64,000 nt of DNA from Aromatoleum petrolei (GTDB lineage: Bacteria > Pseudomonadota > Gammaproteobacteria > Burkholderiales > Rhodocyclaceae), in assembly GCF_017894385.1 (NCBI RefSeq), contig NZ_CP059560.1, positions 1,240,001 through 1,304,000 of the forward strand, given 5' to 3'. The position numbers were made by a program, and so were the translations under genes. This document shows positions 1 through 64,000 of this stretch, piece after piece (positions within the stretch are counted from its first letter, which is position 1; every line of letters starts with the position of its first letter). The notes below the pieces were generated by a model that was given only the letters and a program-made list of their open reading frames with translations, did not search any database and was not told where the DNA came from.

Positions 1-30
1 GCGCAACAGCGCGATATGCTTGTGGCTCAT
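1..30 (-). CDS. N-terminal fragment of an unidentified gene running off the left edge
   Basis: The minus strand has an ATG at position 30 preceded by a very strong Shine-Dalgarno (GGAAGGAGGT, 6 nt from the ATG). The first ten codons read MSHKHIALLR and stay open to the window edge. The start lies 56 nt downstream of the stop of the spermidine-synthase-like gene on the same strand, so the two may be co-transcribed. Ten residues are too few to name the product. Confidence 0.5.
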   Translation of the reverse strand, partial: MSHKHIALLR

Positions 31-86
31 GATCCGACCTCCTTCCCTTGCACCCGGCCCGCGCCATTCGCAGCCGGGCCCTGCCC

Positions 87-923
87 TCAGTCGCCCCGCC
101 TGCCCTGCCAGCCATCGTCCCAGAGGTCGGGACGATAGCGTGCGCGACGCTCGAGGCGCTGCTGGATGCGTTGCGCCGTCGACATTATCCCAATCGCGTG
201 ATGAGGTGCGAGCATTCGCGCACGCTCCGCCAATTGTCGGCGCCGCGGAGGAAAGCCGCGCCCCTTGAATGCGAATGCGATGCGGTTGCTGTCGTGCTCG
301 GCGCCGATGGCGACGAAGCGATCCTCGAAGCTCTCCCGGATGCGCGATGCGTAGAGGCCGTAACGCCGGTCCCCCGACCATAGATTCACCGCCATGACCC
401 CACCGGCTGCAAGCATCGCGTGACAGTCATCGTAGAACCCGGCCGTACATAGGCGGTCCGGTTGCCCACCGCGGTCAAAGCCGTCGATCAGCAGCACATC
501 CGGGGAGTGCTCGCGCGTACGCACGTAGTCCGCCCCATCTGCACACACCACGCGGAAGCGGGTGTCGTCAGGCGGAATGCCAAAGGCGTCGCGCAGCGCG
601 ATCACGTCGGGGTCGATCTCGACCGCGGTGAAACGGACATTCGGCAGGGTGCGCAGGCAGTATTTCGCCAGCGACCCGCCGCCGAGCCCGATCATCACGA
701 TGTCGCGCGGCTCCGGATTGAAGAGCAGGAAACCCATCATCGCCCGCGTATAGTCGATCTCGAGTGCATCGGGAGCGTCGAGCCGCATCTGGCTCTGCAC
801 GGTAAGCGCCTCAAAATGCAGCGCGCGCATACCGTCCACCTCGACGACATACGGACGCCCCTCCTCGCCTGACGTCGATGCGAGAGCTGCATACCGCAGC
901 AGGGAAAGCTGATCAAGCGTCAT
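87..923 (-). CDS. Spermidine-synthase-like protein (class I methyltransferase fold)
   Basis: About 278 residues. The central part carries a SAM/dcSAM-binding Rossmann core of the polyamine synthase family: glycine-rich loop in [16 protein letters not shown], acidic residue at the end of strand 2 (FTAVEIDP), then [10 protein letters not shown] and [12 protein letters not shown]. This resembles SpeE-like proteins of unknown substrate that lack a separate S-adenosylmethionine decarboxylase partner, so true spermidine synthesis is not established. I prefer the internal ATG at 923 ([11 protein letters not shown]), because the longer frame to 1013 adds about 30 residues of low-complexity sequence and enters the region next to a terminator. 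No start has a convincing ribosome binding site. Confidence 0.75.
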
Positions 924-1031
924 TTCCACACACTGTCCGTCGGACGACCCGCAATTCCGAATGTGCATCACCGTGGTGACGACGATGGTAACGCGCAGCG
1001 AACCCGAGTGCATCTTCCGGGCCCGAAAGCG

Positions 1032-1057
1032 AAAAGACCGCCGATCGGCGGTCTTTT
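1032..1057 (-). terminator. Palindromic rho-independent terminator after tRNA-Pro
   Basis: A perfect 26-nt palindrome, with arms AAAAGACCGCC and GGCGGTCTTTT around a two-base centre, lies 10 nt beyond the CCA end of tRNA-Pro. The U-run is on either strand, so it can act in both directions. It would end the ispB/tRNA-Pro transcript. Confidence 0.8.
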
Positions 1058-1067
1058 CTGGAATTAT

Positions 1068-1144
1068 TGGTCGGGGAAAGAGGATTCGAACCTCCGGCCC
1101 CTGCGTCCCGAACGCAGTGCTCTACCAGGCTGAGCTATTCCCCG
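1068..1144 (-). tRNA. tRNA-Pro (anticodon CGG)
   Basis: A 77-nt cloverleaf on the minus strand. The acceptor stem is CGGGGAA pairing with TTCCCCG, the D-arm contains AGCCTGGTAG, the anticodon stem CTGCG/CGCAG encloses the loop TTCGGGA (anticodon CGG, reads CCG), and the T-loop is TTCGAAT. The CCA end is encoded. It lies 14 nt downstream of ispB on the same strand. Confidence 0.95.
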
Positions 1145-1158
1145 ACGCTTTGCACTGA

Positions 1159-2127
1159 TCAGTGATCTCTACCAACTGCAAAGTCCGATAATTGTAGCAG
1201 GGCTTCTTTGAAAATGGAAGGGGGCAATACAGAAAGCGCATCGGTAGCGAGCCTTGCCTCCGCGCGCGCGTACCGGCGCGTCTCCTCCAGCGCCCCCGAT
1301 TCGTGGATCGCGACCAGAATTGCCTGGAAGTCGTCGCGGCCGCCGGTTTCGATCGCCTTGCGCACGAGCGCCGCCTGCTCAGGCGTACCGTGACGCATCG
1401 TGTGGATGAGCGGCAGTGTCGGCTTGCCCTCGGCCAAGTCGTCGCCGAGGTGCTTGCCGGTCGCAGCCTCGTCCGAGGAATAGTCGAGCACGTCGTCAAT
1501 AAGCTGGAAGGCCGTGCCGAGGTGCATCCCGAAGGCGGCGATCGAGGCTTCCGTCTTTTCGTCCGCACCGCCGAGGATCGCTCCCAGGCGCGTCGCAGCC
1601 TCGAACAGCTTGGCGGTCTTGTAGCGGATCACGCGCAGATAGTCGTCGATCTCGACGTCGACGTTGTGGCAATTGAGCAACTGCAGCACCTCGCCTTCGG
1701 CGATGATGTTCGTCGCATCGGCCAACACCTGCATCACGCGCATGTTGTCGACCCCCACCATCATCTGGAAGGCGCGGGTGTACAGGAAATCGCCAACCAG
1801 CACGGATGCGGCGTTACCGAACATTGCGTTGGCGGTCTTGTTTCCGCGCCGCAGCTCCGATTCGTCGACGACGTCGTCGTGCAGGAGCGTCGCCGTGTGG
1901 ATGAACTCCACGACCGCTGCAAGCTGGTGGTGGTTCGTCCCCTGGTACCCCATCGCGCCTGCAGCGAACAGCACCAGCGCGGGGCGCATACGCTTGCCGC
2001 CGCTATGGATGATGTACTCCGCAACCTGGCGGATCAGAACGACGTCGGAATGGAGACGCTGGCGGATGACCGCATCGACCGCCTGCATGTCGGCGGCGAT
2101 CGGCGCGTAGAGCTGCTTGGTTGACAA
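1159..2127 (-). CDS. ispB: Polyprenyl (octaprenyl) diphosphate synthase
   Basis: A trans-prenyltransferase that extends farnesyl diphosphate with isopentenyl diphosphate to make the ubiquinone side chain. The 322-residue length is normal. Both aspartate-rich motifs are present: the first in LLHDDVVDESELRRG and the second in LIDDVLDYSSD. Also visible is the substrate-binding GGKRMRP near residue 44. The start is a TTG giving MSTKQLYAPIAADM, matching the usual N-terminus of betaproteobacterial IspB; the Shine-Dalgarno is poor. In many betaproteobacteria ispB is divergent from rplU. Here rplU is about 18 kb away. Confidence 0.93.
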   Translation of the reverse strand: MSTKQLYAPIAADMQAVDAVIRQRLHSDVVLIRQVAEYIIHSGGKRMRPALVLFAAGAMGYQGTNHHQLAAVVEFIHTATLLHDDVVDESELRRGNKTANAMFGNAASVLVGDFLYTRAFQMMVGVDNMRVMQVLADATNIIAEGEVLQLLNCHNVDVEIDDYLRVIRYKTAKLFEAATRLGAILGGADEKTEASIAAFGMHLGTAFQLIDDVLDYSSDEAATGKHLGDDLAEGKPTLPLIHTMRHGTPEQAALVRKAIETGGRDDFQAILVAIHESGALEETRRYARAEARLATDALSVLPPSIFKEALLQLSDFAVGRDH

Positions 2128-2214
2128 GATGTAGCGCCCAGCGGAACAAAAAGAAGATGGTAGGGGGGCGGGCGGCGTGCCGTCAAGAATCGCACGCGTA
2201 GCGCGGGCGAACGC

Positions 2215-2961
2215 TCACCGCCTTGGCGGCCGGACAATATCGGGACGATCGGTGATCACGCAGTCGACACCCCATTCGAACAGGGTCGCGGCGCGCCCGG
2301 GGTCGTTGACGGTGTAGGTCGCGACCCACAGACCGGCCTCGCGCACAGCCGCGACGCAGGCCGGATCGAGGTGGCGGTGATCGGCATGAAGGGAGGCAGC
2401 GCGCAGTCGCCTGCAGCGAACGAGCCAATCGGCCGGCACCGCCTCAACCAGCAGCCCCCGGCGCAGACCGGGCGCGAGCGTCGCCGCGATCTCGAGTGCG
2501 CGTTCGGAAAATGAGGACAGCAGCACCTTGTCGGGCGTAGCGGCCCACAATGTACGCACACGACGCACGACGCGCTCCGCCGTTTCGGCATCGGTGCCGC
2601 GCGACGGCTTGATTTCGATGTTCGCTGCCAGCCCGAGCGCCTGGCAGCGGGCCGCGGCAAGATCGAGAGAGGGGACAGGCTCCCCTGCGAAGCGCGGATC
2701 GAACCAGGCGCCCGCATCGAGCGCGAACAGGACATCGTCGGTCGTGTGCGCGACCGGTCCGTAGCCGTTGGTGGTGCGTTCGAGCGATTCGTCGTGGATT
2801 AGCACCGGCGACGCGCTGCCATTGAGCATCACGTCGAATTCGACGCCGCGACAACCATTTGTGACCGCTGCGACAAACCCGGCCAGAGTGTTCTCCGGCG
2901 CGAGCGTCCCGCCGCAGCGGTGCGCAAGCACCGCGGGGAGCGGGAACTCCGGACGATGCAT
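2215..2961 (-). CDS. ugpQ: Glycerophosphodiester phosphodiesterase
   Basis: Hydrolyses glycerophosphodiesters to glycerol-3-phosphate and an alcohol. The 248-residue GDPD TIM barrel shows the catalytic/metal signature: H14-R15 with the APENT loop, E41 and D43 in GVEFDV, H56-D57, and ERTTNG at 61-66, plus NIEIKP further on. There is no signal peptide, so it is cytoplasmic like E. coli UgpQ. It starts 7 nt after the end of a UgpB-like binding protein gene and is surely co-transcribed with it. No permease or ATPase genes of the Ugp transporter are adjacent. Confidence 0.9.
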   Translation of the reverse strand: MHRPEFPLPAVLAHRCGGTLAPENTLAGFVAAVTNGCRGVEFDVMLNGSASPVLIHDESLERTTNGYGPVAHTTDDVLFALDAGAWFDPRFAGEPVPSLDLAAARCQALGLAANIEIKPSRGTDAETAERVVRRVRTLWAATPDKVLLSSFSERALEIAATLAPGLRRGLLVEAVPADWLVRCRRLRAASLHADHRHLDPACVAAVREAGLWVATYTVNDPGRAATLFEWGVDCVITDRPDIVRPPRR

Positions 2962-2968
2962 CGCTTGC

Positions 2969-4285
2969 TCAGCGCGGGACAGGGAACATCGCCTGGACGC
3001 GCGTCACCGCGTTGTCCAGCGCTTCCTTGGCTGGCTTGCGGTCGGCCCACACGGCACTCAGCTCCTCGTCGAGGATACCCAGCACGCGGGCGCGGCCGAT
3101 GAAGCTCGATGCGCTCGAGTCGACCGTCGCAGGTTTGTTGCCGAGTTGGGCAACGGCGACCTTCACGTTCTCGAGGTCGGCACCGAGGACGTCGCTCTGC
3201 GCGGCGAACAGGCCCGCGCGGTTAAGCGGCAGGTAGCCCGATTCGCGCTGCCATGCGACCTGGTTTTCGGGTTGCAACCAGAATGCGACGAAGCGAGCGA
3301 CGCCCTTGTATTCGGCGGGCTTCTTGCCTGCAGCGACCCACATTGCGGCTCCGTCGGCGAGGGTGTTCTGCGGCGCGCCCGGGAAATCCTCGTGATACGG
3401 CAGCGGCGCGATGCCGATGTCGAATTCGGCCTTGCGGCGGAAGTCGGTCCAAGTCGACGACGGCGCCGCGATGACCGCACACTCGCCCGACGCGAAGCGC
3501 TGCTCGGCCTCGGACTGGGCGTCAAAGGTGTGGAGATAGCGCGCGCGATGCCAGCTCGCCATCATCGCGACGTGCTTGACCTGCAACATGCCGTTGAAGG
3601 CGGGGCGCTCGACCTTGCCCTGGCGCGCCGCGACCGGCTCGTTGTGCCAGGCACTGGTATTGCCGATCATGACGCGTCCGGGCTGGGACACGGTGTAGGG
3701 GCATTTCGAGCCCGCGTCGAATAGCTGGCCGAGGGCCTGCTGAAGGTCGAACCAGGTTTTGGGCGGCGCATCCGGGTTGAGCCCCGCTCGCTGAAATTCC
3801 TTGCGGTTGATGTACAGCACGGGCGTCGACAGACCCACGGGCAGCGCAAGCAACTGCCCCTTGGCGTCCGTGAGGGCACGATCCATCATTGCAGGCGGCT
3901 TGAGCGTCTGCAGCGGCACGCCTGCTTCGCGCATCACGCTGGAGAGGGCCTTGTAGCGGGGTTTGACAGCGGCGAGGAACTGATCCTCATCGCTGCCTTC
4001 GAGGATCGCCATGTGCGGCGCGTCGATGTCGCTCCAACTCGCGGCCTTGACGACGAGGCGGTAATCCTTGCTGCCCTCGTTGAAGCGCGCGGCGATCTTC
4101 TGCAGCGCCTCTTCACGTTCGGGGCTGAGCTGATGCACGAGCCGGATTTCGGTCGGCCCAGCCGGTTCCGCCGCCTTGGCCGGCTTGGCCTTGGCCGCCT
4201 GCGCGGCGACCGGGAATCCGACACACACCATGGCGGCAATACCCGCCACGACACCATTGCGCAACACGCGAGCCAAAGGCTTCAT
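2969..4285 (-). CDS. ugpB: Extracellular solute-binding protein, UgpB-like (glycerol-3-phosphate)
   Basis: Periplasmic ligand-binding component of an ABC transporter, by family probably for sn-glycerol-3-phosphate or its diesters. I start at MKPLARVL (4285), which has AAGGAAG upstream and gives a clean signal peptide of about 30 residues ending PVAAQA. The 438-residue length and motifs such as KTWFDLQQALGQLFDAG and GAAMWVAAGK fit the family. A TATAAT at 4323-4328 on the minus strand could be its -10, but no good -35 is visible. Only ugpQ follows, with no ugpA, ugpE or ugpC, so permease components must be encoded elsewhere or this is an orphan. Ligand inferred from the ugpQ neighbour. Confidence 0.82.
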   Translation of the reverse strand: MKPLARVLRNGVVAGIAAMVCVGFPVAAQAAKAKPAKAAEPAGPTEIRLVHQLSPEREEALQKIAARFNEGSKDYRLVVKAASWSDIDAPHMAILEGSDEDQFLAAVKPRYKALSSVMREAGVPLQTLKPPAMMDRALTDAKGQLLALPVGLSTPVLYINRKEFQRAGLNPDAPPKTWFDLQQALGQLFDAGSKCPYTVSQPGRVMIGNTSAWHNEPVAARQGKVERPAFNGMLQVKHVAMMASWHRARYLHTFDAQSEAEQRFASGECAVIAAPSSTWTDFRRKAEFDIGIAPLPYHEDFPGAPQNTLADGAAMWVAAGKKPAEYKGVARFVAFWLQPENQVAWQRESGYLPLNRAGLFAAQSDVLGADLENVKVAVAQLGNKPATVDSSASSFIGRARVLGILDEELSAVWADRKPAKEALDNAVTRVQAMFPVPR

Positions 4286-4436
4286 TCCTGCTTCCTTAAC
4301 GACCATAGAATGCCAAAATCGCATTATAAAACCCTTCCACCCCGCCGGCCCGGGGCAGCACGCGAACATTGCGTCAAGATTTTTCCTCCACGGACGTTAT
4401 AGACGGAGAACCCCGTGACCGGTACAAGGTAAGCCC

Positions 4437-4844
4437 ATGCTCGCGCAACGTTTAATGCCCCTCCTCCTGCTCCTGAGCCTCAGCGCCTGCGAGCAGCTGA
4501 GCAACGCGCTCGACCTGCCCGACCCACAGAAAACGGCTGCCCTCGCGGAGGCCGAGGGGAAGGCGGTCGGCGGCGCGTGCCGGCACGCCGGCCGTTCGCT
4601 GGAAGACTGCTATGCCCTCAATGCAAAGGCGCAGAAGGCAGCCATTTTTGCTGGTTGGCGGGAGATGAACGACTACATGACGCAGAACAACCTGCCGACC
4701 GTCCCGTCGCAGGTCGCCCATCCCCAGGCGCCTACGCCAGCAGCGATTCCGGCAAGCGTTGCGGGCCCTGCCACCATGGACACTGCGCCAAGTGCAGCTC
4801 CAGCGGAAGACCGCGCGGCGAAACGCCCGCGCGCGGGACAATAA
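4437..4844 (+). CDS. Small putative lipoprotein of unknown function
   Basis: 135 residues. The N-terminus is a lipoprotein signal with a hydrophobic stretch and lipobox LSAC (Cys18), so it is probably attached to the outer or inner membrane. The middle part (residues 30-85) contains two cysteines, C48 and C58, and an acidic/alanine helix. The C-terminal 45 residues are proline/alanine-rich and probably disordered. The ATG at 4437 is preceded by AAGGTAAG. It is divergent from ugpB and upstream of rlmM with 140 nt between. No family recognised. Confidence 0.7.
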   Translation: MLAQRLMPLLLLLSLSACEQLSNALDLPDPQKTAALAEAEGKAVGGACRHAGRSLEDCYALNAKAQKAAIFAGWREMNDYMTQNNLPTVPSQVAHPQAPTPAAIPASVAGPATMDTAPSAAPAEDRAAKRPRAGQ

Positions 4845-4984
4845 GCTCATCGTCATAACTCCCCGCCGAGCGCACGGGCGCCGGATACCCTTCGGCGCTT
4901 TGCTGCACCCCCGCCGCGGCTTATCATCCGCGGCCATCCGATAACAGCACACAGCGCGGGCACTCCCGCAGCGAGTCCCTCCCC

Positions 4985-6094
4985 ATGTCCCTGACCCCGT
5001 CGCCGCGACCCGGCTTTACCGCCAACGGCCTTCTCGCACTTTGTCGTTCCGGCTTCGAGAAGGAAACCGCGGCCGAACTCGATGAATTTGCCGCCGGACT
5101 CGGGCTCATGGGTTTCGTGCGCGCCCAGCCAGGCAAGGCGTTCGTCGTGTTCGAAACGCCCGAACCTGTCCCCTTCGCGGAATTGGCCGAACTCTGCGAC
5201 TGGCGCAGCCTGATCTTCGCCCGCCAGCTCCTTCCTTGGTTCGCGCGTATCACCGACCTGCCCGAGCGCGACCGCGCGGCGCCGATCGTCGCTGCGGCAC
5301 GTGTCAGCGGCCAGCGCTTCGCCGACCTGTTGCTGGAGACGCCCGACACCGACGAGGCGAAACAGCAGTCCGGTTTCTGCAAACGCTTCACGGCCCCGCT
5401 GCAGCGCGAGCTGGACAAGGCCAACACCTTTCGCGAACGCGCCAAGGGCCTTCCCGCGCTGCACGTGCTGTTCTCCGACGCCCACACGGCCTGGCTGTGC
5501 GCCGCCCTGCCCGGGCGCGCAGCGCTGTGGCCGATGGGCATCCCGCGCCTGCGCATGCTGCGCGAAGCAGCCAGTCGCTCGACCCTGAAGCTCGCCGAAG
5601 CCTTTTTCACGCTGCTCACCGAGGAGGAACGCACTGCGAGTCTGCGTCCGGGCCTGCGCGCGGTGGACCTCGGCGCAGCACCCGGCGGCTGGACTTGGCA
5701 GCTCGCTCACAGGGGGCTGCGCGTCACCGCGATCGACAACGGCCCGATGGCCCCCACGGTGATGGCCACGGAACTGGTCGAGCACTTGCGCGCGGACGGA
5801 TTCACCTGGCGCCCGCCGCGCCCGGTGGAGTGGCTGGTGTGCGACATGGTCGAACAGCCGACGCGCGTCGCCGCGCTGATGGCCGACTGGATCGGCGCGG
5901 GCCGCTGCCGCCGCGCGATGTTCAACCTGAAGCTGCCGATGAAGAAGCGCCTCGAGGCGGTCGAGCAGTGCCGCACCATCATCGCCAAGCGCCTCGGGCC
6001 GCACGGCCCCTTCGAGCTGCGCATGAAGCACCTTTACCATGACCGCGAAGAGATCACCTGCTACCTCGCACTGCGCAATCCGGGCGGCGCTTGA
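4985..6094 (+). CDS. rlmM: 23S rRNA C2498 2'-O-ribose methyltransferase RlmM
   Basis: SAM-dependent methyltransferase that modifies C2498 of 23S rRNA. 369 residues, the usual size. The N-terminal THUMP-like region begins GFTANGLLALCRSGFEKE. The C-terminal RrmJ-like domain shows the SAM loop VDLGAAPGGWTWQLAH near residue 227, the motif WLVCDMVEQP, and lysine in FNLKLPMKKRLE, consistent with a K-D-K-E active site. It stands as a single gene between a lipoprotein and rhlE on the same strand. Confidence 0.93.
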   Translation: MSLTPSPRPGFTANGLLALCRSGFEKETAAELDEFAAGLGLMGFVRAQPGKAFVVFETPEPVPFAELAELCDWRSLIFARQLLPWFARITDLPERDRAAPIVAAARVSGQRFADLLLETPDTDEAKQQSGFCKRFTAPLQRELDKANTFRERAKGLPALHVLFSDAHTAWLCAALPGRAALWPMGIPRLRMLREAASRSTLKLAEAFFTLLTEEERTASLRPGLRAVDLGAAPGGWTWQLAHRGLRVTAIDNGPMAPTVMATELVEHLRADGFTWRPPRPVEWLVCDMVEQPTRVAALMADWIGAGRCRRAMFNLKLPMKKRLEAVEQCRTIIAKRLGPHGPFELRMKHLYHDREEITCYLALRNPGGA

Positions 6095-6158
6095 GCGCCG
6101 CGTGCCACCGTGCGCGGCCAACTCACTGCATCGCAACAAACGGACGCGATCGTGCATG

Positions 6159-6164
6159 TATAAT
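6159..6164 (+). promoter_or_regulatory. Candidate -10 box of the rhlE promoter with a structured 5' leader
   Basis: A consensus TATAAT preceded by CATG lies 136 nt before the rhlE start; no good -35 is found at 16-18 nt. The leader contains a hairpin at 6209-6228 (CCGGAAC/GTTCCGG with a 6-nt loop). The next ATG in good context is rhlE itself at 6300, so a long untranslated leader of about 130 nt is likely. Confidence 0.45.
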
Positions 6165-6299
6165 GCTCGCTTTAAAGCACCCTGCCTGCCGGTTGGCGCG
6201 AGCCCTTTCCGGAACCCCTGCGTTCCGGTCTCCGTTCCTCCAGTCGCCTCTTCTGGCGTCGCGCCCGACGCGACAGGCCCCCATGGAAGATAGGCGCCT

Positions 6300-7760
6300 A
6301 TGAGCTTCGCCGACCTCGGGTTGAATCCCGAGTTGTTACGCGCTGTGGCCGACACCGGCTACACCACCCCTACCCCGATCCAGCAGCAGGCCATCCCTGT
6401 CGTGCTGTCCGGCCGCGACGTGATGGGCGGTGCCCAGACCGGCACCGGCAAGACCGCCGGCTTCACGCTGCCCCTGTTGCAGCGCCTTTCCCGCCACGCC
6501 AGCACTTCGACCAGCCCCGCGCGTCACCCGGTGCGTGCGCTGATCCTTGCGCCGACGCGCGAACTGGCGATGCAGGTGTTCGAGTCGGTGAAGACCTACA
6601 GCAAGTACGTCCCGCTGCGCAGCACCTGCATCTATGGCGGCGTCGACATGAAGCCGCAGATCCAGGAACTGCGCAATGGCGTCGAGATCGTCGTCGCCAC
6701 GCCCGGACGCCTGCTCGACCACGTGCAGCAGAGGACGATCGTGCTGAACCAGGTCGAGATGCTGGTGCTTGACGAAGCTGACCGCATGCTGGACATGGGC
6801 TTCATCCCGGACATCCGCCGCATTCTCGACCTGCTGCCGGCCTCGCGCCAGAGCCTGCTGTTCTCGGCGACCTTCTCGGACGAGATCAAGAAACTCGCCG
6901 ACCAGATGCTCAAGGAGCCGCAGCTGATCGAGGTCGCCCGCCGCAACATGGTGTCGGAGACGATCACGCACCGCGTGCACCCCGTGTCGGCCGGCCTCAA
7001 GCGCAACCTGCTGGCGCACATCCTGCGCCACGAACCGGACACCCAGGCACTGGTATTCGTCGCAACCAAGATCGAATGCGGGCGGCTTGCGCACTTCCTC
7101 GAACGCCACGACATCGCTGCCGACGCGATCCACGGCGACAAGGGCCAGGCACAGCGCACGGAGACGCTGGAGGCGTTCAAGTCGGGCAAGCTGCGCGTGC
7201 TGGTGGCGACCGATGTTGCCGCACGCGGACTGGACATCGACGACCTGCCTTCGGTGATCAACTTCGAGCTGCCGCACACCGCGGAAGATTACGTGCACCG
7301 AATCGGCCGGACCGGCCGCGCGGGTCGCCAGGGGCGCGCGGTGTCGCTCGTGAGCGCCGAGGAGAAGCATCTGCTCGCCGAGATCGAGAAACTGATCAAG
7401 CTGCAGATTCCGCAGGAACCCGTGCCGGGTTTCGATCCTGAACCCGACTTCCACGAGGCGGGGACGCGCAGCAGGGGACGTCGCAGCCCGTCCGCGAAGG
7501 CATCCGATGCGCCGCGCGAGCCGGCGCCGGCCGCGCGCAGCACCGCGACTGCGCGAAACGGTGAAGCGCGGCGCCGCGGTAAATCCATGATCGCCGCCGA
7601 CGGCTTCGATTTCAGCAAACCCTACGAGCCGACCGCCCCGGTCGCAGCAGCCGGCGCAAGTCTGCAGCCGGCGGAAGCCGGAACCGACAAGCGCGGCGCG
7701 CCGCCGCACCGCCACGCCCGCCCCATCGCGGTCCTGCTGGGTGGACTGGGACGCAAGTAG
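6300..7760 (+). CDS. rhlE: DEAD-box ATP-dependent RNA helicase, RhlE type
   Basis: Cytoplasmic RNA helicase for rRNA maturation and RNA turnover. 486 residues. Motifs in order: Q motif TPTPIQQQ (23-30), Walker A AQTGTGKT (45-52), PTREL, TPGR, DEAD at 158-161, SAT, ARGLDI and [10 protein letters not shown]. The last ~100 residues are a basic, low-complexity tail ([14 protein letters not shown]), typical of RhlE and likely RNA-binding. Downstream is a PAS-EAL gene on the same strand after 140 nt. A long antisense reading frame over this gene is a composition shadow. Confidence 0.93.
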
Positions 7761-7900
7761 GCCGCCTGCGAACGATTGCCGCCCCGACCGCGAGCGGCAT
7801 CTCGCGGAATTGGGGGCACCCTTGCCGCCTATTCGGCGCAATCGTTGCGGGGCGTTCGAGTATTCTGGGACTACGCTGAAACACCGCCCGAATACGTGGA

Positions 7901-9760
7901 ATGACCGCCCCCATGAACGCAGCCCGTCGCCCGCAGGGTAACGAAAATCCCGAAGAAGAGCCCTTCGTCCCGGATTTTTCCGAAGGCGCGGAGACCGGGC
8001 TCTACCTCGCCCTCTTCGAGCTGATCGACGAAGGCCTGATCATCACGGGCGACGAGGTCGTGCTGGAAGCCAACAGCGCGGCCTGCCGCCTGCTCGAACG
8101 CGACTATCGGCAACTTGCCGGGAAGCCTCTCGCCGACCTCTTCCCTTCCGAACGCGACTTCCTCGATGCACGCGCCCGCCTCTTCATTCAGGGCGAGATG
8201 CGCGGAAGCCTGCGCGTGTCCTTGCCGGGCGAGCGGCATCGCGACCTGCGCTTCGTCGCTGCGGCGCGCATCCGTCCGGGCATCCACGCGCTGATCCTGA
8301 GCCCGGACGTCATCACCGAAGCCTACGCAAGCGCCACCTTCGACGAGACACCGGCCGTGGACGCGCTGTGGCCGCGGCTCGCAGCGGCACTGGAGCAGCC
8401 CGTGATCGTCCTTGACGAGCGCGACCGCATCGCTGCGGCGAACGCGGCAGCCCTCGGGGCACTGGGACTCACGCGCGGAAACCTGATCGGGCAAGCCGTT
8501 GCGGACTGCCTTGGCATCGACTGGCCAGCCGCGGACGCCGCACAGATCGCACGCCTCAAAGTGCCGGGCCGCAGCGGCGAGATCGCCGCACGCGTGCTCG
8601 CGGGACCCAAACCGGACTGGCGCCTGTTGATCCTGCCACCCGCACTGCACGACTCGGCAGCGGAAAATCCGCCTGCGGCCCCAGGCGAAAGCATACTGGA
8701 GCGCATGTTCGTCGATAGTCCCCTGCCGACCTTGCTCTGCGAAGGGCCGCAACTGCGCATCCTCGCCGCCAACGTGGCGGCGGCCCGCGTGTATGGGTAT
8801 TCACGCGAAACCTTGGGCACGATGGAGATCGGCGCCCTGCGCACTACACCGGGCGACGGCCGGCACGCCGGCGAACCGGGAATCTGGCAGCACCGGCGTA
8901 GCGACGGCAGCACCTTCGACGTCGACATCGTCACGTATGCACTCGACTCGGCCGCCCATCCCGGCCTCATGGTGGTGATGCACGACCTGCCTGACGCGCC
9001 CTTGCTCGCGTTCGAGACGCGCTTGCGCCAGGCGGTCGATCTGGGGCAGCTGGATGTCCATTTCCAGCCGCTGGTCGACGTCCGCGACGGCGCCGTGCAT
9101 GCCGGAGAAGCCTTGCTGCGCTGGCATCACCCGGAACTCGGGATGATTCCCTTCCAGCGTTTCGGCGGCGTCGCGCGCGATGCGGGACAGCTCGTGCGGA
9201 TGGGCGACTGGGTGCTGCATGCAGCCTGCACGGCGGCGGCCGCATGGCCGCAGCATGAAGGCCGCGACGTGCGCGTCGTGGTGAACGTGGCGCTCGAACA
9301 GCTACTGCACGGCAATCTCGGGGAACGCGTGCGCCACGCGCTGAGCGCATCCGGCCTGGACGCAGCGCGGCTGGAACTGGATCTCGACGAGCGTGTGCTC
9401 AATGACGAGCACACGCGCCTGATCGGCCTGCTGCAGTCTATCGCCGGAAGTGGGGTCCGCTTGGCGATCGACGATTACGGCCGCGGCCTGTCGTCGATTC
9501 CCCGGCTCAAGCGCTACCCGCTGAACGCGCTGAAGCTCGACCCTCTGCTCGTGCGCGAGGTGGGCATCCGCGAGGACAGCGAGGCCATCGTCGAAGCGAT
9601 TGCCGGCATGGCCGGAATCCTCGGTCTGGAGGTGCTCGCACGCGGCGTCGAAACCGAAGCGCAGGAGGCATTCCTGTCCGCTCTCGGCTGCCGCCTGCAG
9701 CAAGGACCGCTCTTCGGCCAGCCGATGACCGCCGCCGCCTTCGGCGCTTTCCTCGCCTGA
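7901..9760 (+). CDS. PAS-PAS-EAL domain protein with altered catalytic residues
   Basis: 619 residues, no membrane segments. Residues ~35-260 hold two PAS-like sensor modules, ~270-360 a clear third PAS domain (RILAANVAAARVYGYSRETL), and 375-619 an EAL phosphodiesterase-type domain. EAL is intact at E403 (GEALLRW), the Asn in VVNVAL, the DDYG pair and the Lys in ALKLDPLL are kept. The Glu of the LEIT motif is Asp (D494, LELDLDE), and the Glu of the AEGVET motif is Arg (R581, ARGVET). Loss of the second should impair metal-dependent c-di-GMP hydrolysis, so this may be a c-di-GMP sensor or a weak enzyme. Fold assignment is firm, activity is inferred. Confidence 0.85.
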   Translation: MTAPMNAARRPQGNENPEEEPFVPDFSEGAETGLYLALFELIDEGLIITGDEVVLEANSAACRLLERDYRQLAGKPLADLFPSERDFLDARARLFIQGEMRGSLRVSLPGERHRDLRFVAAARIRPGIHALILSPDVITEAYASATFDETPAVDALWPRLAAALEQPVIVLDERDRIAAANAAALGALGLTRGNLIGQAVADCLGIDWPAADAAQIARLKVPGRSGEIAARVLAGPKPDWRLLILPPALHDSAAENPPAAPGESILERMFVDSPLPTLLCEGPQLRILAANVAAARVYGYSRETLGTMEIGALRTTPGDGRHAGEPGIWQHRRSDGSTFDVDIVTYALDSAAHPGLMVVMHDLPDAPLLAFETRLRQAVDLGQLDVHFQPLVDVRDGAVHAGEALLRWHHPELGMIPFQRFGGVARDAGQLVRMGDWVLHAACTAAAAWPQHEGRDVRVVVNVALEQLLHGNLGERVRHALSASGLDAARLELDLDERVLNDEHTRLIGLLQSIAGSGVRLAIDDYGRGLSSIPRLKRYPLNALKLDPLLVREVGIREDSEAIVEAIAGMAGILGLEVLARGVETEAQEAFLSALGCRLQQGPLFGQPMTAAAFGAFLA

Positions 9761-9770
9761 CGGGGGAGAG

Positions 9771-10103
9771 TCAGTAAGCGAGCAGCGTCCGGCAGGTTTC
9801 CGTGCGGCCGGTGATGCGGCTGAAACTCGCGAGCTGCGCCTTCACGAAATCGTCCGGCACGCGCTCGTCGGCGCAGTAGTCGCGCAGTTGCAGGGCGTAA
9901 GCGAGGCTCTGAAGGTCGCCCTGGGTGCGAGACAGCGCGGGATAGCGGTAGCCGGAAATGTCGCGGAAGGAGCGATCCGGTTTCGCCGCATCGGTCGCTA
10001 CCGCAGGCGCTGGCGATACGTCCGCTTGCGCGGTCGCGGTCTGCGCGGACAGGGTCGTCGATAACAGCAGGATAAAACTCGCAAGCAGGGCACGCTGCAG
10101 CAT
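9771..10103 (-). CDS. Small exported protein of unknown function
   Basis: 110 residues from the ATG at 10103, which has GAGGA about 8 nt upstream. Residues 1-25 form a signal peptide (LLASFILLLSTTLSAQTATAQA). The mature part has a conserved-looking SFRDISGYRYPALSRTQGDLQSLAYALQLRDYCADERVP segment and two cysteines that could pair. It is convergent with the EAL gene (stops 10 nt apart) and downstream of pntB on the same strand. Function not recognised. Confidence 0.65.
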   Translation of the reverse strand: MLQRALLASFILLLSTTLSAQTATAQADVSPAPAVATDAAKPDRSFRDISGYRYPALSRTQGDLQSLAYALQLRDYCADERVPDDFVKAQLASFSRITGRTETCRTLLAY

Positions 10104-10161
10104 CGGCCAATCCTCGCCAATCACCGGTTCCCGATATTACGGCACGCCCTGCCGCGAACTG

Positions 10162-10197
10162 AAGCGGCCTGCCCCTTTCGGGAGCCGAAGGCCGCTT
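10162..10197 (-). terminator. Hairpin downstream of pntB, possible terminator
   Basis: AAGCGGCC and GGCCGCTT form a perfect 8-bp stem with a 20-nt loop, 11 nt past the pntB stop. There is no U-run on the minus strand, so it may stabilise the 3' end rather than terminate by itself. Confidence 0.35.
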
Positions 10198-10208
10198 TCG
10201 GACGACGC

Positions 10209-11582
10209 TCAGACCTCCAGCGCCTTCACATGGGTGATGACTTCACCGATGATCTGCTGCGCGCTACCGTACAGCATGCGGCAGTTGTCCTTGTAGAACA
10301 GCGCGTTCTCGATTCCCGAGTAGCCGGCGCCCTGCCCGCGCTTCACGACGATGACGTTGTGCGCCATGTCGACGTTGAGGATGGGCATGCCGTAGATCGG
10401 GCTCGACTTGTCGGTGCGCGCAACCGGGTTCACAACGTCGTTCGCTCCGATCACCAGGGCCACGTCGGCCTGCGGGAAATCGGCGTTGATCTCCTCCAGG
10501 TCGAAGATCTTGTCGTAGGGCACACCGGCCTCGGCAAGCAGCACGTTCATGTGGCCCGGCATACGACCTGCGACCGGATGAATCGCAAATGCCACCTCGA
10601 CACCGCCCTCCTCAAGCAGCTGCGCCATCTCCCAGACCTTATGCTGCGCACCGGCGACCGCCATGCCGTAACCGGGGACGATGATGACCTTGGATGCGTA
10701 GCGCATGACGGAGGCCGCATCGAGCGCGGAGAGCTCCTTCATCGTGCCCTCGATCGCCTCACCACCGCCTGCGGCCGCGCCGGAGAGCGGCGTGAAGATG
10801 ACGTTCCTGATCGGGCGGTTCATCGCCTTGGCCATGAGCTGGGTGAGCAACGTACCGGACGCGCCGACGACGATGCCCGCGACGATCAGCGCCGGATTGC
10901 CGAGCACGTAGCCCTCGAAACCGACCGCGAGGCCCGTGAAGGCGTTGAGCAGCGAGATCACCACCGGCATGTCGGCGCCGCCGATCGGCGTCGTCAGGAT
11001 CGCGCCGAGCACCAGCGCGACGATGAAGAACGCGATGACGATAACGGCAGGCGGCGTTTCGGTGACGATGATCGCCAAACCGAGCACCACGGCAAGCCCC
11101 GCGAGCACAACGTTCACGAGGTTCTGCTGCGGCAGGCGCCAAGTCTTGGTCATGATGCCCTGCAGCTTGGCAAATGCGACGCACGAACCCGAAAACGCTA
11201 CCGAGCCGATCAACGCACCGACAACCGCGAGCGTCGTCGCCGTGACACCGTGCGTGCCGCCGCGGGCGAACTCGAGCGCCGCGATCGCTGCCGCCGCGCC
11301 GCCGCCCATGCCGTTGTAGATCGCGACCATCTGCGGCATGTCGGTCATCTTGACGACTTTTCCGCTCCACCACGCGACCGCGCCGCCAGTGACGATGGCG
11401 GTGATCATCAGTCCGTAGTTCTGCATGCCCGGAGTGTAGAAGGTGACGAGGGTGGCGGCGATCATCGCATACCCCGCCCACACGATACCCTTGCGCGCCG
11501 TGACAGGCGAGCTCATCGCCTTCAGGCCGAGGATGAACACCACGGCGACGCCGAAATACGCCAGCTGGATGACGCCGTTCAT
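10209..11582 (-). CDS. pntB: NAD(P) transhydrogenase subunit beta
   Basis: Inner-membrane proton-translocating transhydrogenase subunit with the NADP(H)-binding domain III at its C-terminus. 457 residues. The first ~270 are a series of hydrophobic helices. The last ~180 contain VIIVPGYGMAVAGAQH, IHPVAGRMPGHMNVLLAEAGVPYD, ALVIGANDVVNP and VVKRGQGAGYSGIENALF, all typical of the NADP site. Its start overlaps pntAb by 4 nt (ATGA). Together with the two upstream genes it forms the split three-subunit enzyme. Confidence 0.95.
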   Translation of the reverse strand: MNGVIQLAYFGVAVVFILGLKAMSSPVTARKGIVWAGYAMIAATLVTFYTPGMQNYGLMITAIVTGGAVAWWSGKVVKMTDMPQMVAIYNGMGGGAAAAIAALEFARGGTHGVTATTLAVVGALIGSVAFSGSCVAFAKLQGIMTKTWRLPQQNLVNVVLAGLAVVLGLAIIVTETPPAVIVIAFFIVALVLGAILTTPIGGADMPVVISLLNAFTGLAVGFEGYVLGNPALIVAGIVVGASGTLLTQLMAKAMNRPIRNVIFTPLSGAAAGGGEAIEGTMKELSALDAASVMRYASKVIIVPGYGMAVAGAQHKVWEMAQLLEEGGVEVAFAIHPVAGRMPGHMNVLLAEAGVPYDKIFDLEEINADFPQADVALVIGANDVVNPVARTDKSSPIYGMPILNVDMAHNVIVVKRGQGAGYSGIENALFYKDNCRMLYGSAQQIIGEVITHVKALEV

Positions 11583-11875
11583 TGCGCACCTCCCGACTTC
11601 GACTTGAACATCGCGAGCATGCGTTCGGTCACGACGTAGCCGCCGGCGGCGTTGGCGGCGCCAAGGAACACCGCAACGAAGCCGATGGCCAGCTGCGTCG
11701 GATCTTCCGGATCGGCGTGGCCGAGCACCACCATCGCGCCCACGAGCACGACGCCATGGACGAAGTTCGACCCCGACATCAGCGGGGTATGCAGGATCAC
11801 CGGCACGCGCGAGATCACCTCGTATCCCGTGAATGCGGCCAGCATGAATATGTACAGCGCGGTAATGCCTTCCAC
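11579..11875 (-). CDS. pntAb: NAD(P) transhydrogenase subunit alpha part 2 (membrane)
   Basis: 98-residue membrane part of the alpha subunit. It has three hydrophobic helices: YIFMLAAFTGYEVI, FVHGVVLVGAMVVLG, and LAIGFVAVFLGAANAAGGY. The motif SRVPVILHTPLMSGSN between helices is characteristic. Located 13 nt after pntAa and overlapping pntB by 4 nt, so stoichiometric co-expression by translational coupling is expected. Confidence 0.93.
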   Translation of the reverse strand: MEGITALYIFMLAAFTGYEVISRVPVILHTPLMSGSNFVHGVVLVGAMVVLGHADPEDPTQLAIGFVAVFLGAANAAGGYVVTERMLAMFKSKSGGAQ

Positions 11876-11888
11876 GTTTGCGTCCCCC

Positions 11889-13013
11889 TTACAGTCCCAG
11901 AACCTGCTTCACGCCCGCGTGCCGCAGCTCGCCCGCGTGGGTGAGACAGCAACCCGCCATCACTTCGTCCTCCCAGTCGAGCACGAGCTCGCCGTCCTTG
12001 ATGAAGGGGGAGATGAAGTTGAAGAGGTTCTTGGCGTACATCTCGGACGCATGCACGGGCATGCGGCTGGCAATGTTGGTGGGACCGATCACGAGCACGT
12101 CGCCCACCCAAGTCTTTTCACCGGCGACGGTGCCTTCGACGTTGCCGCCGGAGTCGGCTGCCATGTCGACGACGACCGCGCCCGGCTTCATGCGCGCAAC
12201 CATGTCGGCGGTGATGATCTTCGGCGCCTTTTTGCCGGGGATCGCTGCCGTGGTGATCAGCGCATCGGACTGCGCGACCGCCTTCGCAAGGCGTTCGGCC
12301 TGCTTCGCCTTCTCCTCGTCGGTGAGCTCGCGCGCGTAGCCGCCGGTGCCGGCCGCGGAAACGCCCGTGTCGACAAACTTCGCGCCCAGCGATTCGATTT
12401 GCTCGCGCGTCTCGGGGCGCACGTCGTAGGCCTCAACCATCGCGCCGATGCGCCGCGCGGTGGCGATTGCCTGCAAGCCCGCCACACCCGCGCCGATCAC
12501 GAGAACCTTCGCCGGTCGGATGGTGCCGGCCGCGTAGGTGAGCATGGGGAAGAACTTCGGGCTGTGGTCGGCGGCGATCAGTGCGCACTCGTAACCAGCC
12601 ACGGCGGCCTGGCTGGAGAGCACGTCCATGCTCTGCGAGCGTGTGATGCGCGGCAGCAACTCGAGCGCGAAGCTGGTGATCTGCTTTTCCATCAGCTGTC
12701 GGGCGCGCTCCGCACTGGACCAGGGCTGCAGCATGCCCAGCAGCACTGCACCGGGTTTCATCGCCGCGATCAGCTCCGCCGACGGCGGTTGCACGCACAG
12801 CATGGCATCGGCCTCAGCGCACACCTCGACGCCGCTCGAGGCGAACTGGACATCCGCGAACATGTCGTCGCGCAAATGCGCCGGCATGCCCGCACCGGCC
12901 TGGATCACCACCTTGGCACCAAGACCTAGGTATCTCTTCACTACATCCGGAACGACCGACAAACGTCGCTCGCCGGCATTCGCTTCCGCTGGCACTCCGA
13001 TCAACAGAGCCAT
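11889..13013 (-). CDS. pntAa: NAD(P) transhydrogenase subunit alpha part 1 (NAD-binding)
   Basis: 374-residue soluble NAD(H)-binding subunit, alanine-dehydrogenase-like. Start at MALLIGVPAE (13013) with a strong GGGAGGA box; the frame stays open to 13409 but upstream codons look non-coding. Motifs: ANAGERRLSVVPDVVKRYLGLG, the dinucleotide loop VLVIGAGVAGLQAIATARRIGAMVEAYDVRPE, and ALITTAAIPGKKAPKI. First gene of pntAa-pntAb-pntB, divergent from corA. An inverted repeat lies in the 271-nt intergenic region. Confidence 0.94.
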   Translation of the reverse strand: MALLIGVPAEANAGERRLSVVPDVVKRYLGLGAKVVIQAGAGMPAHLRDDMFADVQFASSGVEVCAEADAMLCVQPPSAELIAAMKPGAVLLGMLQPWSSAERARQLMEKQITSFALELLPRITRSQSMDVLSSQAAVAGYECALIAADHSPKFFPMLTYAAGTIRPAKVLVIGAGVAGLQAIATARRIGAMVEAYDVRPETREQIESLGAKFVDTGVSAAGTGGYARELTDEEKAKQAERLAKAVAQSDALITTAAIPGKKAPKIITADMVARMKPGAVVVDMAADSGGNVEGTVAGEKTWVGDVLVIGPTNIASRMPVHASEMYAKNLFNFISPFIKDGELVLDWEDEVMAGCCLTHAGELRHAGVKQVLGL

Positions 13014-13194
13014 TGGCGTCCTCCCTGACTGGGTTGGTAAATGTGTACGCTTGCGCGGGCCAACTCCGACGGCGGACATGAAAGCACGGCGGCCGACTGC
13101 TCCGCTGTGCAACTTCCGTATTCGACTCTCCGATGATCCGCGACTGAATCTGCAGGTGCTGGCGCCATCACCTGTTCTGTTTTCTTGATGCAAA

Positions 13195-13218
13195 CTGCAA
13201 ATTCCTTGCAATTTGCAG
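13195..13218. promoter_or_regulatory. Perfect 9-bp inverted repeat between pntAa and corA
   Basis: CTGCAAATT and AATTTGCAG are exact inverted copies separated by 6 nt, with an extra TGCAAA just to the left. It sits about 180 nt before pntAa and 67 nt before corA, so it could be an operator for either. The TTTGCAAA-like half sites recall those of ScfR-type short-chain acyl-CoA regulators, but no such regulator gene is in the window. Function not established. Confidence 0.4.
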
Positions 13219-13284
13219 GGGGCGCTTGACGGATAATACCGATTGCCATTTTCAGCGCAACCTGTTCCTGCAAGAAAGTTCCCG

Positions 13285-14382
13285 ATGAAGACGTCACGCA
13301 ACGGCACCCGCCGACGCAAAACGATGGCGATCACGACGGCGAAGGCGGGCCTCCCGCCGGGCTCCCTGGTCCACGTCGGCGCGGTGAAGACCGATCGCCC
13401 CGAGATCACGCTAATCGCCTACGACGAGGGCGGAATCGAGGAAAAGCGCTTCGCGAGCATCGTCGAATCGCGCGAGTACAAACCTGCGCACGGGCGCCTG
13501 TGGCTCAATGTGCACGGCTTGCAGGATGCCGAGATCCTCGGCGAGATCGGACGGCGCTTTCAGTTGCATCCTCTGGTGCTCGAAGACATCCTGAACACGC
13601 ACCAGCGGCCGAAGATCGAGGACTACGGCAGCTACCTCTACTGCGTGCTGCGCGTATTCGAGTACGACCCGGCGTCGCGCACGCTGAGTTCCGACCAGCT
13701 GAGCGTGGTCCTGGGCGAGAGCTTCGTCCTGACCTTCCAGGAGCGGCGCACGGGCATCTTCGAACCCATCCGCGAACGCCTGCGCACGCCTCACGCGCCC
13801 CTGCTCAAGCGCGGCACCGACTATCTGGCCTACACTCTCCTGGACGCGGTCATCGACCGCTATTTCGTGGTCGTCGACCAACTCGGCGACACCGCGGAGC
13901 AACTCGAGGACGAGGCGCTCGCCAGCCCCACCCCGGCGCTGCTGCGCACGATCAACCTGGTCAAGCACGACACCCAGCTGCTGCGGCGGGCGATCTGGCC
14001 GCTGCGCGAGGTGCTGAACGGCCTGCTACGCGGCGAAAGCACATTCTTCCAGCCGGAAACGCGCCTCTACCTGCGCGACATCTACGACCACACGATCCAC
14101 GTGATCGAGACACTGGACGCGGTGCGCGAACTGCTTGGCGACCTGATGGACATCTACCTGTCGGCGGTGTCTAACCGGCTGAACGTCGAGGTCCGCATCC
14201 TCACGGTGCTGACGACCCTGTTCCTGCCGGCGACACTCATCACGGGGATCTTCGGCATGAACTTCGAACGGATGCCGCTGATCGCGGACGGACAGGGATT
14301 CTACGTCGCGCTGGCAATGATGGCCGGAGTCGCTGCCGCGATGGCCGCAGCCTTCTGGCGGCGCAACTGGCTAAGGCTGTGA
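13285..14382 (+). CDS. corA: CorA-type magnesium/cobalt transporter
   Basis: Inner-membrane pentameric divalent-cation channel. 365 residues from the ATG at 13285 (AAGAAAG box); the frame is open a further 14 codons upstream. The long cytoplasmic N-terminal domain contains WLNVHGLQDAEIL and HPLVLEDILNTHQRPKIEDYGSYLY. Two membrane helices lie at the C-terminus, the first ended by the signature YGMN equivalent (TGIFGMNFERMP), then YVALAMMAGVAAAMAAAFWRR. The 3' end overlaps the convergent phosphatase gene by 12 nt. Confidence 0.92.
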   Translation: MKTSRNGTRRRKTMAITTAKAGLPPGSLVHVGAVKTDRPEITLIAYDEGGIEEKRFASIVESREYKPAHGRLWLNVHGLQDAEILGEIGRRFQLHPLVLEDILNTHQRPKIEDYGSYLYCVLRVFEYDPASRTLSSDQLSVVLGESFVLTFQERRTGIFEPIRERLRTPHAPLLKRGTDYLAYTLLDAVIDRYFVVVDQLGDTAEQLEDEALASPTPALLRTINLVKHDTQLLRRAIWPLREVLNGLLRGESTFFQPETRLYLRDIYDHTIHVIETLDAVRELLGDLMDIYLSAVSNRLNVEVRILTVLTTLFLPATLITGIFGMNFERMPLIADGQGFYVALAMMAGVAAAMAAAFWRRNWLRL

Positions 14383-15132
14383 GGCAGGCGCCTCGACGAG
14401 CTTGATCAACGCGAGGGAAATATTGTCGCCCGCGCCCGCCCCGCGCTTGCGCGCGCGTTCGACGAGCACTTCGGCGGCGTCGCGGGCGCGCCGCGCACAC
14501 ACTTCCGCGGCGATCTCCGCGTCCGAGAGCAGGCCCCACAAGCCGTCCGAGCACAACAGGAAACTGTCCCCCGCCTGCGGCCGCACCCCCTGACTCAGGG
14601 TGACCTCGGGTGGCCTTTCGCTCCCCAGGCAGGACAGGAGGACATTGCGCCGGGGGTGAATGCGGGCGCCTGCGTCGTTCAGCTGCCCCTTGCGCTGCAG
14701 ATCGCCGACGACGGAATGATCCTCGCTGCGGGCCATCAGGCAACTATCACGAAAGTGATAAAGACGAGAATCCCCGCAATGCGCCCAGCGTATCTCGCCG
14801 GGCTGCAGCACCAACACGACCGCGGTGCTGTGCGGTTCCTTCTCGCTCGTCAGTCGTGTGAGGCGGATGATCAGGTGAGCATCGTTGACGATGGTGTTCA
14901 GCAGGCTGCCGGCATCCTCCGAACGCGGGGAATAATCGTCGAAGTTCTGCCGCGCCTTGAGCAGCACCTGCTCCGCCGCCATTGCCCCACCGGTATGCCC
15001 ACCCATCCCGTCGGCAAGGACTGCCATGAGCATCCCGCGTTCGCGCGGATGGGCGAACACCCCCACACGGTCCTGCTGTTCGTGCCGATCTCCGATATGG
15101 CTGGCAACGCAGGTTTCCACTGTGATTGGCAT
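14371..15132 (-). CDS. PP2C-family serine/threonine phosphatase
   Basis: Metal-dependent protein phosphatase, 253 residues. Motifs: RHEQQDRVG (residues 16-24), ADGMGGHTGGAMAAE (about 40-54), HCGDSRLYHF, LLCSDGLWGLLSD and GDNISLAL, which together supply the aspartates for two metal ions. No membrane segment. It resembles Stp1-like phosphatases that often pair with a Ser/Thr kinase or FHA protein, but none is adjacent. Convergent with corA, overlapping by 12 nt. Confidence 0.9.
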   Translation of the reverse strand: MPITVETCVASHIGDRHEQQDRVGVFAHPRERGMLMAVLADGMGGHTGGAMAAEQVLLKARQNFDDYSPRSEDAGSLLNTIVNDAHLIIRLTRLTSEKEPHSTAVVLVLQPGEIRWAHCGDSRLYHFRDSCLMARSEDHSVVGDLQRKGQLNDAGARIHPRRNVLLSCLGSERPPEVTLSQGVRPQAGDSFLLCSDGLWGLLSDAEIAAEVCARRARDAAEVLVERARKRGAGAGDNISLALIKLVEAPASQP

Positions 15133-15287
15133 AGGCGAATAGGCTCGTTCTTTTGCGCCGATATTACAGTGGCTACCTACTTAGCGGTAGATCGCGGACC
15201 GCCCCCTTGCACGCCCGTGTGACGAGGGTCACGCCCGGACTAGGACGTCGGGACAGCCCTCAAGATCCACAGCACCTGTTGCCTCGC

Positions 15288-15330
15288 AGCATCTGCGGCG
15301 CACTCACTCAAGAAGTGCGCCGCAGATGCT
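15288..15330 (-). terminator. Strong 17-bp hairpin at the end of the glc operon
   Basis: Two arms of 17 nt (15288-15304 and 15314-15330, AGCATCTGCGGCGCACT and its exact complement) enclose a 9-nt loop. The hairpin starts at the last base of the glcF stop codon. No U-run follows on the minus strand, so it may act as an intrinsic-terminator variant, a rho-dependent stop with 3'-end protection, or a protein site. Confidence 0.55.
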
Positions 15331-16574
15331 TACAGCGGGAAACCGTTGAGGCGGCTATCGACCAGCTCGACCCAATGCCGTACCGGCGTCGTGGTGCCCG
15401 CCTGCAGATGGGTCATGCAGCCAATGTTGGCCGAAGCGATCATCGTCGCGCCGCCTTCGCCCAGCGCCGCGAGCTTGTTCGCGCGCAGCTGTTTCGAAAG
15501 TTCAGGCTGAAGCAGCGAGTAGGTGCCAGCCGAACCGCAGCACAGGTGGCCATCGCGCACCGGCGTGAGAGTGAAGCCGGCGGTCGTCAACAGACTCTCG
15601 ACGACCCCGCGGATCTTCAGGCCGTGCTGCAGCGTGCAGGGCGACTGGAAGGCCACCGCCACGGCGTCGCCGCGCCGCGTCCTGAGCAACTCCTGCAGCT
15701 TTTCACCCTCGGCCGCGACGATCTCGCTGACGTCTCGCGTCATCGCCGCGATCCTGGCCGCCTTCTCGGCATAGGCCGGATCCTGCGCGAGCAGGTGCCC
15801 GTAGTCCTTGACCTGCACGCCGCAGCCCGAGGCCGTCATCACGATCGCCTCGACCTCGCCGCGCTCCACCGCCGGCCACCACGCGTCGATGTTGCGCCGC
15901 GCGTCGTCGCGACCGCCTTCCTGGTCATTGAGGTGGAAGCGCACGGCGCCGCAGCAACCCGCACCCGGCTGCTCGACCAGAGAGATGCCGACGGCGTCGA
16001 GCACGCGCGCCGTCGCGGCATTGATAGACGGCGCCATCGCCGGCTGCGCACAGCCGGCCAGCGCGAGCATGCGCCGGGCGTGGCGCGGCTTGGGCCAGGG
16101 ACCGCAGGGACGCGCATCGGGCACCTTCTCCTTCAGGGCTGCGGGCAGCAGTCCGCGCACCGCGCGGCCGGCCTTCATTGCGATGCCGAACACGTCGGCA
16201 CGCGGCACGAACTCGCGCAGCGCCCAACGCTTGGCCGCCTCGGCGCCGCTGCGCGGCACGCGCTGTTCGACGATGTGGCGGCCGATGTCGGCGAGCCGGC
16301 TGTAATGGACCCCCGACGGACAGGTCGACTCGCACGAGCGGCAGGTCAGGCAGCGGTCCAGATGCAGTCGCGTCTTCTCCGTGACATCATGGCCTTCAAG
16401 GAGCTGCTTGATCAGGTAGATGCGCCCGCGCGGCCCGTCGAGCTCGTCGCCGAGGAGCTGGTAGGTTGGACAGGTGGCGGTGCAGAAGCCGCAATGCACG
16501 CAGGCGCGCAGGATCGCTTCGGCCTCGCGCCCTTCGGGCGTGTCCTTGATGAAATCGGCAAGTTGGGTCTGCAT
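15330..16574 (-). CDS. glcF: Glycolate oxidase iron-sulfur subunit
   Basis: Electron-transfer subunit of glycolate dehydrogenase (GlcDEF), passing electrons from glycolate to the quinone pool. 414 residues from MQTQLADFIK, starting 2 nt after glcE. Two [4Fe-4S] ferredoxin motifs lie near the N-terminus (CVHCGFCTATCP at ~25-36 and CLTCRSCESTCP at ~76-87). Two cysteine-rich CCG domains follow (PGAGCCGAVRFHL and DGHLCCGSAGTYSL). Last gene of the glc operon. Confidence 0.95.
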   Translation of the reverse strand: MQTQLADFIKDTPEGREAEAILRACVHCGFCTATCPTYQLLGDELDGPRGRIYLIKQLLEGHDVTEKTRLHLDRCLTCRSCESTCPSGVHYSRLADIGRHIVEQRVPRSGAEAAKRWALREFVPRADVFGIAMKAGRAVRGLLPAALKEKVPDARPCGPWPKPRHARRMLALAGCAQPAMAPSINAATARVLDAVGISLVEQPGAGCCGAVRFHLNDQEGGRDDARRNIDAWWPAVERGEVEAIVMTASGCGVQVKDYGHLLAQDPAYAEKAARIAAMTRDVSEIVAAEGEKLQELLRTRRGDAVAVAFQSPCTLQHGLKIRGVVESLLTTAGFTLTPVRDGHLCCGSAGTYSLLQPELSKQLRANKLAALGEGGATMIASANIGCMTHLQAGTTTPVRHWVELVDSRLNGFPL

Positions 16575-16576
16575 GT

Positions 16577-17650
16577 TCAGATTCCGTCGTAGAGGCGGCC
16601 GGGATTGAGGATCCCCGCCGGATCGAAGGCCTGCTTGAGGCGCCGATGGATCGCCATCACCGGAGCGGGAAGCGGCTGGAAGACGTCGCCTGCCCGGTCG
16701 AACCCGCGGAAGGCCGTCGCATGCCCACCCAGTGCTGCGACGCGATCGCGGATCGTCGCCGCGGGCGCATCCGAACGCAGCCAGCGCAGCGCACCGCCCC
16801 ACTCGATCAGCTGCCTGCCCGCCAGCTTCACCGGCGCGGCCGAACTCGGCAGCGACAGGCGCCACAGAACTTCGCCCGGCGCGACGTCCGAGAAGTACCC
16901 GTCCGTCTGCTCGCGAATGTCCTGCCACAGGTCGGCGGCCACATCGTCCGCCAGCACCTCGCCGCCGAGCTTGCGCTCGGCCGCCCGCACGGCAGCCTCG
17001 GCACCCGACAGGCGCAGGTGCAGAGCACCATCAGCCCAGGCCGAAGCCGACACGGGCAAGGGCTGCCCGCCCCAATCGTTGAGGCGATCGATCGCCTCTT
17101 TCTCGCCGATGGCGAAGCGCAAGGTGGTCTCCGCAACGGGCCGCGGCAACACCTTCAATGACACGTCGAGGATCACGCCCAGCGTCCCGAGGCTGCCGGT
17201 GATGGCGCGCGACACGTCGTAGCCGGCCACGTTCTTCATCACCTGGCCGCCGAACGAGAGCACCTCGCCGCGGCCATCGATGACGCGCACGCCGAGGACG
17301 AAATCGCGCAGCGCCCCCGCCGTTGCGCGCCGCGGACCGGACAAGCCCGTCGCCACACAGCCGCCCACCGTCGCGCCGGCGCCGAAATGCGGCGGCTCGA
17401 ACGCGAGCATCTGTCCGCGCTCGGCGACCAACGCCTCGAGTTCCGCGAGCGGCGTGCCCGCCCTCACCGTCACGACCAGCTCGGTCGGTTCGTAGCTGGC
17501 CACGCCCGTATGGCCGCGGGTGTCGAACACCTCGCCGGCCGGGGTGCGCCCGTAGAAATCCTTCGTGCCGCCGCCGCGCACCTGCAGCGGCGTTCCGGCT
17601 TCAGCGGCGGCGCGCACGCGCTCGCACCACTGTTCAGTCAAATCGCTCAT
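16577..17650 (-). CDS. glcE: Glycolate oxidase FAD-binding subunit
   Basis: 357 residues, FAD_binding_4 family. Visible: VRGGGTKDFYGR near the N-terminus, the FAD-binding ELVVTVRAGTPLAELEALVAERGQMLAFEPP, and GATVGGCVATGLSGPRR, followed by GGQVMKNVAGYDVSR. Forms the glycolate dehydrogenase complex with GlcD and GlcF. Its ATG overlaps the stop of the small membrane protein gene by 4 nt and its stop is 2 nt from glcF. Confidence 0.94.
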   Translation of the reverse strand: MSDLTEQWCERVRAAAEAGTPLQVRGGGTKDFYGRTPAGEVFDTRGHTGVASYEPTELVVTVRAGTPLAELEALVAERGQMLAFEPPHFGAGATVGGCVATGLSGPRRATAGALRDFVLGVRVIDGRGEVLSFGGQVMKNVAGYDVSRAITGSLGTLGVILDVSLKVLPRPVAETTLRFAIGEKEAIDRLNDWGGQPLPVSASAWADGALHLRLSGAEAAVRAAERKLGGEVLADDVAADLWQDIREQTDGYFSDVAPGEVLWRLSLPSSAAPVKLAGRQLIEWGGALRWLRSDAPAATIRDRVAALGGHATAFRGFDRAGDVFQPLPAPVMAIHRRLKQAFDPAGILNPGRLYDGI

Positions 17651-17829
17651 TCGCTTTCCGCCTTATTCCCTGTCTTGTCCTTGGTACCGCACGCCGCCTG
17701 CTCCGGCCTCTTCGGCGCGCACCGCTTCCGGTCCTGCCGCTCGGCGATCGCCCGCAATGCGAGCCAGGAGCCGATCAGCGACATGACCGGCACCACCACC
17801 AGAAGAAACTGGATCCAGCCCCGATCCAT
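17647..17829 (-). CDS. Small single-span membrane protein inside the glc operon
   Basis: 60 residues, one hydrophobic helix at about residues 6-27 (IQFLLVVVPVMSLIGSWLALRA), then a basic, cysteine-containing cytoplasmic tail (RQDRKRCAPKRPEQAACG). Its ATG shares one base with the glcD stop (TGATG) and its stop overlaps the glcE start (ATGA), so it is translationally coupled on both sides. That packing strongly suggests a real gene. It might anchor the soluble GlcDEF complex at the membrane, but this is inference; no family recognised. Confidence 0.7.
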   Translation of the reverse strand: MDRGWIQFLLVVVPVMSLIGSWLALRAIAERQDRKRCAPKRPEQAACGTKDKTGNKAESE

Positions 17830-19340
17830 CAGAAACGGGGGATGTCCGGATACGGCACACGCCCGCTGCTCACGCGCATGCGTCCGTACTCGGCGCAGCG
17901 GTTGAGCGTGGGGATTGCCTTGCCCGGATTGAGCAGCCCGCGCGGATCGAACGCGCCCTTCACGCGGAAGAACATCGTCAGCTCAGGGCGCGTAAACTGG
18001 CTGCACATCTGGTTGATCTTCTCGATCCCGACCCCGTGCTCGCCGGTGATGGTGCCGCCCAGCGCGACCGACAGCTCGAGAATGTCCGCGCCGAAGGCCT
18101 CCGCGCGCTCGAGCTCGCCTTCCTGGTTGGCATCGAACAGGATCAGCGGGTGCAGATTGCCGTCGCCGGCATGGAACACGTTGATGCAGCGCAGGCCGTG
18201 CTTGCCCTCCATCTCCTGGATCGCCTCGAGCATCTCGCCCAGACGCTTCCTCGGAATCGTGCCGTCCATGCAGTAGTAGTCGGGCGAGATGCGTCCCGCC
18301 GCAGGGAAGGCCGCCTTACGGCCGGCCCAGAACTTCATGCGCTCGGCCTCGTCACGCGAGACGCGGATCTCGGTCGCACCGCTGCGTTCGAGCACCGCAC
18401 GCACGCGCTCGATCTCCTCGGCGACCTCCTCGGGCGTGCCGTCCGACTCGCACAACAGGATCGCCTTCGCGTCCAGCGGATAGCCCGCATGCACGAACTG
18501 TTCGACCGCCGCCGTCGCGGGCTGATCCATCATCTCGAGGCCGGCGGGGATGATGCCGGCCGCGATGATCTCGGCGACCGCCTCGCCCGCCTTGATGACG
18601 TCGTCAAAGGCCGCCAGCACGCACTGCGCGAGCTGTGGCTTGGGCGTGAGCCTGACGGTCACTTCGGTGACGACCGCGAGCATGCCCTCGGAACCGATCA
18701 GGAGCGCCAGCAGGTCGTAGCCCGGCGCATCCAGGCCGTGGTTGCCGATCTCCACGATCTCGCCATCGATGGTCACCCCGCGCACACGCAGCACGTTATG
18801 CACGGTCAGACCGTACTTGAGGCAATGCACGCCACCCGAGTTCTCGGCGACGTTACCGCCGATGGTGCACGCGATCTGCGACGACGGATCGGGTGCGTAA
18901 TACAAGCCGTGCGGCGAAGCCGCCTCCGAGATCGCAAGATTGCGTACCCCCGGCTGCACGACCGCCGTGCGCGCATGCGCATCCAGGTGCAGGATGCGGT
19001 TGAAGCGCGCCAGCGACAGCACCACACCGAACTTGTGCGGCAGCGCGCCCCCCGACAGACCAGTACCGGCACCACGCGCGACGACAGGCACGCCAATCTC
19101 GCTGCATACCTTGAGCACTGCGACGACCTGCTCCTCCGTCGTCGGCAGCGCCACCACCATCGGCATCTGGCGATACGCCGACAGGCCGTCGCATTCGTAA
19201 GGACGCAAGTCCTCGACGTCGTACATCAACGCCCCCGCAGGCAGCACCCGCGCCAGCGCCTCCACCACCCGAGCCTTGTCGACGGACGAAAAGTCCGCCT
19301 CCTGCTCGCCCAGACTCACCGGGTCCGCTGCAATGTTCAT
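17829..19340 (-). CDS. glcD: Glycolate oxidase subunit GlcD (FAD-linked)
   Basis: Catalytic flavin subunit that oxidises glycolate to glyoxylate. 503 residues, close to the ~499 of E. coli GlcD. Features: VALPTTEEQVVAVLKVC, PVVARGAGTGLSGGALP, the FAD-binding APDPSSQIACTIGGNVAENSGG, LIGSEGMLAVVTE, and the C-terminal NVFHAGDGNLHPLILFD and GTITGEHGVGIEK with substrate/flavin residues. Its start overlaps the regulator stop by 4 nt (ATGA). Confidence 0.95.
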   Translation of the reverse strand: MNIAADPVSLGEQEADFSSVDKARVVEALARVLPAGALMYDVEDLRPYECDGLSAYRQMPMVVALPTTEEQVVAVLKVCSEIGVPVVARGAGTGLSGGALPHKFGVVLSLARFNRILHLDAHARTAVVQPGVRNLAISEAASPHGLYYAPDPSSQIACTIGGNVAENSGGVHCLKYGLTVHNVLRVRGVTIDGEIVEIGNHGLDAPGYDLLALLIGSEGMLAVVTEVTVRLTPKPQLAQCVLAAFDDVIKAGEAVAEIIAAGIIPAGLEMMDQPATAAVEQFVHAGYPLDAKAILLCESDGTPEEVAEEIERVRAVLERSGATEIRVSRDEAERMKFWAGRKAAFPAAGRISPDYYCMDGTIPRKRLGEMLEAIQEMEGKHGLRCINVFHAGDGNLHPLILFDANQEGELERAEAFGADILELSVALGGTITGEHGVGIEKINQMCSQFTRPELTMFFRVKGAFDPRGLLNPGKAIPTLNRCAEYGRMRVSSGRVPYPDIPRF

Positions 19341-20158
19341 CGTCCCTTCTCCACTTCGTGCAACTCCTCGCTGCGCGCATCCGCCACGCGCGTCCCCTTG
19401 ATTGCCACCAGCTCACCCCAACGCCGTTCGTCCAGCCCGAAACGCCGCACGGCGCCCGCCAGATGCTCCGTTGCGGCCGCTCGTGCAGCAACCGGATCGC
19501 CCGCCGCGATCGCCTCGAAGATCCTTACGTGCTCGGCCTGCGAATCGCGCGCCCGTCCGGCGCGATGTCCGACCTCGTTCCAGGTCGGCGCGCGCGAGTC
19601 GGAAAACTGCTGCCCCATGAAAGCCTGGAAACGTTCGATCTGCGGGTTGTGCGTCGCCGCTGCGATGGCGACATGGAAGGCGTCGTCATCGGCGTGGGCG
19701 TCGGCGCCGGTCTCCAGCGCGACCGCCATGCGCTCGAGCGCGTCACGCATCCGGTCGAGTTCCTGCGGCGAGCAGCGCAGCGCCGCCAACTCGGCCGCGC
19801 CAGCCTCGACGAGGTAGCGCAGTTCGAAAATGTCCGATATCTCGCGATCGGACAGGCTGCCCTCCATCACCGCGTCGCCATTGACACCCCCACGCAGCAG
19901 GCGGAAACTGCCCTGCCCCGGCCGCGCCGCCACATAGGCGCCCGACCCTTGCCGCGTCATTACGCAACCGTCGGCCTTCAGGCGCGAAATGGCCTCGCGG
20001 ATCACCGCCCGGCTGACTCCGAAGCGTTCGCACAGAACCTTCTCGGTAGGCAACAGCGCCCCCGCCTTGAGGCCCTGCTCGCTGATCCACGCTTCCAGCT
20101 GGCCCGCGACGACGACGCTCAACCGTGGTCCGCGCCCTGATTTCTCGTTTGCCACCAT
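19337..20158 (-). CDS. glcC: FadR-subfamily GntR regulator of the glc operon
   Basis: 273 residues from MVANEKSGRG. N-terminal winged helix at ~15-75 (ALLPTEKVLCERFGVSRAVIREAISRL, then GSGAYVAARP) and C-terminal FCD ligand domain with the metal-binding pattern DDDAFHVAIAAATHNP and SQAEHVRIFEAI. By position it is the glycolate-responsive regulator (GlcC-like); LldR-like or PdhR-like ligands are possible. It is the first gene of the operon. A palindromic operator lies between its promoter and start, so autoregulation is expected. Confidence 0.85.
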   Translation of the reverse strand: MVANEKSGRGPRLSVVVAGQLEAWISEQGLKAGALLPTEKVLCERFGVSRAVIREAISRLKADGCVMTRQGSGAYVAARPGQGSFRLLRGGVNGDAVMEGSLSDREISDIFELRYLVEAGAAELAALRCSPQELDRMRDALERMAVALETGADAHADDDAFHVAIAAATHNPQIERFQAFMGQQFSDSRAPTWNEVGHRAGRARDSQAEHVRIFEAIAAGDPVAARAAATEHLAGAVRRFGLDERRWGELVAIKGTRVADARSEELHEVEKGR

Positions 20159-20175
20159 GTACCCGGCGCCCCAAA

Positions 20176-20188
20176 GTTGTCTGACAAC
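20176..20188. promoter_or_regulatory. GntR/FadR-type operator of the glc operon
   Basis: GTTGTCTGACAAC is a perfect palindrome around one central base and contains TTGTCTGACAA, matching the TNGTNNNACNA consensus of FadR-subfamily regulators. It begins 18 nt upstream of the regulator ATG and covers the predicted transcription start, which is ideal for repression of the whole operon by its first gene product. Confidence 0.7.
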
Positions 20189-20194
20189 ATTCGA

Positions 20195-20223
20195 ATCATA
20201 GTTCCACTTCGATCGAATGTCAG
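20195..20223 (-). promoter_or_regulatory. Sigma-70 promoter of the glc operon
   Basis: On the minus strand CTGACA (20218-20223) and TATGAT (20195-20200) are spaced by exactly 17 nt. The start would fall near 20188, at the edge of the operator. A 7-bp inverted repeat, CATTCGA (20188-20194) and TCGAATG (20213-20219), brackets the -10 and may be a second protein site. Confidence 0.7.
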
Positions 20224-20295
20224 TATTGGGGAATACCCGCACCCGAGGAGATACCTTGGCAAGGTTCCGGAGCCTGCGCCTAAGCGCTGATTTTC

Positions 20296-20325
20296 TTGAC
20301 GAAAATCCTGCTCGTCGTGTAAGGT
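20296..20325 (+). promoter_or_regulatory. Sigma-70 promoter of rplU-rpmA
   Basis: TTGACG at 20296-20301 and TAAGGT at 20320-20325, spacing 18 nt, lie about 40 nt before the rplU ATG. Sites of this form are usual before ribosomal protein operons. Confidence 0.65.
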
Positions 20326-20364
20326 GCGCGATTCCTTTGCAAACCCATCAACTGGAGCAACACC

Positions 20365-20676
20365 ATGTACGCGGTGATAAAAACCGGCGGCAAGCAGTAT
20401 CGCGTCGTCGCCGGCGAAAAGATCAAGGTAGAACAGATACCGGCAGACGTGGGCTCCGAAATCACCATCGACCAGGTTCTCATGGTCGGCGAGGGCGAGT
20501 CGGTCAAGATCGGCACCCCGGTGGTTTCCGGCGCCGCAGTGAAGGCGACCGTGGTTTCCCACGGCCGTCACGAGAAGGTCAAGATTTTCAAGATGCGCCG
20601 CCGCAAGCACTACCAGAAGCACCAGGGCCATCGCCAGAACTACACCGAGCTTCGCATCGAAGCGATCTCGGCCTGA
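20365..20676 (+). CDS. rplU: 50S ribosomal protein L21
   Basis: 103 residues, normal length. Begins [25 protein letters not shown] and ends with the basic [26 protein letters not shown], both diagnostic of L21. Followed after 22 nt by rpmA, which has an AAGGAGGT box. Confidence 0.98.
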
Positions 20677-20698
20677 TTAGCCAAGGAGGTAATTCGTC

Positions 20699-20962
20699 AT
20701 GGCACACAAAAAAGCTGGCGGTAGTTCCCGTAACGGCCGCGACTCGGAATCGAAACGACTTGGCGTGAAGCGCTACGGCGGCCAGTTCGTGCTCGCAGGC
20801 AACATCATCGTTCGCCAGCGCGGCACCGAATACCACCCGGGCGAGAACGTCGGCATCGGCAAGGACCACACCCTGTTCGCGCTGAAGGACGGCACCGTGC
20901 AGTTCACCGTGAAGGGCGCCTCGCGCCGCCGCACGGTCGTGATCGTGCCCGAAGCCGCCTGA
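20699..20962 (+). CDS. rpmA: 50S ribosomal protein L27
   Basis: 87 residues. [20 protein letters not shown] and [22 protein letters not shown] are the L27 signature; the N-terminal tail starts directly with Met-Ala, with no cleavable extension of the Firmicute type. Followed by a rho-independent terminator. Confidence 0.98.
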
Positions 20963-20981
20963 GTTCCGGCATCAAGGTTCG

Positions 20982-21015
20982 AAAAGCCCTATCCTTGCGG
21001 TAGGGCTTTTTTGTT
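20982..21015 (+). terminator. Rho-independent terminator after rpmA
   Basis: AAAAGCCCTA and TAGGGCTTTT form a 10-bp stem with a 9-nt loop and a U-rich tail (TTTTTTG). It separates rplU-rpmA from obgE. Confidence 0.85.
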
Positions 21016-21025
21016 TTTGCCATAA

Positions 21026-22246
<1,221 letters not shown>

Positions 22247-22305
22247 TCCCGAGTCCGGCCTGGTGCCGGCCCCTTCCCGTTAGCCCACGCTTGCCGTCAC
22301 AGATC

Positions 22306-23421
22306 ATGCGAAACAAGATCCGCAATGCGCGCCGCCTGGTGGTCAAGGTCGGCAGCGCCCTCGTCACCAACAACGGCACTGGCCTCGACAAAGCCGCGAT
22401 GGCGGACTGGGCGCGCCAGTTCGCCGCCCTGCGCGACTCCGGCAAGCAGGTCGTGCTGGTGTCCTCGGGCGCCATCGCTGCGGGCATGCAGCGTCTGGGC
22501 TGGACGAAGCGCCCGCAGGAAATGCACAAGCTGCAGGCCGCCGCGGCGGTCGGGCAGATGGGGCTCGTCGAAGCGTACGAAGAGGCATTCTCGGGCCACG
22601 GCATCCACACCGCCCAGATCCTGCTCACGCACGACGATCTCGCCGACCGCAAGCGTTACCTGAACGCCCGCTCGACGCTGACGACGCTGCTCGAACTCGG
22701 CGTCGTGCCAATCATCAACGAGAACGACACCATCGTCACCGACGAGATCAAGTTCGGCGACAACGACACGCTGGGGGCGCTGGTCGCTAATCTCATCGAA
22801 GCCGATGCACTGATCATACTCACGGACCAGAAGGGCCTCTATACGGCCGACCCGCGCCAGGACCCCTCCGCGACGCTGGTTTCCGAAGGACGCGCCGAGG
22901 ACCGTGCCTACGAGGCGATGGCCGGTGGCGCCGGCACCGGCATCAGCAAGGGCGGCATGATCACGAAGATCCGCGCCGCCCAGCGCGCCGCCCGCAGCGG
23001 CGCCCATACCTGCATCGCCAGCGGCAGCGAGCGCGACGCGCTGGTGCGTCTTGGCCAAGGCGAGGCGCTCGGAACCCTGCTATTCGCCACCAGCTCGCCG
23101 CTACAGGCGCGCAAGCAGTGGCTCGCCGACCACCTGCAGCTTGCCGGCGATCTGGTCATCGACGACGGCGCCGCGGCTGCGCTGCGCAGCGGGCGCAGCC
23201 TGCTGTCGGTGGGCGTGATCGAAGTACGCGGCGATTTCGAGCGTGGCTCGGCGGTCGCCTGCCGTACGCAGTCAGGAGAGGAAATCGGCCGCGGCCTGGT
23301 CAATTACAGCAGCACGGAATGTCGTCGCGTGGCGCGCAAACCCAGCAGCGACTTCGAACAGCTTCTCGGCTACATCGACGAGCCCGAACTGATCCACCGC
23401 GACAACATGGTGCTGCGCTAA
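22306..23421 (+). CDS. proB: Glutamate 5-kinase
   Basis: First step of proline synthesis, ATP-dependent phosphorylation of glutamate. 371 residues from [16 protein letters not shown] (the upstream TTG at 22291 adds five residues without support). Amino acid kinase domain with [41 protein letters not shown] and [12 protein letters not shown]-terminal PUA domain ([12 protein letters not shown] ... [14 protein letters not shown]). The 3' end overlaps the convergent pseudopilin gene by 4 nt. Confidence 0.96.
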
Positions 23422-24011
23422 TCCCCTGACGCCGGAACGGATACCCCCGTTCCGCCACGAACGGTTGTTGCGGAGCCCGCGCCCGACGCCGTTCCTGCGG
23501 CGGTGCCATCGTCCGACTCGACCGCTCTGAACACCCACTCCGCGTAGCTCCGGACTTCGCCCGAGAGTCCGCCGAGTTCCTTGGGCAGGTCGTGCTGCCT
23601 GATCGGAACGCCCTGAGCGAGGCTATAGACTCCCGCGATTCGCCCGCCGGCCTTTTCCAGGCCCCAGACGGGCTGCCTGGAGAACGGATCGCGATAGATC
23701 CGGCGCAGGTGTCTGACGAGAACCGGTCCGCGTCTGTCCTCCACGAGTTGCTGCAGGCTCTCCGGCAGGCTGTGATCCGCACCGGCTTGGACATAGCTCG
23801 ACAGCGCACGCGAGAACTCGACGCCGATAGCCAGTAGTTCCGCCTCTCGCTCACGCTGCGCCGCCTGCTGCCACACCACTCCGGTCTGTGCCACCAGCAG
23901 GCCGAGCCCCGCGACGATAAACAGCACCAGCAGGTAGGTATAACCGGCCTGCCGCCTCACATCTGCACCGGGACCAGCCGTCGCGCCTCGCGTTGGCTCA
24001 CGATCGCGCAC
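23418..24011 (-). CDS. Pseudopilin-like protein lacking the conserved Glu5
   Basis: About 197 residues from a GTG at 24011, which has GGTGAGA just upstream and follows the previous stop by 4 nt; longer frames overlap the preceding gene by more than 100 nt. Prepilin-like signal RRQAG then [21 protein letters not shown], so cleavage after Gly is plausible, but position +5 is Leu instead of Glu. The soluble part has [23 protein letters not shown], like the DPWG-type region of GspG relatives. The tail is low-complexity. Last gene of the secretion/pilus-like operon; possibly a minor pseudopilin. Confidence 0.72.
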
Positions 24012-24015
24012 AATC

Positions 24016-24399
24016 TCACCACTCGGCAAGACTCGTACCGTCCTTGGCTGTACCTTCGGCCCCGCTGTGGAGATCCCACACTCCCGCCTCCTCCTCCCCC
24101 GGCGCCGCAACGAGCAGCCACGAGTCGTTTCGCTCGGTGATCGGATCAACGGGAAGCTTGCGCAGGTAACGCTTGGTCACGAGAGTATCGAGATCAGGTG
24201 GCCACTTGCCGATGTCCGCATGGTAGCGGTCGATTGCATCACGCACGACGGACAGCGTCTGGCGCAGGGAGGCCTCACGGCTGCGGTCCAGGTGCTCGAA
24301 ATAGCGCGGCGCGGCGATCGACATCAGCGTCGCGATGATGGCCAGCACCACCAGCAACTCGATGAGCGTGAAGCCGGAAAGGATCCCCCGCCTCTTCAT
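24016..24399 (-). CDS. Pseudopilin, GspG-like (second of three)
   Basis: 127 residues from ATG 24399, preceded by AAAGGTGG. Class III signal peptide: short basic leader MKRRGILSG, then FTLIELLVVLAIIATLM with Glu5. The globular part (DAIDRYHADIGKWPPDLDTLVTKRYLRKLPVDPITERNDSW) matches major pseudopilins of type II secretion systems. The gene begins 7 nt after the previous pseudopilin. No prepilin peptidase gene is in the window. Confidence 0.88.
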   Translation of the reverse strand: MKRRGILSGFTLIELLVVLAIIATLMSIAAPRYFEHLDRSREASLRQTLSVVRDAIDRYHADIGKWPPDLDTLVTKRYLRKLPVDPITERNDSWLLVAAPGEEEAGVWDLHSGAEGTAKDGTSLAEW

Positions 24400-24406
24400 G
24401 CCACCT

Positions 24407-24886
24407 TTACCACTCACGATACGGCACGCCATTGAGTCCACTTCGAGCCGATTTCGAATAAACGTCATACACGTCCTTCCCCTCGGCCGGCTCCTCGGGC
24501 GGGCTCGCATAGCTGCGCCTGCCCCAGGTCTGTTCCGCGGGCACCGTGGCGTCGGGATGAAAGGGGTCGCGCGGCAGACGACGCAGGAAGTAGATGCGCT
24601 TGCCAGCCGGATGGGTGACATCCGGCACGCCATTCACCAGCACCGCGAGGTCGGGTGGGTAGCCCGACGCATCGACGCGCTGCTCGATGCGCTGCTCCGC
24701 GTAGGCCGCCTTGTAAGCATCGAGTCCAGCGCGGATCTGGCGGAGCGCGATACGCAATTCCGATTCGCGCCCACGCTGGGCTGCAAGTTCGGCAAGCGGC
24801 ATCGCCCCGGCCGCGAGGATACCGATGATGGCCACCGTGACAACCAGCTCGATGAGGGTGAATCCGCGCGCCACCTCGTCCCTCAC
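24407..24886 (-). CDS. Pseudopilin, GspG-like (first of three)
   Basis: 159 residues starting at a GTG that overlaps the secretin stop by 4 nt (GTGA). Leader MRDEVARG then FTLIELVVTVAIIGILAAGAM with Glu5. The C-terminal part (GKRIYFLRRLPRDPFHPDATVPAEQTWGRRSY ... DVYDVYSKSARSGLNGVPYREW) resembles the Ca-site region of GspG. Expected to be processed by a prepilin peptidase and assembled into a short pseudopilus. Confidence 0.88.
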   Translation of the reverse strand: MRDEVARGFTLIELVVTVAIIGILAAGAMPLAELAAQRGRESELRIALRQIRAGLDAYKAAYAEQRIEQRVDASGYPPDLAVLVNGVPDVTHPAGKRIYFLRRLPRDPFHPDATVPAEQTWGRRSYASPPEEPAEGKDVYDVYSKSARSGLNGVPYREW

Positions 24887-27291
24887 TCGGCAATACGCAC
24901 CGTACCTCCGGCCGACAGCGCCACGTCTTCGTCGCCCGTATCGCGACGCAGCTTCATGCCTGTGGCGACCAGGGTCGCCACGCCCGAAGCGTCGAGCTTG
25001 GGGCGAAGTCGCACGACCAGATCGGCCCGGCCGTCCCTGAGGCTCACGGGCAACTGGACCGTTCCCGGAGTCATCGCACCGTCCGCTTCAAGGCGGTTGG
25101 AATCGTACGCGATCGTGACATCGGCGGCGGTCGCCCCAGTGGCCCCACTCACGCGCACGATGGCGTTGAAGGTGTCGCCGCGGCGGGCTGTTTCCGGAAG
25201 GATCAGAGCAACTTCGGGCGCCGCCTGCACCTCCTTCGCCTCCACCGCTTCGGTCGGCTCCGCACGCTCCTCCGGCACCGCGCGTGGCGCCGCGACCGGC
25301 ACCGCAGCCGTTGGACGCCCTTCGCCCATCAGCCCCAGGCTGCGGGGCGCGGTCGCACCGATCCGCAGCGGCTCGGCACCGATGTTCAACTCCGTTCCCG
25401 CAGGCATCTCGGCAAGCAGGGAAACCGGCGGGAGCACGTTGCGCACGATGCGCGGCGTGATCAGGAGCGCGATTTCGGTCTTGTTGTTGCTGTCGCGCTG
25501 GGCCGAGAACAGCCTTCCAACCATCGGCAGGTTGCCCAGCCCGGGCAGGCGCTGTGCGGACGAGCGTTCCTCGTCGTTGATCAGGCCTGCGAGCACCTGA
25601 GTCTCGCCGTTGCGCAGGCGCAGCGACGTGGATGCGCTGCGCGAACCGACCTGGTAGGCGAGCGAACTGGAGGGGCCGGGCACCTCCTTGACGATGCTGC
25701 TCACCTCAAGGCTGAGCTTGATGCCGACCTCGTCGTCGCGATAAACGGACGGCTCCACCTCCAGCTTAAGGCCGACGTCGAGATAGGATACCGAGGCCGA
25801 CACGCCGACGTTGGCCGTCGAGGTTGTCGTGAATACCGGCAGCTTGTCGCCGATATGCACTTTCGCCTTGTCGCGATTGCGCACGCGGATGCGCGGGTTG
25901 GCGAGCATGCGGGAATCGCCGTCCTCGCTCTTCAGGCGCAGCACCGCCCCGGGGTTGGGGATGAAGGGCACGAGATCGCCACGGTTATGACGCAGGTCGA
26001 TGTTGCCGTCGAGCAGCTTGCCGCCGAGCTGCGTTGTGCCGGAAATCACAACGCCATTCACGATCTGGCTGGACGCGGGCAGCGTCGGTGTCAGCAGGCC
26101 ATAACCGACCTGGTCGGGAAAATCGATCCCCAGGTCCAGCAACTTGTTGCGGCTGACCTCCAGCACCTCCAGCTCCAACATCACCTCCGGCTCGGGCACA
26201 TCCAGCGTCGCGACGAGCCGCTCGGCCATGCGCACCGCTTCGGGCGTGTCCTTCATCACGAGCAGGTTGAGCTTCTCGTCGATGAACACGTCCCGGCTTT
26301 TCACCAATTGCTTGATCAGCGTCTGCGCAGCCTTCGCCTCGGCGTTGGCGAGGTAGAAGCTGCGCGTCACCAGCTCGACATGTTCGCGCTGCTTGGCGGT
26401 GGTCACCGGGTAGATCAGCACGGTATTCGCATTCAATAGCTTGCGCTCGATGCCCTGCGTCGCGGAGAGCAGACGCAGCACCTCATCGACGGAGTTCTCA
26501 CGTACAAACAACGTCACGCGGCTGTCGGCGCGCACGTCCTTGTCGAAGACGAAATTGAGCCCGCTCGCTCGTGACAGCGCCTCGAACACCACTCGCAGCG
26601 GCGAGTCGCGAAACTCCAGCGTCACCGGCCGCGCCATCGCCCCCTGCAGGGACTCCGCGCGCGGCTTGCTCGCCCGCTCGGCACGTTCGTCCAGCTCCAG
26701 CACCAGCTCGCGCGCCGCCCTGTCGCCGGGTGCCTCGGCATACACGCCGCGCGCGATACGGCCGGCGGTCGCAGCATCCCCGGCAGAGAGGGCGGCTCTG
26801 GCCTGCCCCAGTCGTTCCGCGCGGCGGCGCGCCCGCTCAACGTCCTCCAGCCCGAGCCGAGCTCTCGCGTTTTCCGGGTCGACCTTCTGCACGTCGCGAT
26901 ACAGCAGCGCCGCTTCGTCCAGCTTCCCCGCCCCGTGCGCCTTCTCCGCCACCCCCAGCCTCTCCGTCACGACCTGATCGCGCTGGCGCACGTAATAGCT
27001 GCGCAATTCGAGGTTGTCCGGATCCTTCTTCAAGGCTTGCTCCAGCCGCAGCAATGCTCCGACACGATCGCCCGCGGCAAAATCGCTTCGGCTCTGTTCG
27101 AGCGCAGGATTGCCGGCACACGCGGCAAGAAGAAGGGCGGAAAGGGCTGGTAGGAGCACCTTCCGCAGCGCTCGCGCCAGCGGAGATTCGTTCCACGCGG
27201 AAGGGCTGCTGCGCGACGAGCCGCTCACGGGCATTGAACGAAGGACCTGGCAATCCCCGCGTCGCGATAAGGTCGAAGTCTTCGTTTTCAT
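24883..27291 (-). CDS. Secretin lipoprotein (GspD/MshL-like) with C-terminal cohesin-like segment
   Basis: 802 residues from the ATG at 27291, which overlaps the upstream stop (ATGA). A lipobox LAAC places the lipid cysteine at about residue 58, so the real start may be internal. Residues ~60-230 are TPR-like helices, ~240-400 an AMIN/N0-type and N1 region (VTLEFRDSPLRVVFEALSRASGLNFVFD), and ~410-650 the secretin beta domain ending VGRLFSAQRDSNNKTEIALLITPRIV. The last ~130 residues (ALILPETARRGDTFNAIVRV, VTIAYDSNRLEADG) look like a cohesin-type domain, absent from classical GspD. Outer-membrane channel of the operon. Confidence 0.86.
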   Translation of the reverse strand: MKTKTSTLSRRGDCQVLRSMPVSGSSRSSPSAWNESPLARALRKVLLPALSALLLAACAGNPALEQSRSDFAAGDRVGALLRLEQALKKDPDNLELRSYYVRQRDQVVTERLGVAEKAHGAGKLDEAALLYRDVQKVDPENARARLGLEDVERARRRAERLGQARAALSAGDAATAGRIARGVYAEAPGDRAARELVLELDERAERASKPRAESLQGAMARPVTLEFRDSPLRVVFEALSRASGLNFVFDKDVRADSRVTLFVRENSVDEVLRLLSATQGIERKLLNANTVLIYPVTTAKQREHVELVTRSFYLANAEAKAAQTLIKQLVKSRDVFIDEKLNLLVMKDTPEAVRMAERLVATLDVPEPEVMLELEVLEVSRNKLLDLGIDFPDQVGYGLLTPTLPASSQIVNGVVISGTTQLGGKLLDGNIDLRHNRGDLVPFIPNPGAVLRLKSEDGDSRMLANPRIRVRNRDKAKVHIGDKLPVFTTTSTANVGVSASVSYLDVGLKLEVEPSVYRDDEVGIKLSLEVSSIVKEVPGPSSSLAYQVGSRSASTSLRLRNGETQVLAGLINDEERSSAQRLPGLGNLPMVGRLFSAQRDSNNKTEIALLITPRIVRNVLPPVSLLAEMPAGTELNIGAEPLRIGATAPRSLGLMGEGRPTAAVPVAAPRAVPEERAEPTEAVEAKEVQAAPEVALILPETARRGDTFNAIVRVSGATGATAADVTIAYDSNRLEADGAMTPGTVQLPVSLRDGRADLVVRLRPKLDASGVATLVATGMKLRRDTGDEDVALSAGGTVRIAE

Positions 27292-27797
27292 GGATTCTGG
27301 CGATTGAGGGTCTGAATTTTCTTGAGCGGCAGATAAATGAATTCGACCGCGGACGGGGTGATGCGCTCGACACGGTAACGACCTGCGATTTCCTCGCCCT
27401 GCCGCGCCAGGCGGACCTGCGTACCCTCGAGCAGAAACACCGCCTTGCCCTGCGCATCGTCGATCGCACCGACATAGCGGAACGGCAAAGGGGGCGCCTG
27501 CGGCTCCAGGGGGTCGGCCGGCGCGGCCGGCGGCGGAGGTGGGGCGAAGCTGACGACGCGCGCCAGCGGATCGTCCAGCTCGGGCCACGGCGTGCGCACG
27601 ATGTCGAGTCGGGCGAGCCTCTCCGCCGACGCAGCCGGCACTTCGGCCAACTTTCCCTGCCCGATGGCGGCCTTAAGCCGGGCTGCGCGTTCGACGGGCT
27701 GAACCACGTCCACGTCGGACTCTTCATTGACGGCCCACCAGCTCGCTGCCAGCGTCGCCAGCAGCGCGACAGACAGGAGAACGTGGCGCATCGTCAT
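27288..27797 (-). CDS. PilP/GspC-like periplasmic linker protein
   Basis: 169 residues. One N-terminal membrane segment (HVLLSVALLATLAASWWAV), a proline-rich linker (PPPPPAAPADP), then a small beta domain LPFRYVGAIDDAQGKAVFLLEGTQVRLARQGEEI, the pattern seen in PilP, MshK and GspC HR domains that contact the secretin. Overlaps both neighbours by 4 nt. Role inferred from order and pattern; sequence match is moderate. Confidence 0.7.
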   Translation of the reverse strand: MTMRHVLLSVALLATLAASWWAVNEESDVDVVQPVERAARLKAAIGQGKLAEVPAASAERLARLDIVRTPWPELDDPLARVVSFAPPPPPAAPADPLEPQAPPLPFRYVGAIDDAQGKAVFLLEGTQVRLARQGEEIAGRYRVERITPSAVEFIYLPLKKIQTLNRQNP

Positions 27798-28483
27798 GAG
27801 CGCCCCCGCAGATAAAGTTGCAGACGGATATCCGCCTCAACCGTCTCGGCATCGCTCGTATCGCGCTTGAAACTCACCGACTCCAGCGCGATTTCGGGCA
27901 TTTCCCGCAGCAGCGCGCTAAGCCAGACATAGAGCGCCGCCGCGTCGGCCTCGACGGGTAAGGTGAGACTGACGAGCGTCAGCGGCGTGCCGGCCACCAC
28001 GGAACTGCCGTAGTCGGTGCGCCGGACGCTGATGCCGTGTGCAGCACCGTGTTCATTCAGGCGACGCAGGCTGTCCGGCAGTGCGGCAGCCGGCGGGAAA
28101 CGTTCGAAAAAGGCCGCGACGCGGGCGCGGTCGTCGCTCCCCGGGGCCGGGGCGTCTGCATTGCGCTCCATCCGGCTCCGCTCGTCGGCCAGAGCGGCGG
28201 CACGACGATCGACGTCCGTGCCGCCTGCGTATCCTCCCAGCGCCGCAGCCGCCAGCAGGAAGACGCCGAGCGCACCGGGAAGGCCGGCGTTCAACACGAG
28301 CCGTCCGATATACTCCCTGACGAGACCGAAGGACGCCCCGCCGCTGCGCGACTCGCCCACGACCCCGGCGGCGGTCGCGGCTGCCTCGCCACCGCCCGTC
28401 GCAGGGGCCGCCATCGTCACGAGACGCGGGCACCAGTACTGCATCAATACGCCATCGCCGGGCATCACGGACGTCCGCTCCAT
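27794..28483 (-). CDS. PilO/GspM-like inner-membrane assembly protein
   Basis: 229 residues. A ~50-residue glycine/alanine-rich start, one membrane helix (GVFLLAAAALGGYAGG), a coiled-coil stretch (RRAAALADERSRMERNA), and a ferredoxin-like periplasmic domain whose end (LYVWLSALLREMPEIALESVSFKRD) is like PilO/GspM. Fourth core gene in the PilM-N-O-P order. The start overlaps the preceding gene by 19 nt; a downstream ATG (28444 or 28414) could be the true start. Confidence 0.7.
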   Translation of the reverse strand: MERTSVMPGDGVLMQYWCPRLVTMAAPATGGGEAAATAAGVVGESRSGGASFGLVREYIGRLVLNAGLPGALGVFLLAAAALGGYAGGTDVDRRAAALADERSRMERNADAPAPGSDDRARVAAFFERFPPAAALPDSLRRLNEHGAAHGISVRRTDYGSSVVAGTPLTLVSLTLPVEADAAALYVWLSALLREMPEIALESVSFKRDTSDAETVEADIRLQLYLRGRS

Positions 28484-29007
28484 TTCGCATTCACGGTGAA
28501 CTGCACCGCGTCACCGCCTTCGACTTGCACCCACTCGTAGTTTGCCAACTGGGCGTCCCGTACCCCGTCCACTGAACCGAGCCGGGCCACGAATTCGAAC
28601 ATTTCCGCCAGCGAGCGGGCCTGTCCGGCGACCGCGAGCCTGCCGCGTGTCTGATCCGCCTGCAGACTCAGCCACGTGACACCGTCGCGCTGCGCCCCCG
28701 CCACCCCGCCGAGCATCGGTCCCCAATCGGCATTCAGGCGCTCGGCGACACCCAGCACCGCCTTGGCCTCCTCGGCCCCCACCGGGTTCCCCACGGCCGA
28801 CACCACAGGCTGTGCGCGCCGCCCCGCTTCGCGCGCGCGGACGACCGCCGCCTCGCGGGCGTCCATCTCGGCACTGGCACGACGGTAGTCGACAAACTGG
28901 AGCGTACAGGCAAGCACCCCGACCCCGAGCAAACCCCAGCCAGCAGCGCTCACACGCCGACGCGTTTGCAGAAAATCGAGATCGACCGGCAGCGGGACCT
29001 GTCTCAT
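28465..29007 (-). CDS. PilN/GspL-like inner-membrane protein
   Basis: 180 residues from ATG 29007, coupled to the upstream stop (ATGA). N-terminal cytoplasmic tip QVPLPVDLDFLQTRRR is the PilN-type INLLP-like segment. One membrane helix (AAGWGLLGVGVLACTLQFVDY), a coiled coil, then a ferredoxin-like domain (DGVTWLSLQADQTRGRLAVAGQARSL). With its neighbours it should form the inner-membrane assembly platform. Confidence 0.72.
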   Translation of the reverse strand: MRQVPLPVDLDFLQTRRRVSAAGWGLLGVGVLACTLQFVDYRRASAEMDAREAAVVRAREAGRRAQPVVSAVGNPVGAEEAKAVLGVAERLNADWGPMLGGVAGAQRDGVTWLSLQADQTRGRLAVAGQARSLAEMFEFVARLGSVDGVRDAQLANYEWVQVEGGDAVQFTVNAKWSGRP

Positions 29008-29712
29008 CCTTCCCACCCTTCGGCGTGCAGCGCAAGCTTGCGCCATCCTGCAGGAACCCGCGGCCCCTCCCCGATGCAGTAAAGAACTCCGGCTTCACCC
29101 GGAACGCCCGAACGCAGCGCCTGCGACTCCAGGTAGAGGCCCAGCGACGTATCCCCGGCCGGACCGAGCGGCTGGCTACGCAAGGACTGCCACTGCGCGT
29201 CGCGCCAGAAACCCAGCGTGACCCGCCCCTCGCGCTGCACCGCCAGAGCACCGAACGGACTCTCCAGTTCGGGGCGGACCCGGTTGTAGGCGGCCAGGAA
29301 CTCACCCGTGACGCTGCCGAAACGCAGCCGGTGCACACGGCCCCACGCCGCCACAGCCTCGACGTGTGCGGCAGGCACGGCGCACGCGATGACGGGGAAA
29401 TCGGTCGCCCCCCGCTCCACGATTATTCGCCATTCGGGCGCCCCCACCCCATGCACTTCCCTGAAACGCAGCGCCAGGAACGCTTCCCGCTCGGCAGCGC
29501 CACGCAGGCCGGGCGGCCACCGGACGATCAGGTAGCGCACCACGGCATCGGCAAACAGCACGTCCCAGCGCGAACCTCGCATCACCCCGCCGTCCTGTGC
29601 CGCAGCCAGCGCCGTCAAGGCAGCATCGGGCGCCCACTCGTAGGCCAGCCGTTCTTGTGTCGAACCATGCCCGACGCGAATGGCGTCCGGCTCGATCAGC
29701 AGGCGGCGGACG

Positions 29713-29732
<20 letters not shown>
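29004..29732 (-). CDS. PilM/MshI-like cytoplasmic assembly protein
   Basis: 242 residues, soluble. GTG start with an excellent AGGAGGT box 5 nt upstream, overlapping the ATPase gene end by 20 nt. No ATP-binding signature of actin-like PilM is obvious, so it may be a shortened form. Assignment rests on gene order (just before the PilN-like gene) and general length; WPPGLRGAAEREAFLALRFREVHGVG and the closing LESQALRSG region are otherwise unfamiliar. Confidence 0.6.
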
Positions 29733-31382
<1,650 letters not shown>

Positions 31383-31386
<4 letters not shown>

Positions 31387-32558
31387 CGAATGCTCTCTGC
31401 AAGCATGAAGATGGGTATGTACATGAGCACCACGATCAGGCCGATCGCACAACCGATCAGCAACATCAACAATGGGCCGAACAGGCGCGTGAACCACTCT
31501 ACCTGCCGCGCCGTATCCTCTTCGTGAAATTCGGCCGCGCGAGTCAACATCTCGCCCAGATTCCCCGCACGTTCGCCGACCTCCAGCATGCGCAGCGCAA
31601 CAGGGGTCGTCAGGCCGCGCGCCGCCAGCATCGCCGAGAGACTGCGCCCCTCGCGAATTGCGGCAATCGCGGCGGCCAGGTTCGCCTGCAATGTTGGCGA
31701 AAGCAGGCCCGACACCATCCCCAGCGCCGTCACGACCGGGATGCCTCCCGAAAGCAGCATGCCCACCGTCCGGTAGAAACGTGCGAGCTGAAACACCCGC
31801 AGGCGCTCCCCGACGAACGGCATGCGCCACATGTAGCGTCCTACGGTCGCCCACAGGAGAGGGCTACGCACCACGACAGCCCCTGCCCCCACCAATGCCA
31901 GCACGATCACCCCAAGCAGGACGGCGTGCCCCTCGACGAACTGCCCCCACTCGAGCAACAGGCGCGACATCCATGGCAGGTTGGTGCCGACGTTCTGGTA
32001 GATATGCGAGAAACGTGGCACGACATAACCAAGCAGGAACAGCACCACCAGACCGCCCACGCCGACAAGCAGCAAGGGGTAGATCGCTGCGCTGATCAAC
32101 TTGTCGCGCAGACGCTCACCGTCCTCCTGATAGGCGATGAAACGCGCAATGGCCCGCTCCAGGTCGCTGGTACGCTCCGCGGCGCGAATCAGCGCGACAT
32201 ACAGGGCGGGAAATGCCTGCGGCGCCGACTCCAGCGCGCTCGAAAGGCTGCGGCCTTCGCGCAACGCGTCACGCAGCCCCTGCATCACCGACCGTATCGC
32301 CGGCCAGCGCTCCTTCTCGGCCAGCGCAGAGATTGCCTCGGCCAGCGGAATGCCCGCCCGCAGCAAGGCCAACAACTGCTGATTGAACAGCAGCAGTGGA
32401 AAGCGGCTGCGCCCCCGGCCACGCTCCAGCGCCTTCAGCGAAAGCACGGACAAACCGCGCGCCTCGGCCAGCGCGCGTACATCGGCCTCGCACCCCGCCT
32501 CGAGTTCAGTTTCGACGACGGACCCGTTCGCCCCGAGAGCCCTGACACGATAACGCAT
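31383..32558 (-). CDS. gspF: GspF/PilC-type inner-membrane platform protein
   Basis: 391 residues with two GspF domains, each starting with an amphipathic region (FNQQLLALLRAGIPLAEAISAL and FYRTVGMLLSGGIPVVTALGM), and three membrane helices (LLLVGVGGLVVLFLLGYVVP, LLGVIVLALVGAGAVVV, LMLLIGCAIGLIVVLMYIPIF). First gene of the ten-gene minus-strand operon that ends at 23418. No strong sigma-70 promoter is evident in the 237 nt upstream. Confidence 0.93.
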
Positions 32559-32795
32559 GGATCACCAGTGAATCGTTAACTGTATGCCATCATCAAGACA
32601 TGCCAAGTCTTTCCGGAACCCGGAACAAGCGGGCGCGCGACTTTAGGCTACATTGAAAAGGCCGATGCCCGGCTGCTCGCCAACATTAGCATAGAAAGCA
32701 TCATGGAATTCGCACATACTCGTGGCCGCTGGCGTCTTGAAGTTAGACATGTTGCATACTGACAGCCAACGCCCCGGAAACGCTCGTGAGGCCAA

Positions 32796-33512
32796 ATGAG
32801 CAAACCGACGTCCTCATCAGATCGACCTCCCTATTCCGAGCACCATGGACAGGCCACGTCAGTCCGCGGAAGCCTGCGCCCTGCTCATATTGCACTGATC
32901 GCGGGCGCAACACTCGCGCTCTGCTTCGCAGGCCCCTGCCGGGCAGACCGGCTCTATGGCTTCGCCGACGAGCAAGGCGTGTTCAACTTCAGCGACGCCC
33001 CCAGCGATCCGCGGCATCGGGTCATCTTCGAGATCCGCTCGGCACGCCCGAGCCATAACGGAAAGGGCCATGCCCCCGCCACGGCAAGCAATCGGCGCCC
33101 CCCCGCCCCGCTCTCCCCGCTCGTCGATGCCGCAGCACGCCACAGCCGCCTCGACCCCTTCCTGATCGAGGCCGTCGCATTTGTCGAAAGCGGCTTCAAC
33201 GAACGCGCCCGCTCGCCAAAGGGCGCCCTGGGCCTGATGCAGCTCATGCCGGCAACCGCAGCGCGTTTCGGCGTCGACAACCCCCTCGATCCGCGCGAGA
33301 ACCTGCTCGGCGGCGCACGCTACCTGCGCGAATTACTCGATCGCTTCGATTCCCTGCCGCTTGCGCTCGCCGCATACAACGCCGGGGAAGGGGCCGTGGA
33401 ACGCCACGGAAACACCATTCCGCCCTATGCGGAGACGGCCCGATACGTGCCAGCCGTCATAGCGCACTATGCCCGGCTGCGAAACCCGAGTGCGCCAGCC
33501 GCAGCACGCTGA
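32796..33512 (+). CDS. Soluble lytic murein transglycosylase (SLT domain)
   Basis: 238 residues. Signal peptide-like stretch after a 30-residue polar start (HIALIAGATLALCFAGPCRADR), a DUF4124-like segment (LYGFADEQGVFNFSDAP), then a SLT domain at ~105-225 with catalytic Glu in EAVAFVESGFNERARSPKG and the motifs GLMQLMPATAARFGV and ALAAYNAGEGAVERHG. Cleaves peptidoglycan to leave 1,6-anhydro ends. Divergent from the secretion operon, so it may open a path for the secretin machine; this is inference. Confidence 0.87.
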   Translation: MSKPTSSSDRPPYSEHHGQATSVRGSLRPAHIALIAGATLALCFAGPCRADRLYGFADEQGVFNFSDAPSDPRHRVIFEIRSARPSHNGKGHAPATASNRRPPAPLSPLVDAAARHSRLDPFLIEAVAFVESGFNERARSPKGALGLMQLMPATAARFGVDNPLDPRENLLGGARYLRELLDRFDSLPLALAAYNAGEGAVERHGNTIPPYAETARYVPAVIAHYARLRNPSAPAAAR

Positions 33513-33611
33513 GGCCGTATTCAGCCCTCCAGCAGCCGAACGCCCGACAGCCCCCTGCAGCCAGCCATCCGCCGTTCGCGCGCTGACAACCGACGAGGAC
33601 TTGCCGAATCG

Positions 33612-34835
33612 ATGAGGAAGTTGAAAGTCCTGTTCTTTGCCGAAGGCGCAACTCTGGCCCATGTGGCGCGTCCATTTGTCCTCGCGCGCAGCCTCGATCC
33701 TGAGCGCTTCGAGGTCGTATTCGCGCGCCCGGACACCTTTGATTGGCTCACCAGGAACACACCCTTCCCCACACGGCCGCTCGCCTGTCAGGCGGCATCG
33801 GTTTTTGCCCGCCGTCTCGAACACGGCCTGCCGCTTTACGACCTACCCACCTTGCGCCGTTATGTCGCCGACGACCTGGCACTCATCGACACCGAACAGC
33901 CGGATGTCATCATGGGCGACTTCCGCCTGTCACTTTCGGTCAGCGCACGCTTGCGTTCCATCCCGTACGCAACGATCTGCGATGCATACTGGAGCCCCGA
34001 GCGTCCCCTGCATCCTCCGCTACCCGTCCTCGCGTTCACCCGCTTTACGCCGATACCGATCGCAGAGGGTATCTTTCGCCTCTTTTCCCCGCTTGCCCTG
34101 CGACTGCACGCGCGCCCAATCGAGCACTTGAGGGCGGAACACGGACTTCCCTCCCTGGCACACGACCTGCGCCGCTGCTATACCGACGCCGACCTGCGGC
34201 TGTTCGCGAATTTCCCGGAACTGTTCCCTGAAATCGGTACCGGCCCGCATGCAGCCTTCATCGGTCCGATTGCATGGTCGCCGCAAGTCCCAGACGACGC
34301 GCCGCCCCGGCTGGACGGCACGTCTCCGCTGATTTACGTCACGATGGGCAGTTCGGGTGATCCCCATGTGCTGCAAGCGCTCCTGCCCGTGCTCGAGGCC
34401 ACCGGCAACTCCGTGCTCATCGCGTCGGCCGGCAAGCCCTTATCGATACAGCCTACCGCGGATCGCATACGCGTTTTCGACTACCTCCCCGGCGACCGCG
34501 TCTGCCAGCATGCGCGCCTGGTGATCTGCAATGGCGGAAGCCCGACAACCAATCAGGCGCTCGCCGCCGGTGTGCCGGTACTGGGGATTGCTCGAAACAT
34601 GGACCAGTTTCTCAATATGCAGGCGATTACAGCCTTCGGCGCGGGCCTTCTAGTGCGCTCCGACCGCGCAACCACCGCCGCGCTCGACAAGGCGGTAACG
34701 CGCCTCCTCGGTGACGCCAATTTCGCTACCTGCGCTCAGCGGCTTCGAGATGCCGCGGCACGCAATACTCCAGGATCAGACCTTGGATCGCACCTCGAAA
34801 GTCTGATCGCCGAGAAGACCCGTTCCACCGCGTGA
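33612..34835 (+). CDS. GT-B glycosyltransferase, MGT/UGT-like (GT1)
   Basis: 407 residues, no signal peptide. N-terminal domain begins KVLFFAEGATLAHVARPFVLARSL. The C-terminal nucleotide-sugar domain contains IYVTMGSSGDPHVLQALLP and VICNGGSPTTNQALAAGVPVLGIARNMDQFLN, the GT1 donor motif (usually HGG; here NGG). Likely transfers a sugar to a small lipophilic or protein acceptor. Stands 100 nt after the transglycosylase gene; acceptor unknown. Confidence 0.82.
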   Translation: MRKLKVLFFAEGATLAHVARPFVLARSLDPERFEVVFARPDTFDWLTRNTPFPTRPLACQAASVFARRLEHGLPLYDLPTLRRYVADDLALIDTEQPDVIMGDFRLSLSVSARLRSIPYATICDAYWSPERPLHPPLPVLAFTRFTPIPIAEGIFRLFSPLALRLHARPIEHLRAEHGLPSLAHDLRRCYTDADLRLFANFPELFPEIGTGPHAAFIGPIAWSPQVPDDAPPRLDGTSPLIYVTMGSSGDPHVLQALLPVLEATGNSVLIASAGKPLSIQPTADRIRVFDYLPGDRVCQHARLVICNGGSPTTNQALAAGVPVLGIARNMDQFLNMQAITAFGAGLLVRSDRATTAALDKAVTRLLGDANFATCAQRLRDAAARNTPGSDLGSHLESLIAEKTRSTA

Positions 34836-34904
34836 CCCCCCGCTACGCAGCCAACGCCTCGGGTAATCCAGAGGCGGACGATTGCGCACGCACACGATCC
34901 AGGC

Positions 34905-34946
34905 AAAAAAAACCGCATTACAGGGCGGTGCGCCCCGCAATGCGGT
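34905..34946 (-). terminator. Rho-independent terminator of the secreted-protein gene
   Basis: On the minus strand ACCGCATT and AATGCGGT form an 8-bp stem (loop includes an inner GCGGGGCG/CGCCC pair), followed by eight U. It lies 19 nt past the stop of the 575-residue exported protein. Confidence 0.8.
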
Positions 34947-34964
34947 CATCCTGCAACGAGTGGT

Positions 34965-36692
34965 TTACTTCAGGTCGAAACCGGTGAGCGGGTGGATCTG
35001 GAAGTTACCGCCGTTGATGTAGCCATATACCTCATAGATCTTGTCGGTCTTGTTGAGTCCAGCGACGTCGCCGTTAGCATCGAGGATGACTTTTCCGTCT
35101 CCATCCACTGCGGGCTGGACGCCCTTGTAGATAGTGATGCGATAGAAGTCCGCACAACCACAGTCGGCGATGTTCTCGGTGACCGGCGGATCCGCGAACG
35201 GATTGTTGCCGGAACCAGCCGGCGGACAGTTCGCGCCCGGAATCGGCGTGTTCGGATTCTCGCTACCCGGCTCACCCAGATCCTCGATATGCACCTGGAA
35301 CCAGTGATAGGTCGGAACTGGCTGATTCGGACGCTGCCCCTTCGGCTCGGGGATCACATCATCGATCCCGTCGAAGATCACGCCGTCGCTCGCGGTGAAG
35401 GTGTTGTTGCTGATATTGCTGAAGGTCCCCACACCAACGAAGTCGATCTGCTTGTTCGGCGCCGGACGTGCCTGTTCGCACCACCCCTCGTCGGTACAGC
35501 GAATCTCGTCGATCTGCGTGCCGGCCGGAGCATTCTTTCCGCCATGGAACGCAAAGCTCAGGCCACTCGGGCTGCTGTGGTTGTTATGCTCCCACTGGCC
35601 CTTCGGCTGCGGTGGCAGAGCCGTATTGGCACCGGCCTGCCCGCCGAACGAGTAGTCGTAGTAATCGGTCACGGTACTCGATTTCGCAGCTTTGCCTTTC
35701 GGCTTCAGCAGCACGGACGGTTTCAGAGTATCGGCGGCAAATGTCCCGTCCCATCCTCCTTCGGCTACGTTGATCCCTGCCGTGTCATTCCCGCCGCCCG
35801 TCACCCGACAGGCCGACAAGGTCGGGATGAACTCGAAGTTGTTGCTCGCGTCGGTCTGCAGCACCATCTCAGGCCCGCTTACCCCGTTGATTGCCCCGAC
35901 CGTCGCAGCATCGACACCGCCATCCGTCTCGAAATTTTTCGAAGGATTGGTCTCCAAATACGGAACGTTCTGCTGCGTCGTGAACTGCAGTATCGTTCCT
36001 GCCGCGACCCCTTCCTTGAAGAACGCGGGGTCGGCGTATTGCACCAACACCGCGATGCTCTGCGACCCCTGCCCCTTGACGGTGAGGGTCCCGCCCCAGT
36101 TATCCGTACCGAACTGATCGAGAATCCCAGAGCTGAAGTCGGTGCCGAAGTTGCCATTGATCTCGACCACGACCCCGCGCAGTATCTGCGTCCCGTCGCG
36201 ATAGCCGAGGCCCGTCAGTGACGCTCCCTTGCTACCGGCACCATCGGTCAGGTCGTCATAGTACAAATAGAAGAAGTTGCTCTGACCTGCCGCGCCGTCG
36301 AACGCGAAGGTTGCGATCGATCCATCGGAATTGGTCGTCACCGCCTCGCCCGTACCCCCGACGTAGGTCAATTCGAACGTCGAGTTGAATCCGCTCGGGT
36401 CCGGATAGGGATCGCCACCGGGATTCAACAGCCCATTCAGGGCGCCGTGAACAAATGTCTGGACCGGCTTGGTGTTGCTTACGCCAAGCGGAATGGCAGG
36501 ACCACCGTCGGGCGCTTCGGTAACCAGGGCATTGCCATTGCCCCAGTCGAACGCGCTGACCGAAAGCGGCTGGATAGGACCATTACCGTCCGGATCGAAA
36601 AGGATGAGGCTTGCGGCTCCCGCGCTCCCCATCGCCGCGAACAACGGTACCAGGGCGAACGCGCCCTGACCCAGTATCTTGCGAAGTTTCAT
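34965..36692 (-). CDS. Large exported protein, paralogue of the PEP-CTERM neighbour without the sorting tag
   Basis: 575 residues with a signal peptide (LRKILGQGAFALVPLFAAMGSAGA). Residues ~27-285 align in outline with the next gene: LILFDPDGNG vs VLFDADGTD, SAFDWGNGNAL, FVHGALNGL, YYDDLTDG, LTGLGYRDGTQILRGVV, and the end motif GVSGPEMVLQTDASNNFE. At the point where the paralogue has its VPEP tag, this protein continues for ~290 residues with ACRVTGGGNDTAGINV, several cysteines (ANCPPAG, ADCGCADF) and the end VYGYINGGNFQIHP. No PEP-CTERM or anchor is present. Cell-surface or released protein; function unknown. Confidence 0.75.
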   Translation of the reverse strand: MKLRKILGQGAFALVPLFAAMGSAGAASLILFDPDGNGPIQPLSVSAFDWGNGNALVTEAPDGGPAIPLGVSNTKPVQTFVHGALNGLLNPGGDPYPDPSGFNSTFELTYVGGTGEAVTTNSDGSIATFAFDGAAGQSNFFYLYYDDLTDGAGSKGASLTGLGYRDGTQILRGVVVEINGNFGTDFSSGILDQFGTDNWGGTLTVKGQGSQSIAVLVQYADPAFFKEGVAAGTILQFTTQQNVPYLETNPSKNFETDGGVDAATVGAINGVSGPEMVLQTDASNNFEFIPTLSACRVTGGGNDTAGINVAEGGWDGTFAADTLKPSVLLKPKGKAAKSSTVTDYYDYSFGGQAGANTALPPQPKGQWEHNNHSSPSGLSFAFHGGKNAPAGTQIDEIRCTDEGWCEQARPAPNKQIDFVGVGTFSNISNNTFTASDGVIFDGIDDVIPEPKGQRPNQPVPTYHWFQVHIEDLGEPGSENPNTPIPGANCPPAGSGNNPFADPPVTENIADCGCADFYRITIYKGVQPAVDGDGKVILDANGDVAGLNKTDKIYEVYGYINGGNFQIHPLTGFDLK

Positions 36693-36817
36693 GACTGCAT
36701 CCCCTTCTAAAAGCGATGGCCCGAGCGATGCTGACTGCCTACGACATCAGCGCCCTCGAGCCATCATTGGATACATCATCGACACCGACCCCGCCGCAAG
36801 GGCGTCACACACTCACG

Positions 36818-37939
36818 TCATGCGGACCTTCTGCGCAGCGACAAGCGGCCGGCACCGAGCATCACGAGGGTCAGACCCAGCAGCGCGAGACTCGAGGGCT
36901 CGGGCACCGTGGTGCGGAACGAGTTGCTGGCGTCCGTCTCGAGGATGCAGTCCGGCCCATTGACGCAGTTGATCAATCCAAGGTCGATGCCGCCACCGGC
37001 CAAGGTCAGCGAACCGCCGACAAGATCGGTATCGAACGACTGCGAGGGGTTGGTGTCATCGACGGGCAGGTTGTTGCGGGTCGTGAAGAACAGATCCTGA
37101 GACAGCGCGGTAATCAGCGACTTGAAGAAGTTGAAGTCCTGGAAGTCGACATCGACTTCGATGGAGGTCGACCCTTCGCCATAGGCGGTCAGTTGCCCGG
37201 CCCACTGATCACCGTTCGCGCTCTGGTCGAGCAGGCGGTCGGCGTTGACCGGATCGCCGGTGGCAGGATCGATCGCCCCCTCTTCGCCCGGATCATAGGT
37301 TCCATTTCCGTTCGTATCGACGAAGAACCAGTTCGAGGTGAAGCTGCCGGCGCTCGTGAATTGCGAAACGGTACCTGACAGAATCAGCGTGCCGTCGTCG
37401 AAGCCGAGACCGGTGAGCGAGCTCGCCTGCGTCCCGTCGTTAATCACGTCGTCGTAATAGACCGCGAAGAAATTCGTGGTGCCGCTCGTATCCAGGTTGA
37501 GATTGATCGTGCTGGTGAATTGATAGACGTCGTCGGTTGGATCAAGATTTCCGCCGTCGCTAACCAGTTCGATCGTCGGCGCGCCCGAAAGCGTCGCAGT
37601 TTCCGCAAAGCCCGCGATCGCTGTGATCTCCCACGTAGTATTCATGTTCGCCGGATCGCCAACAGGGTCACCATCCGTGTTAGTGAAGCCGTCCAGCACC
37701 GCGTGGGTATACAGATTGAATGACGAACCAGTTGTGGGAATCCCCTGATCGATGAGGGCCGATGATACGGCCCAGTCGAATGAGCCATAGGTCTGCGTGA
37801 GGGCGTTGGCGTCCGTGCCATCGGCATCGAACAGGACGGGGTCCGACTGTGCAAAGGCGGGCATACCCCACCCCAGAGCCAGGGCAAGGCCTGCCGCAAT
37901 CGCACTGGAACGAACGCGCCGCGGAAGTTTGTTGGTCAT
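36818..37939 (-). CDS. PEP-CTERM sorting-domain exported protein
   Basis: 373 residues from ATG 37939, with an ideal AAGGAGT box. Signal peptide to ~28 (GLALALGWGMPAFA). The mature part is rich in Asp/Thr/Gly with no cysteines until CVNGPDC near the end. The last 29 residues form a PEP-CTERM tag: VPEP, hydrophobic helix SLALLGLTLVMLGAGRL, and basic end RRRSA; this is read by exosortase/XrtA. A sigma-54 promoter lies upstream. Function of this protein class is mostly unknown, some promote flocculation. Gap of 125 nt to the downstream paralogue, no terminator seen between them. Confidence 0.88.
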   Translation of the reverse strand: MTNKLPRRVRSSAIAAGLALALGWGMPAFAQSDPVLFDADGTDANALTQTYGSFDWAVSSALIDQGIPTTGSSFNLYTHAVLDGFTNTDGDPVGDPANMNTTWEITAIAGFAETATLSGAPTIELVSDGGNLDPTDDVYQFTSTINLNLDTSGTTNFFAVYYDDVINDGTQASSLTGLGFDDGTLILSGTVSQFTSAGSFTSNWFFVDTNGNGTYDPGEEGAIDPATGDPVNADRLLDQSANGDQWAGQLTAYGEGSTSIEVDVDFQDFNFFKSLITALSQDLFFTTRNNLPVDDTNPSQSFDTDLVGGSLTLAGGGIDLGLINCVNGPDCILETDASNSFRTTVPEPSSLALLGLTLVMLGAGRLSLRRRSA

Positions 37940-38007
37940 GGCGGACTCCTTTTGTAGGGCTTGCCGATTCGGCACAAGGGCGATTCAACGCCCGACGCCC
38001 AACTAGG

Positions 38008-38023
38008 AGCAAATCCCAGGCCA
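38008..38023 (-). promoter_or_regulatory. Sigma-54 (RpoN) promoter of the PEP-CTERM gene
   Basis: Minus-strand TGGCCTGGGATTTGCT has the invariant GG and GC separated by exactly 10 nt and matches TGGCACG-N4-TTGCW at 10 of 12 positions. The start would be near 37998, leaving a ~58-nt leader. AT-rich DNA lies just upstream (38024-38095), as usual for activator/IHF-dependent promoters. PrsR, encoded at 59.0-60.4 kb, is a sigma-54 activator and the natural candidate regulator. Confidence 0.72.
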
Positions 38024-38166
38024 GAATTTTTTATTCTTAAAAATCAATGGCCTGAGAATCAAAAATGCAAAGCCGGCGATTCACTGTAAAAGAATTCGAC
38101 ACTCCCTGCAGAAAGGCCCTGTCGGGTTCCGCCGCGACAGCCATGGTCGCCTGGAGACCGCTCCGG

Positions 38167-38826
38167 TCACGCTCGCAGGCGACGTGCCGGGTTCCCTCCC
38201 CAAACCTCGCCAGCCCGAACGCGCGTCCCCTTGGTGACGACAGAGCCGGCCGCGATGATCGCGCCATCCTCAATCGTCACGCCCGACATCACGATCGACT
38301 TCGCTCCGACGGTGACCCTGGAGCCGATGCGAATCCTGGCGTGGGACAGGCGCTCGCCCTCCATCGCATGCGAAAAGAGCACCGCATCATGCCCAATGAT
38401 CGTATTCGAGCCGACATCCGTAAGGATCGGATCGAGGATCACTCCCGCGCTGTAGGTATCCTTGCCCAACCGGGCCCCCAAGGCCAGGTAGATGACACGC
38501 ATGAGCGGCACTGGCAGCACATGGTTGCGGGTGATCGGATAGAACAGCAGCAGGTAGAACAACACATACACGTTGTAGGCGAACTCATCACGCGAGCCCG
38601 GCGCGATGTCTCCCTCCCGCAAGGGCATCACGGCGAGAAACAGGCGGTGAACAGCGATCGCAAATACGTAGAACACGAGCACGAAAACGCCGCAAAGGGC
38701 CACGCCCCTGAAATCGCCCAGTGAGAGCCCACCAGCCAGCAGCGACGTCGTGAATACAGCCCCGGCCGCCGCAATCGATGCAAGCATCAGAAAAACGAGA
38801 ATCTGCGTAACTCCGATCTTGCGCAT
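38167..38826 (-). CDS. Membrane-linked hexapeptide-repeat acyltransferase
   Basis: 219 residues from ATG 38826 (AAGGAG box, 9 nt away). Residues ~5-75 contain two membrane helices (ILVFLMLASIAAAGAVFTTSL and VALCGVFVLVFYVFAIAVHR). The rest is a left-handed beta helix of LpxA/CysE type: LGKDTYSAGVILDPILTDVGSNTIIGHDAVL, IGSRVTVGAKSIVMSGVTIEDGAIIAAGSVVTKGTRVRAGEVWGGNPARRL. Probably O- or N-acetylates a glycan or lipid near the inner membrane. Same strand and ~120 nt after the nitroreductase gene. Confidence 0.82.
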   Translation of the reverse strand: MRKIGVTQILVFLMLASIAAAGAVFTTSLLAGGLSLGDFRGVALCGVFVLVFYVFAIAVHRLFLAVMPLREGDIAPGSRDEFAYNVYVLFYLLLFYPITRNHVLPVPLMRVIYLALGARLGKDTYSAGVILDPILTDVGSNTIIGHDAVLFSHAMEGERLSHARIRIGSRVTVGAKSIVMSGVTIEDGAIIAAGSVVTKGTRVRAGEVWGGNPARRLRA

Positions 38827-38949
38827 TCGGAGGGACTCCTTACGAGAGATGCACACCGGCTCGCATCATCCGCGAGCCCGGACACGTTTCGGCCGCCATG
38901 TACCCGGTCGACCTGCACGGGACTACCGACCAGATCCGGATAATCGCGG

Positions 38950-40026
38950 TCAAGACCCGACCATCAGTTCGTCGAGATCCCGGCGAGTCGAGCGCGAAGC
39001 AGGCTGGCTCGAGTGGCCGACTCGACAAAAGAAGGCGTACGAATCGGCTGCGCCAAAGCCGGTAATCGCATCGAAACGGCGAGCCAGCAGACGCACCGCA
39101 TCATCGATCCCGGGCTTCACGGACACCTGGCGCCCCGCCTGTGCATACCAGCGAAAGATCACCGGAGTCATCTGCGGCTGCAGGTAAAGACCGAGCGCGG
39201 CGATGGTCAACCAGAGCCGCTGGACGGCAACACCGGCCCTGACATGGTCGCCGAGCGTCGTCGGCGGCCTCTCGGGACGAAGCAGCACATGCGCGGCGCA
39301 CGCAAACGCGGGAATGAAATCGAGCTGGACGCGGGGGGCAACGGTGCCAAGCAAGTACCGATTGAAGAACTCGACACGCGCCCAGTCCTTCATCACCCAC
39401 CGCATGAGTCGCGCCGTCATCGGATCGACCCCGACCGCCTCTTCGGGGATTCGATCCTTGCTGAAGCGGGCGCCCCATTCGATGATTTGTCTATGCACCG
39501 CATACGCCTCGGGACAAGTCAGGCGCACGTGCGCGCTATCCCACAGCAACTTGGCCACCGCGAACCGGCCGGCCAACGACTCGAAGAGCCGCACCTGAAA
39601 GCCGGGACCGGGCGCCGCGAGAAGGCGGTCACGCTGTTCCGCGCTGAGACGTTTCGTGCGCATCGGGCGGCGCTGAACCACCCGCGTCTCGATGTGCGCC
39701 AGGAGAGGGTCAGGGACAAGCCCGGGCACCTCGCTCAACTCGACGTCATAGATTGGCGCAATATCGGGGCAGCCGGCACGTACGGACCATCGCGCTTCGA
39801 GGCCAAAACCGGTTGCTGCAATCCGCAGGGTCTCGAGCAAGGCGCCGTGTGCAATGAGACTGGGCCGGCCGTCGAAGTCATAGAGACACCACTCGCGCGT
39901 GTCGAAACCATGGATCGCGATGTGACTCCCGGAGACAATTTCAAAACGCCATGGCTGAGTATTGTCGCCGCTCGGCGCCCAGCGCGCCCGGTCGAGAATC
40001 TTGAGCAACACTTCCCGCTCAGCCAC
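38950..40026 (-). CDS. Nitroreductase-family flavoprotein
   Basis: 358 residues from a GTG at 40026 with AAGGGG 7 nt upstream, overlapping the ThiF gene by 8 nt; this coupling decides the start. N-terminal FMN-binding motif RARWAPSGDNTQPWRFEIV (residues 13-31), later GDHVRAGVAVQRLWLTIAALGLYLQPQMTPVIF, which is the usual second flavin region. It is longer than typical nitroreductases (~200 residues), with an inserted middle part (180-270). By family it performs FMN-dependent two-electron redox on a small molecule. Substrate unknown. Confidence 0.8.
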   Translation of the reverse strand: MAEREVLLKILDRARWAPSGDNTQPWRFEIVSGSHIAIHGFDTREWCLYDFDGRPSLIAHGALLETLRIAATGFGLEARWSVRAGCPDIAPIYDVELSEVPGLVPDPLLAHIETRVVQRRPMRTKRLSAEQRDRLLAAPGPGFQVRLFESLAGRFAVAKLLWDSAHVRLTCPEAYAVHRQIIEWGARFSKDRIPEEAVGVDPMTARLMRWVMKDWARVEFFNRYLLGTVAPRVQLDFIPAFACAAHVLLRPERPPTTLGDHVRAGVAVQRLWLTIAALGLYLQPQMTPVIFRWYAQAGRQVSVKPGIDDAVRLLARRFDAITGFGAADSYAFFCRVGHSSQPASRSTRRDLDELMVGS

Positions 40027-40909
40027 GCTGCGCCCCTTGCTCGCGCATGCGGCGCAAGTGCTTCCGGGCGATCCACAGCCCCAATCGCTGCAGCGGGTTT
40101 CGATTGCCACCGGGACGCCAGGTACGGACCATGCGCCCCCGGTACGAGTCAAACTGATAGCCCCATGGTGCAGCATGAACCTTTCCTCGCCCGAGGAGGA
40201 TTTTCAGTGACTCGGCGGCCGTGGCACCAGCGCACAACTGGCACGCGATGATGGTGGACGGGCCTCGCCGCTCGGCGAGATTGACCCGCGACGGATCTGC
40301 CAGATAGGAACGCTGCAGCATGCCCGGCGACAGTCCCAGCAGGAAGCGGATCGACATTTCCTCCTCGTCGCAGCCTTCGAGGCAAAAATACTCCTCGAAA
40401 CTCATCTGCCCCGGCAGGAACACCAGCACCGCGGTTCCCATCCCAAGCGGTGCGGCCGTCACCGCAGGAATTCCCAGTCGGTGGCATGCGGTAAAGGTGG
40501 CACGCCGAATGCCGAAGGAGAAGAAGTCCAGTCCGTCGACATAGAGATCGACGTCCTTGAGGAACTCATCGAGGTTGGCATCCGACAAGCCTGCGGGGAA
40601 ACGACGCACGTCGAGTTCGGGGTTGATGTCGAGCGCCATCTCCGCCAGCACGTCCACCTTTGGCCGCCCGACCGATGACATCATTGCACCGGCCTGGCGA
40701 TTGAAGTTGACGAGGTCAAAAGTGTCGAAATCGGCGACATTGAACGCCCCGACACCGAGCCGGGCGAGAGTCAGCAGATGAACGCCTCCAACTCCGCCCA
40801 TCCCGGCGATCGCGATGCGCTTGCCACGCAACGCGGACTGCTCGCCCGTAGTTACCCAACCAATGTTGCGGGCGAACGCAGCATCGTAATCGAATAATTT
40901 CTTCACCAT
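40019..40909 (-). CDS. ThiF/MoeB/E1-like adenylyltransferase
   Basis: 296 residues from ATG 40909 (GAGAGGGG box). The nucleotide-binding loop GMGGVGG is at 36-42; VADFDTFDLVNFNRQAG supplies the Asp, Asn and Arg of the ATP site, and GRPKVDV the lysine. Cysteine pairs CLEGC and CQLC could bind zinc. The family adenylates a carboxylate, such as a sulfur-carrier C-terminus or a peptide/acyl acid. No ThiS-like partner or YcaO gene is nearby. It overlaps the nitroreductase gene, and so works in one operon with it. Confidence 0.85.
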   Translation of the reverse strand: MVKKLFDYDAAFARNIGWVTTGEQSALRGKRIAIAGMGGVGGVHLLTLARLGVGAFNVADFDTFDLVNFNRQAGAMMSSVGRPKVDVLAEMALDINPELDVRRFPAGLSDANLDEFLKDVDLYVDGLDFFSFGIRRATFTACHRLGIPAVTAAPLGMGTAVLVFLPGQMSFEEYFCLEGCDEEEMSIRFLLGLSPGMLQRSYLADPSRVNLAERRGPSTIIACQLCAGATAAESLKILLGRGKVHAAPWGYQFDSYRGRMVRTWRPGGNRNPLQRLGLWIARKHLRRMREQGAQRG

Positions 40910-41145
40910 ACCCCTCTCCCTACCCGTCATTCATCATAGTGAATTCGCACGGCGAGAGAAACCGCGAGATGGCGCATCTTCGGAGCCCCTCGCGGATTTT
41001 TGCACACCCACTGTGCGCCCAAGTTGGACTATGATTACTCGGTGAAAGTCACTGCACCCATGCGTTGCAGGAGACGCTCAAGCCCCGTGTCCAGGCCCCG
41101 TCCGGCCATCCGGTCATATCCCCCCTCCCCGACAAGGAGACCGCG

Positions 41146-41913
41146 TTGCTCCTGTTCGACCGATTCAATCTCGGCCACGGATTCAGGAAGTACTTCGAGA
41201 TCCATCCGGCAACCGACGACGCCCTGCGCGACTCCGTATACCGCATTCGGCACGAGGTATATTGCGAGGAACTCGGTTTCGAGCCCGTGCGTCCGGATCG
41301 GCGCGAAACGGACGAGTACGACGCGCACAGCATGCATTGCCTGTTGCGGACGAGTTCGGAGCCGATCAGACCCGTCGGATGCACGCGCGTGGTGCTGACC
41401 AGGGCGGAGGAACCGGATTACCCGCTTCCGTTCGAGCGGACCTGCGCTGCAACCCTTGACCGTTCGATCGTCGACCCGTCCCGTCTGCCCCGCGATCGGA
41501 TTGCCGAAGTGTCCCGACTGGCCGTGCGCTCGACCTACAGGCGCCGGCGTGGCGAGTCGCTGGCCGACGCCCCCATCCATGACGAGGATTTCGGCACCAC
41601 CGTCCATCCCCGCTTCCCGTACATTCCGATCGGTCTGTATCTGGGCGCCATCGCGCTTGCCGAACGCGCCGGGATCGAAACCCTATTCATCCTGACCGAA
41701 CCGCGCCTGGCCTCGCATTTTGCAAAGCTGGGGGTGGATGTGCGCCAGATAGGCGGACCTGTCGAACATCGGGGCACCCGTATTCCATCGATGATGGACG
41801 TTCAAGGCATCATCAAGGACATGCGTTTCCTGCTGAAACCGATGTGGCGGACGATTCGCGAAGAGATTGGGGCTGCCTACGAACAGGTCGCACACGCCGG
41901 ACGCACTGTCTGA
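41146..41913 (+). CDS. PEP-CTERM/exosortase-associated acyltransferase (N-acyl amino acid synthase-like)
   Basis: 255 residues from the TTG at 41146, which has AAGGAGA 6 nt upstream; the open frame begins at another TTG at 41065 without a box. GNAT-fold, autoinducer-synthase-like: RKYFEIHPATDDALRDSVYRIRHEVYCEELGFEP, DEYDAHSMHCLL, PVGCTRVVL, then a central RIAEVSRLAVRSTYRRRR and PYIPIGLYLGAIALAERAGIETLFILTEPRLASHFAKLG. It matches the family defined as exosortase-associated acyltransferase, related to FeeM-type long-chain N-acyl amino acid synthases. Divergent from the ThiF gene across a 236-nt region. Confidence 0.87.
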   Translation: MLLFDRFNLGHGFRKYFEIHPATDDALRDSVYRIRHEVYCEELGFEPVRPDRRETDEYDAHSMHCLLRTSSEPIRPVGCTRVVLTRAEEPDYPLPFERTCAATLDRSIVDPSRLPRDRIAEVSRLAVRSTYRRRRGESLADAPIHDEDFGTTVHPRFPYIPIGLYLGAIALAERAGIETLFILTEPRLASHFAKLGVDVRQIGGPVEHRGTRIPSMMDVQGIIKDMRFLLKPMWRTIREEIGAAYEQVAHAGRTV

Positions 41914-41974
41914 TCTGCTCGCCCCGAGCAATTGATCCGCCCGCCGCCGCGGATGGCACCGTCCCCGGGTAACG

Positions 41975-42002
41975 AAAAAAAGCCGCGCCTCTCGGCGCGG
42001 CC
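41975..42002 (-). terminator. Rho-independent terminator of prpE
   Basis: GCCGCGCC and GGCGCGGC pair over 8 bp with a 4-nt loop and a run of seven U on the minus strand, 26 nt after the prpE stop. The hairpin can also pair on the plus strand, but without a strong U-run. Confidence 0.85.
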
Positions 42003-42028
42003 CCCTTTCAGGTCCCGAAAACCCCGAC

Positions 42029-43921
42029 TCAGCCGGCCAGCGCGGCCTTGATCTGATCCAGCGTGCTCGGATCGTCGATCGTCGTCAGGTCGCCTGCATC
42101 GCGGCCTTCGGCCAGCGCCTGGATGGAGCGGCGGAGCATCTTGCCGGAACGCGTCTTCGGCAAGCCCGTGATGAAATGGACGCGTGCCGGACGCGCAATC
42201 GCGCCAAGAAGGTTGTCCACAGTCTTCATGACCTCCTTCTCGAGTTCCGCACGCTTCTCGGGGCTTTCGACGCGCGAGGCGTCCTTCACCACGGCGAAGG
42301 CCATCGGCATCTGGCCCTTGAGCTGATCCGCCACGCCGACGACAGCGACTTCGGCAATCGCGGTGTGCGCCTGGATCGCCTCCTCGATCTCGCGGGTGCC
42401 GAGTCGGTGGCCGGCCACGTTGATCACATCGTCCATGCGGCCGAGGATCGTGTGGTAGCCGTTCTCGTCCTTGATACCCCAGTCCGACGACGAGTAGATC
42501 ACCGGGTGGCTGAAGGTGCTGAAGTAGGTCGAGACGAAGCGGTCGTCCTGGCCCCAGACGGTGGACAGGCAGCCCGGAGGCAGCGGCGGGACGATGCCGA
42601 CGATACCCTTCTCGTTGGCGCCGCACTCGCTGCCATCCTCGCGGAAGATGCGCAGGTCGTAGCCATACACCGGGAAGGCGGGCGAGCCGAGCTTGATCGG
42701 GCTCTGCTCGACGCCGCGGCAGATCGCGAGCATCGGCCAGCCGGTCTCGGTCTGCCAGTAGTTGTCGATGACCGGGATGCCCAGCTCGTCCATGATCCAC
42801 TTGTGGCTGGTCTCGTCGAGCGGCTCGCCGGCGAGGAACAGGTGCTTGAGCGAGGACAGGTCGTATTTCTTGAGGAAGGCCGGATCCTGCTTCTTCAGCA
42901 CGCGCACGGCGGTCGGCGCGGAGAACATCACCGTCACCTTGTACTTCTCGACGATCTGCCACCAAATGCCCGCATCGGGGCGCAGCGGCGTGCCTTCGTA
43001 CATGACCGTCGCCATACCGGCGAGCAGCGGGCCGTAGATGATGTAGCTGTGACCGACGACCCAGCCGATATCGGAGGTCGAGAACATCGTCTCGCCCGCA
43101 TCGCCGGTGAAGATGTGCTTCATCGATGCGGCCAGCGCCACGGCATAGCCGCCGGTATCGCGCTGCACGCCCTTCGGCTTGCCGGTCGTACCGGACGTGT
43201 AGAGGATGTAGCTCGGCTCGGACGATTCCAGCCAGGTCACCGGCACCTTGGCGTCCATGTGCTTCGCGCGCAGCTCACCGTAATCGACATCGCGACCGGC
43301 GACCTTCGGAAAGCCCTTGTCCAAGCCGCGATCGACGATCAGGACCTTCTGAGGCGGGAACTCGGCCAGCTTGCAGGCCTCATCGACGAGATGCTTGTAC
43401 GGCACCGGCTTGCCATTGCGCATGCCGGCATCGGAACTCACCATCAGGACCGGCTTCGCATCGTCGATACGGGTCGCCAGCGAACCGGCGGCGAAGCCGC
43501 CGAACACCACCGAGTGGATCGCGCCGATGCGCACGCAGGCGAGCATCGCGAATGCGGCCTCGGCGATCATCGGCATATAGATCAGGACACGATCGCCCTT
43601 CTTGACGCCGAGGTCCTGGTAGATCGCCGCCATGCGCTCGACTTCGCGCTGCAGTTCAGCGAACGAATAGACCTTCTCTTCGTCCGTTTCGGTTGAAACG
43701 TAGACCAGCGCGCGGTCGTTCGGACGCTTCGCGGCGTGGCGGTCTACGGCGTTGAAGCAAAGGTTGGTTTCACCCCCCTTGAACCACTTCACGAACGGCG
43801 GCTTGGAAAAGTCGCAGATCTGCTCTGCGGGCTTGTTCCAGTCGATGAGCCCGGCCTGTTCGGCCCAGAACTCGTCGCGCTTTTCGATGGAACGGCGGTG
43901 AAACTCGTTGTACGCGGTCAT
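42029..43921 (-). CDS. prpE: Propionate-CoA ligase (acetyl-CoA synthetase family)
   Basis: Activates propionate (or a related short acid) to its CoA thioester through an acyl-adenylate. 630 residues from MTAYNEFHRRSIEKRDEFWAEQA (GGGAGAGGA box), the N-terminus typical of PrpE. ANL-family motifs: YTSGTTGKPKGV, TSDIGWVVGHSYIIYGPL, YWQTETGWP, SSDWGIKDENGYHTILGRMDDVINVAGHRLGTREIEEA, and the acetylatable lysine in PKTRSGKMLRR. Substrate choice of propionate over acetate is by similarity only. Confidence 0.88.
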   Translation of the reverse strand: MTAYNEFHRRSIEKRDEFWAEQAGLIDWNKPAEQICDFSKPPFVKWFKGGETNLCFNAVDRHAAKRPNDRALVYVSTETDEEKVYSFAELQREVERMAAIYQDLGVKKGDRVLIYMPMIAEAAFAMLACVRIGAIHSVVFGGFAAGSLATRIDDAKPVLMVSSDAGMRNGKPVPYKHLVDEACKLAEFPPQKVLIVDRGLDKGFPKVAGRDVDYGELRAKHMDAKVPVTWLESSEPSYILYTSGTTGKPKGVQRDTGGYAVALAASMKHIFTGDAGETMFSTSDIGWVVGHSYIIYGPLLAGMATVMYEGTPLRPDAGIWWQIVEKYKVTVMFSAPTAVRVLKKQDPAFLKKYDLSSLKHLFLAGEPLDETSHKWIMDELGIPVIDNYWQTETGWPMLAICRGVEQSPIKLGSPAFPVYGYDLRIFREDGSECGANEKGIVGIVPPLPPGCLSTVWGQDDRFVSTYFSTFSHPVIYSSSDWGIKDENGYHTILGRMDDVINVAGHRLGTREIEEAIQAHTAIAEVAVVGVADQLKGQMPMAFAVVKDASRVESPEKRAELEKEVMKTVDNLLGAIARPARVHFITGLPKTRSGKMLRRSIQALAEGRDAGDLTTIDDPSTLDQIKAALAG

Positions 43922-44054
43922 AAGCTTCCTCTCCCTACTATGATCCCTGCACTTCTTGCTTTTGATATGCGTTCGGCACCGCCCCTCCCTTTCCTCCAAG
44001 GGACGGCGGCGCCACCTTTCACAGCTTTGTTGTTATTGTTCCCGGGGCCGCGGC

Positions 44055-45236
44055 TCAAGCCTTCTGCGTGCCTGGCGCAACGGCCCCGGAGCCGGAATTG
44101 TAGTTACTAAGGCGGTCCAGCGGAATCCCGCAGCCGAGGCGCGCCTCGACGAGCTGCAGCAGCGGCATCAGCGCAGCGACCGCGGCCGGAAGCTGCGCAT
44201 CGAGCGCAGCCCCTTCTCCCGCGCGGATCTGGCCGAGCAGCTGGTCGATGCTCACGACCTGCCTGAGCAGTCGATCGACGACATCTTGGGTGACCTCGCC
44301 CTGATCCCCCACCACACGATTGCCGCCCGCCTGCCGTCCCGCCTGGGCCCGCTTCACCGCCACACCGATCAGCTCGCTGACGCTTTGCGCCTCGTCGACC
44401 GACGCGCTTGCCACGCCTATCGTCACGCTGATGCGGATGCGATCCTCGCGATACGTCATCACCAACTTTTCCACCGCCTGCTGCATGCGCAGAGCGAAGG
44501 CGCAGATGCCCGCCAGATCGGTGCTGGGCGACAGCACGACGAACTGCGAGGGCGCGATCTGGGTGACAGTGTCCTCCTTGCGCACCCGCGTCGCGAGAAT
44601 GCCCGACAGCTTGCGCCCGACGAGCTGGGCGACGTGGGCGCCGTAAGTCGTGATCAGCTGATCGTAGCGATCGATCTCGACGAGCATCGCGCTCAGGTCG
44701 GCCTGATGCCGGCGAGCCAGCGCGAGTTCCTGCTCGCCACGCCAGGTCATGTAGGATTCGGTGACGAGTCCCGACACCGGGTCGACCGGGCTCTGCTTGG
44801 CCAAGGCTGCCCGGCTTTCCTCCAGCTCGCGCCTTGTCTGCGCGAGCCGCGTCAGGGAATCGAGGCGCGCGAGGAGCTCGGTCGCGCCGATACCCTTGGT
44901 GATGAAATCGTTGGCGCCAAGCTGGCGGGCACGTTCGCGCACGGCATCGTCTTCCTCGCCGGAAATGACGATCACCGGAAGCTCCTGGATGCGTGACAGC
45001 TTCGACGACCGGATGCGCTGGAGCAAGCCATAACCGTCGAGCTGCGGCATCCCGATATCGCTGAGGACCAACTGGATCGAAGGGTCGACGAGCAATGCCT
45101 GCCAGCCGGCTTCGCCATCGCCCTCCTCGCGGAACTCGAAGCGCCCGCGGATGAGCTTGACGAGGGAGGCCCGCACCATGCGCGAGTCGTCGACGATCAG
45201 CACCTTGGGCAGCGGCTGATTTTCCTGTTCGCTCAT
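44055..45236 (-). CDS. Response regulator with a degenerate GGDEF domain
   Basis: 393 residues from ATG 45236. CheY-like receiver with D16, D17, phospho-acceptor D60 (LVLSDIGMPQLDGYG) and K114. After a linker, residues ~150-310 form a GGDEF-like domain (DPVSGLVTESYMTWRGEQELALARR, MLVEIDRYDQLI, ISVTIGVASA). The catalytic loop at 228-232 reads APSQF instead of GGDEF, so cyclase activity is very unlikely. The tail contains helical and low-complexity sequence. No partner kinase is adjacent. It lies between prpE and acuI, 23 nt downstream of acuI. Confidence 0.85.
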   Translation of the reverse strand: MSEQENQPLPKVLIVDDSRMVRASLVKLIRGRFEFREEGDGEAGWQALLVDPSIQLVLSDIGMPQLDGYGLLQRIRSSKLSRIQELPVIVISGEEDDAVRERARQLGANDFITKGIGATELLARLDSLTRLAQTRRELEESRAALAKQSPVDPVSGLVTESYMTWRGEQELALARRHQADLSAMLVEIDRYDQLITTYGAHVAQLVGRKLSGILATRVRKEDTVTQIAPSQFVVLSPSTDLAGICAFALRMQQAVEKLVMTYREDRIRISVTIGVASASVDEAQSVSELIGVAVKRAQAGRQAGGNRVVGDQGEVTQDVVDRLLRQVVSIDQLLGQIRAGEGAALDAQLPAAVAALMPLLQLVEARLGCGIPLDRLSNYNSGSGAVAPGTQKA

Positions 45237-45259
45237 GGCCCGACTCTCCCCTTTCTGCT

Positions 45260-46258
45260 TCAGGCGCCGATCCGCACGACCGTACGCCCCTTGATCGCGC
45301 CCTTGATATACGCATCGAAGGCGTCCGGCAGCTCGTCGAGCGCGATGGTGCGCGTCACGGCCGCAAGGTGGCGCGGTTTGAGATCCGTGGCGAGGCGATC
45401 CCACACGCGCTGACGGGTCGGGAAGCCCATGTAGCCCGAGTCGATGCCGAGCAGGCTCACGCCGCGCAGGATGAACGGAAACACCGTCGTATTCAGGTTG
45501 AAGCTCGCCGCATTGCCGATGCTCGCGACGGTGCCGGCCTGCTTCATCGTTGCCAACACCCAGTGCAGAATCTGGCCGCCGACATTGTCGACGGCTCCAG
45601 CCCACTGGCCGGCCTCCAGCGGACGTACCTTGTCGAGGTCAATGGAGTTGCGCAGTTTCACTTCCGCCGCACCGAGCATCTTGAGGTAGTCGCTTTCGGC
45701 TTCCTTCCCAGTGAGCGCAACGACGTGGTAGCCCAGCCGCGCCAGCATGTCGATGGCCAGGCCACCGACGCCGCCGGTGGCCCCGGTCACGATGACCGGG
45801 CCATTTGCCGGGGCGAGGCCGTTGTCCTCCATGCGCACGACACCCAGCGCCGCCGTGAATCCCGCCGTACCCAGCGCCATCGACTCGAACAGATCGAGCC
45901 CCTCCGGCAGGGGTACGACCCAGCCTGCCGGCACGCGGGCATATTCGGCATACCCGCCGTGATGCGCAACGCCGATGTCGAAGCTGGTCGCGATCACCTT
46001 GTCGCCGGGCCTGAAGCGCGCATCGGCGCTTTCGACGACCTCGCCGCTCATGTCGATGCCGCCCACGCAGGGGAAGCGGCGGATGATCTTGCCCGCACCG
46101 GTCGCAGCGAGGGCGTCCTTGTAGTTGATGCTGGAGTAATGGACGCGGATCAGAACCTCGCCGGCATCCAGATTGGTCGCGTCGAGCGTCGTCATTCCGC
46201 TGACGACCTTCCTGTTCTCGTCCTGATCGATCAGAAAAGCCTTGAAGGGTGTATCCAC
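45260..46258 (-). CDS. acuI: Acryloyl-CoA reductase / YhdH-family quinone oxidoreductase
   Basis: 332-residue zinc-free medium-chain dehydrogenase, NADPH-dependent. Visible: SSINYKDALAATGAGKIIRRFPCVGGIDMSGEV, GYAEYARVPAGWVVPLPEGL, ALGTAGFTAALGV, nucleotide loop VTGATGGVGGLAIDMLARLGY, and LLGIDSGYMG. AcuI/YhdH proteins reduce toxic acryloyl-CoA to propionyl-CoA. Being two genes from a propionate-CoA ligase, it fits a C3 acid route. Divergent from the HDOD gene. Confidence 0.9.
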   Translation of the reverse strand: MDTPFKAFLIDQDENRKVVSGMTTLDATNLDAGEVLIRVHYSSINYKDALAATGAGKIIRRFPCVGGIDMSGEVVESADARFRPGDKVIATSFDIGVAHHGGYAEYARVPAGWVVPLPEGLDLFESMALGTAGFTAALGVVRMEDNGLAPANGPVIVTGATGGVGGLAIDMLARLGYHVVALTGKEAESDYLKMLGAAEVKLRNSIDLDKVRPLEAGQWAGAVDNVGGQILHWVLATMKQAGTVASIGNAASFNLNTTVFPFILRGVSLLGIDSGYMGFPTRQRVWDRLATDLKPRHLAAVTRTIALDELPDAFDAYIKGAIKGRTVVRIGA

Positions 46259-46347
46259 TTGCGCTCTACTCCTCTCTCGCCGGGACGCGACACCATGCCG
46301 CGCTTTTTGCGCCGATTATAGCCAAATAGACGCACGCTCCCGGGCAA

Positions 46348-47271
46348 ATGACATCCGCCCTTCATTTCGCACGATCCGCGGCCGATAATTCCGACATTAG
46401 TCTGCCTCCGACCCTCATGGCCTTCATCGACACCCCGTTCGCATCGGTCGACGCCTATGTCGAATTCGTATCGGCACAGGACGTACCCGTGCTGCGCCGC
46501 ACCGCAAGGGAATTCGAGAGCCTTGCGGCGAGTGACGCCACCGGCGCCAGGCACGTCGCGGCCGCCGTGCTTGCGGACCCGCTGATGACGATGAAGCTGC
46601 TGACGACGCTGCAGGCGCGGCGCGGCGCCCGCCAGAATCGCGACATCACCACCGTCGAACGGGCGATCATGATGATGGGGCTCACGCCGTTCTTCGATAC
46701 CTTTTCGGGGATGACCACGGTGGAAGAGCGCCTGGCCGCGCATCCGCAAGCGCTGGTCGGTGTGCTCAAGAGCATCGGCCGCGCGCGCCGTGCTGCGCAT
46801 TTCGCGCGCGACTGGGCCATTCTGCGCCACGACCTCGATGTCGACGAGATCACGGTGGCGGCGCTGCTCATGGACGCCGTCGAGATCATGTGCTGGACTT
46901 TCGCTCCCGCACTGACCCTACGGGTGTTCGAAATGCAGCGCGCAAATCGCTGGCTGCGGCGAAGCGAGGCGCAACGAACCGTCTTCGGTGCCACGGCGCA
47001 GGAGATTCAGGAAGCCCTCGTGCGCGCATGGAACCTGCCCGAATTGCTCATCACCCTGATGGATGCTGACGAGGCCACCAATCCGCGCGTGCGCAACGTG
47101 CAGCTTGCGGCCGACCTTGCGCGCCACCTGCAGACGGGCTGGGACAACGATGCCCTGCCCGACGACATCGCAGAAATCGGCAAGCTCGTTCGCATGGGCC
47201 CGGAACAGTTGCTCGCACGCCTTGGCGCTCCCGCCGAGGAGCTCCACCGCTTCTTCCCGCCGGCGACCTGA
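46348..47271 (+). CDS. HDOD-domain signalling protein
   Basis: 307 residues. The HDOD fold spans ~40-250: VPVLRRTAREFESLAASDATGARHVAAAVLADPLMTMKLLTTLQ, ITTVERAIMMMGLTPFFDTF, AHFARDWAILRHDLDVDEITVAALLMDAVEIMCW. HDOD domains lack HD phosphohydrolase residues and usually act as scaffolds in signalling. Weak ribosome site at ATG 46348; ATG 46417 is an alternative start. Convergent or co-directional with lemA, 79 nt apart. Confidence 0.82.
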   Translation: MTSALHFARSAADNSDISLPPTLMAFIDTPFASVDAYVEFVSAQDVPVLRRTAREFESLAASDATGARHVAAAVLADPLMTMKLLTTLQARRGARQNRDITTVERAIMMMGLTPFFDTFSGMTTVEERLAAHPQALVGVLKSIGRARRAAHFARDWAILRHDLDVDEITVAALLMDAVEIMCWTFAPALTLRVFEMQRANRWLRRSEAQRTVFGATAQEIQEALVRAWNLPELLITLMDADEATNPRVRNVQLAADLARHLQTGWDNDALPDDIAEIGKLVRMGPEQLLARLGAPAEELHRFFPPAT

Positions 47272-47350
47272 GCCGTCCGCATACTGTTCTCACCGCCGGC
47301 TCATCGCAATTTGCGTATATCATGCTGCGGCTAAAAGGGGAGACATAACT

Positions 47351-47926
47351 ATGAGCATATCGGCTGCCGTCGCGCTGGGCGCGCTGGTCATCGCCCTGCT
47401 GTATGCGATCGTCGCCTACAACGGCCTCGTCCGGCTCAAGCACAACATCGCCAAGGCATGGGCGAACATCGACGTGCTGCTGAAGCAGCGGCACGACGAA
47501 CTGCCCAAGCTTGTCGAAGTCTGCAAACAGTACAAGCAGTTCGAGCAAGAAACGCTGCAGCGGGTCACGGAGGCCCGCGCAAGGGTCGCCAGCGCACGCG
47601 AGAACCAGGATGTCGCAGCACTCGGCAAGGCGGAGGGCATGCTGAGAATGGGACTGGGGCAGATCTTTGCCGTCGCCGAAGCCTATCCGGAGCTGCGCGC
47701 GAACGAACATTTCATGCAGTTGCAGACGCGCATCACGGCACTGGAGAACGGCATCGCCGACCGCCGCGAGTGGTACAACGAATCGGTCAATCTGCTCAAC
47801 GTGCGCATCGAGCAATTCCCCGACGTCTTCGTCGCGCGCATGTTCCAGTTCGAGCCCAGGCCGCTGCTCGAATTCGCGAGCGCAGAGAAGTCGGACGTCG
47901 ACCTGAAGGCCCTGTTCGGCGCCTGA
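47351..47926 (+). CDS. lemA: LemA family protein
   Basis: 191 residues from ATG 47351 with GGGGAGA. N-terminal membrane helix (VALGALVIALLYAIVAYNGLV), then the LemA core AWANIDVLLKQRHDELPKLVEVCKQYKQFEQETLQRVTEAR and EWYNESVNLLNVRIEQFPDVFVARMFQFEPRPLLEF. Frequently next to GIDE-domain proteins as here. Molecular role in bacteria unclear. A frame starting at 47063 is not the gene; it runs through the HDOD gene. Confidence 0.92.
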   Translation: MSISAAVALGALVIALLYAIVAYNGLVRLKHNIAKAWANIDVLLKQRHDELPKLVEVCKQYKQFEQETLQRVTEARARVASARENQDVAALGKAEGMLRMGLGQIFAVAEAYPELRANEHFMQLQTRITALENGIADRREWYNESVNLLNVRIEQFPDVFVARMFQFEPRPLLEFASAEKSDVDLKALFGA

Positions 47927-47945
47927 GCGGACGACCAGCCGCCGC

Positions 47946-48857
47946 ATGCTGACCCGCCTGCGCCGCGACATCGCGCACGTCACGCTGCCGACGCTGCAAT
48001 TCATCACCGTCGCGATCATGCTCAAGACCGCGCCCGGCAAGGGGTGGGGGCTGGGAATAGGCGTTCTCGCAGCCACGGGACTGGCGGGCTGGCTGCGCTC
48101 GCTCAAAACGGCGCGAGCAATCTCGGACACCCCGACTTCGCGCATCGCATCCGCGGCCCAGGGCTACGTCGAGCTGACCGGCCGCGGGCGCCCCCTGGAC
48201 GGAACGCCGCTCCTGTCGCCGGTAAATGGACTTCCCGTGCTGTGGTACCGCGTGGAAACCCAACGCAGGCAGAGCGACGGCAAGTGGCGTCATGTATCCA
48301 CCGACGAGAGCGACGCGTCCTTCCTGCTCGACGACGGCAGCGGCCTGTGCGCAGTCGATCCCGAAGGCGCCGAGATGATGGTCAGCCGGAAGGAAACCTA
48401 TACGCAGGGCGATACGCGGCACACGCAGTGGTGCCTGATCAGTCAGGACAGCATCTACGTGCTCGGCGATTTCGCCACACTCGGCAGTATCGCTCCCGAT
48501 TTCGACGTCAGCCGTCAGACGCGCGAGCTGCTGGATCACTGGAAATCGGACCGGAAACGCCTCCTCGAACGTTTCGATCTCGATGGCGACGGCGAAATCG
48601 ATCTCCGCGAATGGGAGCTGGCACGGCGCCAGGCGCACCGCGAGGTGACCAAACTGCGCGACGAGATCCTCTCTGCCCCGGAAGCACACGTCGTACGCAA
48701 ACCCACATCGAAGGCGCTGTTTCTCGTTTCCGACCTTGCCCCGGACCGGCTGGCTGCCCGCTATCGCTGGTGGTCGGTGTACCACATCGCCGTATTCTTC
48801 GCCTCGGCCGCGGCTGCGGCGGCCTGGTTCAACACCGTCGGCGGCCTCGCACCGTAG
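47946..48857 (+). CDS. GIDE-like membrane protein with an EF-hand
   Basis: 303 residues. N-terminal membrane segments (FITVAIMLKTAPGKGWGLGIGVLAATGLAGWL), a domain at ~60-190 like the E3-ligase GIDE module of prokaryotes (GYVELTGRGRPLDGTPLLSPVNGLPVLWYRVETQRR), an EF-hand loop at ~217-228 (DLDGDGEIDLRE; canonical DxDxDGxIxxxE), and a C-terminal membrane helix (VYHIAVFFASAAAAAAWF). No RING domain is present, so ligase activity is not implied. 19 nt after lemA, likely one operon. Confidence 0.75.
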   Translation: MLTRLRRDIAHVTLPTLQFITVAIMLKTAPGKGWGLGIGVLAATGLAGWLRSLKTARAISDTPTSRIASAAQGYVELTGRGRPLDGTPLLSPVNGLPVLWYRVETQRRQSDGKWRHVSTDESDASFLLDDGSGLCAVDPEGAEMMVSRKETYTQGDTRHTQWCLISQDSIYVLGDFATLGSIAPDFDVSRQTRELLDHWKSDRKRLLERFDLDGDGEIDLREWELARRQAHREVTKLRDEILSAPEAHVVRKPTSKALFLVSDLAPDRLAARYRWWSVYHIAVFFASAAAAAAWFNTVGGLAP

Positions 48858-48860
48858 TCG

Positions 48861-50768
48861 TCAGCCGGCGCGACTCTCCAGCGCCTCCCAGCGCACCAGC
48901 GCATTCTCGATTTCGGCGTCGAGCTCCTCCAGGCGCCCCTTGATGCGTGCCACCTCCTGCGGCGCCTGCTGGTACAGCGCCGGGTCGGCCATCCTTGCAT
49001 GCAATGCCGTCTGCTCCGCTTCGAGCGCTGCGATGCGGTCCGGCAAGGCCTCCAGCTCGCGTTTTTCGTTGAACGACAACTTGCCGCTCTTTGCTGCCGT
49101 CGGCTTGGGCGCGGCCGGCGCAGCCGGCTTCGGGGCTGCCGCCTTCACTTCCTCGCTCTCGCGCGCCGCCTCGGCTAGCTTCACCCGCTGCCAGTCCACG
49201 TAACCGCCGGCATACTCGCCCCAACGCCCGTCGCCCTCGGCAGCGATCACCTGGGTCACGACGTTGTCCAGGAATGCCCGGTCGTGGCTCACGAGAAAAA
49301 GCGTTCCGTCGTAATCGGCAAGCAGCTCCTCTAGCAGATCGAGGGTCTCGATATCGAGATCGTTGGTCGGCTCATCAAGCACCAGCACGTTCGCGGGGCG
49401 CGCGAACAGCCGGGCGAGAAGCAGCCGGTTGCGTTCGCCGCCCGACAAGGACTTCACCGGAGAGCGCGCCCGCTGCGGCGCGAAGAGGAAGTCGCCCAGG
49501 TAACCGATCACATGCTTGCGCTCGCCGCCGATATCGACGAAATCCGACCCCGGACTGATCACCTCCGTCAGCGGCAGCTCCGGGTCGAGCTGGGCGCGCA
49601 ACTGGTCGAAATAGGCGACCGTCTGGCGCGTGCCACGACGCACGGTACCGGAGTCGGGTGCAACCTCGCCGAGGATCAGCTTCAGCAGCGTGGTCTTCCC
49701 CGCCCCGTTCGGGCCGATCAGACCGACCCGATCTCCACGCATGATGCGCGTCGAAAAATTGCGCACCACCACGCGATCACCGAACCGCTTGGTGACGTCG
49801 GTCAGCTCCGCCACCATCTGGCCGCTCTGCTCTCCCTTGTCCACCGCGAGCTTGACGTTCCCCAACCGGTCACGTCGGGCCACGCGATCCCGCCGCAGGG
49901 CCTCCAGACGCCGCACACGCCCTTCGTTGCGGGTGCGGCGCGCCTCGACGCCCTTGCGTATCCACACCTCCTCCTGCGCGAGAAACTTGTCGAAGCGCGC
50001 ATTGGCCTTTGCCTCTGCGTCCAGCTCCTCGACCTTGCGACGCTGGTAGTCGCCGAACCTTCCCGGGTAACTGCTCAGCTTGCCGCGATCGAGTTCAACG
50101 ATGCGGGTCGCAACGTTGTCGAGGAACACCCGGTCGTGCGTGATCACCACGACTGCACCGCGAAATTCACGGATCAGGGATTCGAGCCAGAGGATTCCAT
50201 CGAGGTCCAGATGGTTGGTGGGTTCGTCGAGGAGCAAGAGATCCGGCTCGGACACCAGTGCGCGGGCCAGGGCCACGCGCTTGACGCCCCCGCCGGAAAG
50301 CCCCGACACCAGCGCATCGCCGGGAAGCGCCAGGCGAACGATGACCTCGTCGACACGTTGGTTGAGCCGCCACGCATCGGCCGCATCCACCGCGTGCTGG
50401 AGCGCATCGAGGCGCGCCAAGGCCTCTGCGCTCGCAGACTCGGCAACTGCGTGCATGGCGTCGTGGTAATCGACCAGCAGTCGCGCCGCCTCGCCCAAGC
50501 CGTCAGCGATCGTCGCGAACACGTCCCGATCGAGCGGGAAGTCCGCCTCCTGCGGCACATAAGCGATCTTGAGGCCGGACTGCCGCCACACCGTGCCATC
50601 GTCGAGCGTCGCTTGGCCGGCCAGGGCCTTCAGCAGACTGGACTTGCCCGAACCGTTGCGTCCGATCAGCGCAACCCGCTCCCCGGCATCGAGCTGGAAC
50701 TCTGCATGATCGAGCAGATCGACGTGACCATAGGCAAGACACGCGTTATCGACGGAAAGAAGCGGCAT
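48861..50768 (-). CDS. uup: ABC-F family ATPase Uup
   Basis: 635 residues with two ABC cassettes: first Walker A GRNGSGKSS (~37-45) and LSGGGVKRVALARAL, second GPNGAGKTT and LSGGERNRLLLARLF. Walker B DEPTNHLD and DEPTNDLD. An ABC-F linker (KVEELDAEAKANARFDKFLAQEEVWIRKGVEARRTRNEGRV) and a C-terminal coiled coil (residues ~540-635, LPDRIAALEAEQTAL). No transmembrane part. Ribosome-linked translation factor; in E. coli uup affects transposon excision. Stop lies 3 nt from the convergent GIDE gene. Confidence 0.93.
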   Translation of the reverse strand: MPLLSVDNACLAYGHVDLLDHAEFQLDAGERVALIGRNGSGKSSLLKALAGQATLDDGTVWRQSGLKIAYVPQEADFPLDRDVFATIADGLGEAARLLVDYHDAMHAVAESASAEALARLDALQHAVDAADAWRLNQRVDEVIVRLALPGDALVSGLSGGGVKRVALARALVSEPDLLLLDEPTNHLDLDGILWLESLIREFRGAVVVITHDRVFLDNVATRIVELDRGKLSSYPGRFGDYQRRKVEELDAEAKANARFDKFLAQEEVWIRKGVEARRTRNEGRVRRLEALRRDRVARRDRLGNVKLAVDKGEQSGQMVAELTDVTKRFGDRVVVRNFSTRIMRGDRVGLIGPNGAGKTTLLKLILGEVAPDSGTVRRGTRQTVAYFDQLRAQLDPELPLTEVISPGSDFVDIGGERKHVIGYLGDFLFAPQRARSPVKSLSGGERNRLLLARLFARPANVLVLDEPTNDLDIETLDLLEELLADYDGTLFLVSHDRAFLDNVVTQVIAAEGDGRWGEYAGGYVDWQRVKLAEAARESEEVKAAAPKPAAPAAPKPTAAKSGKLSFNEKRELEALPDRIAALEAEQTALHARMADPALYQQAPQEVARIKGRLEELDAEIENALVRWEALESRAG

Positions 50769-50883
50769 GGGATGTTACTCGCGGTAAAGGATCCGCATTT
50801 TAGCGGTCTGTTAAGATGCCGGGTTCGCCCGATTTTTGCGCACCGCAGCATCGGACAACCACGTCGACACCAATGGAGAACGG

Positions 50884-52938
50884 ATGGATCGAGTGCTGGA
50901 ACGCCTGGATGGCCCCGACAACGACGAGCTCGCACAATGGAAGGACCTCGTCAGCCAGCTGCGCCCGCCGAGGGCCAGCGACGCCGCGGCCGCGGAATCC
51001 CGTTTGCGGCAGCTCATCGATACGCTCAAGGCGCGTCCGGACCTGCGTCGGCGCCTGAACACCGCGTTCCGCAGATTGTTTCGCGAACGCAAGCAGGTCT
51101 CGCTCTACGCCTCGTCCGGCCTGCTGCCATCAACCGGCTTCTTTTCCGAAACGGCGCGACGCATCAGCGGGCGGCTGCTTCCCGACTACCTCGACACCGC
51201 GTACATGAAGGACGTGCTGGCCGTCCTCTTCTGGCGCAGTGACGACGAAGTGTGGGTCAATGCCATCGCCGACGAACTGTGGTGCGAGCTGATCCGCACT
51301 GTCCTCGACGACGAGACGCCCGCTTCGGAAACCGACAGCCGCAGGCTGCCCGACGCGATCACCGAAATCCTCGAGGCCCTCCGCGTGCTTTCCTACCACG
51401 CCAGCGCCATTGGCCTCGATCCCGAGTTCATCCGCATCGACCCCGAACTGGAAGAGCACGAATCGGCCTTTCTCGCACAAAACGCGGAACTTGTGGCCTA
51501 CATCCGCAATTACGCGCAGTGGTGGGAAACATCGACCACTCTCGTCGAGGACGAGCGCCACGTCCAGGTCATGCTCGACCAATGCGAGGAAGCACTGCAG
51601 CGCATACGCCGGCGTGCAGCCAAACTGGGCACGAGCCTTACGCTGACGTTCAAGCTCGAACGCCTGCACCAGCACCTCCGGCGCATCGGCCGCCTTCTGC
51701 GGCTCCTGTCAGGGCTGCGGCAACACCGAATGTTTTCCGATGTTGCCCCGGAAATTGTCGACCTGTTCAAGGAGCTCGTCCGCTCGGAATGCCGCAAACA
51801 CCGCCTCTCCGACTATCTAGGCAAAAATGTGGAACTGCTGTCGCTGCGCATGACTGAGAGTGCGGGCAAGACCGGCGAACGCTACATCACGACCACACGC
51901 CGGGAATACTTCGGAATATTGGGATCCGCAGCGCTCGGAGGACTGATCATCGCATGCATGGCCGCCATCAAGCTCGTGCTCGCGAAACAGGGGCACGCAC
52001 CGCTCACGTCCGCGCTGAGCTTCTGCCTCAACTACGGCATCGGCTTCGTCATCATCCATATCATCGGCGGCACGGTAGCGACCAAACAGCCAGCGATGAC
52101 GGCCAATGCGATCGCAGCATCGATCGGTGAGACGCAAGGGAAGAACCGGGACCTCGACAATCTGGTCGAACTGATTGCCCGGACCGTCCGCAGCCAGCTC
52201 GCAGCGATTGTGGGCAACGTCGGCGTGGCGATCCCCGCCGCAACGGTGATCGCGCTCATTGTTCATGCCACCAGCGGCGACCACTTCGTTTCGCCGGAAA
52301 AAGCCCGTGGGTTGCTAGACGAGATCGACCCTGCGGGGGGCGCCGTGTTCTTCGCTGCAATTGCCGGCGTCTGCCTCTTCCTCTCCGGCCTCATCGCCGG
52401 CTACTACGACAATCTCTGCGCCTATGCCCGCATTCCCGAGCGTCTCCTCCAGCTGAACTGGCTGCGCCGCCTCCTCGGACCTCCGCGCATGGAACGCGTA
52501 GCCGGCTACGTCGAGAATAACCTCGGCGCACTGGCGGGCAACTTCTTCTTCGGCTTCTTGCTCGGTGGCGTGACCGCACTTGGCGTACTGTTCGGCCTGC
52601 CTCTAGACATCCGCCACATCTCCTTCTCGTCCGCGTATGTCGGATTTGCCGGCGCAGGCCTCGATTTCACAACGGGTTGGCAAGCCGCCGCGCTCGCCGC
52701 AAGTGGCATCGCCCTGATCGGCCTCACCAACCTGGGTGTGAGCTTCTCACTCAGCCTGTACGTAGCATTGCGCGCACGGCGGATCACCTTCGCCCAAGGG
52801 CGCACCCTCGTGTGGATGACACTGCGGCACTTCCTCTCACACCCCCGCGACTTCCTCCTTCCGCCGCGCAACGATCGCACCAGCGTGACGAGCGGGCGCG
52901 ATGCCGAACCGCAGTCGCATAGCGCAATTGATCCCTGA
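50884..52938 (+). CDS. gcr: Gcr-family ('site-specific recombinase') membrane protein
   Basis: 684 residues from ATG 50884 (GGAGAAC box); the frame opens at 50836. N-terminal ~340 residues soluble and helical, followed by several hydrophobic helices (GSAALGGLIIACMAAIKLV, LNYGIGFVIIHIIGGTVA, AIVGNVGVAIPAATVIALIV, AVFFAAIAGVCLFLSGLIAGYY, FFFGFLLGGVTALGVLFGLPL). The family is labelled recombinase after neisserial Gcr, but no tyrosine- or serine-recombinase active site is seen. Treat it as a membrane protein of unclear function, not a mobile element. Confidence 0.75.
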   Translation: MDRVLERLDGPDNDELAQWKDLVSQLRPPRASDAAAAESRLRQLIDTLKARPDLRRRLNTAFRRLFRERKQVSLYASSGLLPSTGFFSETARRISGRLLPDYLDTAYMKDVLAVLFWRSDDEVWVNAIADELWCELIRTVLDDETPASETDSRRLPDAITEILEALRVLSYHASAIGLDPEFIRIDPELEEHESAFLAQNAELVAYIRNYAQWWETSTTLVEDERHVQVMLDQCEEALQRIRRRAAKLGTSLTLTFKLERLHQHLRRIGRLLRLLSGLRQHRMFSDVAPEIVDLFKELVRSECRKHRLSDYLGKNVELLSLRMTESAGKTGERYITTTRREYFGILGSAALGGLIIACMAAIKLVLAKQGHAPLTSALSFCLNYGIGFVIIHIIGGTVATKQPAMTANAIAASIGETQGKNRDLDNLVELIARTVRSQLAAIVGNVGVAIPAATVIALIVHATSGDHFVSPEKARGLLDEIDPAGGAVFFAAIAGVCLFLSGLIAGYYDNLCAYARIPERLLQLNWLRRLLGPPRMERVAGYVENNLGALAGNFFFGFLLGGVTALGVLFGLPLDIRHISFSSAYVGFAGAGLDFTTGWQAAALAASGIALIGLTNLGVSFSLSLYVALRARRITFAQGRTLVWMTLRHFLSHPRDFLLPPRNDRTSVTSGRDAEPQSHSAIDP

Positions 52939-53001
52939 GGAATTGCGTCTCCCACGCGCCGCGCTTGGTGCTCGACGCGCAACCGGATAGAATTGCGCGC
53001 C

Positions 53002-53076
53002 CTCCCTGTAGTTCAATGGATAGAACGAGCGCCTCCTAAGCGCTAGATGTGGGTTCGATTCCCGCCGGGGGGACCA
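53002..53076 (+). tRNA. tRNA-Arg (anticodon CCT)
   Basis: Cloverleaf of 75 nt with encoded CCA. D-arm GTTC/GAAC, anticodon stem AGCGC/GCGCT with loop CTCCTAA (anticodon CCT, reads AGG), T-arm GTGGG/CCCGC with TTCGATT. The acceptor stem pairs CTCCCTG with CGGGGGG, with two wobble pairs and a C-G first pair, a little unusual. Ends 3 nt before the stop of the convergent protease gene. Confidence 0.92.
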
Positions 53077-53078
53077 AA

Positions 53079-53867
53079 TCACCGAACTTCCATAAGCAGG
53101 GCGCGAAGATGGGAAACCGGGATGGCATAGGTGATTCCGGACGGTGCGCTCAAGGCATTTTCCTTCGTACCTTTCACGAAGACCATATTGATGATCCCCA
53201 GCACCTCGCCGCTTTCGGGATCGAACACCGGGCTGCCACTATTGCCCGGGTATGCCGTTGCATCCAGCTGATAGACGCGGAACGCGTCTCCCGCGAGTCG
53301 GCGAATTAACGCGGGTTTGAGCTGACGGGAATTTGCCTGCGGAATGCCGATCGGCGTCACGGCGGCGACGATGCCCCGGTGCGTCACCGGTGTGAGGCCC
53401 AGAGCGCTGCCGATCGGAAATCCCGTGAATGCAATCGATTGGCCTTCGGCGACGAAACTCCCGTCGGCGAGTGGCAAGACGGGCAAGGGCTCGCCGTCGA
53501 GCCGCAGGAGCGCGAGGTCGGCATTCGGGTCTACCTCCGCCTTCACAGCCTTTCGAATGGTGCCTTGGGACGCACCGGGTACGACGATCACCAGGGACTC
53601 GAGCTCACCGTCCGCGACGGCCCCCGACACGACATGAGCGTTGGTCGCAACGAGACGACCGCTTCCCACTGCAAACCCGGTACCAAGGAAGCGAAATTGC
53701 GGCGAGCGGGTCCGCTGAAACGTTCCCACGGCAACCACCGAGGGTTTCACTCGCGGCAGGACGTCGACAAGGCCCGCCGTCGTCAGACGCGGAACGAGGA
53801 CTGCCGCGTAGAGGACGGCAAGCCACACGCACGCACGACGCCACGCCGGACTCCAATTTTTTTTCAC
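53079..53867 (-). CDS. Exported trypsin-like serine protease
   Basis: 262 residues starting at a GTG with a strong GAGGAGG box; the start overlaps the upstream stop (GTGA). Signal peptide/anchor near residues 8-31 (RACVWLAVLYAAVLVPRLTTA). Trypsin-like fold with H in VATNAHVVSG, D in DPNADLALLRLDG and S in DATAYPGNSGSPVFD. No PDZ domain. Last gene of the polysaccharide/exosortase-related operon; target unknown. Confidence 0.87.
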   Translation of the reverse strand: MKKNWSPAWRRACVWLAVLYAAVLVPRLTTAGLVDVLPRVKPSVVAVGTFQRTRSPQFRFLGTGFAVGSGRLVATNAHVVSGAVADGELESLVIVVPGASQGTIRKAVKAEVDPNADLALLRLDGEPLPVLPLADGSFVAEGQSIAFTGFPIGSALGLTPVTHRGIVAAVTPIGIPQANSRQLKPALIRRLAGDAFRVYQLDATAYPGNSGSPVFDPESGEVLGIINMVFVKGTKENALSAPSGITYAIPVSHLRALLMEVR

Positions 53868-54823
53868 GAACCTCCTCCACGTTCGCTGACGAGCTGCAGA
53901 GCGGGAGCGACGGGACTTGGCTCGGTGACGCGGCTGTCGTATGCGTGCTTGCGCCGCTGCATGAAGGCCAGGATACGCGCAACGTAGGCCTGCGTTTCAG
54001 CGTAAGGCGGTACCCCTCGGTAACGATCAACGGCACGCTCGCCGGCGTTGTATCCAGCTGCAGCCAGCGCGATATCCCCGCGAAAATAAGCCAGCAGCCA
54101 GCGCAGATAGGCAAGACCACCCCGTATGTTCTCCTCGGGGTCGAAAGGTTTCCGCACATTGAAGCGCGCTGCGGTGTCCGGGATCAACTGCATCACCCCC
54201 ATCGCATTTTTCGACGAAACCGCATCCGCGTCCAGGTTGGACTCAGTCAATGCGATCGCCAGCGCGAGTCTCGGACTGATCGCGTAATCGGCGGAAAGAT
54301 TTACCACGAGTCGCGCCAGATGCTGGCGCTGCACCGACAGTGCAGCGATGTACGCTTCGGCACTCCACCCCGGATCGGGTGACTCGTCGGGAGGAGGCTG
54401 CAGGCAGTCTGGCACGGCCCCCTCGTAGTCGCCGGTGTAGCGGCGCATCCGATCGGCTTGCGGGTGCCCGAAAAATGCCGCCATTGCGAACAATGTTCCA
54501 GCGTAGGCGTCATTGCGCTCGAGGCCTCGCCCATTGGCGTACATCCAGCCGAGCGAATACATGGCTTCGACATTGCCCAGACGCGCAGATTCGCAGTACA
54601 ACGCAGCAGCCCTTGCCGGCTCGCGCTCCACCCCCTCTCCGTGCTCATGGGCCACCGCAAGGTCCGCCAGGTAGCGCGCATGATCGGAGAAGACAGCCTC
54701 GAGTAAGGCCGCCTCGAATGCGGCCGGGTCATCCTTTGCGGCAATCGACACCTGCGACGCAGTAGCCAACAATGCAGCGCCCAACAATTGAAGGCTTCTG
54801 CTTAGACGCAATCCTCGTCCCAT
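53864..54823 (-). CDS. Sel1-repeat lytic transglycosylase
   Basis: 319 residues, signal peptide to ~28 (LQLLGAALLATASQVSIAA). Two Sel1-like repeats at ~50-125 (AVAHEHGEGVEREPARAAALYCESARLGNVEAMYSLGWMYANGRGLERN). SLT domain ~175-290 with catalytic Glu in LALAIALTESNLDADAVSSKNAMGVMQLIPDTAARFNV and ALAAAGYNAGERAVDRY. Periplasmic peptidoglycan cleavage. ATG with GGGAGT upstream; end coupled to the protease gene. Confidence 0.87.
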   Translation of the reverse strand: MGRGLRLSRSLQLLGAALLATASQVSIAAKDDPAAFEAALLEAVFSDHARYLADLAVAHEHGEGVEREPARAAALYCESARLGNVEAMYSLGWMYANGRGLERNDAYAGTLFAMAAFFGHPQADRMRRYTGDYEGAVPDCLQPPPDESPDPGWSAEAYIAALSVQRQHLARLVVNLSADYAISPRLALAIALTESNLDADAVSSKNAMGVMQLIPDTAARFNVRKPFDPEENIRGGLAYLRWLLAYFRGDIALAAAGYNAGERAVDRYRGVPPYAETQAYVARILAFMQRRKHAYDSRVTEPSPVAPALQLVSERGGGS

Positions 54824-54870
54824 GATCGACTCCCGCGTTGCGCACCGCTAGCGCACGGACTTTCCGTTCG

Positions 54871-56151
54871 CTAGAGCCGCCAGACGGTGACCCCGGACGC
54901 AGCCAAGGCGTCCCGGTCATACGCCGACTTCACATCGACGAAAATACCGTTCGGCAACAACCTGTCCGTGATCTTTACGAGGGGCATGTCCAGATACGCC
55001 TTGTGTGACACTGCCGCAACAACAGCCGTCGCACGCGGCAGATCCTCCCAGGCCACCAGGGATTCGCCGTACTCGTGTTCGGCCTCCGACGATGCTGCAA
55101 CGGCGTCATGAACATGCACCCTGCAGCCGAAGCTGCGTAGCTCGCGGATCACGTCGATGACCTTGCTATTGCGTAGATCGGGACAGTTTTCCTTGAACGT
55201 GAGCCCCATGACGACGACGTCGCAGCCACGCACCGCATGTCCCGCCTGAATCATCTGTTTGACGGTCTGCTCGGCAATGTACTTACCCATGCCGTCATTG
55301 ATGCGCCGTCCTGCCAGGACCACGTCCGAGTGGTAGCCGAGCATTTCCGCCTTGTGCGTCAGGTAGTACGGGTCGACGCCGATGCAGTGTCCTCCTACGA
55401 GGCCCGGCCGGAACGGCAGGAAGTTCCACTTCGTCCCTGCTGCTTCGAGCACCTCGAGCGTGTCGATGCCGATCTTGTGAAAGATCACCGCCAGTTCGTT
55501 CATCAATGCGATGTTGAGATCTCGCTGCGTGTTCTCGATAACCTTCGCAGCCTCCGCGACCTTGATCGAACTTGCAGGATAGACGCCTGCGGTAATGATC
55601 GCACCGTAGATTTCACGAACCTTCGCCAGTGTGGCAGGCGTATCACCCGATACCACTTTCACGATCTTCGTGACCGTTCGCTCCTTGTCTCCCGGATTGA
55701 TTCTCTCTGGAGAATAGCCGACGAAGAAATCTTCCTTCCACTTCAGGCCCGATTCACGCTCTATGATCGGAATGCAGACCTCCTCTGTCGCGCCGGGATA
55801 CACCGTTGACTCGAAGACAACGATCGCCCCGCGCTTCAGATTCTGTCCGACGATCCGCGATGCGCCCACCAGTGGCGAGAAATCCGGTTGGTGCGCTTCA
55901 TCCACCGGTGTCGGTACCGCAACAACGACAAAGTCCGCTTCCGCGATCACGCTCGCATCGGCATGGCATGAAAGCATCGTTGCGGCACGCAAGGCCGCAC
56001 CGGACACCTCACCGGTCGGATCGTAGTGCTCACGATACGCAGCGACCTTACGAGCGGAGAGGTCAAACCCCAGGGTCCTGAATTTTCTGCCGAATTCAAC
56101 CGCAAGCGGAAGGCCGACATATCCCAGGCCAATAACGGCTACAGTAGTCAT
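54871..56151 (-). CDS. tviB: UDP-sugar dehydrogenase (TviB/WbpA-like)
   Basis: 426-residue NAD-dependent nucleotide-sugar 6-dehydrogenase, making a UDP-uronic acid, probably UDP-GlcNAcA or UDP-GalNAcA. N-terminal Rossmann VAVIGLGYVGLPLAVEFG, central GYSPERINPGDKERTV, the active-site cysteine in GLVGGHCIGVDPYYLTHKAE, and C-terminal VMGLTFKENCPDLRNSKVIDVIREL. Feeds an acidic sugar to the polysaccharide whose transferase EpsB is in the same operon. Gap of 52 nt from prsT. Confidence 0.9.
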   Translation of the reverse strand: MTTVAVIGLGYVGLPLAVEFGRKFRTLGFDLSARKVAAYREHYDPTGEVSGAALRAATMLSCHADASVIAEADFVVVAVPTPVDEAHQPDFSPLVGASRIVGQNLKRGAIVVFESTVYPGATEEVCIPIIERESGLKWKEDFFVGYSPERINPGDKERTVTKIVKVVSGDTPATLAKVREIYGAIITAGVYPASSIKVAEAAKVIENTQRDLNIALMNELAVIFHKIGIDTLEVLEAAGTKWNFLPFRPGLVGGHCIGVDPYYLTHKAEMLGYHSDVVLAGRRINDGMGKYIAEQTVKQMIQAGHAVRGCDVVVMGLTFKENCPDLRNSKVIDVIRELRSFGCRVHVHDAVAASSEAEHEYGESLVAWEDLPRATAVVAAVSHKAYLDMPLVKITDRLLPNGIFVDVKSAYDRDALAASGVTVWRL

Positions 56152-56203
56152 GATTCTCGCCCTATCAATAAGCCATATAGCATAATTCGAATGATCTGAC
56201 GGT

Positions 56204-58999
56204 TCATAGCTTCTCCTTCAGCGCATTGGCCTCGGCGCGCAGGGGGCTATCCTGCGGCAGGGACTGCAGCAGATGATCCGCCTCCTTCACAGCGTCCTGT
56301 TTGCGCCCAGCTTTCACATATGCTTTCGCGAGATTGAGACGAAGAGTCGGTGCAGTCGGCGCCAGAGAAACCGCCTTGCGAAGGTTATCGATCCCGTTCT
56401 CGGACTGGCCGCTGTCCATTTGCAGCACACCCAGCGTAGCGAGAATATTCGGATCCTCCGGAGCCAACTTTAACGCCCGCTCCGCCAGCCCCATCGCTTT
56501 CGGATCCCTGCGATGGCCCGCGATCCATGCAAGATTATTCAGGACATGGGGCGTATCCGGTTTGAGCTCATCGAGCTTGACATAGAGCCTTTCGGCTTCG
56601 TCGAATCGCCGTGCAGCAAAGGCGCGCTCGGCAAGATAAGTACGCACCCGTACATCCTTTGGCTCCTTCCGCAACCATTCGGAAATCGTCTTCTCGGCAT
56701 CGCCTTGCTTACCCGACTGAACCTGAACCGCATGGAGTTTGATCACCGTCTCGGCCCTCGGCCTGACAGTGAACGATTTGCGGTAAGCGGCAATCGCAGG
56801 CGCGTAGTCCTTTGCGAGGAGGTACAGATCGCCTTCCAGGTTCCACCCCGCAGGCTCCTTGGGCCGTTGCTTTTGTACTGTCTGGGCAACGGCAATCGCC
56901 TCCTTGAGTCGCTGTTTTCCGGCGAGCAATGCGGCGAGTCGCTGCTGTGCGTCGAGGAAATCCGGCTTCAGCCCTAGCGCCCGTCGCAAGGACTGCTCTG
57001 CGGCGGTGGAGTCCTTCGCCAGTTGTTGCGCATCTGCAAGGCGGATCAACGGGGCTGGCAATTTCGGCTGTAAACTCACCTGCTTGCTGAACGCAGTGAC
57101 TGCCTGCTGAAGGTCACCCGCCAGTAGCTGGGCCCGGCCCATCATCTCGTACGCTCGTGGATCATCGGGATGGGCTGCGATGACTTCCTGCACGATCGAG
57201 ATCGCTTTCTTTGCATCTCTCTGCCCCAGGGCCTCCGCGGCGAGCGCCAGCTTCGGAGTGGCTTCCGCTGGCGTCGCACGACTCGCGCGCTCGAGGGTTG
57301 CACGCACCTTGTCCGACGGGGCTCCAGTGGCCTTTTGCAGATTCGCCAACAGAAGGGAAGCCGCGACGTTATCCGGATGCTTGGCGACGACATGCTCGAC
57401 ACGTTCCAGCGCCTCACCGGGCTTTCTTTCCGCGAGATCCAACCGCGCGAGATTGACTACTGCGGGCAGGTAATCGCTCTTGAGCGCCAGTGCCTTCTCA
57501 AACGAGAGCCGCGCACCAGCCATATCCCGTCGGGACAGAGCGATGCCCCCCTGCAACATGTAAGTGCGAGGGTCATCCGGACGTTTTTCCTCGAGCCGCT
57601 GCTGCGCCGCAGCTGCCTTGTCGATTTCACCCTGCCGCAAATGCACCATCACAAGTGCAAAGTCGGCAGCTCCGGAACTCCCCTCGAGCGTCGAGGCCGC
57701 TTCAAGATCGCTCAGGCCTGCAGCGGCATCCCCCTCGAGCATACGCGCCATTCCCAACTGAGTGCGCGCCAGCTCGTCGGACGGGCGAACGGCGACGAGC
57801 CTCTCATACGTCTCCGAGGCCGCATCCAGCTTCCCCTGCGCCAGCTGAATGCGCGCTGCCAGTTGCAGGCTCGCCGGGTCCGGATCCTTTTCGGAAAGCA
57901 GCGGCTTGAGTGTATCCATGGCCTTCTGGGAGTCGCCTGCACCGAGTTCAAGGCGCGCAAGCCCCACCCGCGCGGTTCTGTTCTCGGGTGCTCGACCAAC
58001 CACCATCGCCAGATGTTCACGCGCAAGCACATGCTCGTTCAGGCTGGCGTGGATCAGGCCGGCCAACATCCGCCCTGGCAGGTATTCCGGAGCCAACCGG
58101 ACGGTTTCGGCGATGTGCTCACGGGCCGGAGCCGTCTTGCCGCTGCGGAAATCATTGAGTGCATACAGATAGTGAGTGAGTGGATGTTTCGGCGCGACCT
58201 TCTCCATCGCAGCAAGCCGCTCCGCTGCTTCACTCATGTCTCCTCGCTCAAGCAACAGCGAGATCAGCGCAAAATGATACGCAACAGATGACGGCCTCCC
58301 CTTCACCGCCTCGCGCAGCGCAGCGAGCCCCTCGTCGTCCTGCTTACGGGCAAGCAACACGTTTGCACGCAGAGCATGGGCATCTCCAGCTTCCTCCCCC
58401 GTCGCACCGCGAGCCAACGCAGCCTCGGCCTCTGCAAGCGCCCCGTCGACGTCCCCGCTCAGATATTTCATGCGCCCGAATCCGACCCGCGCAGAAAGGT
58501 CATCCGCGTTGGACTTCAACGCCACCTCGAAGGCCTCGCGCGCCTTGGACGCGTCCTTGCGCTCAAGATAGGCATCCCCGATGCTCCCCCACAGTCGCGC
58601 GTTGGCAACCGGATCCTGAAGCTCTGTCGCCCCGAATTCCTTGATCACCTGCTCAAACTGCCCCATCTGCACCATCGCACGCGCCAGCAGGGGATTTACC
58701 TGTTCGACCGGAACGCCGAGCTCCAGCGCGCGCCGAAACTCCTTTTCCGCAGCAACAGGATTCCCCTGCCTAAGATTCACAGCCCCAAGCAGGTAACGTG
58801 CTTCAGCGAGCTTGGGGTTCTCCTGCAAGGCGTTCTTGAGCTGAATGCTCGCAGCCTGGAGATCATTCTTTGCAAGATAATCGCGCGCCGAACCCACCAT
58901 CGAATCAGGGCTCGCGCCGCAACCGGCAATCAACCCCGAAAAGATTAGAGCCAGCGCAATTTGCCGTTTGGATTGCGGAATTATCATCGGACGGGACAC
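56204..58999 (-). CDS. prsT: PEP-CTERM system TPR-repeat lipoprotein PrsT
   Basis: 931 residues from the GTG at 58999, which has GGAGAG 7 nt upstream and begins 1 nt after the prsR stop; the ATG at 58987 is too far from that box. Lipoprotein signal with LIAGCGAS. The rest is an almost continuous array of about 20 TPR repeats (for example SAAEKEFRRALELGV, NARLWGSIGDAYLERKDASKAREAF, ALRLNLAKAYVKAG), ending SPLRAEANALKEKL. Found with exosortase loci; presumed scaffold for EPS export and protein sorting at the outer membrane. Confidence 0.93.
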   Translation of the reverse strand: MSRPMIIPQSKRQIALALIFSGLIAGCGASPDSMVGSARDYLAKNDLQAASIQLKNALQENPKLAEARYLLGAVNLRQGNPVAAEKEFRRALELGVPVEQVNPLLARAMVQMGQFEQVIKEFGATELQDPVANARLWGSIGDAYLERKDASKAREAFEVALKSNADDLSARVGFGRMKYLSGDVDGALAEAEAALARGATGEEAGDAHALRANVLLARKQDDEGLAALREAVKGRPSSVAYHFALISLLLERGDMSEAAERLAAMEKVAPKHPLTHYLYALNDFRSGKTAPAREHIAETVRLAPEYLPGRMLAGLIHASLNEHVLAREHLAMVVGRAPENRTARVGLARLELGAGDSQKAMDTLKPLLSEKDPDPASLQLAARIQLAQGKLDAASETYERLVAVRPSDELARTQLGMARMLEGDAAAGLSDLEAASTLEGSSGAADFALVMVHLRQGEIDKAAAAQQRLEEKRPDDPRTYMLQGGIALSRRDMAGARLSFEKALALKSDYLPAVVNLARLDLAERKPGEALERVEHVVAKHPDNVAASLLLANLQKATGAPSDKVRATLERASRATPAEATPKLALAAEALGQRDAKKAISIVQEVIAAHPDDPRAYEMMGRAQLLAGDLQQAVTAFSKQVSLQPKLPAPLIRLADAQQLAKDSTAAEQSLRRALGLKPDFLDAQQRLAALLAGKQRLKEAIAVAQTVQKQRPKEPAGWNLEGDLYLLAKDYAPAIAAYRKSFTVRPRAETVIKLHAVQVQSGKQGDAEKTISEWLRKEPKDVRVRTYLAERAFAARRFDEAERLYVKLDELKPDTPHVLNNLAWIAGHRRDPKAMGLAERALKLAPEDPNILATLGVLQMDSGQSENGIDNLRKAVSLAPTAPTLRLNLAKAYVKAGRKQDAVKEADHLLQSLPQDSPLRAEANALKEKL

Positions 59000-59000
59000 G

Positions 59001-60359
59001 TCAACTCTCCTTCTTGAATCCAAAGCGGTTCATCAAGTCATACAAGGAGGGCCTGCTGATCCCCAGAACATCGGCAGCACGCGCGATATTGCCGTTCGTT
59101 CTTGCCAAGGCACGGATCACCGCCCGCCGCTCCGCCTCGTCCCTGACATGACGCAGATTGAGTTCCAGCAAGTCCGATTCAGCTGCATCGAGGCCGAGAT
59201 CCTCCGCCGTGATCCGGTTCGATTCCGCCATGATCACCGCGCGCTTCAGGCAGTTCTCCAATTCACGCACATTTCCCGGCCAGGGATGCGTCTCGATCGC
59301 CGCAAGCGCGTCCTCACCGAGATGCATGGCCCCCCGGGCATTCTCCTTCGCGAAGCGTTGCACGAACGCATGTGCCAGCAGCACGGCATCACCATCTCGC
59401 TCCCGGAGAGGAGGAATGTCGATGACAATCTCGGCGAGCCGGTAGTAAAGATCTTCGCGAAAATGGCCAGCCTGTATTTGCGCCTTCAAATCCCTGTGCG
59501 TCGCACACACCACGCGCACATCAACCGGAATCTCCTCACGCCCCCCGATGCGTTCGACCACTCTTTCCTGCAGGAAGCGGAGCAGTTTCGCCTGCAGCGC
59601 CATCGGCAGGTCCCCTATTTCGTCAAGAAAGAAGGTACCCTTGTGCGCGGTTTCGATTTTTCCCGGCGTCAGCTTCGCCGCCCCGGTGAAAGCCCCCTTC
59701 TCGTAGCCAAACAATTCGCTTTCCAGAAGATTCTCCGGAATCGCGGCGCAGTTGATCGCCAAGAAGCGCTCCTTGGAGCGCGACGACAACGCGTGCAAGG
59801 CGCGCGCCAGAATTTCCTTCCCTGTCCCGCTTGCGCCAAGCAGCGCCACGGTGACATTTGCCGACGCCACCCTTTCCACTGTTCGGCATACCTTCAACAT
59901 CCCGGGATCCCGGGTGATGACTCCAGAAAGCGGGCTGGACTGCTGGGCCTGCAGACGATGATTCTCTGCCTGAAGATCGTGGAGCCGAAATGCACGATCA
60001 ATCGTCAGCGCGAGCAATTCCGGTTCAAAAGGTTTGCCGAAGAAATCGTAGGCACCCATTGCCACGGCCCGGACCGCATTCTCCCGATCATGCTGGCCGG
60101 TCAGGACAATCACCTTCGTCTCGGGCGCCAGCACCAGCATCTCCCCGAGGAGTCGGAAGCCCTCGCCGACGTCATCCGGACTCGGGGGCAAGCCAAGGTC
60201 CATTGTGACCACCGCGGGCTCATAACGACGCAACTGGGCGAGAGCGCTCTCTCTATCGTCGGCGACAACGGTCTCGAAAGAATCGAACGCCCATCGCATC
60301 TGCTTCTGCAGCGCCGGATCATCCTCCACAACCAGAAGCGTTCGTCTCTTATCGTTCAT
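59001..60359 (-). CDS. prsR: PEP-CTERM system sigma-54 response regulator PrsR
   Basis: 452 residues. Receiver domain 1-120 with phospho-Asp in AVVTMDLGLPPSPDD; AAA+ sigma-54 domain 145-385 with Walker A LGASGTGKEIL, GAFTGA in GYEKGAFTGAAKL, and Walker B FFLDEIGDLP. C-terminal Fis-type helix-turn-helix RALARTNGNIARAADVLGISRPSLYDLMNRFG. Activates RpoN promoters of PEP-CTERM genes. Overlaps prsK by 4 nt. Confidence 0.95.
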   Translation of the reverse strand: MNDKRRTLLVVEDDPALQKQMRWAFDSFETVVADDRESALAQLRRYEPAVVTMDLGLPPSPDDVGEGFRLLGEMLVLAPETKVIVLTGQHDRENAVRAVAMGAYDFFGKPFEPELLALTIDRAFRLHDLQAENHRLQAQQSSPLSGVITRDPGMLKVCRTVERVASANVTVALLGASGTGKEILARALHALSSRSKERFLAINCAAIPENLLESELFGYEKGAFTGAAKLTPGKIETAHKGTFFLDEIGDLPMALQAKLLRFLQERVVERIGGREEIPVDVRVVCATHRDLKAQIQAGHFREDLYYRLAEIVIDIPPLRERDGDAVLLAHAFVQRFAKENARGAMHLGEDALAAIETHPWPGNVRELENCLKRAVIMAESNRITAEDLGLDAAESDLLELNLRHVRDEAERRAVIRALARTNGNIARAADVLGISRPSLYDLMNRFGFKKES

Positions 60360-62437
60360 GATCCCTGAGTCATCACCGCACTGTTCATATCGTCCCGCGC
60401 TTCGCGGGCAACCACTGGCAGCGTGATCGACACGCGCGTCCCCTCCCCGGGTTCGCTATCGACGGCAATGCTGCCCCCGATCTCACGAATGTACTGCTGA
60501 GCCTCGAATGCGCCGATCCCCATGCCTCCCGTCTTGCTGGTCTGGAACGGGCGGAACAATTGCTCGCGGACGAACTCCTTCGTCATCCCACATCCGTTGT
60601 CCTCAACACTCAACACGGCCGAACCATCGCTCGCTGGTTTGATCCTTACGGCCACCCTACCATCGTCTCTCGTCGCCTCCAGCGCATTCTGCAACACATG
60701 GCCAATGACACGCTCAAGCCGCTCCGGGTGCGCAATCACCTCGACCATCCCGAGTTCGCCTGGGTCAAACTCTATGGCCGGACGCTGGTGGCGTTTCGCC
60801 ATCCTCAGACGTTCGATAAGAGCGGCGATCTCTACTCGTCTCGGCGGGTCGATTGAGCGCTTTTCCTGCAACTGCGCCATCAACGCGCGCATTCTCGACT
60901 CGACATTCGCCACGGTCTCCAGCATGTCTTCCTGAAACGCCGGGTTATGCTTGTGCCGTTCCGCGTTCTTCAACATCAAGGACAGCTGCGCAACAAGATT
61001 CTTCAGATCGTGAACCACGAAGGCGGACATTCGATTGAACGAATCGAACTTCCTCGACTCGATCAGGGCCTCAACCGCCTGCATGCGAGACAGATAACTT
61101 GCTGCCTGCGCCTGCGCCGTCTTCAGCAGATCAAGCACCTCCCAATTCACATCCACCGGCGTCCTCGGCGCGCTAAGCAGGACAAATCCGACGAGGACAC
61201 CCCCGGATTTCAGAGGCAGAACCAGCCACGCACTTGGAATCGCCGACAACCATGCTGGAAGCGCCAAAGACGAATAGCTAGTCGAACCCGAGCGGTATTC
61301 CTCAAGGTTGATCACCCACTCGCGTTCAGCCAGAAATTGGCAGAACGAACTGTCTTCGTCTTCCGTCACCGCAATCGCCGGATGATTGAGCCGCGATTGG
61401 ACGTGATAGCGAGGACCACCCGACTCCCGAAGCCAAAGCGCTCCACCAGGGCTCTCCACAAGATCGCATAAGCCCTTGATCACCGATTCACCCAAATCGA
61501 GCGTACCGTCGGCCGACGACAGAGCCTGCGTAAACCGCAACCACTCGCTCCGGTAGTCGTAACGGTATGGAAACAGGTGCTTGTTGAGGAAAACACGCAA
61601 CCTTGCCCGCTGAGCCCCCGACACAAGGAAAACGCTCAAGAGCAGCAGGCCGGCAAAAAACAAGGTCAACTGGAGGGCACGGCCCCAATCGCCGCCGAAG
61701 TAACGCACGTAATACCCGGCAGCTGCGATGACCAGCAGGTAGGCCCCCGACAACGCCAAGGCCGTCGAATGGAACACCGCATCTCTCGAGACCGTTATAC
61801 GCAGCGCCCAATCCGGATTTCGAGCAGCCGACACAGCAACGAGCGGCAGCGTCAACGAATGGGCAATGCCCCGCACAGCCCAGAGGTCTGCATCCAGGTG
61901 ACCGAACAGGAAGCCATCCGCGAACAAGTACAGCTCGAAGACATACCCTGCCGAAAGCGCCAGACAAAGAGGTTTCAATGCCCAACGCGATTCCGGCGGC
62001 ACCGACCGGAAGAGTTGCTCGACCAGCACCAAACCCAGCACCGCGCTTGCAAGAAAACTGCCCAAGTGCAAGGTGGTCTGCGACAGGAAACGCAGCTCCA
62101 AGCCGAGTACACCGAGGATCTGACCGACCGCGACCACCGCTGCAGCGACAATCGCCCAACGCACCACGCGTGCGCTAACGGCCAGCAGTAGAATGATGAT
62201 AAACGCCAACCAGCTGGCTTGACGAACAATGTCGGCGGACCAGGCCAATACAAGCACGGCGGTCGAGGGGCTCCAGACCACAAAGCCGTTCGCAAGCGCC
62301 CACAACGTACTCGCCCCGACAGCCAACAGAAGGGCGGCACCACGCGGCTGCTTGCGCCAGCCAAGAAGCAGGTAAATAAAGAACAGCGTGTAGGCACCGC
62401 ACGCGATGCCGTACGCCACACCAGCCGACTCTGACAA
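60356..62437 (-). CDS. prsK: PEP-CTERM system sensor histidine kinase PrsK
   Basis: 693 residues from a TTG at 62437 with AGGGG 6 nt upstream. N-terminal ~270 residues contain about eight membrane helices (for example FIIILLLAVSARVVRW, LQLTLFFAGLLLLSVFLVS), a GAF-like sensor at ~300-440, then the kinase core with phospho-His in AFVVHDLKNLVAQLSLML, N-box NALEATRDD, D-box DNGCGM, G-box GGMGIGAFEA. Partner of PrsR by overlap and order. Signal unknown. Confidence 0.94.
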   Translation of the reverse strand: MSESAGVAYGIACGAYTLFFIYLLLGWRKQPRGAALLLAVGASTLWALANGFVVWSPSTAVLVLAWSADIVRQASWLAFIIILLLAVSARVVRWAIVAAAVVAVGQILGVLGLELRFLSQTTLHLGSFLASAVLGLVLVEQLFRSVPPESRWALKPLCLALSAGYVFELYLFADGFLFGHLDADLWAVRGIAHSLTLPLVAVSAARNPDWALRITVSRDAVFHSTALALSGAYLLVIAAAGYYVRYFGGDWGRALQLTLFFAGLLLLSVFLVSGAQRARLRVFLNKHLFPYRYDYRSEWLRFTQALSSADGTLDLGESVIKGLCDLVESPGGALWLRESGGPRYHVQSRLNHPAIAVTEDEDSSFCQFLAEREWVINLEEYRSGSTSYSSLALPAWLSAIPSAWLVLPLKSGGVLVGFVLLSAPRTPVDVNWEVLDLLKTAQAQAASYLSRMQAVEALIESRKFDSFNRMSAFVVHDLKNLVAQLSLMLKNAERHKHNPAFQEDMLETVANVESRMRALMAQLQEKRSIDPPRRVEIAALIERLRMAKRHQRPAIEFDPGELGMVEVIAHPERLERVIGHVLQNALEATRDDGRVAVRIKPASDGSAVLSVEDNGCGMTKEFVREQLFRPFQTSKTGGMGIGAFEAQQYIREIGGSIAVDSEPGEGTRVSITLPVVAREARDDMNSAVMTQGS

Positions 62438-62500
62438 ATCAGTCCCCTGACCTTAGTGTCGCAGCGTTACCGACCTGACGCTGAACGCCCCACCGACGGA

Positions 62501-63886
62501 TCAGTGCGCGCCCTCACAAGTCAGGACGACCCGGACCGTCTCGAACAGCACCAGGATATCGAGAGCCAGGTTGTGGTTCTTCACGTAGTACAGGTCGTAC
62601 TGCAACTTCTGAATCGCGTCATCGACCGAAGCACCATACTGGTAACGAACCTGCGCCCAACCCGTGACTCCTGGCTTCACGCTATGACGCACAGAGTAGA
62701 AGGGAATCTCGCGCGTCAGCTGATCGACGAAATACGGGCGCTCCGGCCGCGGCCCGACCAAACTCATCTCGCCCGACAGCACGTTCAACAATTGCGGCAG
62801 TTCGTCGATACGAAAACGCCGGATGACGTGACCGACACGCGTAACCCGGTCGTCCCCTGACTGAGCCCACCGCGGCCTGCCATCGCCTTCGGCGTCTTGC
62901 CTCATGCTACGGAACTTGATCACTCTGAATATTCGTCCACGCCGTCCCACCCGCTCCTGCCGGTACAAGACAGGACCGCCATCCTCCAGCAGGATGAGAC
63001 ACGCCGTGACGAGCATGACGGGCAGAGCGAACATCAACAAAATCGCCGATGCAAGGACATCAAAACATCGCTTGATGGTCCTACGCACCACCCCTTGATG
63101 AAAACCTTCGCCGTAGATCAGCCAGCTCGCCTTCAGTGAACCGATCGGCACCTGCCCGTGGGTACGTTCGAAGAATGAGGACAGGTCGAGAACCTTGACG
63201 CCCCGGAGCTTGCAGTCAAGCAACTCCCGTATCGGAAGGACCCCGCCTCTGCGTTCGCGCACCGCCACAATCACTTCGCTGACATGGAGCCGCCTGACCG
63301 TGTCAAGAAGATTTCCGTCTTCCGGAAGAATCCGTTCCGGGTTCACGACTGGCGTTTCCTCGCCCACCGGACGGTAAAAACCGACGAGATCCCGTCCAAC
63401 CCCTTGAGCATCCAGAGAACGTGCAACCGCGTCTGCTTCAGTGCCTGTTCCGATTATCAGCACCCGTGGGTCAAAGGCGGACGCCGAGCCACGTCGGTTC
63501 GCCAAACCCCGCATGACGAGCAGCCCACCCAATAGTAGAACGATGGAAACCTGCACTGCCTCGGACTGGAAATACCCCCAAGGCAGAATGGCAAACACCG
63601 CGAATGCCACCACGACACTCACGACAACCGACACCACTATGCGGGAAGCAGTACTCCGGCCTCCACCATCCAGAGCTCTCGCGCGGTACAGCCCCAAGGC
63701 GCCATTGAGCAGGATCATCAGCAGGGCGAAGAGCAATGCGGAAGGGACGACCAACCGCCACTCCACTTGGGAGCCACGTGCCGGGAGGGCGGTCACAACG
63801 AGAACGACGACGAACAGAATCGACGCATCGAACGCGATCTGCTGCAACGCGTGCGACGGCACATACTGCTTGAACACCTTGAACAT
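62501..63886 (-). CDS. epsB: EpsB-type undecaprenyl-phosphate sugar transferase (EPS initiation)
   Basis: 461 residues, transferring the first sugar phosphate to undecaprenyl phosphate. N-terminal membrane helices (~20-130), a CoA-binding-like Rossmann part at ~140-245 (DPRVLIIGTGTEADAVARSLDAQG), and C-terminal sugar-transferase domain: KRCFDVLASAILLMFALPVMLV, GRRGRIFRVIKFRSMRQDAEG, RRFRIDELPQLLNVLSGEMSLVGPRPERP, GVTGWAQVRYQYGAS. ATG with GGGGGGAGG box. It sits 63 nt ahead of prsK, the usual place in exosortase EPS loci. The operon may begin beyond the right edge. Confidence 0.92.
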   Translation of the reverse strand: MFKVFKQYVPSHALQQIAFDASILFVVVLVVTALPARGSQVEWRLVVPSALLFALLMILLNGALGLYRARALDGGGRSTASRIVVSVVVSVVVAFAVFAILPWGYFQSEAVQVSIVLLLGGLLVMRGLANRRGSASAFDPRVLIIGTGTEADAVARSLDAQGVGRDLVGFYRPVGEETPVVNPERILPEDGNLLDTVRRLHVSEVIVAVRERRGGVLPIRELLDCKLRGVKVLDLSSFFERTHGQVPIGSLKASWLIYGEGFHQGVVRRTIKRCFDVLASAILLMFALPVMLVTACLILLEDGGPVLYRQERVGRRGRIFRVIKFRSMRQDAEGDGRPRWAQSGDDRVTRVGHVIRRFRIDELPQLLNVLSGEMSLVGPRPERPYFVDQLTREIPFYSVRHSVKPGVTGWAQVRYQYGASVDDAIQKLQYDLYYVKNHNLALDILVLFETVRVVLTCEGAH

Positions 63887-64000
63887 CGCGCCTCCCCCCG
63901 CCGCACGGACAACCGTCGCGCGTGCGCGATCACACGCCGCAGCCGGCCGCCACCCACCCCGTGGTACGTAGGAAAGACTCTAGTGCTTTACGCTTGAGGC

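Follow-up and report, generated by a model that had tools for sequence, protein, structure and literature searches.

A candidate acyl-oxazolone locus in an exosortase setting in Aromatoleum petrolei

Results

Gene content of the locus

The window is a 64,000-nucleotide stretch of the Aromatoleum petrolei genome. The locus consists of an operon of three minus-strand genes and a divergent fourth gene, with two further minus-strand genes downstream of the operon:

34965 to 36692, minus strand: second protein downstream, on the same strand as the PEP-CTERM protein (ORF call)
36818 to 37975, minus strand: PEP-CTERM protein related to PepA (floc); PEP-CTERM motif 21.2, cut-off 20.7
38167 to 38826, minus strand: membrane-anchored hexapeptide (left-handed beta-helix) acyltransferase, third operon gene, 219 aa from ATG
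38950 to 40026, minus strand: nitroreductase-fold flavin-dependent oxidase, a predicted desaturase; best PDB match 2ymv (Acg)
40019 to 40909, minus strand: ThiF/E1-like cyclase (PRK08223/NF006077); NCBIfam PRK08223 472 bits, cut-off 266
40910 to 41145, no strand: divergent promoter region, with TATGAT-like boxes on the ThiF side (40933-40938, minus) and on the NAS side (41030-41035, plus)
41146 to 41913, plus strand: N-acyl amino acid synthase (NAS), FeeM/AHL-synthase fold; TIGR03694 258 bits, cut-off 112

All four genes claimed by the first-pass annotation (ThiF, nitroreductase, hexapeptide acyltransferase and NAS) were found where it had placed them, with NAS on the strand opposite the other three. 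The 8-nt overlap it described between ThiF and nitroreductase is exact, spanning the interval between the nitroreductase GTG at 40026 and position 40019, where the ThiF stop codon ends (GTGGCTGA). The nitroreductase and hexapeptide genes are spaced by 123 nt. The ThiF open frame covers 40019-40930 on the minus strand (303 aa), and its start is probably ATG 40909. The NAS frame opens at TTG 41065. TTG 41146 is the probable start, because an AAGGAG lies upstream, 11 of the 22 aligned homologs start at this residue (7 more have Met there), and residues 1-32 of the model have a pLDDT below 50. The hexapeptide protein has a hydrophobic N-terminus, and a longer frame of 229 aa runs from GTG 38856.

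The TATGAT-like boxes are kept across Aromatoleum relatives. A sigma-70 scan gave no site in 40910-41145; the single site that it reported was not near there. A sigma-54 (PrsR-type) promoter was rejected for the divergent region, where no consensus-like site was found. Across the window, such sites were no more frequent than chance predicts (29 against 28.8 expected); one of them, at 38008-38023, lies immediately upstream of the PEP-CTERM gene. The PEP-CTERM protein scored 55.7 bits against the PepA model (cut-off 80), and no PEP-CTERM motif was found in the 34965 to 36692 protein. In related loci, ORFs matching the former also match the latter.

Conservation of the arrangement

Gene neighbourhoods were compared in the best 80 of 571 confirmed ThiF matches, a set found through ThiF and rich in close relatives, and in 28 class-sampled ThiF loci, which leave out the window's own genome; several loci in these sets are truncated by contig ends. 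The arrangement is not a product of chance, since among the 80 named loci the nitroreductase was adjacent or fused to ThiF in 66, a TIGR03694-type NAS was within reach of ThiF in 39, and the two genes stood head to head in 35. Neither NAS type was within reach in 31, several of which are stretches ending at contig ends. In 14 of the 80, the gene directly after the oxidase encoded a homolog of the hexapeptide acyltransferase. ThiF and nitroreductase shared a single open frame in 11 of the 28 class-sampled and 9 of the 80 named loci.

At a threshold of 50 bits, below which a nitroreductase was counted as absent, none was detected at 11 of the 28 class-sampled ThiF loci, so ThiF can act in another combination. 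At two of the 28, the nitroreductase lay away from ThiF or on the opposite strand.

Link to the exosortase system

Four XrtA-system genes lie in the window, 14-22 kb away from the locus:

56204 to 59023, minus strand: PrsT, XrtA/PEP-CTERM system TPR protein; 857 bits, cut-off 312
59001 to 60359, minus strand: PrsR response regulator; 741 bits, cut-off 503
60356 to 62437, minus strand: PrsK histidine kinase; 871 bits, cut-off 300
62501 to 63886, minus strand: EpsB2-type XrtA-system glycosyltransferase TIGR03013; 505 bits, cut-off 393

The genome encodes its exosortase (244 bits) at a distance of some 408 kb from ThiF. The NAS belongs to the exosortase-associated family: it scores above the curated TIGR03694 cut-off, the genome has an exosortase, and XrtA-system genes lie close by. 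The proposed tie to the exosortase system was borne out across genomes. An exosortase was present in 28 of 29 ThiF genomes of the class sample (22 families, so that genomes are not independent) versus 64 of 247 without ThiF, and in 36 of 38 versus 38 of 162 in the order sample; genomes G000 and G091 are common to both samples, and G000 is counted twice. The case that the first-pass annotation had set as refuting its proposal, wide occurrence of the genes without the exosortase or without one another, had a mixed outcome. ThiF was rarely found without an exosortase, but 5 of the 29 genomes had no TIGR03694 match above cut-off, and the nitroreductase was missing at the 11 loci given above. Two of these five genomes (G130 and G210) had a weak match near ThiF.

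Craig, Cherry and Brady reportedly tied TIGR03694 NAS genes to PEP-CTERM/exosortase in 2011, likewise NAS genes in an exosortase context; compared with that work, the present analysis counts ThiF, nitroreductase and lipid-transport partners. Their study is cited by the available parts of PMC4897644 and PMC7293339.

Predicted activities of the encoded proteins

Beside its TIGR03694 match, the NAS scored 28.1 bits against Pfam FeeM (cut-off 27). The top structural matches of its model (pLDDT 82.5) were CoA-dependent AHL synthases; FeeM ranked 12th. Both kinds of relative were reported for TyzA (PMC10404671; this and the other pathway papers are cited from the available parts of their texts).

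In MoeB, R73, K86 and D130 have catalytic roles. The matching R70, K83 and D127 of the locus ThiF were invariant in 19 of 19 aligned sequences. A conserved Asp in the adenylation motif of ThiF (D217) is required in TrzS (PMC12856293).

Membership in the ThiF superfamily could also mean that the protein activates a ThiS/MoaD-like carrier for cofactor synthesis, with the neighbourhood incidental. We regard this as highly unlikely. The paired CxxC zinc motifs are missing from the locus ThiF, which has one CQLC only, and 3 of the 19 aligned sequences have no CxxC-type motif at all. Two MoeB-type proteins (above the MoeB cut-off) and a TcdA-like protein are already encoded elsewhere in the genome. 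A C-terminal Gly-Gly is the signature of ThiS/MoaD-like carriers, and no open frame of at least 45 aa in 38100-41150 ends in one. The frames shared by ThiF and nitroreductase also argue against a carrier partner. A molybdopterin or thiamine role was rejected because of the absent CxxC pair, the MoeB-type proteins elsewhere and the lack of a nearby Gly-Gly carrier frame; a distant ThiS-like carrier, which the first-pass annotation had named as a case that would overturn its proposal, is disfavoured. PDB sequence matches of the locus ThiF include the tRNA ct6A cyclase TcdA (4d7a, 4yed), a ThiF-fold enzyme that uses ATP, and no carrier, in cyclising a carboxylate. Its substrate is tRNA, unlike the one proposed here for the locus ThiF, and the genome has its separate TcdA-like gene.

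The oxidase scored 115 bits against the NCBIfam Acg family and 109 bits against the Rv1355c family, both under cut-off. PDB sequence matches were short and weak. The best PDB match of its model (pLDDT 88.8) was Acg (2ymv, E 3e-12; next match 2e-5), which is the nearest solved structure for the TrzS oxidase too (PMC12856293).

Lipid-transport genes in relatives

Lipid-transport genes (LolA-like, DUF1302 protein, LolCE-like or MMPL exporter) were present, in part or whole, at 17 of the 28 class-sampled ThiF loci. This linkage is a new observation. The same genes were found at 1 of 14 NAS-only loci (all NAS genomes without ThiF) and 1 of 20 exosortase-only loci (hand-picked from 59 exosortase genomes without ThiF or NAS, and centred on the exosortase gene); the models were built from ThiF-locus members and may be less sensitive at these controls, and the thresholds were set by us. 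The sole positive NAS control (L159) comes from a family that also holds ThiF loci, and the sole positive exosortase control (L178) had MMPL only. LolA-like carriers were enriched at ThiF loci both by our own models and, among the matches listed, by Pfam PF17131, a test free of the ThiF-locus model bias. Among the papers searched, none names exosortase together with LolA. For the stieleriacine cluster of S. maiorica, the available part of PMC7293339 notes putative transporters and a PEP-CTERM gene, the latter shared with our locus.

A transport module inside the window was rejected, as the module models matched nothing there. The closest LolCE-like protein found in the window's genome is 28 percent identical, and the genome has at least 12 PF17131 matches among the matches listed.

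Discussion

Comparison with named pathways

The first-pass annotation proposed N-acylation, carboxyl adenylation and FMN-dependent redox acting on an acyl amino acid, and the families, residues and predicted folds agree with it. It also knew of no named pathway with this gene set, which is incorrect: oxzAB, tyzACB and trzAS (PMC10404671, PMC12856293) and the kyonggic/stieleriacine clusters (PMC12479983) carry the same set.

As described in PMC10404671, tyzACB has the same layout, a stand-alone ThiF and nitroreductase operon with NAS adjoining on the opposite strand, and the same three activities as proposed here. The tyz genes have an mmpL gene alongside (PMC10404671). Our locus differs in its TIGR03694-type NAS, its exosortase system and its hexapeptide acyltransferase. 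NAS, ThiF and nitroreductase activities are likewise combined in oxzAB of Pseudoalteromonas rubra (PMC10404671, PMC12856293); the sampled relatives with ThiF and nitroreductase in one frame resemble it, whereas the genes are separate in the window. The tryptazolone genes trzAS have the reaction set proposed here but differ in the fused TrzS and the tryptophan substrate (PMC12856293). The nasY-ThiF-nitroreductase clusters for kyonggic, thalassotalic and stieleriacine acids share the three families in overlapping or closely spaced genes (PMC12479983). They have known products, and Stieleria clusters have methyltransferases where ours has the hexapeptide acyltransferase (PMC12479983). The hexapeptide enzyme is not part of the oxazolone and N-acyl tyrosine pathways in the available texts of PMC10404671, PMC12856293 and PMC12479983. 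The word "exosortase" is absent from the main text of these three papers, two of which deal with mycobacteria, and PEP-CTERM gave 0 matches in the two that were searched for it.

A probable acyl-oxazolone pathway

The locus probably specifies, within an exosortase setting, a pathway of the OxzAB/TyzACB/TrzAS kind that leads to an acyl-oxazolone. It has a FeeM/AHL-fold NAS beside ThiF, intact ThiF adenylation residues and an adjacent Acg-like oxidase. Co-location of NAS, ThiF and nitroreductase is also a feature of kyonggic/stieleriacine-type clusters. Of the traits of sulfur-carrier ThiF/MoeB proteins, the paired CxxC is absent, and no frame with the ending of a ThiS/MoaD partner was found among those of 45 aa or more in 38100-41150. 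The likely product is a cyclised, desaturated form of an N-acylated aromatic amino acid, or else its ring-opened dehydro acid. We know of no product from A. petrolei or close relatives.

Judging from its family and fold, the NAS would N-acylate an amino acid, probably tyrosine or phenylalanine, with a fatty acyl group donated by acyl-ACP or acyl-CoA. ThiF, like homologs proven elsewhere, would use ATP to adenylate the carboxylate left free on the acylated amino acid. Attack by the amide oxygen would then close a 5(4H)-oxazolone, and a sulfur-carrier protein would not be needed. The nitroreductase-fold FMN oxidase would use O2 to introduce a double bond between the alpha and beta carbons, yielding either a conjugated tyrazolone or phenazolone or, when the ring opens, a dehydro N-acyl amino acid. 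More speculatively, the membrane hexapeptide enzyme might act at the membrane and attach a short acyl group to this product or to a partner.

The end product could instead be an open-chain N-acyl dehydrotyrosine of the kyonggic-acid type, with the oxazolone as a short-lived intermediate that is later hydrolysed; we hold this to be possible, if only tentatively. The oxazolone would acidify the alpha-hydrogen enough for a flavin oxidase. In Duganella, Rugamonas and Janthinobacterium, which belong to the same family as the kyonggic-acid producer Massilia, a homolog of the hexapeptide gene comes after the nitroreductase. The kyonggic, thalassotalic and stieleriacine clusters share NAS, ThiF and nitroreductase, and oxazolones were not observed from them in the available text of PMC12479983. 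In TrzS, cyclisation obligatorily precedes desaturation, but TyzACB allows either order (PMC12856293). Moreover, intact oxazolones have been reported from three systems (PMC10404671, PMC12856293), and acid or methanol work-up destroys oxazolones (PMC12856293), so open-chain products may be artefacts.

A further alternative, which we judge quite unlikely, is that activation by ThiF primes the N-acyl amino acid to be passed on to another group, an amine or alcohol carried by a lipid, polysaccharide or protein. No stable ring would form, and the hexapeptide enzyme or transport proteins would process the adduct. The sampled ThiF loci with no detected nitroreductase, which include 8 of the 10 that bear MMPL, and the enrichment of LolA-like carriers are in line with such a transfer, and alcohols do open oxazolones (PMC12856293). 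However, neither an acceptor nor a transfer enzyme was identified, and our locus does contain the nitroreductase but not the transport module.

Implications for exosortase bacteria

On the acyl-oxazolone reading, the exosortase-linked synthase gains a concrete next step, the formation of an oxazolone. In the sampled loci, lipid-trafficking genes accompany the cyclase more than they accompany the synthase alone or the exosortase alone. One particular product, and one particular route for it from the inner to the outer membrane, thereby become testable. As the first-pass annotation suggested, such a lipid might hypothetically anchor or signal for exosortase sorting. It is conceivable, although rather improbable, that in exosortase bacteria the N-acyl amino acid of this synthase is a dedicated surface lipid and not a free signal. 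ThiF would activate it as an oxazolone, and an exporter of the LolCE-like or MMPL type, a LolA-like carrier and a DUF1302 outer-membrane protein would bring it to the outer membrane, where it would belong to the PEP-CTERM/exopolysaccharide surface. An amine or hydroxyl on a surface polymer or a sorted protein might open the ring there, in which case this would be the lipid partner that exosortase has been missing.

Locus organization and genomic setting

Three genes on the minus strand, encoding a ThiF-type (E1-like) cyclase, a nitroreductase (putative FMN-dependent oxidase) and a hexapeptide acyltransferase, formed an operon-like trio divergent from an N-acyl amino acid synthase (NAS) gene.

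Stop at 40019, minus strand: ThiF, first gene of the trio
GTG 40026 to 38950, minus strand: nitroreductase, second gene, after ThiF
38826-38167, minus strand: membrane hexapeptide acyltransferase, third gene, after the nitroreductase
End at 41913, plus strand: TIGR03694 acyltransferase (NAS), divergent from ThiF

These four genes were confirmed as described in the first-pass annotation, including the 8 nt shared by ThiF and nitroreductase in the window sequence and the opposite strand of NAS. In profile searches, the operon was followed 3' by a PEP-CTERM protein and an adjoining 575-aa protein (34965-36692), which lacked a PEP-CTERM motif and matched no Pfam or NCBIfam family at E 0.01. Some open reading frames of related loci matched both proteins. 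The XrtA/PEP-CTERM system proteins PrsT, PrsR, PrsK and EpsB2, each above its cut-off, were encoded at 56-64 kb of the window. An exosortase (244 bits) was found ~408 kb from the locus on the one contig that makes up this 5.4 Mb genome. ARAGORN called a second, 97-nt tRNA-Pro(CGG) (22058-22154, minus) that was absent from the Rfam results at the gathering score and is probably spurious.

Among the best 80 of 571 confirmed ThiF relatives ("named loci"), those of Aromatoleum evansii and A. tolulyticum were closest (96 percent ThiF identity). Two different ThiF homologs each in A. diolicum (P0013/P0025) and A. aromaticum (P0018/P0020) suggest paralogs within one genome.

The NAS likely starts at TTG 41146, because AAGGAG precedes this codon, 11 of 22 aligned homologs start at the same residue (7 others carry Met there), and confidence of the AlphaFold2 model was low upstream of it. 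For ThiF, ATG 40909 is the probable start. Across four aligned intergenic regions of the Aromatoleum type, AATCATAGTCCA on the NAS side (TATGAT on the NAS strand) did not vary, and three of the four retained CTATGATGAA on the ThiF side. Reading them as paired minus-10 boxes is suggestive only, since a sigma-70 scan returned no site in the divergent region. A sigma-54-like site, TGGCCTGGGATTTGCT (38008-38023, minus, two mismatches), lay just 5' of the PEP-CTERM gene, in agreement with a reported RpoN-dependent pep gene (PMC9850573); such matches were at chance level across the whole window.

Enzymes and predicted chemistry

The NAS scored far above the TIGR03694 cut-off and just above that of Pfam FeeM. 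The top matches of its AlphaFold2 model (pLDDT 82.5) were acyl-homoserine lactone synthases, with FeeM appearing from rank 12 on; these are the same kinds of relatives as reported for TyzA, the NAS of the tyz pathway (PMC10404671).

The nitroreductase was below its NCBIfam cut-offs. The best PDB match of its model (pLDDT 88.8) was Acg (2ymv, E 3e-12; next 2e-5), which is likewise the best structural match reported for TrzS, the fused ThiF-nitroreductase enzyme of the trz pathway (PMC12856293).

ThiF residues R70, K83 and D127 (numbered from GTG 40906) were invariant in all 19 aligned sequences, the window's included, and align with R73, K86 and D130 of MoeB. These MoeB residues have catalytic roles. 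ThiF has a single CQLC, vs two CxxC motifs in the MoeB-type proteins of the same genome, and 3 of the 19 sequences had no such motif. Two MoeB-type genes exceeding a MoeB cut-off and a TcdA-like gene short of its own (276 vs 304 bits) were the other ThiF-fold genes found in the genome. No Gly-Gly-terminated open frame of at least 45 aa occurred in 38100-41150.

N-acylation, ATP-dependent ring closure and O2-dependent desaturation have been shown to yield N-acyl oxazolones (PMC10404671, PMC12856293), and acid and methanol open the trz oxazolone ring (PMC12856293), so either the ring or the open form may be native. The same three families have been tied to kyonggic, thalassotalic and stieleriacine acids, for which oxazolones are reported as unseen (PMC12479983). 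The first-pass proposal of acylation, adenylation and redox steps was broadly right and fits oxz/tyz/trz-type families, with both product and substrate at this locus inferred wholly from published homologs.

Association with the exosortase system

Among 276 genomes of the class, ThiF was above cut-off in 29, exosortase in 92 and TIGR03694 NAS in 38. Exosortase occurred in 28 of the 29 ThiF genomes, which span 22 families, vs 64 of the 247 without ThiF (Fisher P 4e-14; P values ignore relatedness). NAS was present in 24/29 vs 14/247, and for 21 of the 29 an above-cut-off NAS was no more than 10 kb away from ThiF. The NAS-exosortase tie was looser (28/38 NAS genomes vs 64/238). In a 200-genome order sample (ThiF at E 1e-60, exosortase at E 1e-20; genomes G000 and G091 common to both samples), 36 of 38 ThiF genomes had exosortase vs 38 of 162 others. 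The exceptions to the pairing were G085, G287 and G402. XrtA-system genes lay within ~8 kb of ThiF in 19/28 sampled loci (ThiF loci of the class sample, minus the window's genome) and 14/80 named loci.

Variation and transport genes among related loci

ThiF and nitroreductase shared one frame in 11/28 sampled and 9/80 named loci, and no nitroreductase was found in 11/28 and 12/80. NAS of either type occurred in 21/28 and 49/80; none was within reach of ThiF in 7/28 and 31/80. In some loci a FeeM-type NAS (PF21926) directly 5' of ThiF replaced TIGR03694. A ThiF tree was built from the 28 sampled loci, the window and 14 loci hand-picked from the 80 named (43 sequences, with an outgroup added). 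Loci with and without nitroreductase were intermixed in it, with low to high support; one four-member clade without it had support of 0.99. From these mixed positions, oxidase loss or gain seems to have been repeated. SAM methyltransferases near ThiF in 10 loci (e.g. L044:7783-8661) recall those of stieleriacine clusters.

Neighbour clustering revealed LolC/E-like permease pairs, an ABC ATPase, a LolA-like protein (PF17131), a DUF1302/SPOR protein and an MMPL/HAE3 exporter. Models built locally for LolCE-like, MMPL, LolA-like and DUF1302 proteins placed one or more of these near ThiF in 17/28 sampled loci, vs 1/14 NAS loci without ThiF (P 9e-4) and 1/20 exosortase loci without ThiF or NAS, hand-picked from 59 (P 6e-5). 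An exporter occurred in 16/28, LolCE-like and MMPL never together, and LolA-like plus DUF1302 in 15/28. The PF17131 count, independent of these models, agrees with the linkage: among the matches listed in ThiF genomes, 9 of 31 lay within 10 kb of ThiF (0.2 expected). LolCE-like genes occurred in 30/80 named loci (two or more in 24, one in 6), and several relatives from Thauera and Azoarcus carry them between the NAS and ThiF genes. The model search found none of this module in the window. In the tyz locus, the authors raised the adjacent mmpL9 as a possible transporter (PMC10404671).

Nitroreductase was present in 2 of 10 MMPL loci vs 15 of 18 other sampled loci. Relatives for which no nearby nitroreductase was found (L034, L041, L044, L047, L050, L051, L052, L055, L058, L060 and L061), 8 of the 11 with an MMPL exporter, perhaps employ the cyclase in a second way that involves no desaturation.

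The hexapeptide acyltransferase had homologs in 16/80 named loci; in 14 of these the gene comes immediately after the nitroreductase (12 from Duganella, Rugamonas or Janthinobacterium). A homolog also occurred in 1/28 sampled loci, apart from the operon. Conservation of H153 and D147 in all 11 aligned homologs, a distant copy included, is as expected for an active enzyme. In the A. tolulyticum locus (L066:8870-11454), a GMC oxidoreductase and a short-chain dehydrogenase between the nitroreductase and hexapeptide genes are possible extra tailoring steps.

Relation to known pathways

The earlier statement that no named pathway has this gene set does not hold, as the three activities are already described for acyl-oxazolones in PMC10404671 and PMC12856293. 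Two points were not found in the oxazolone and N-acyl tyrosine literature compared, namely how strongly ThiF is linked to exosortase and that relatives have lipid-transport genes beside ThiF; neither is put forward as a first report. Judged by its homologs, the locus is of the acyl-oxazolone / N-acyl dehydro-amino-acid kind, and differs from those systems by its exosortase setting and its hexapeptide partner.
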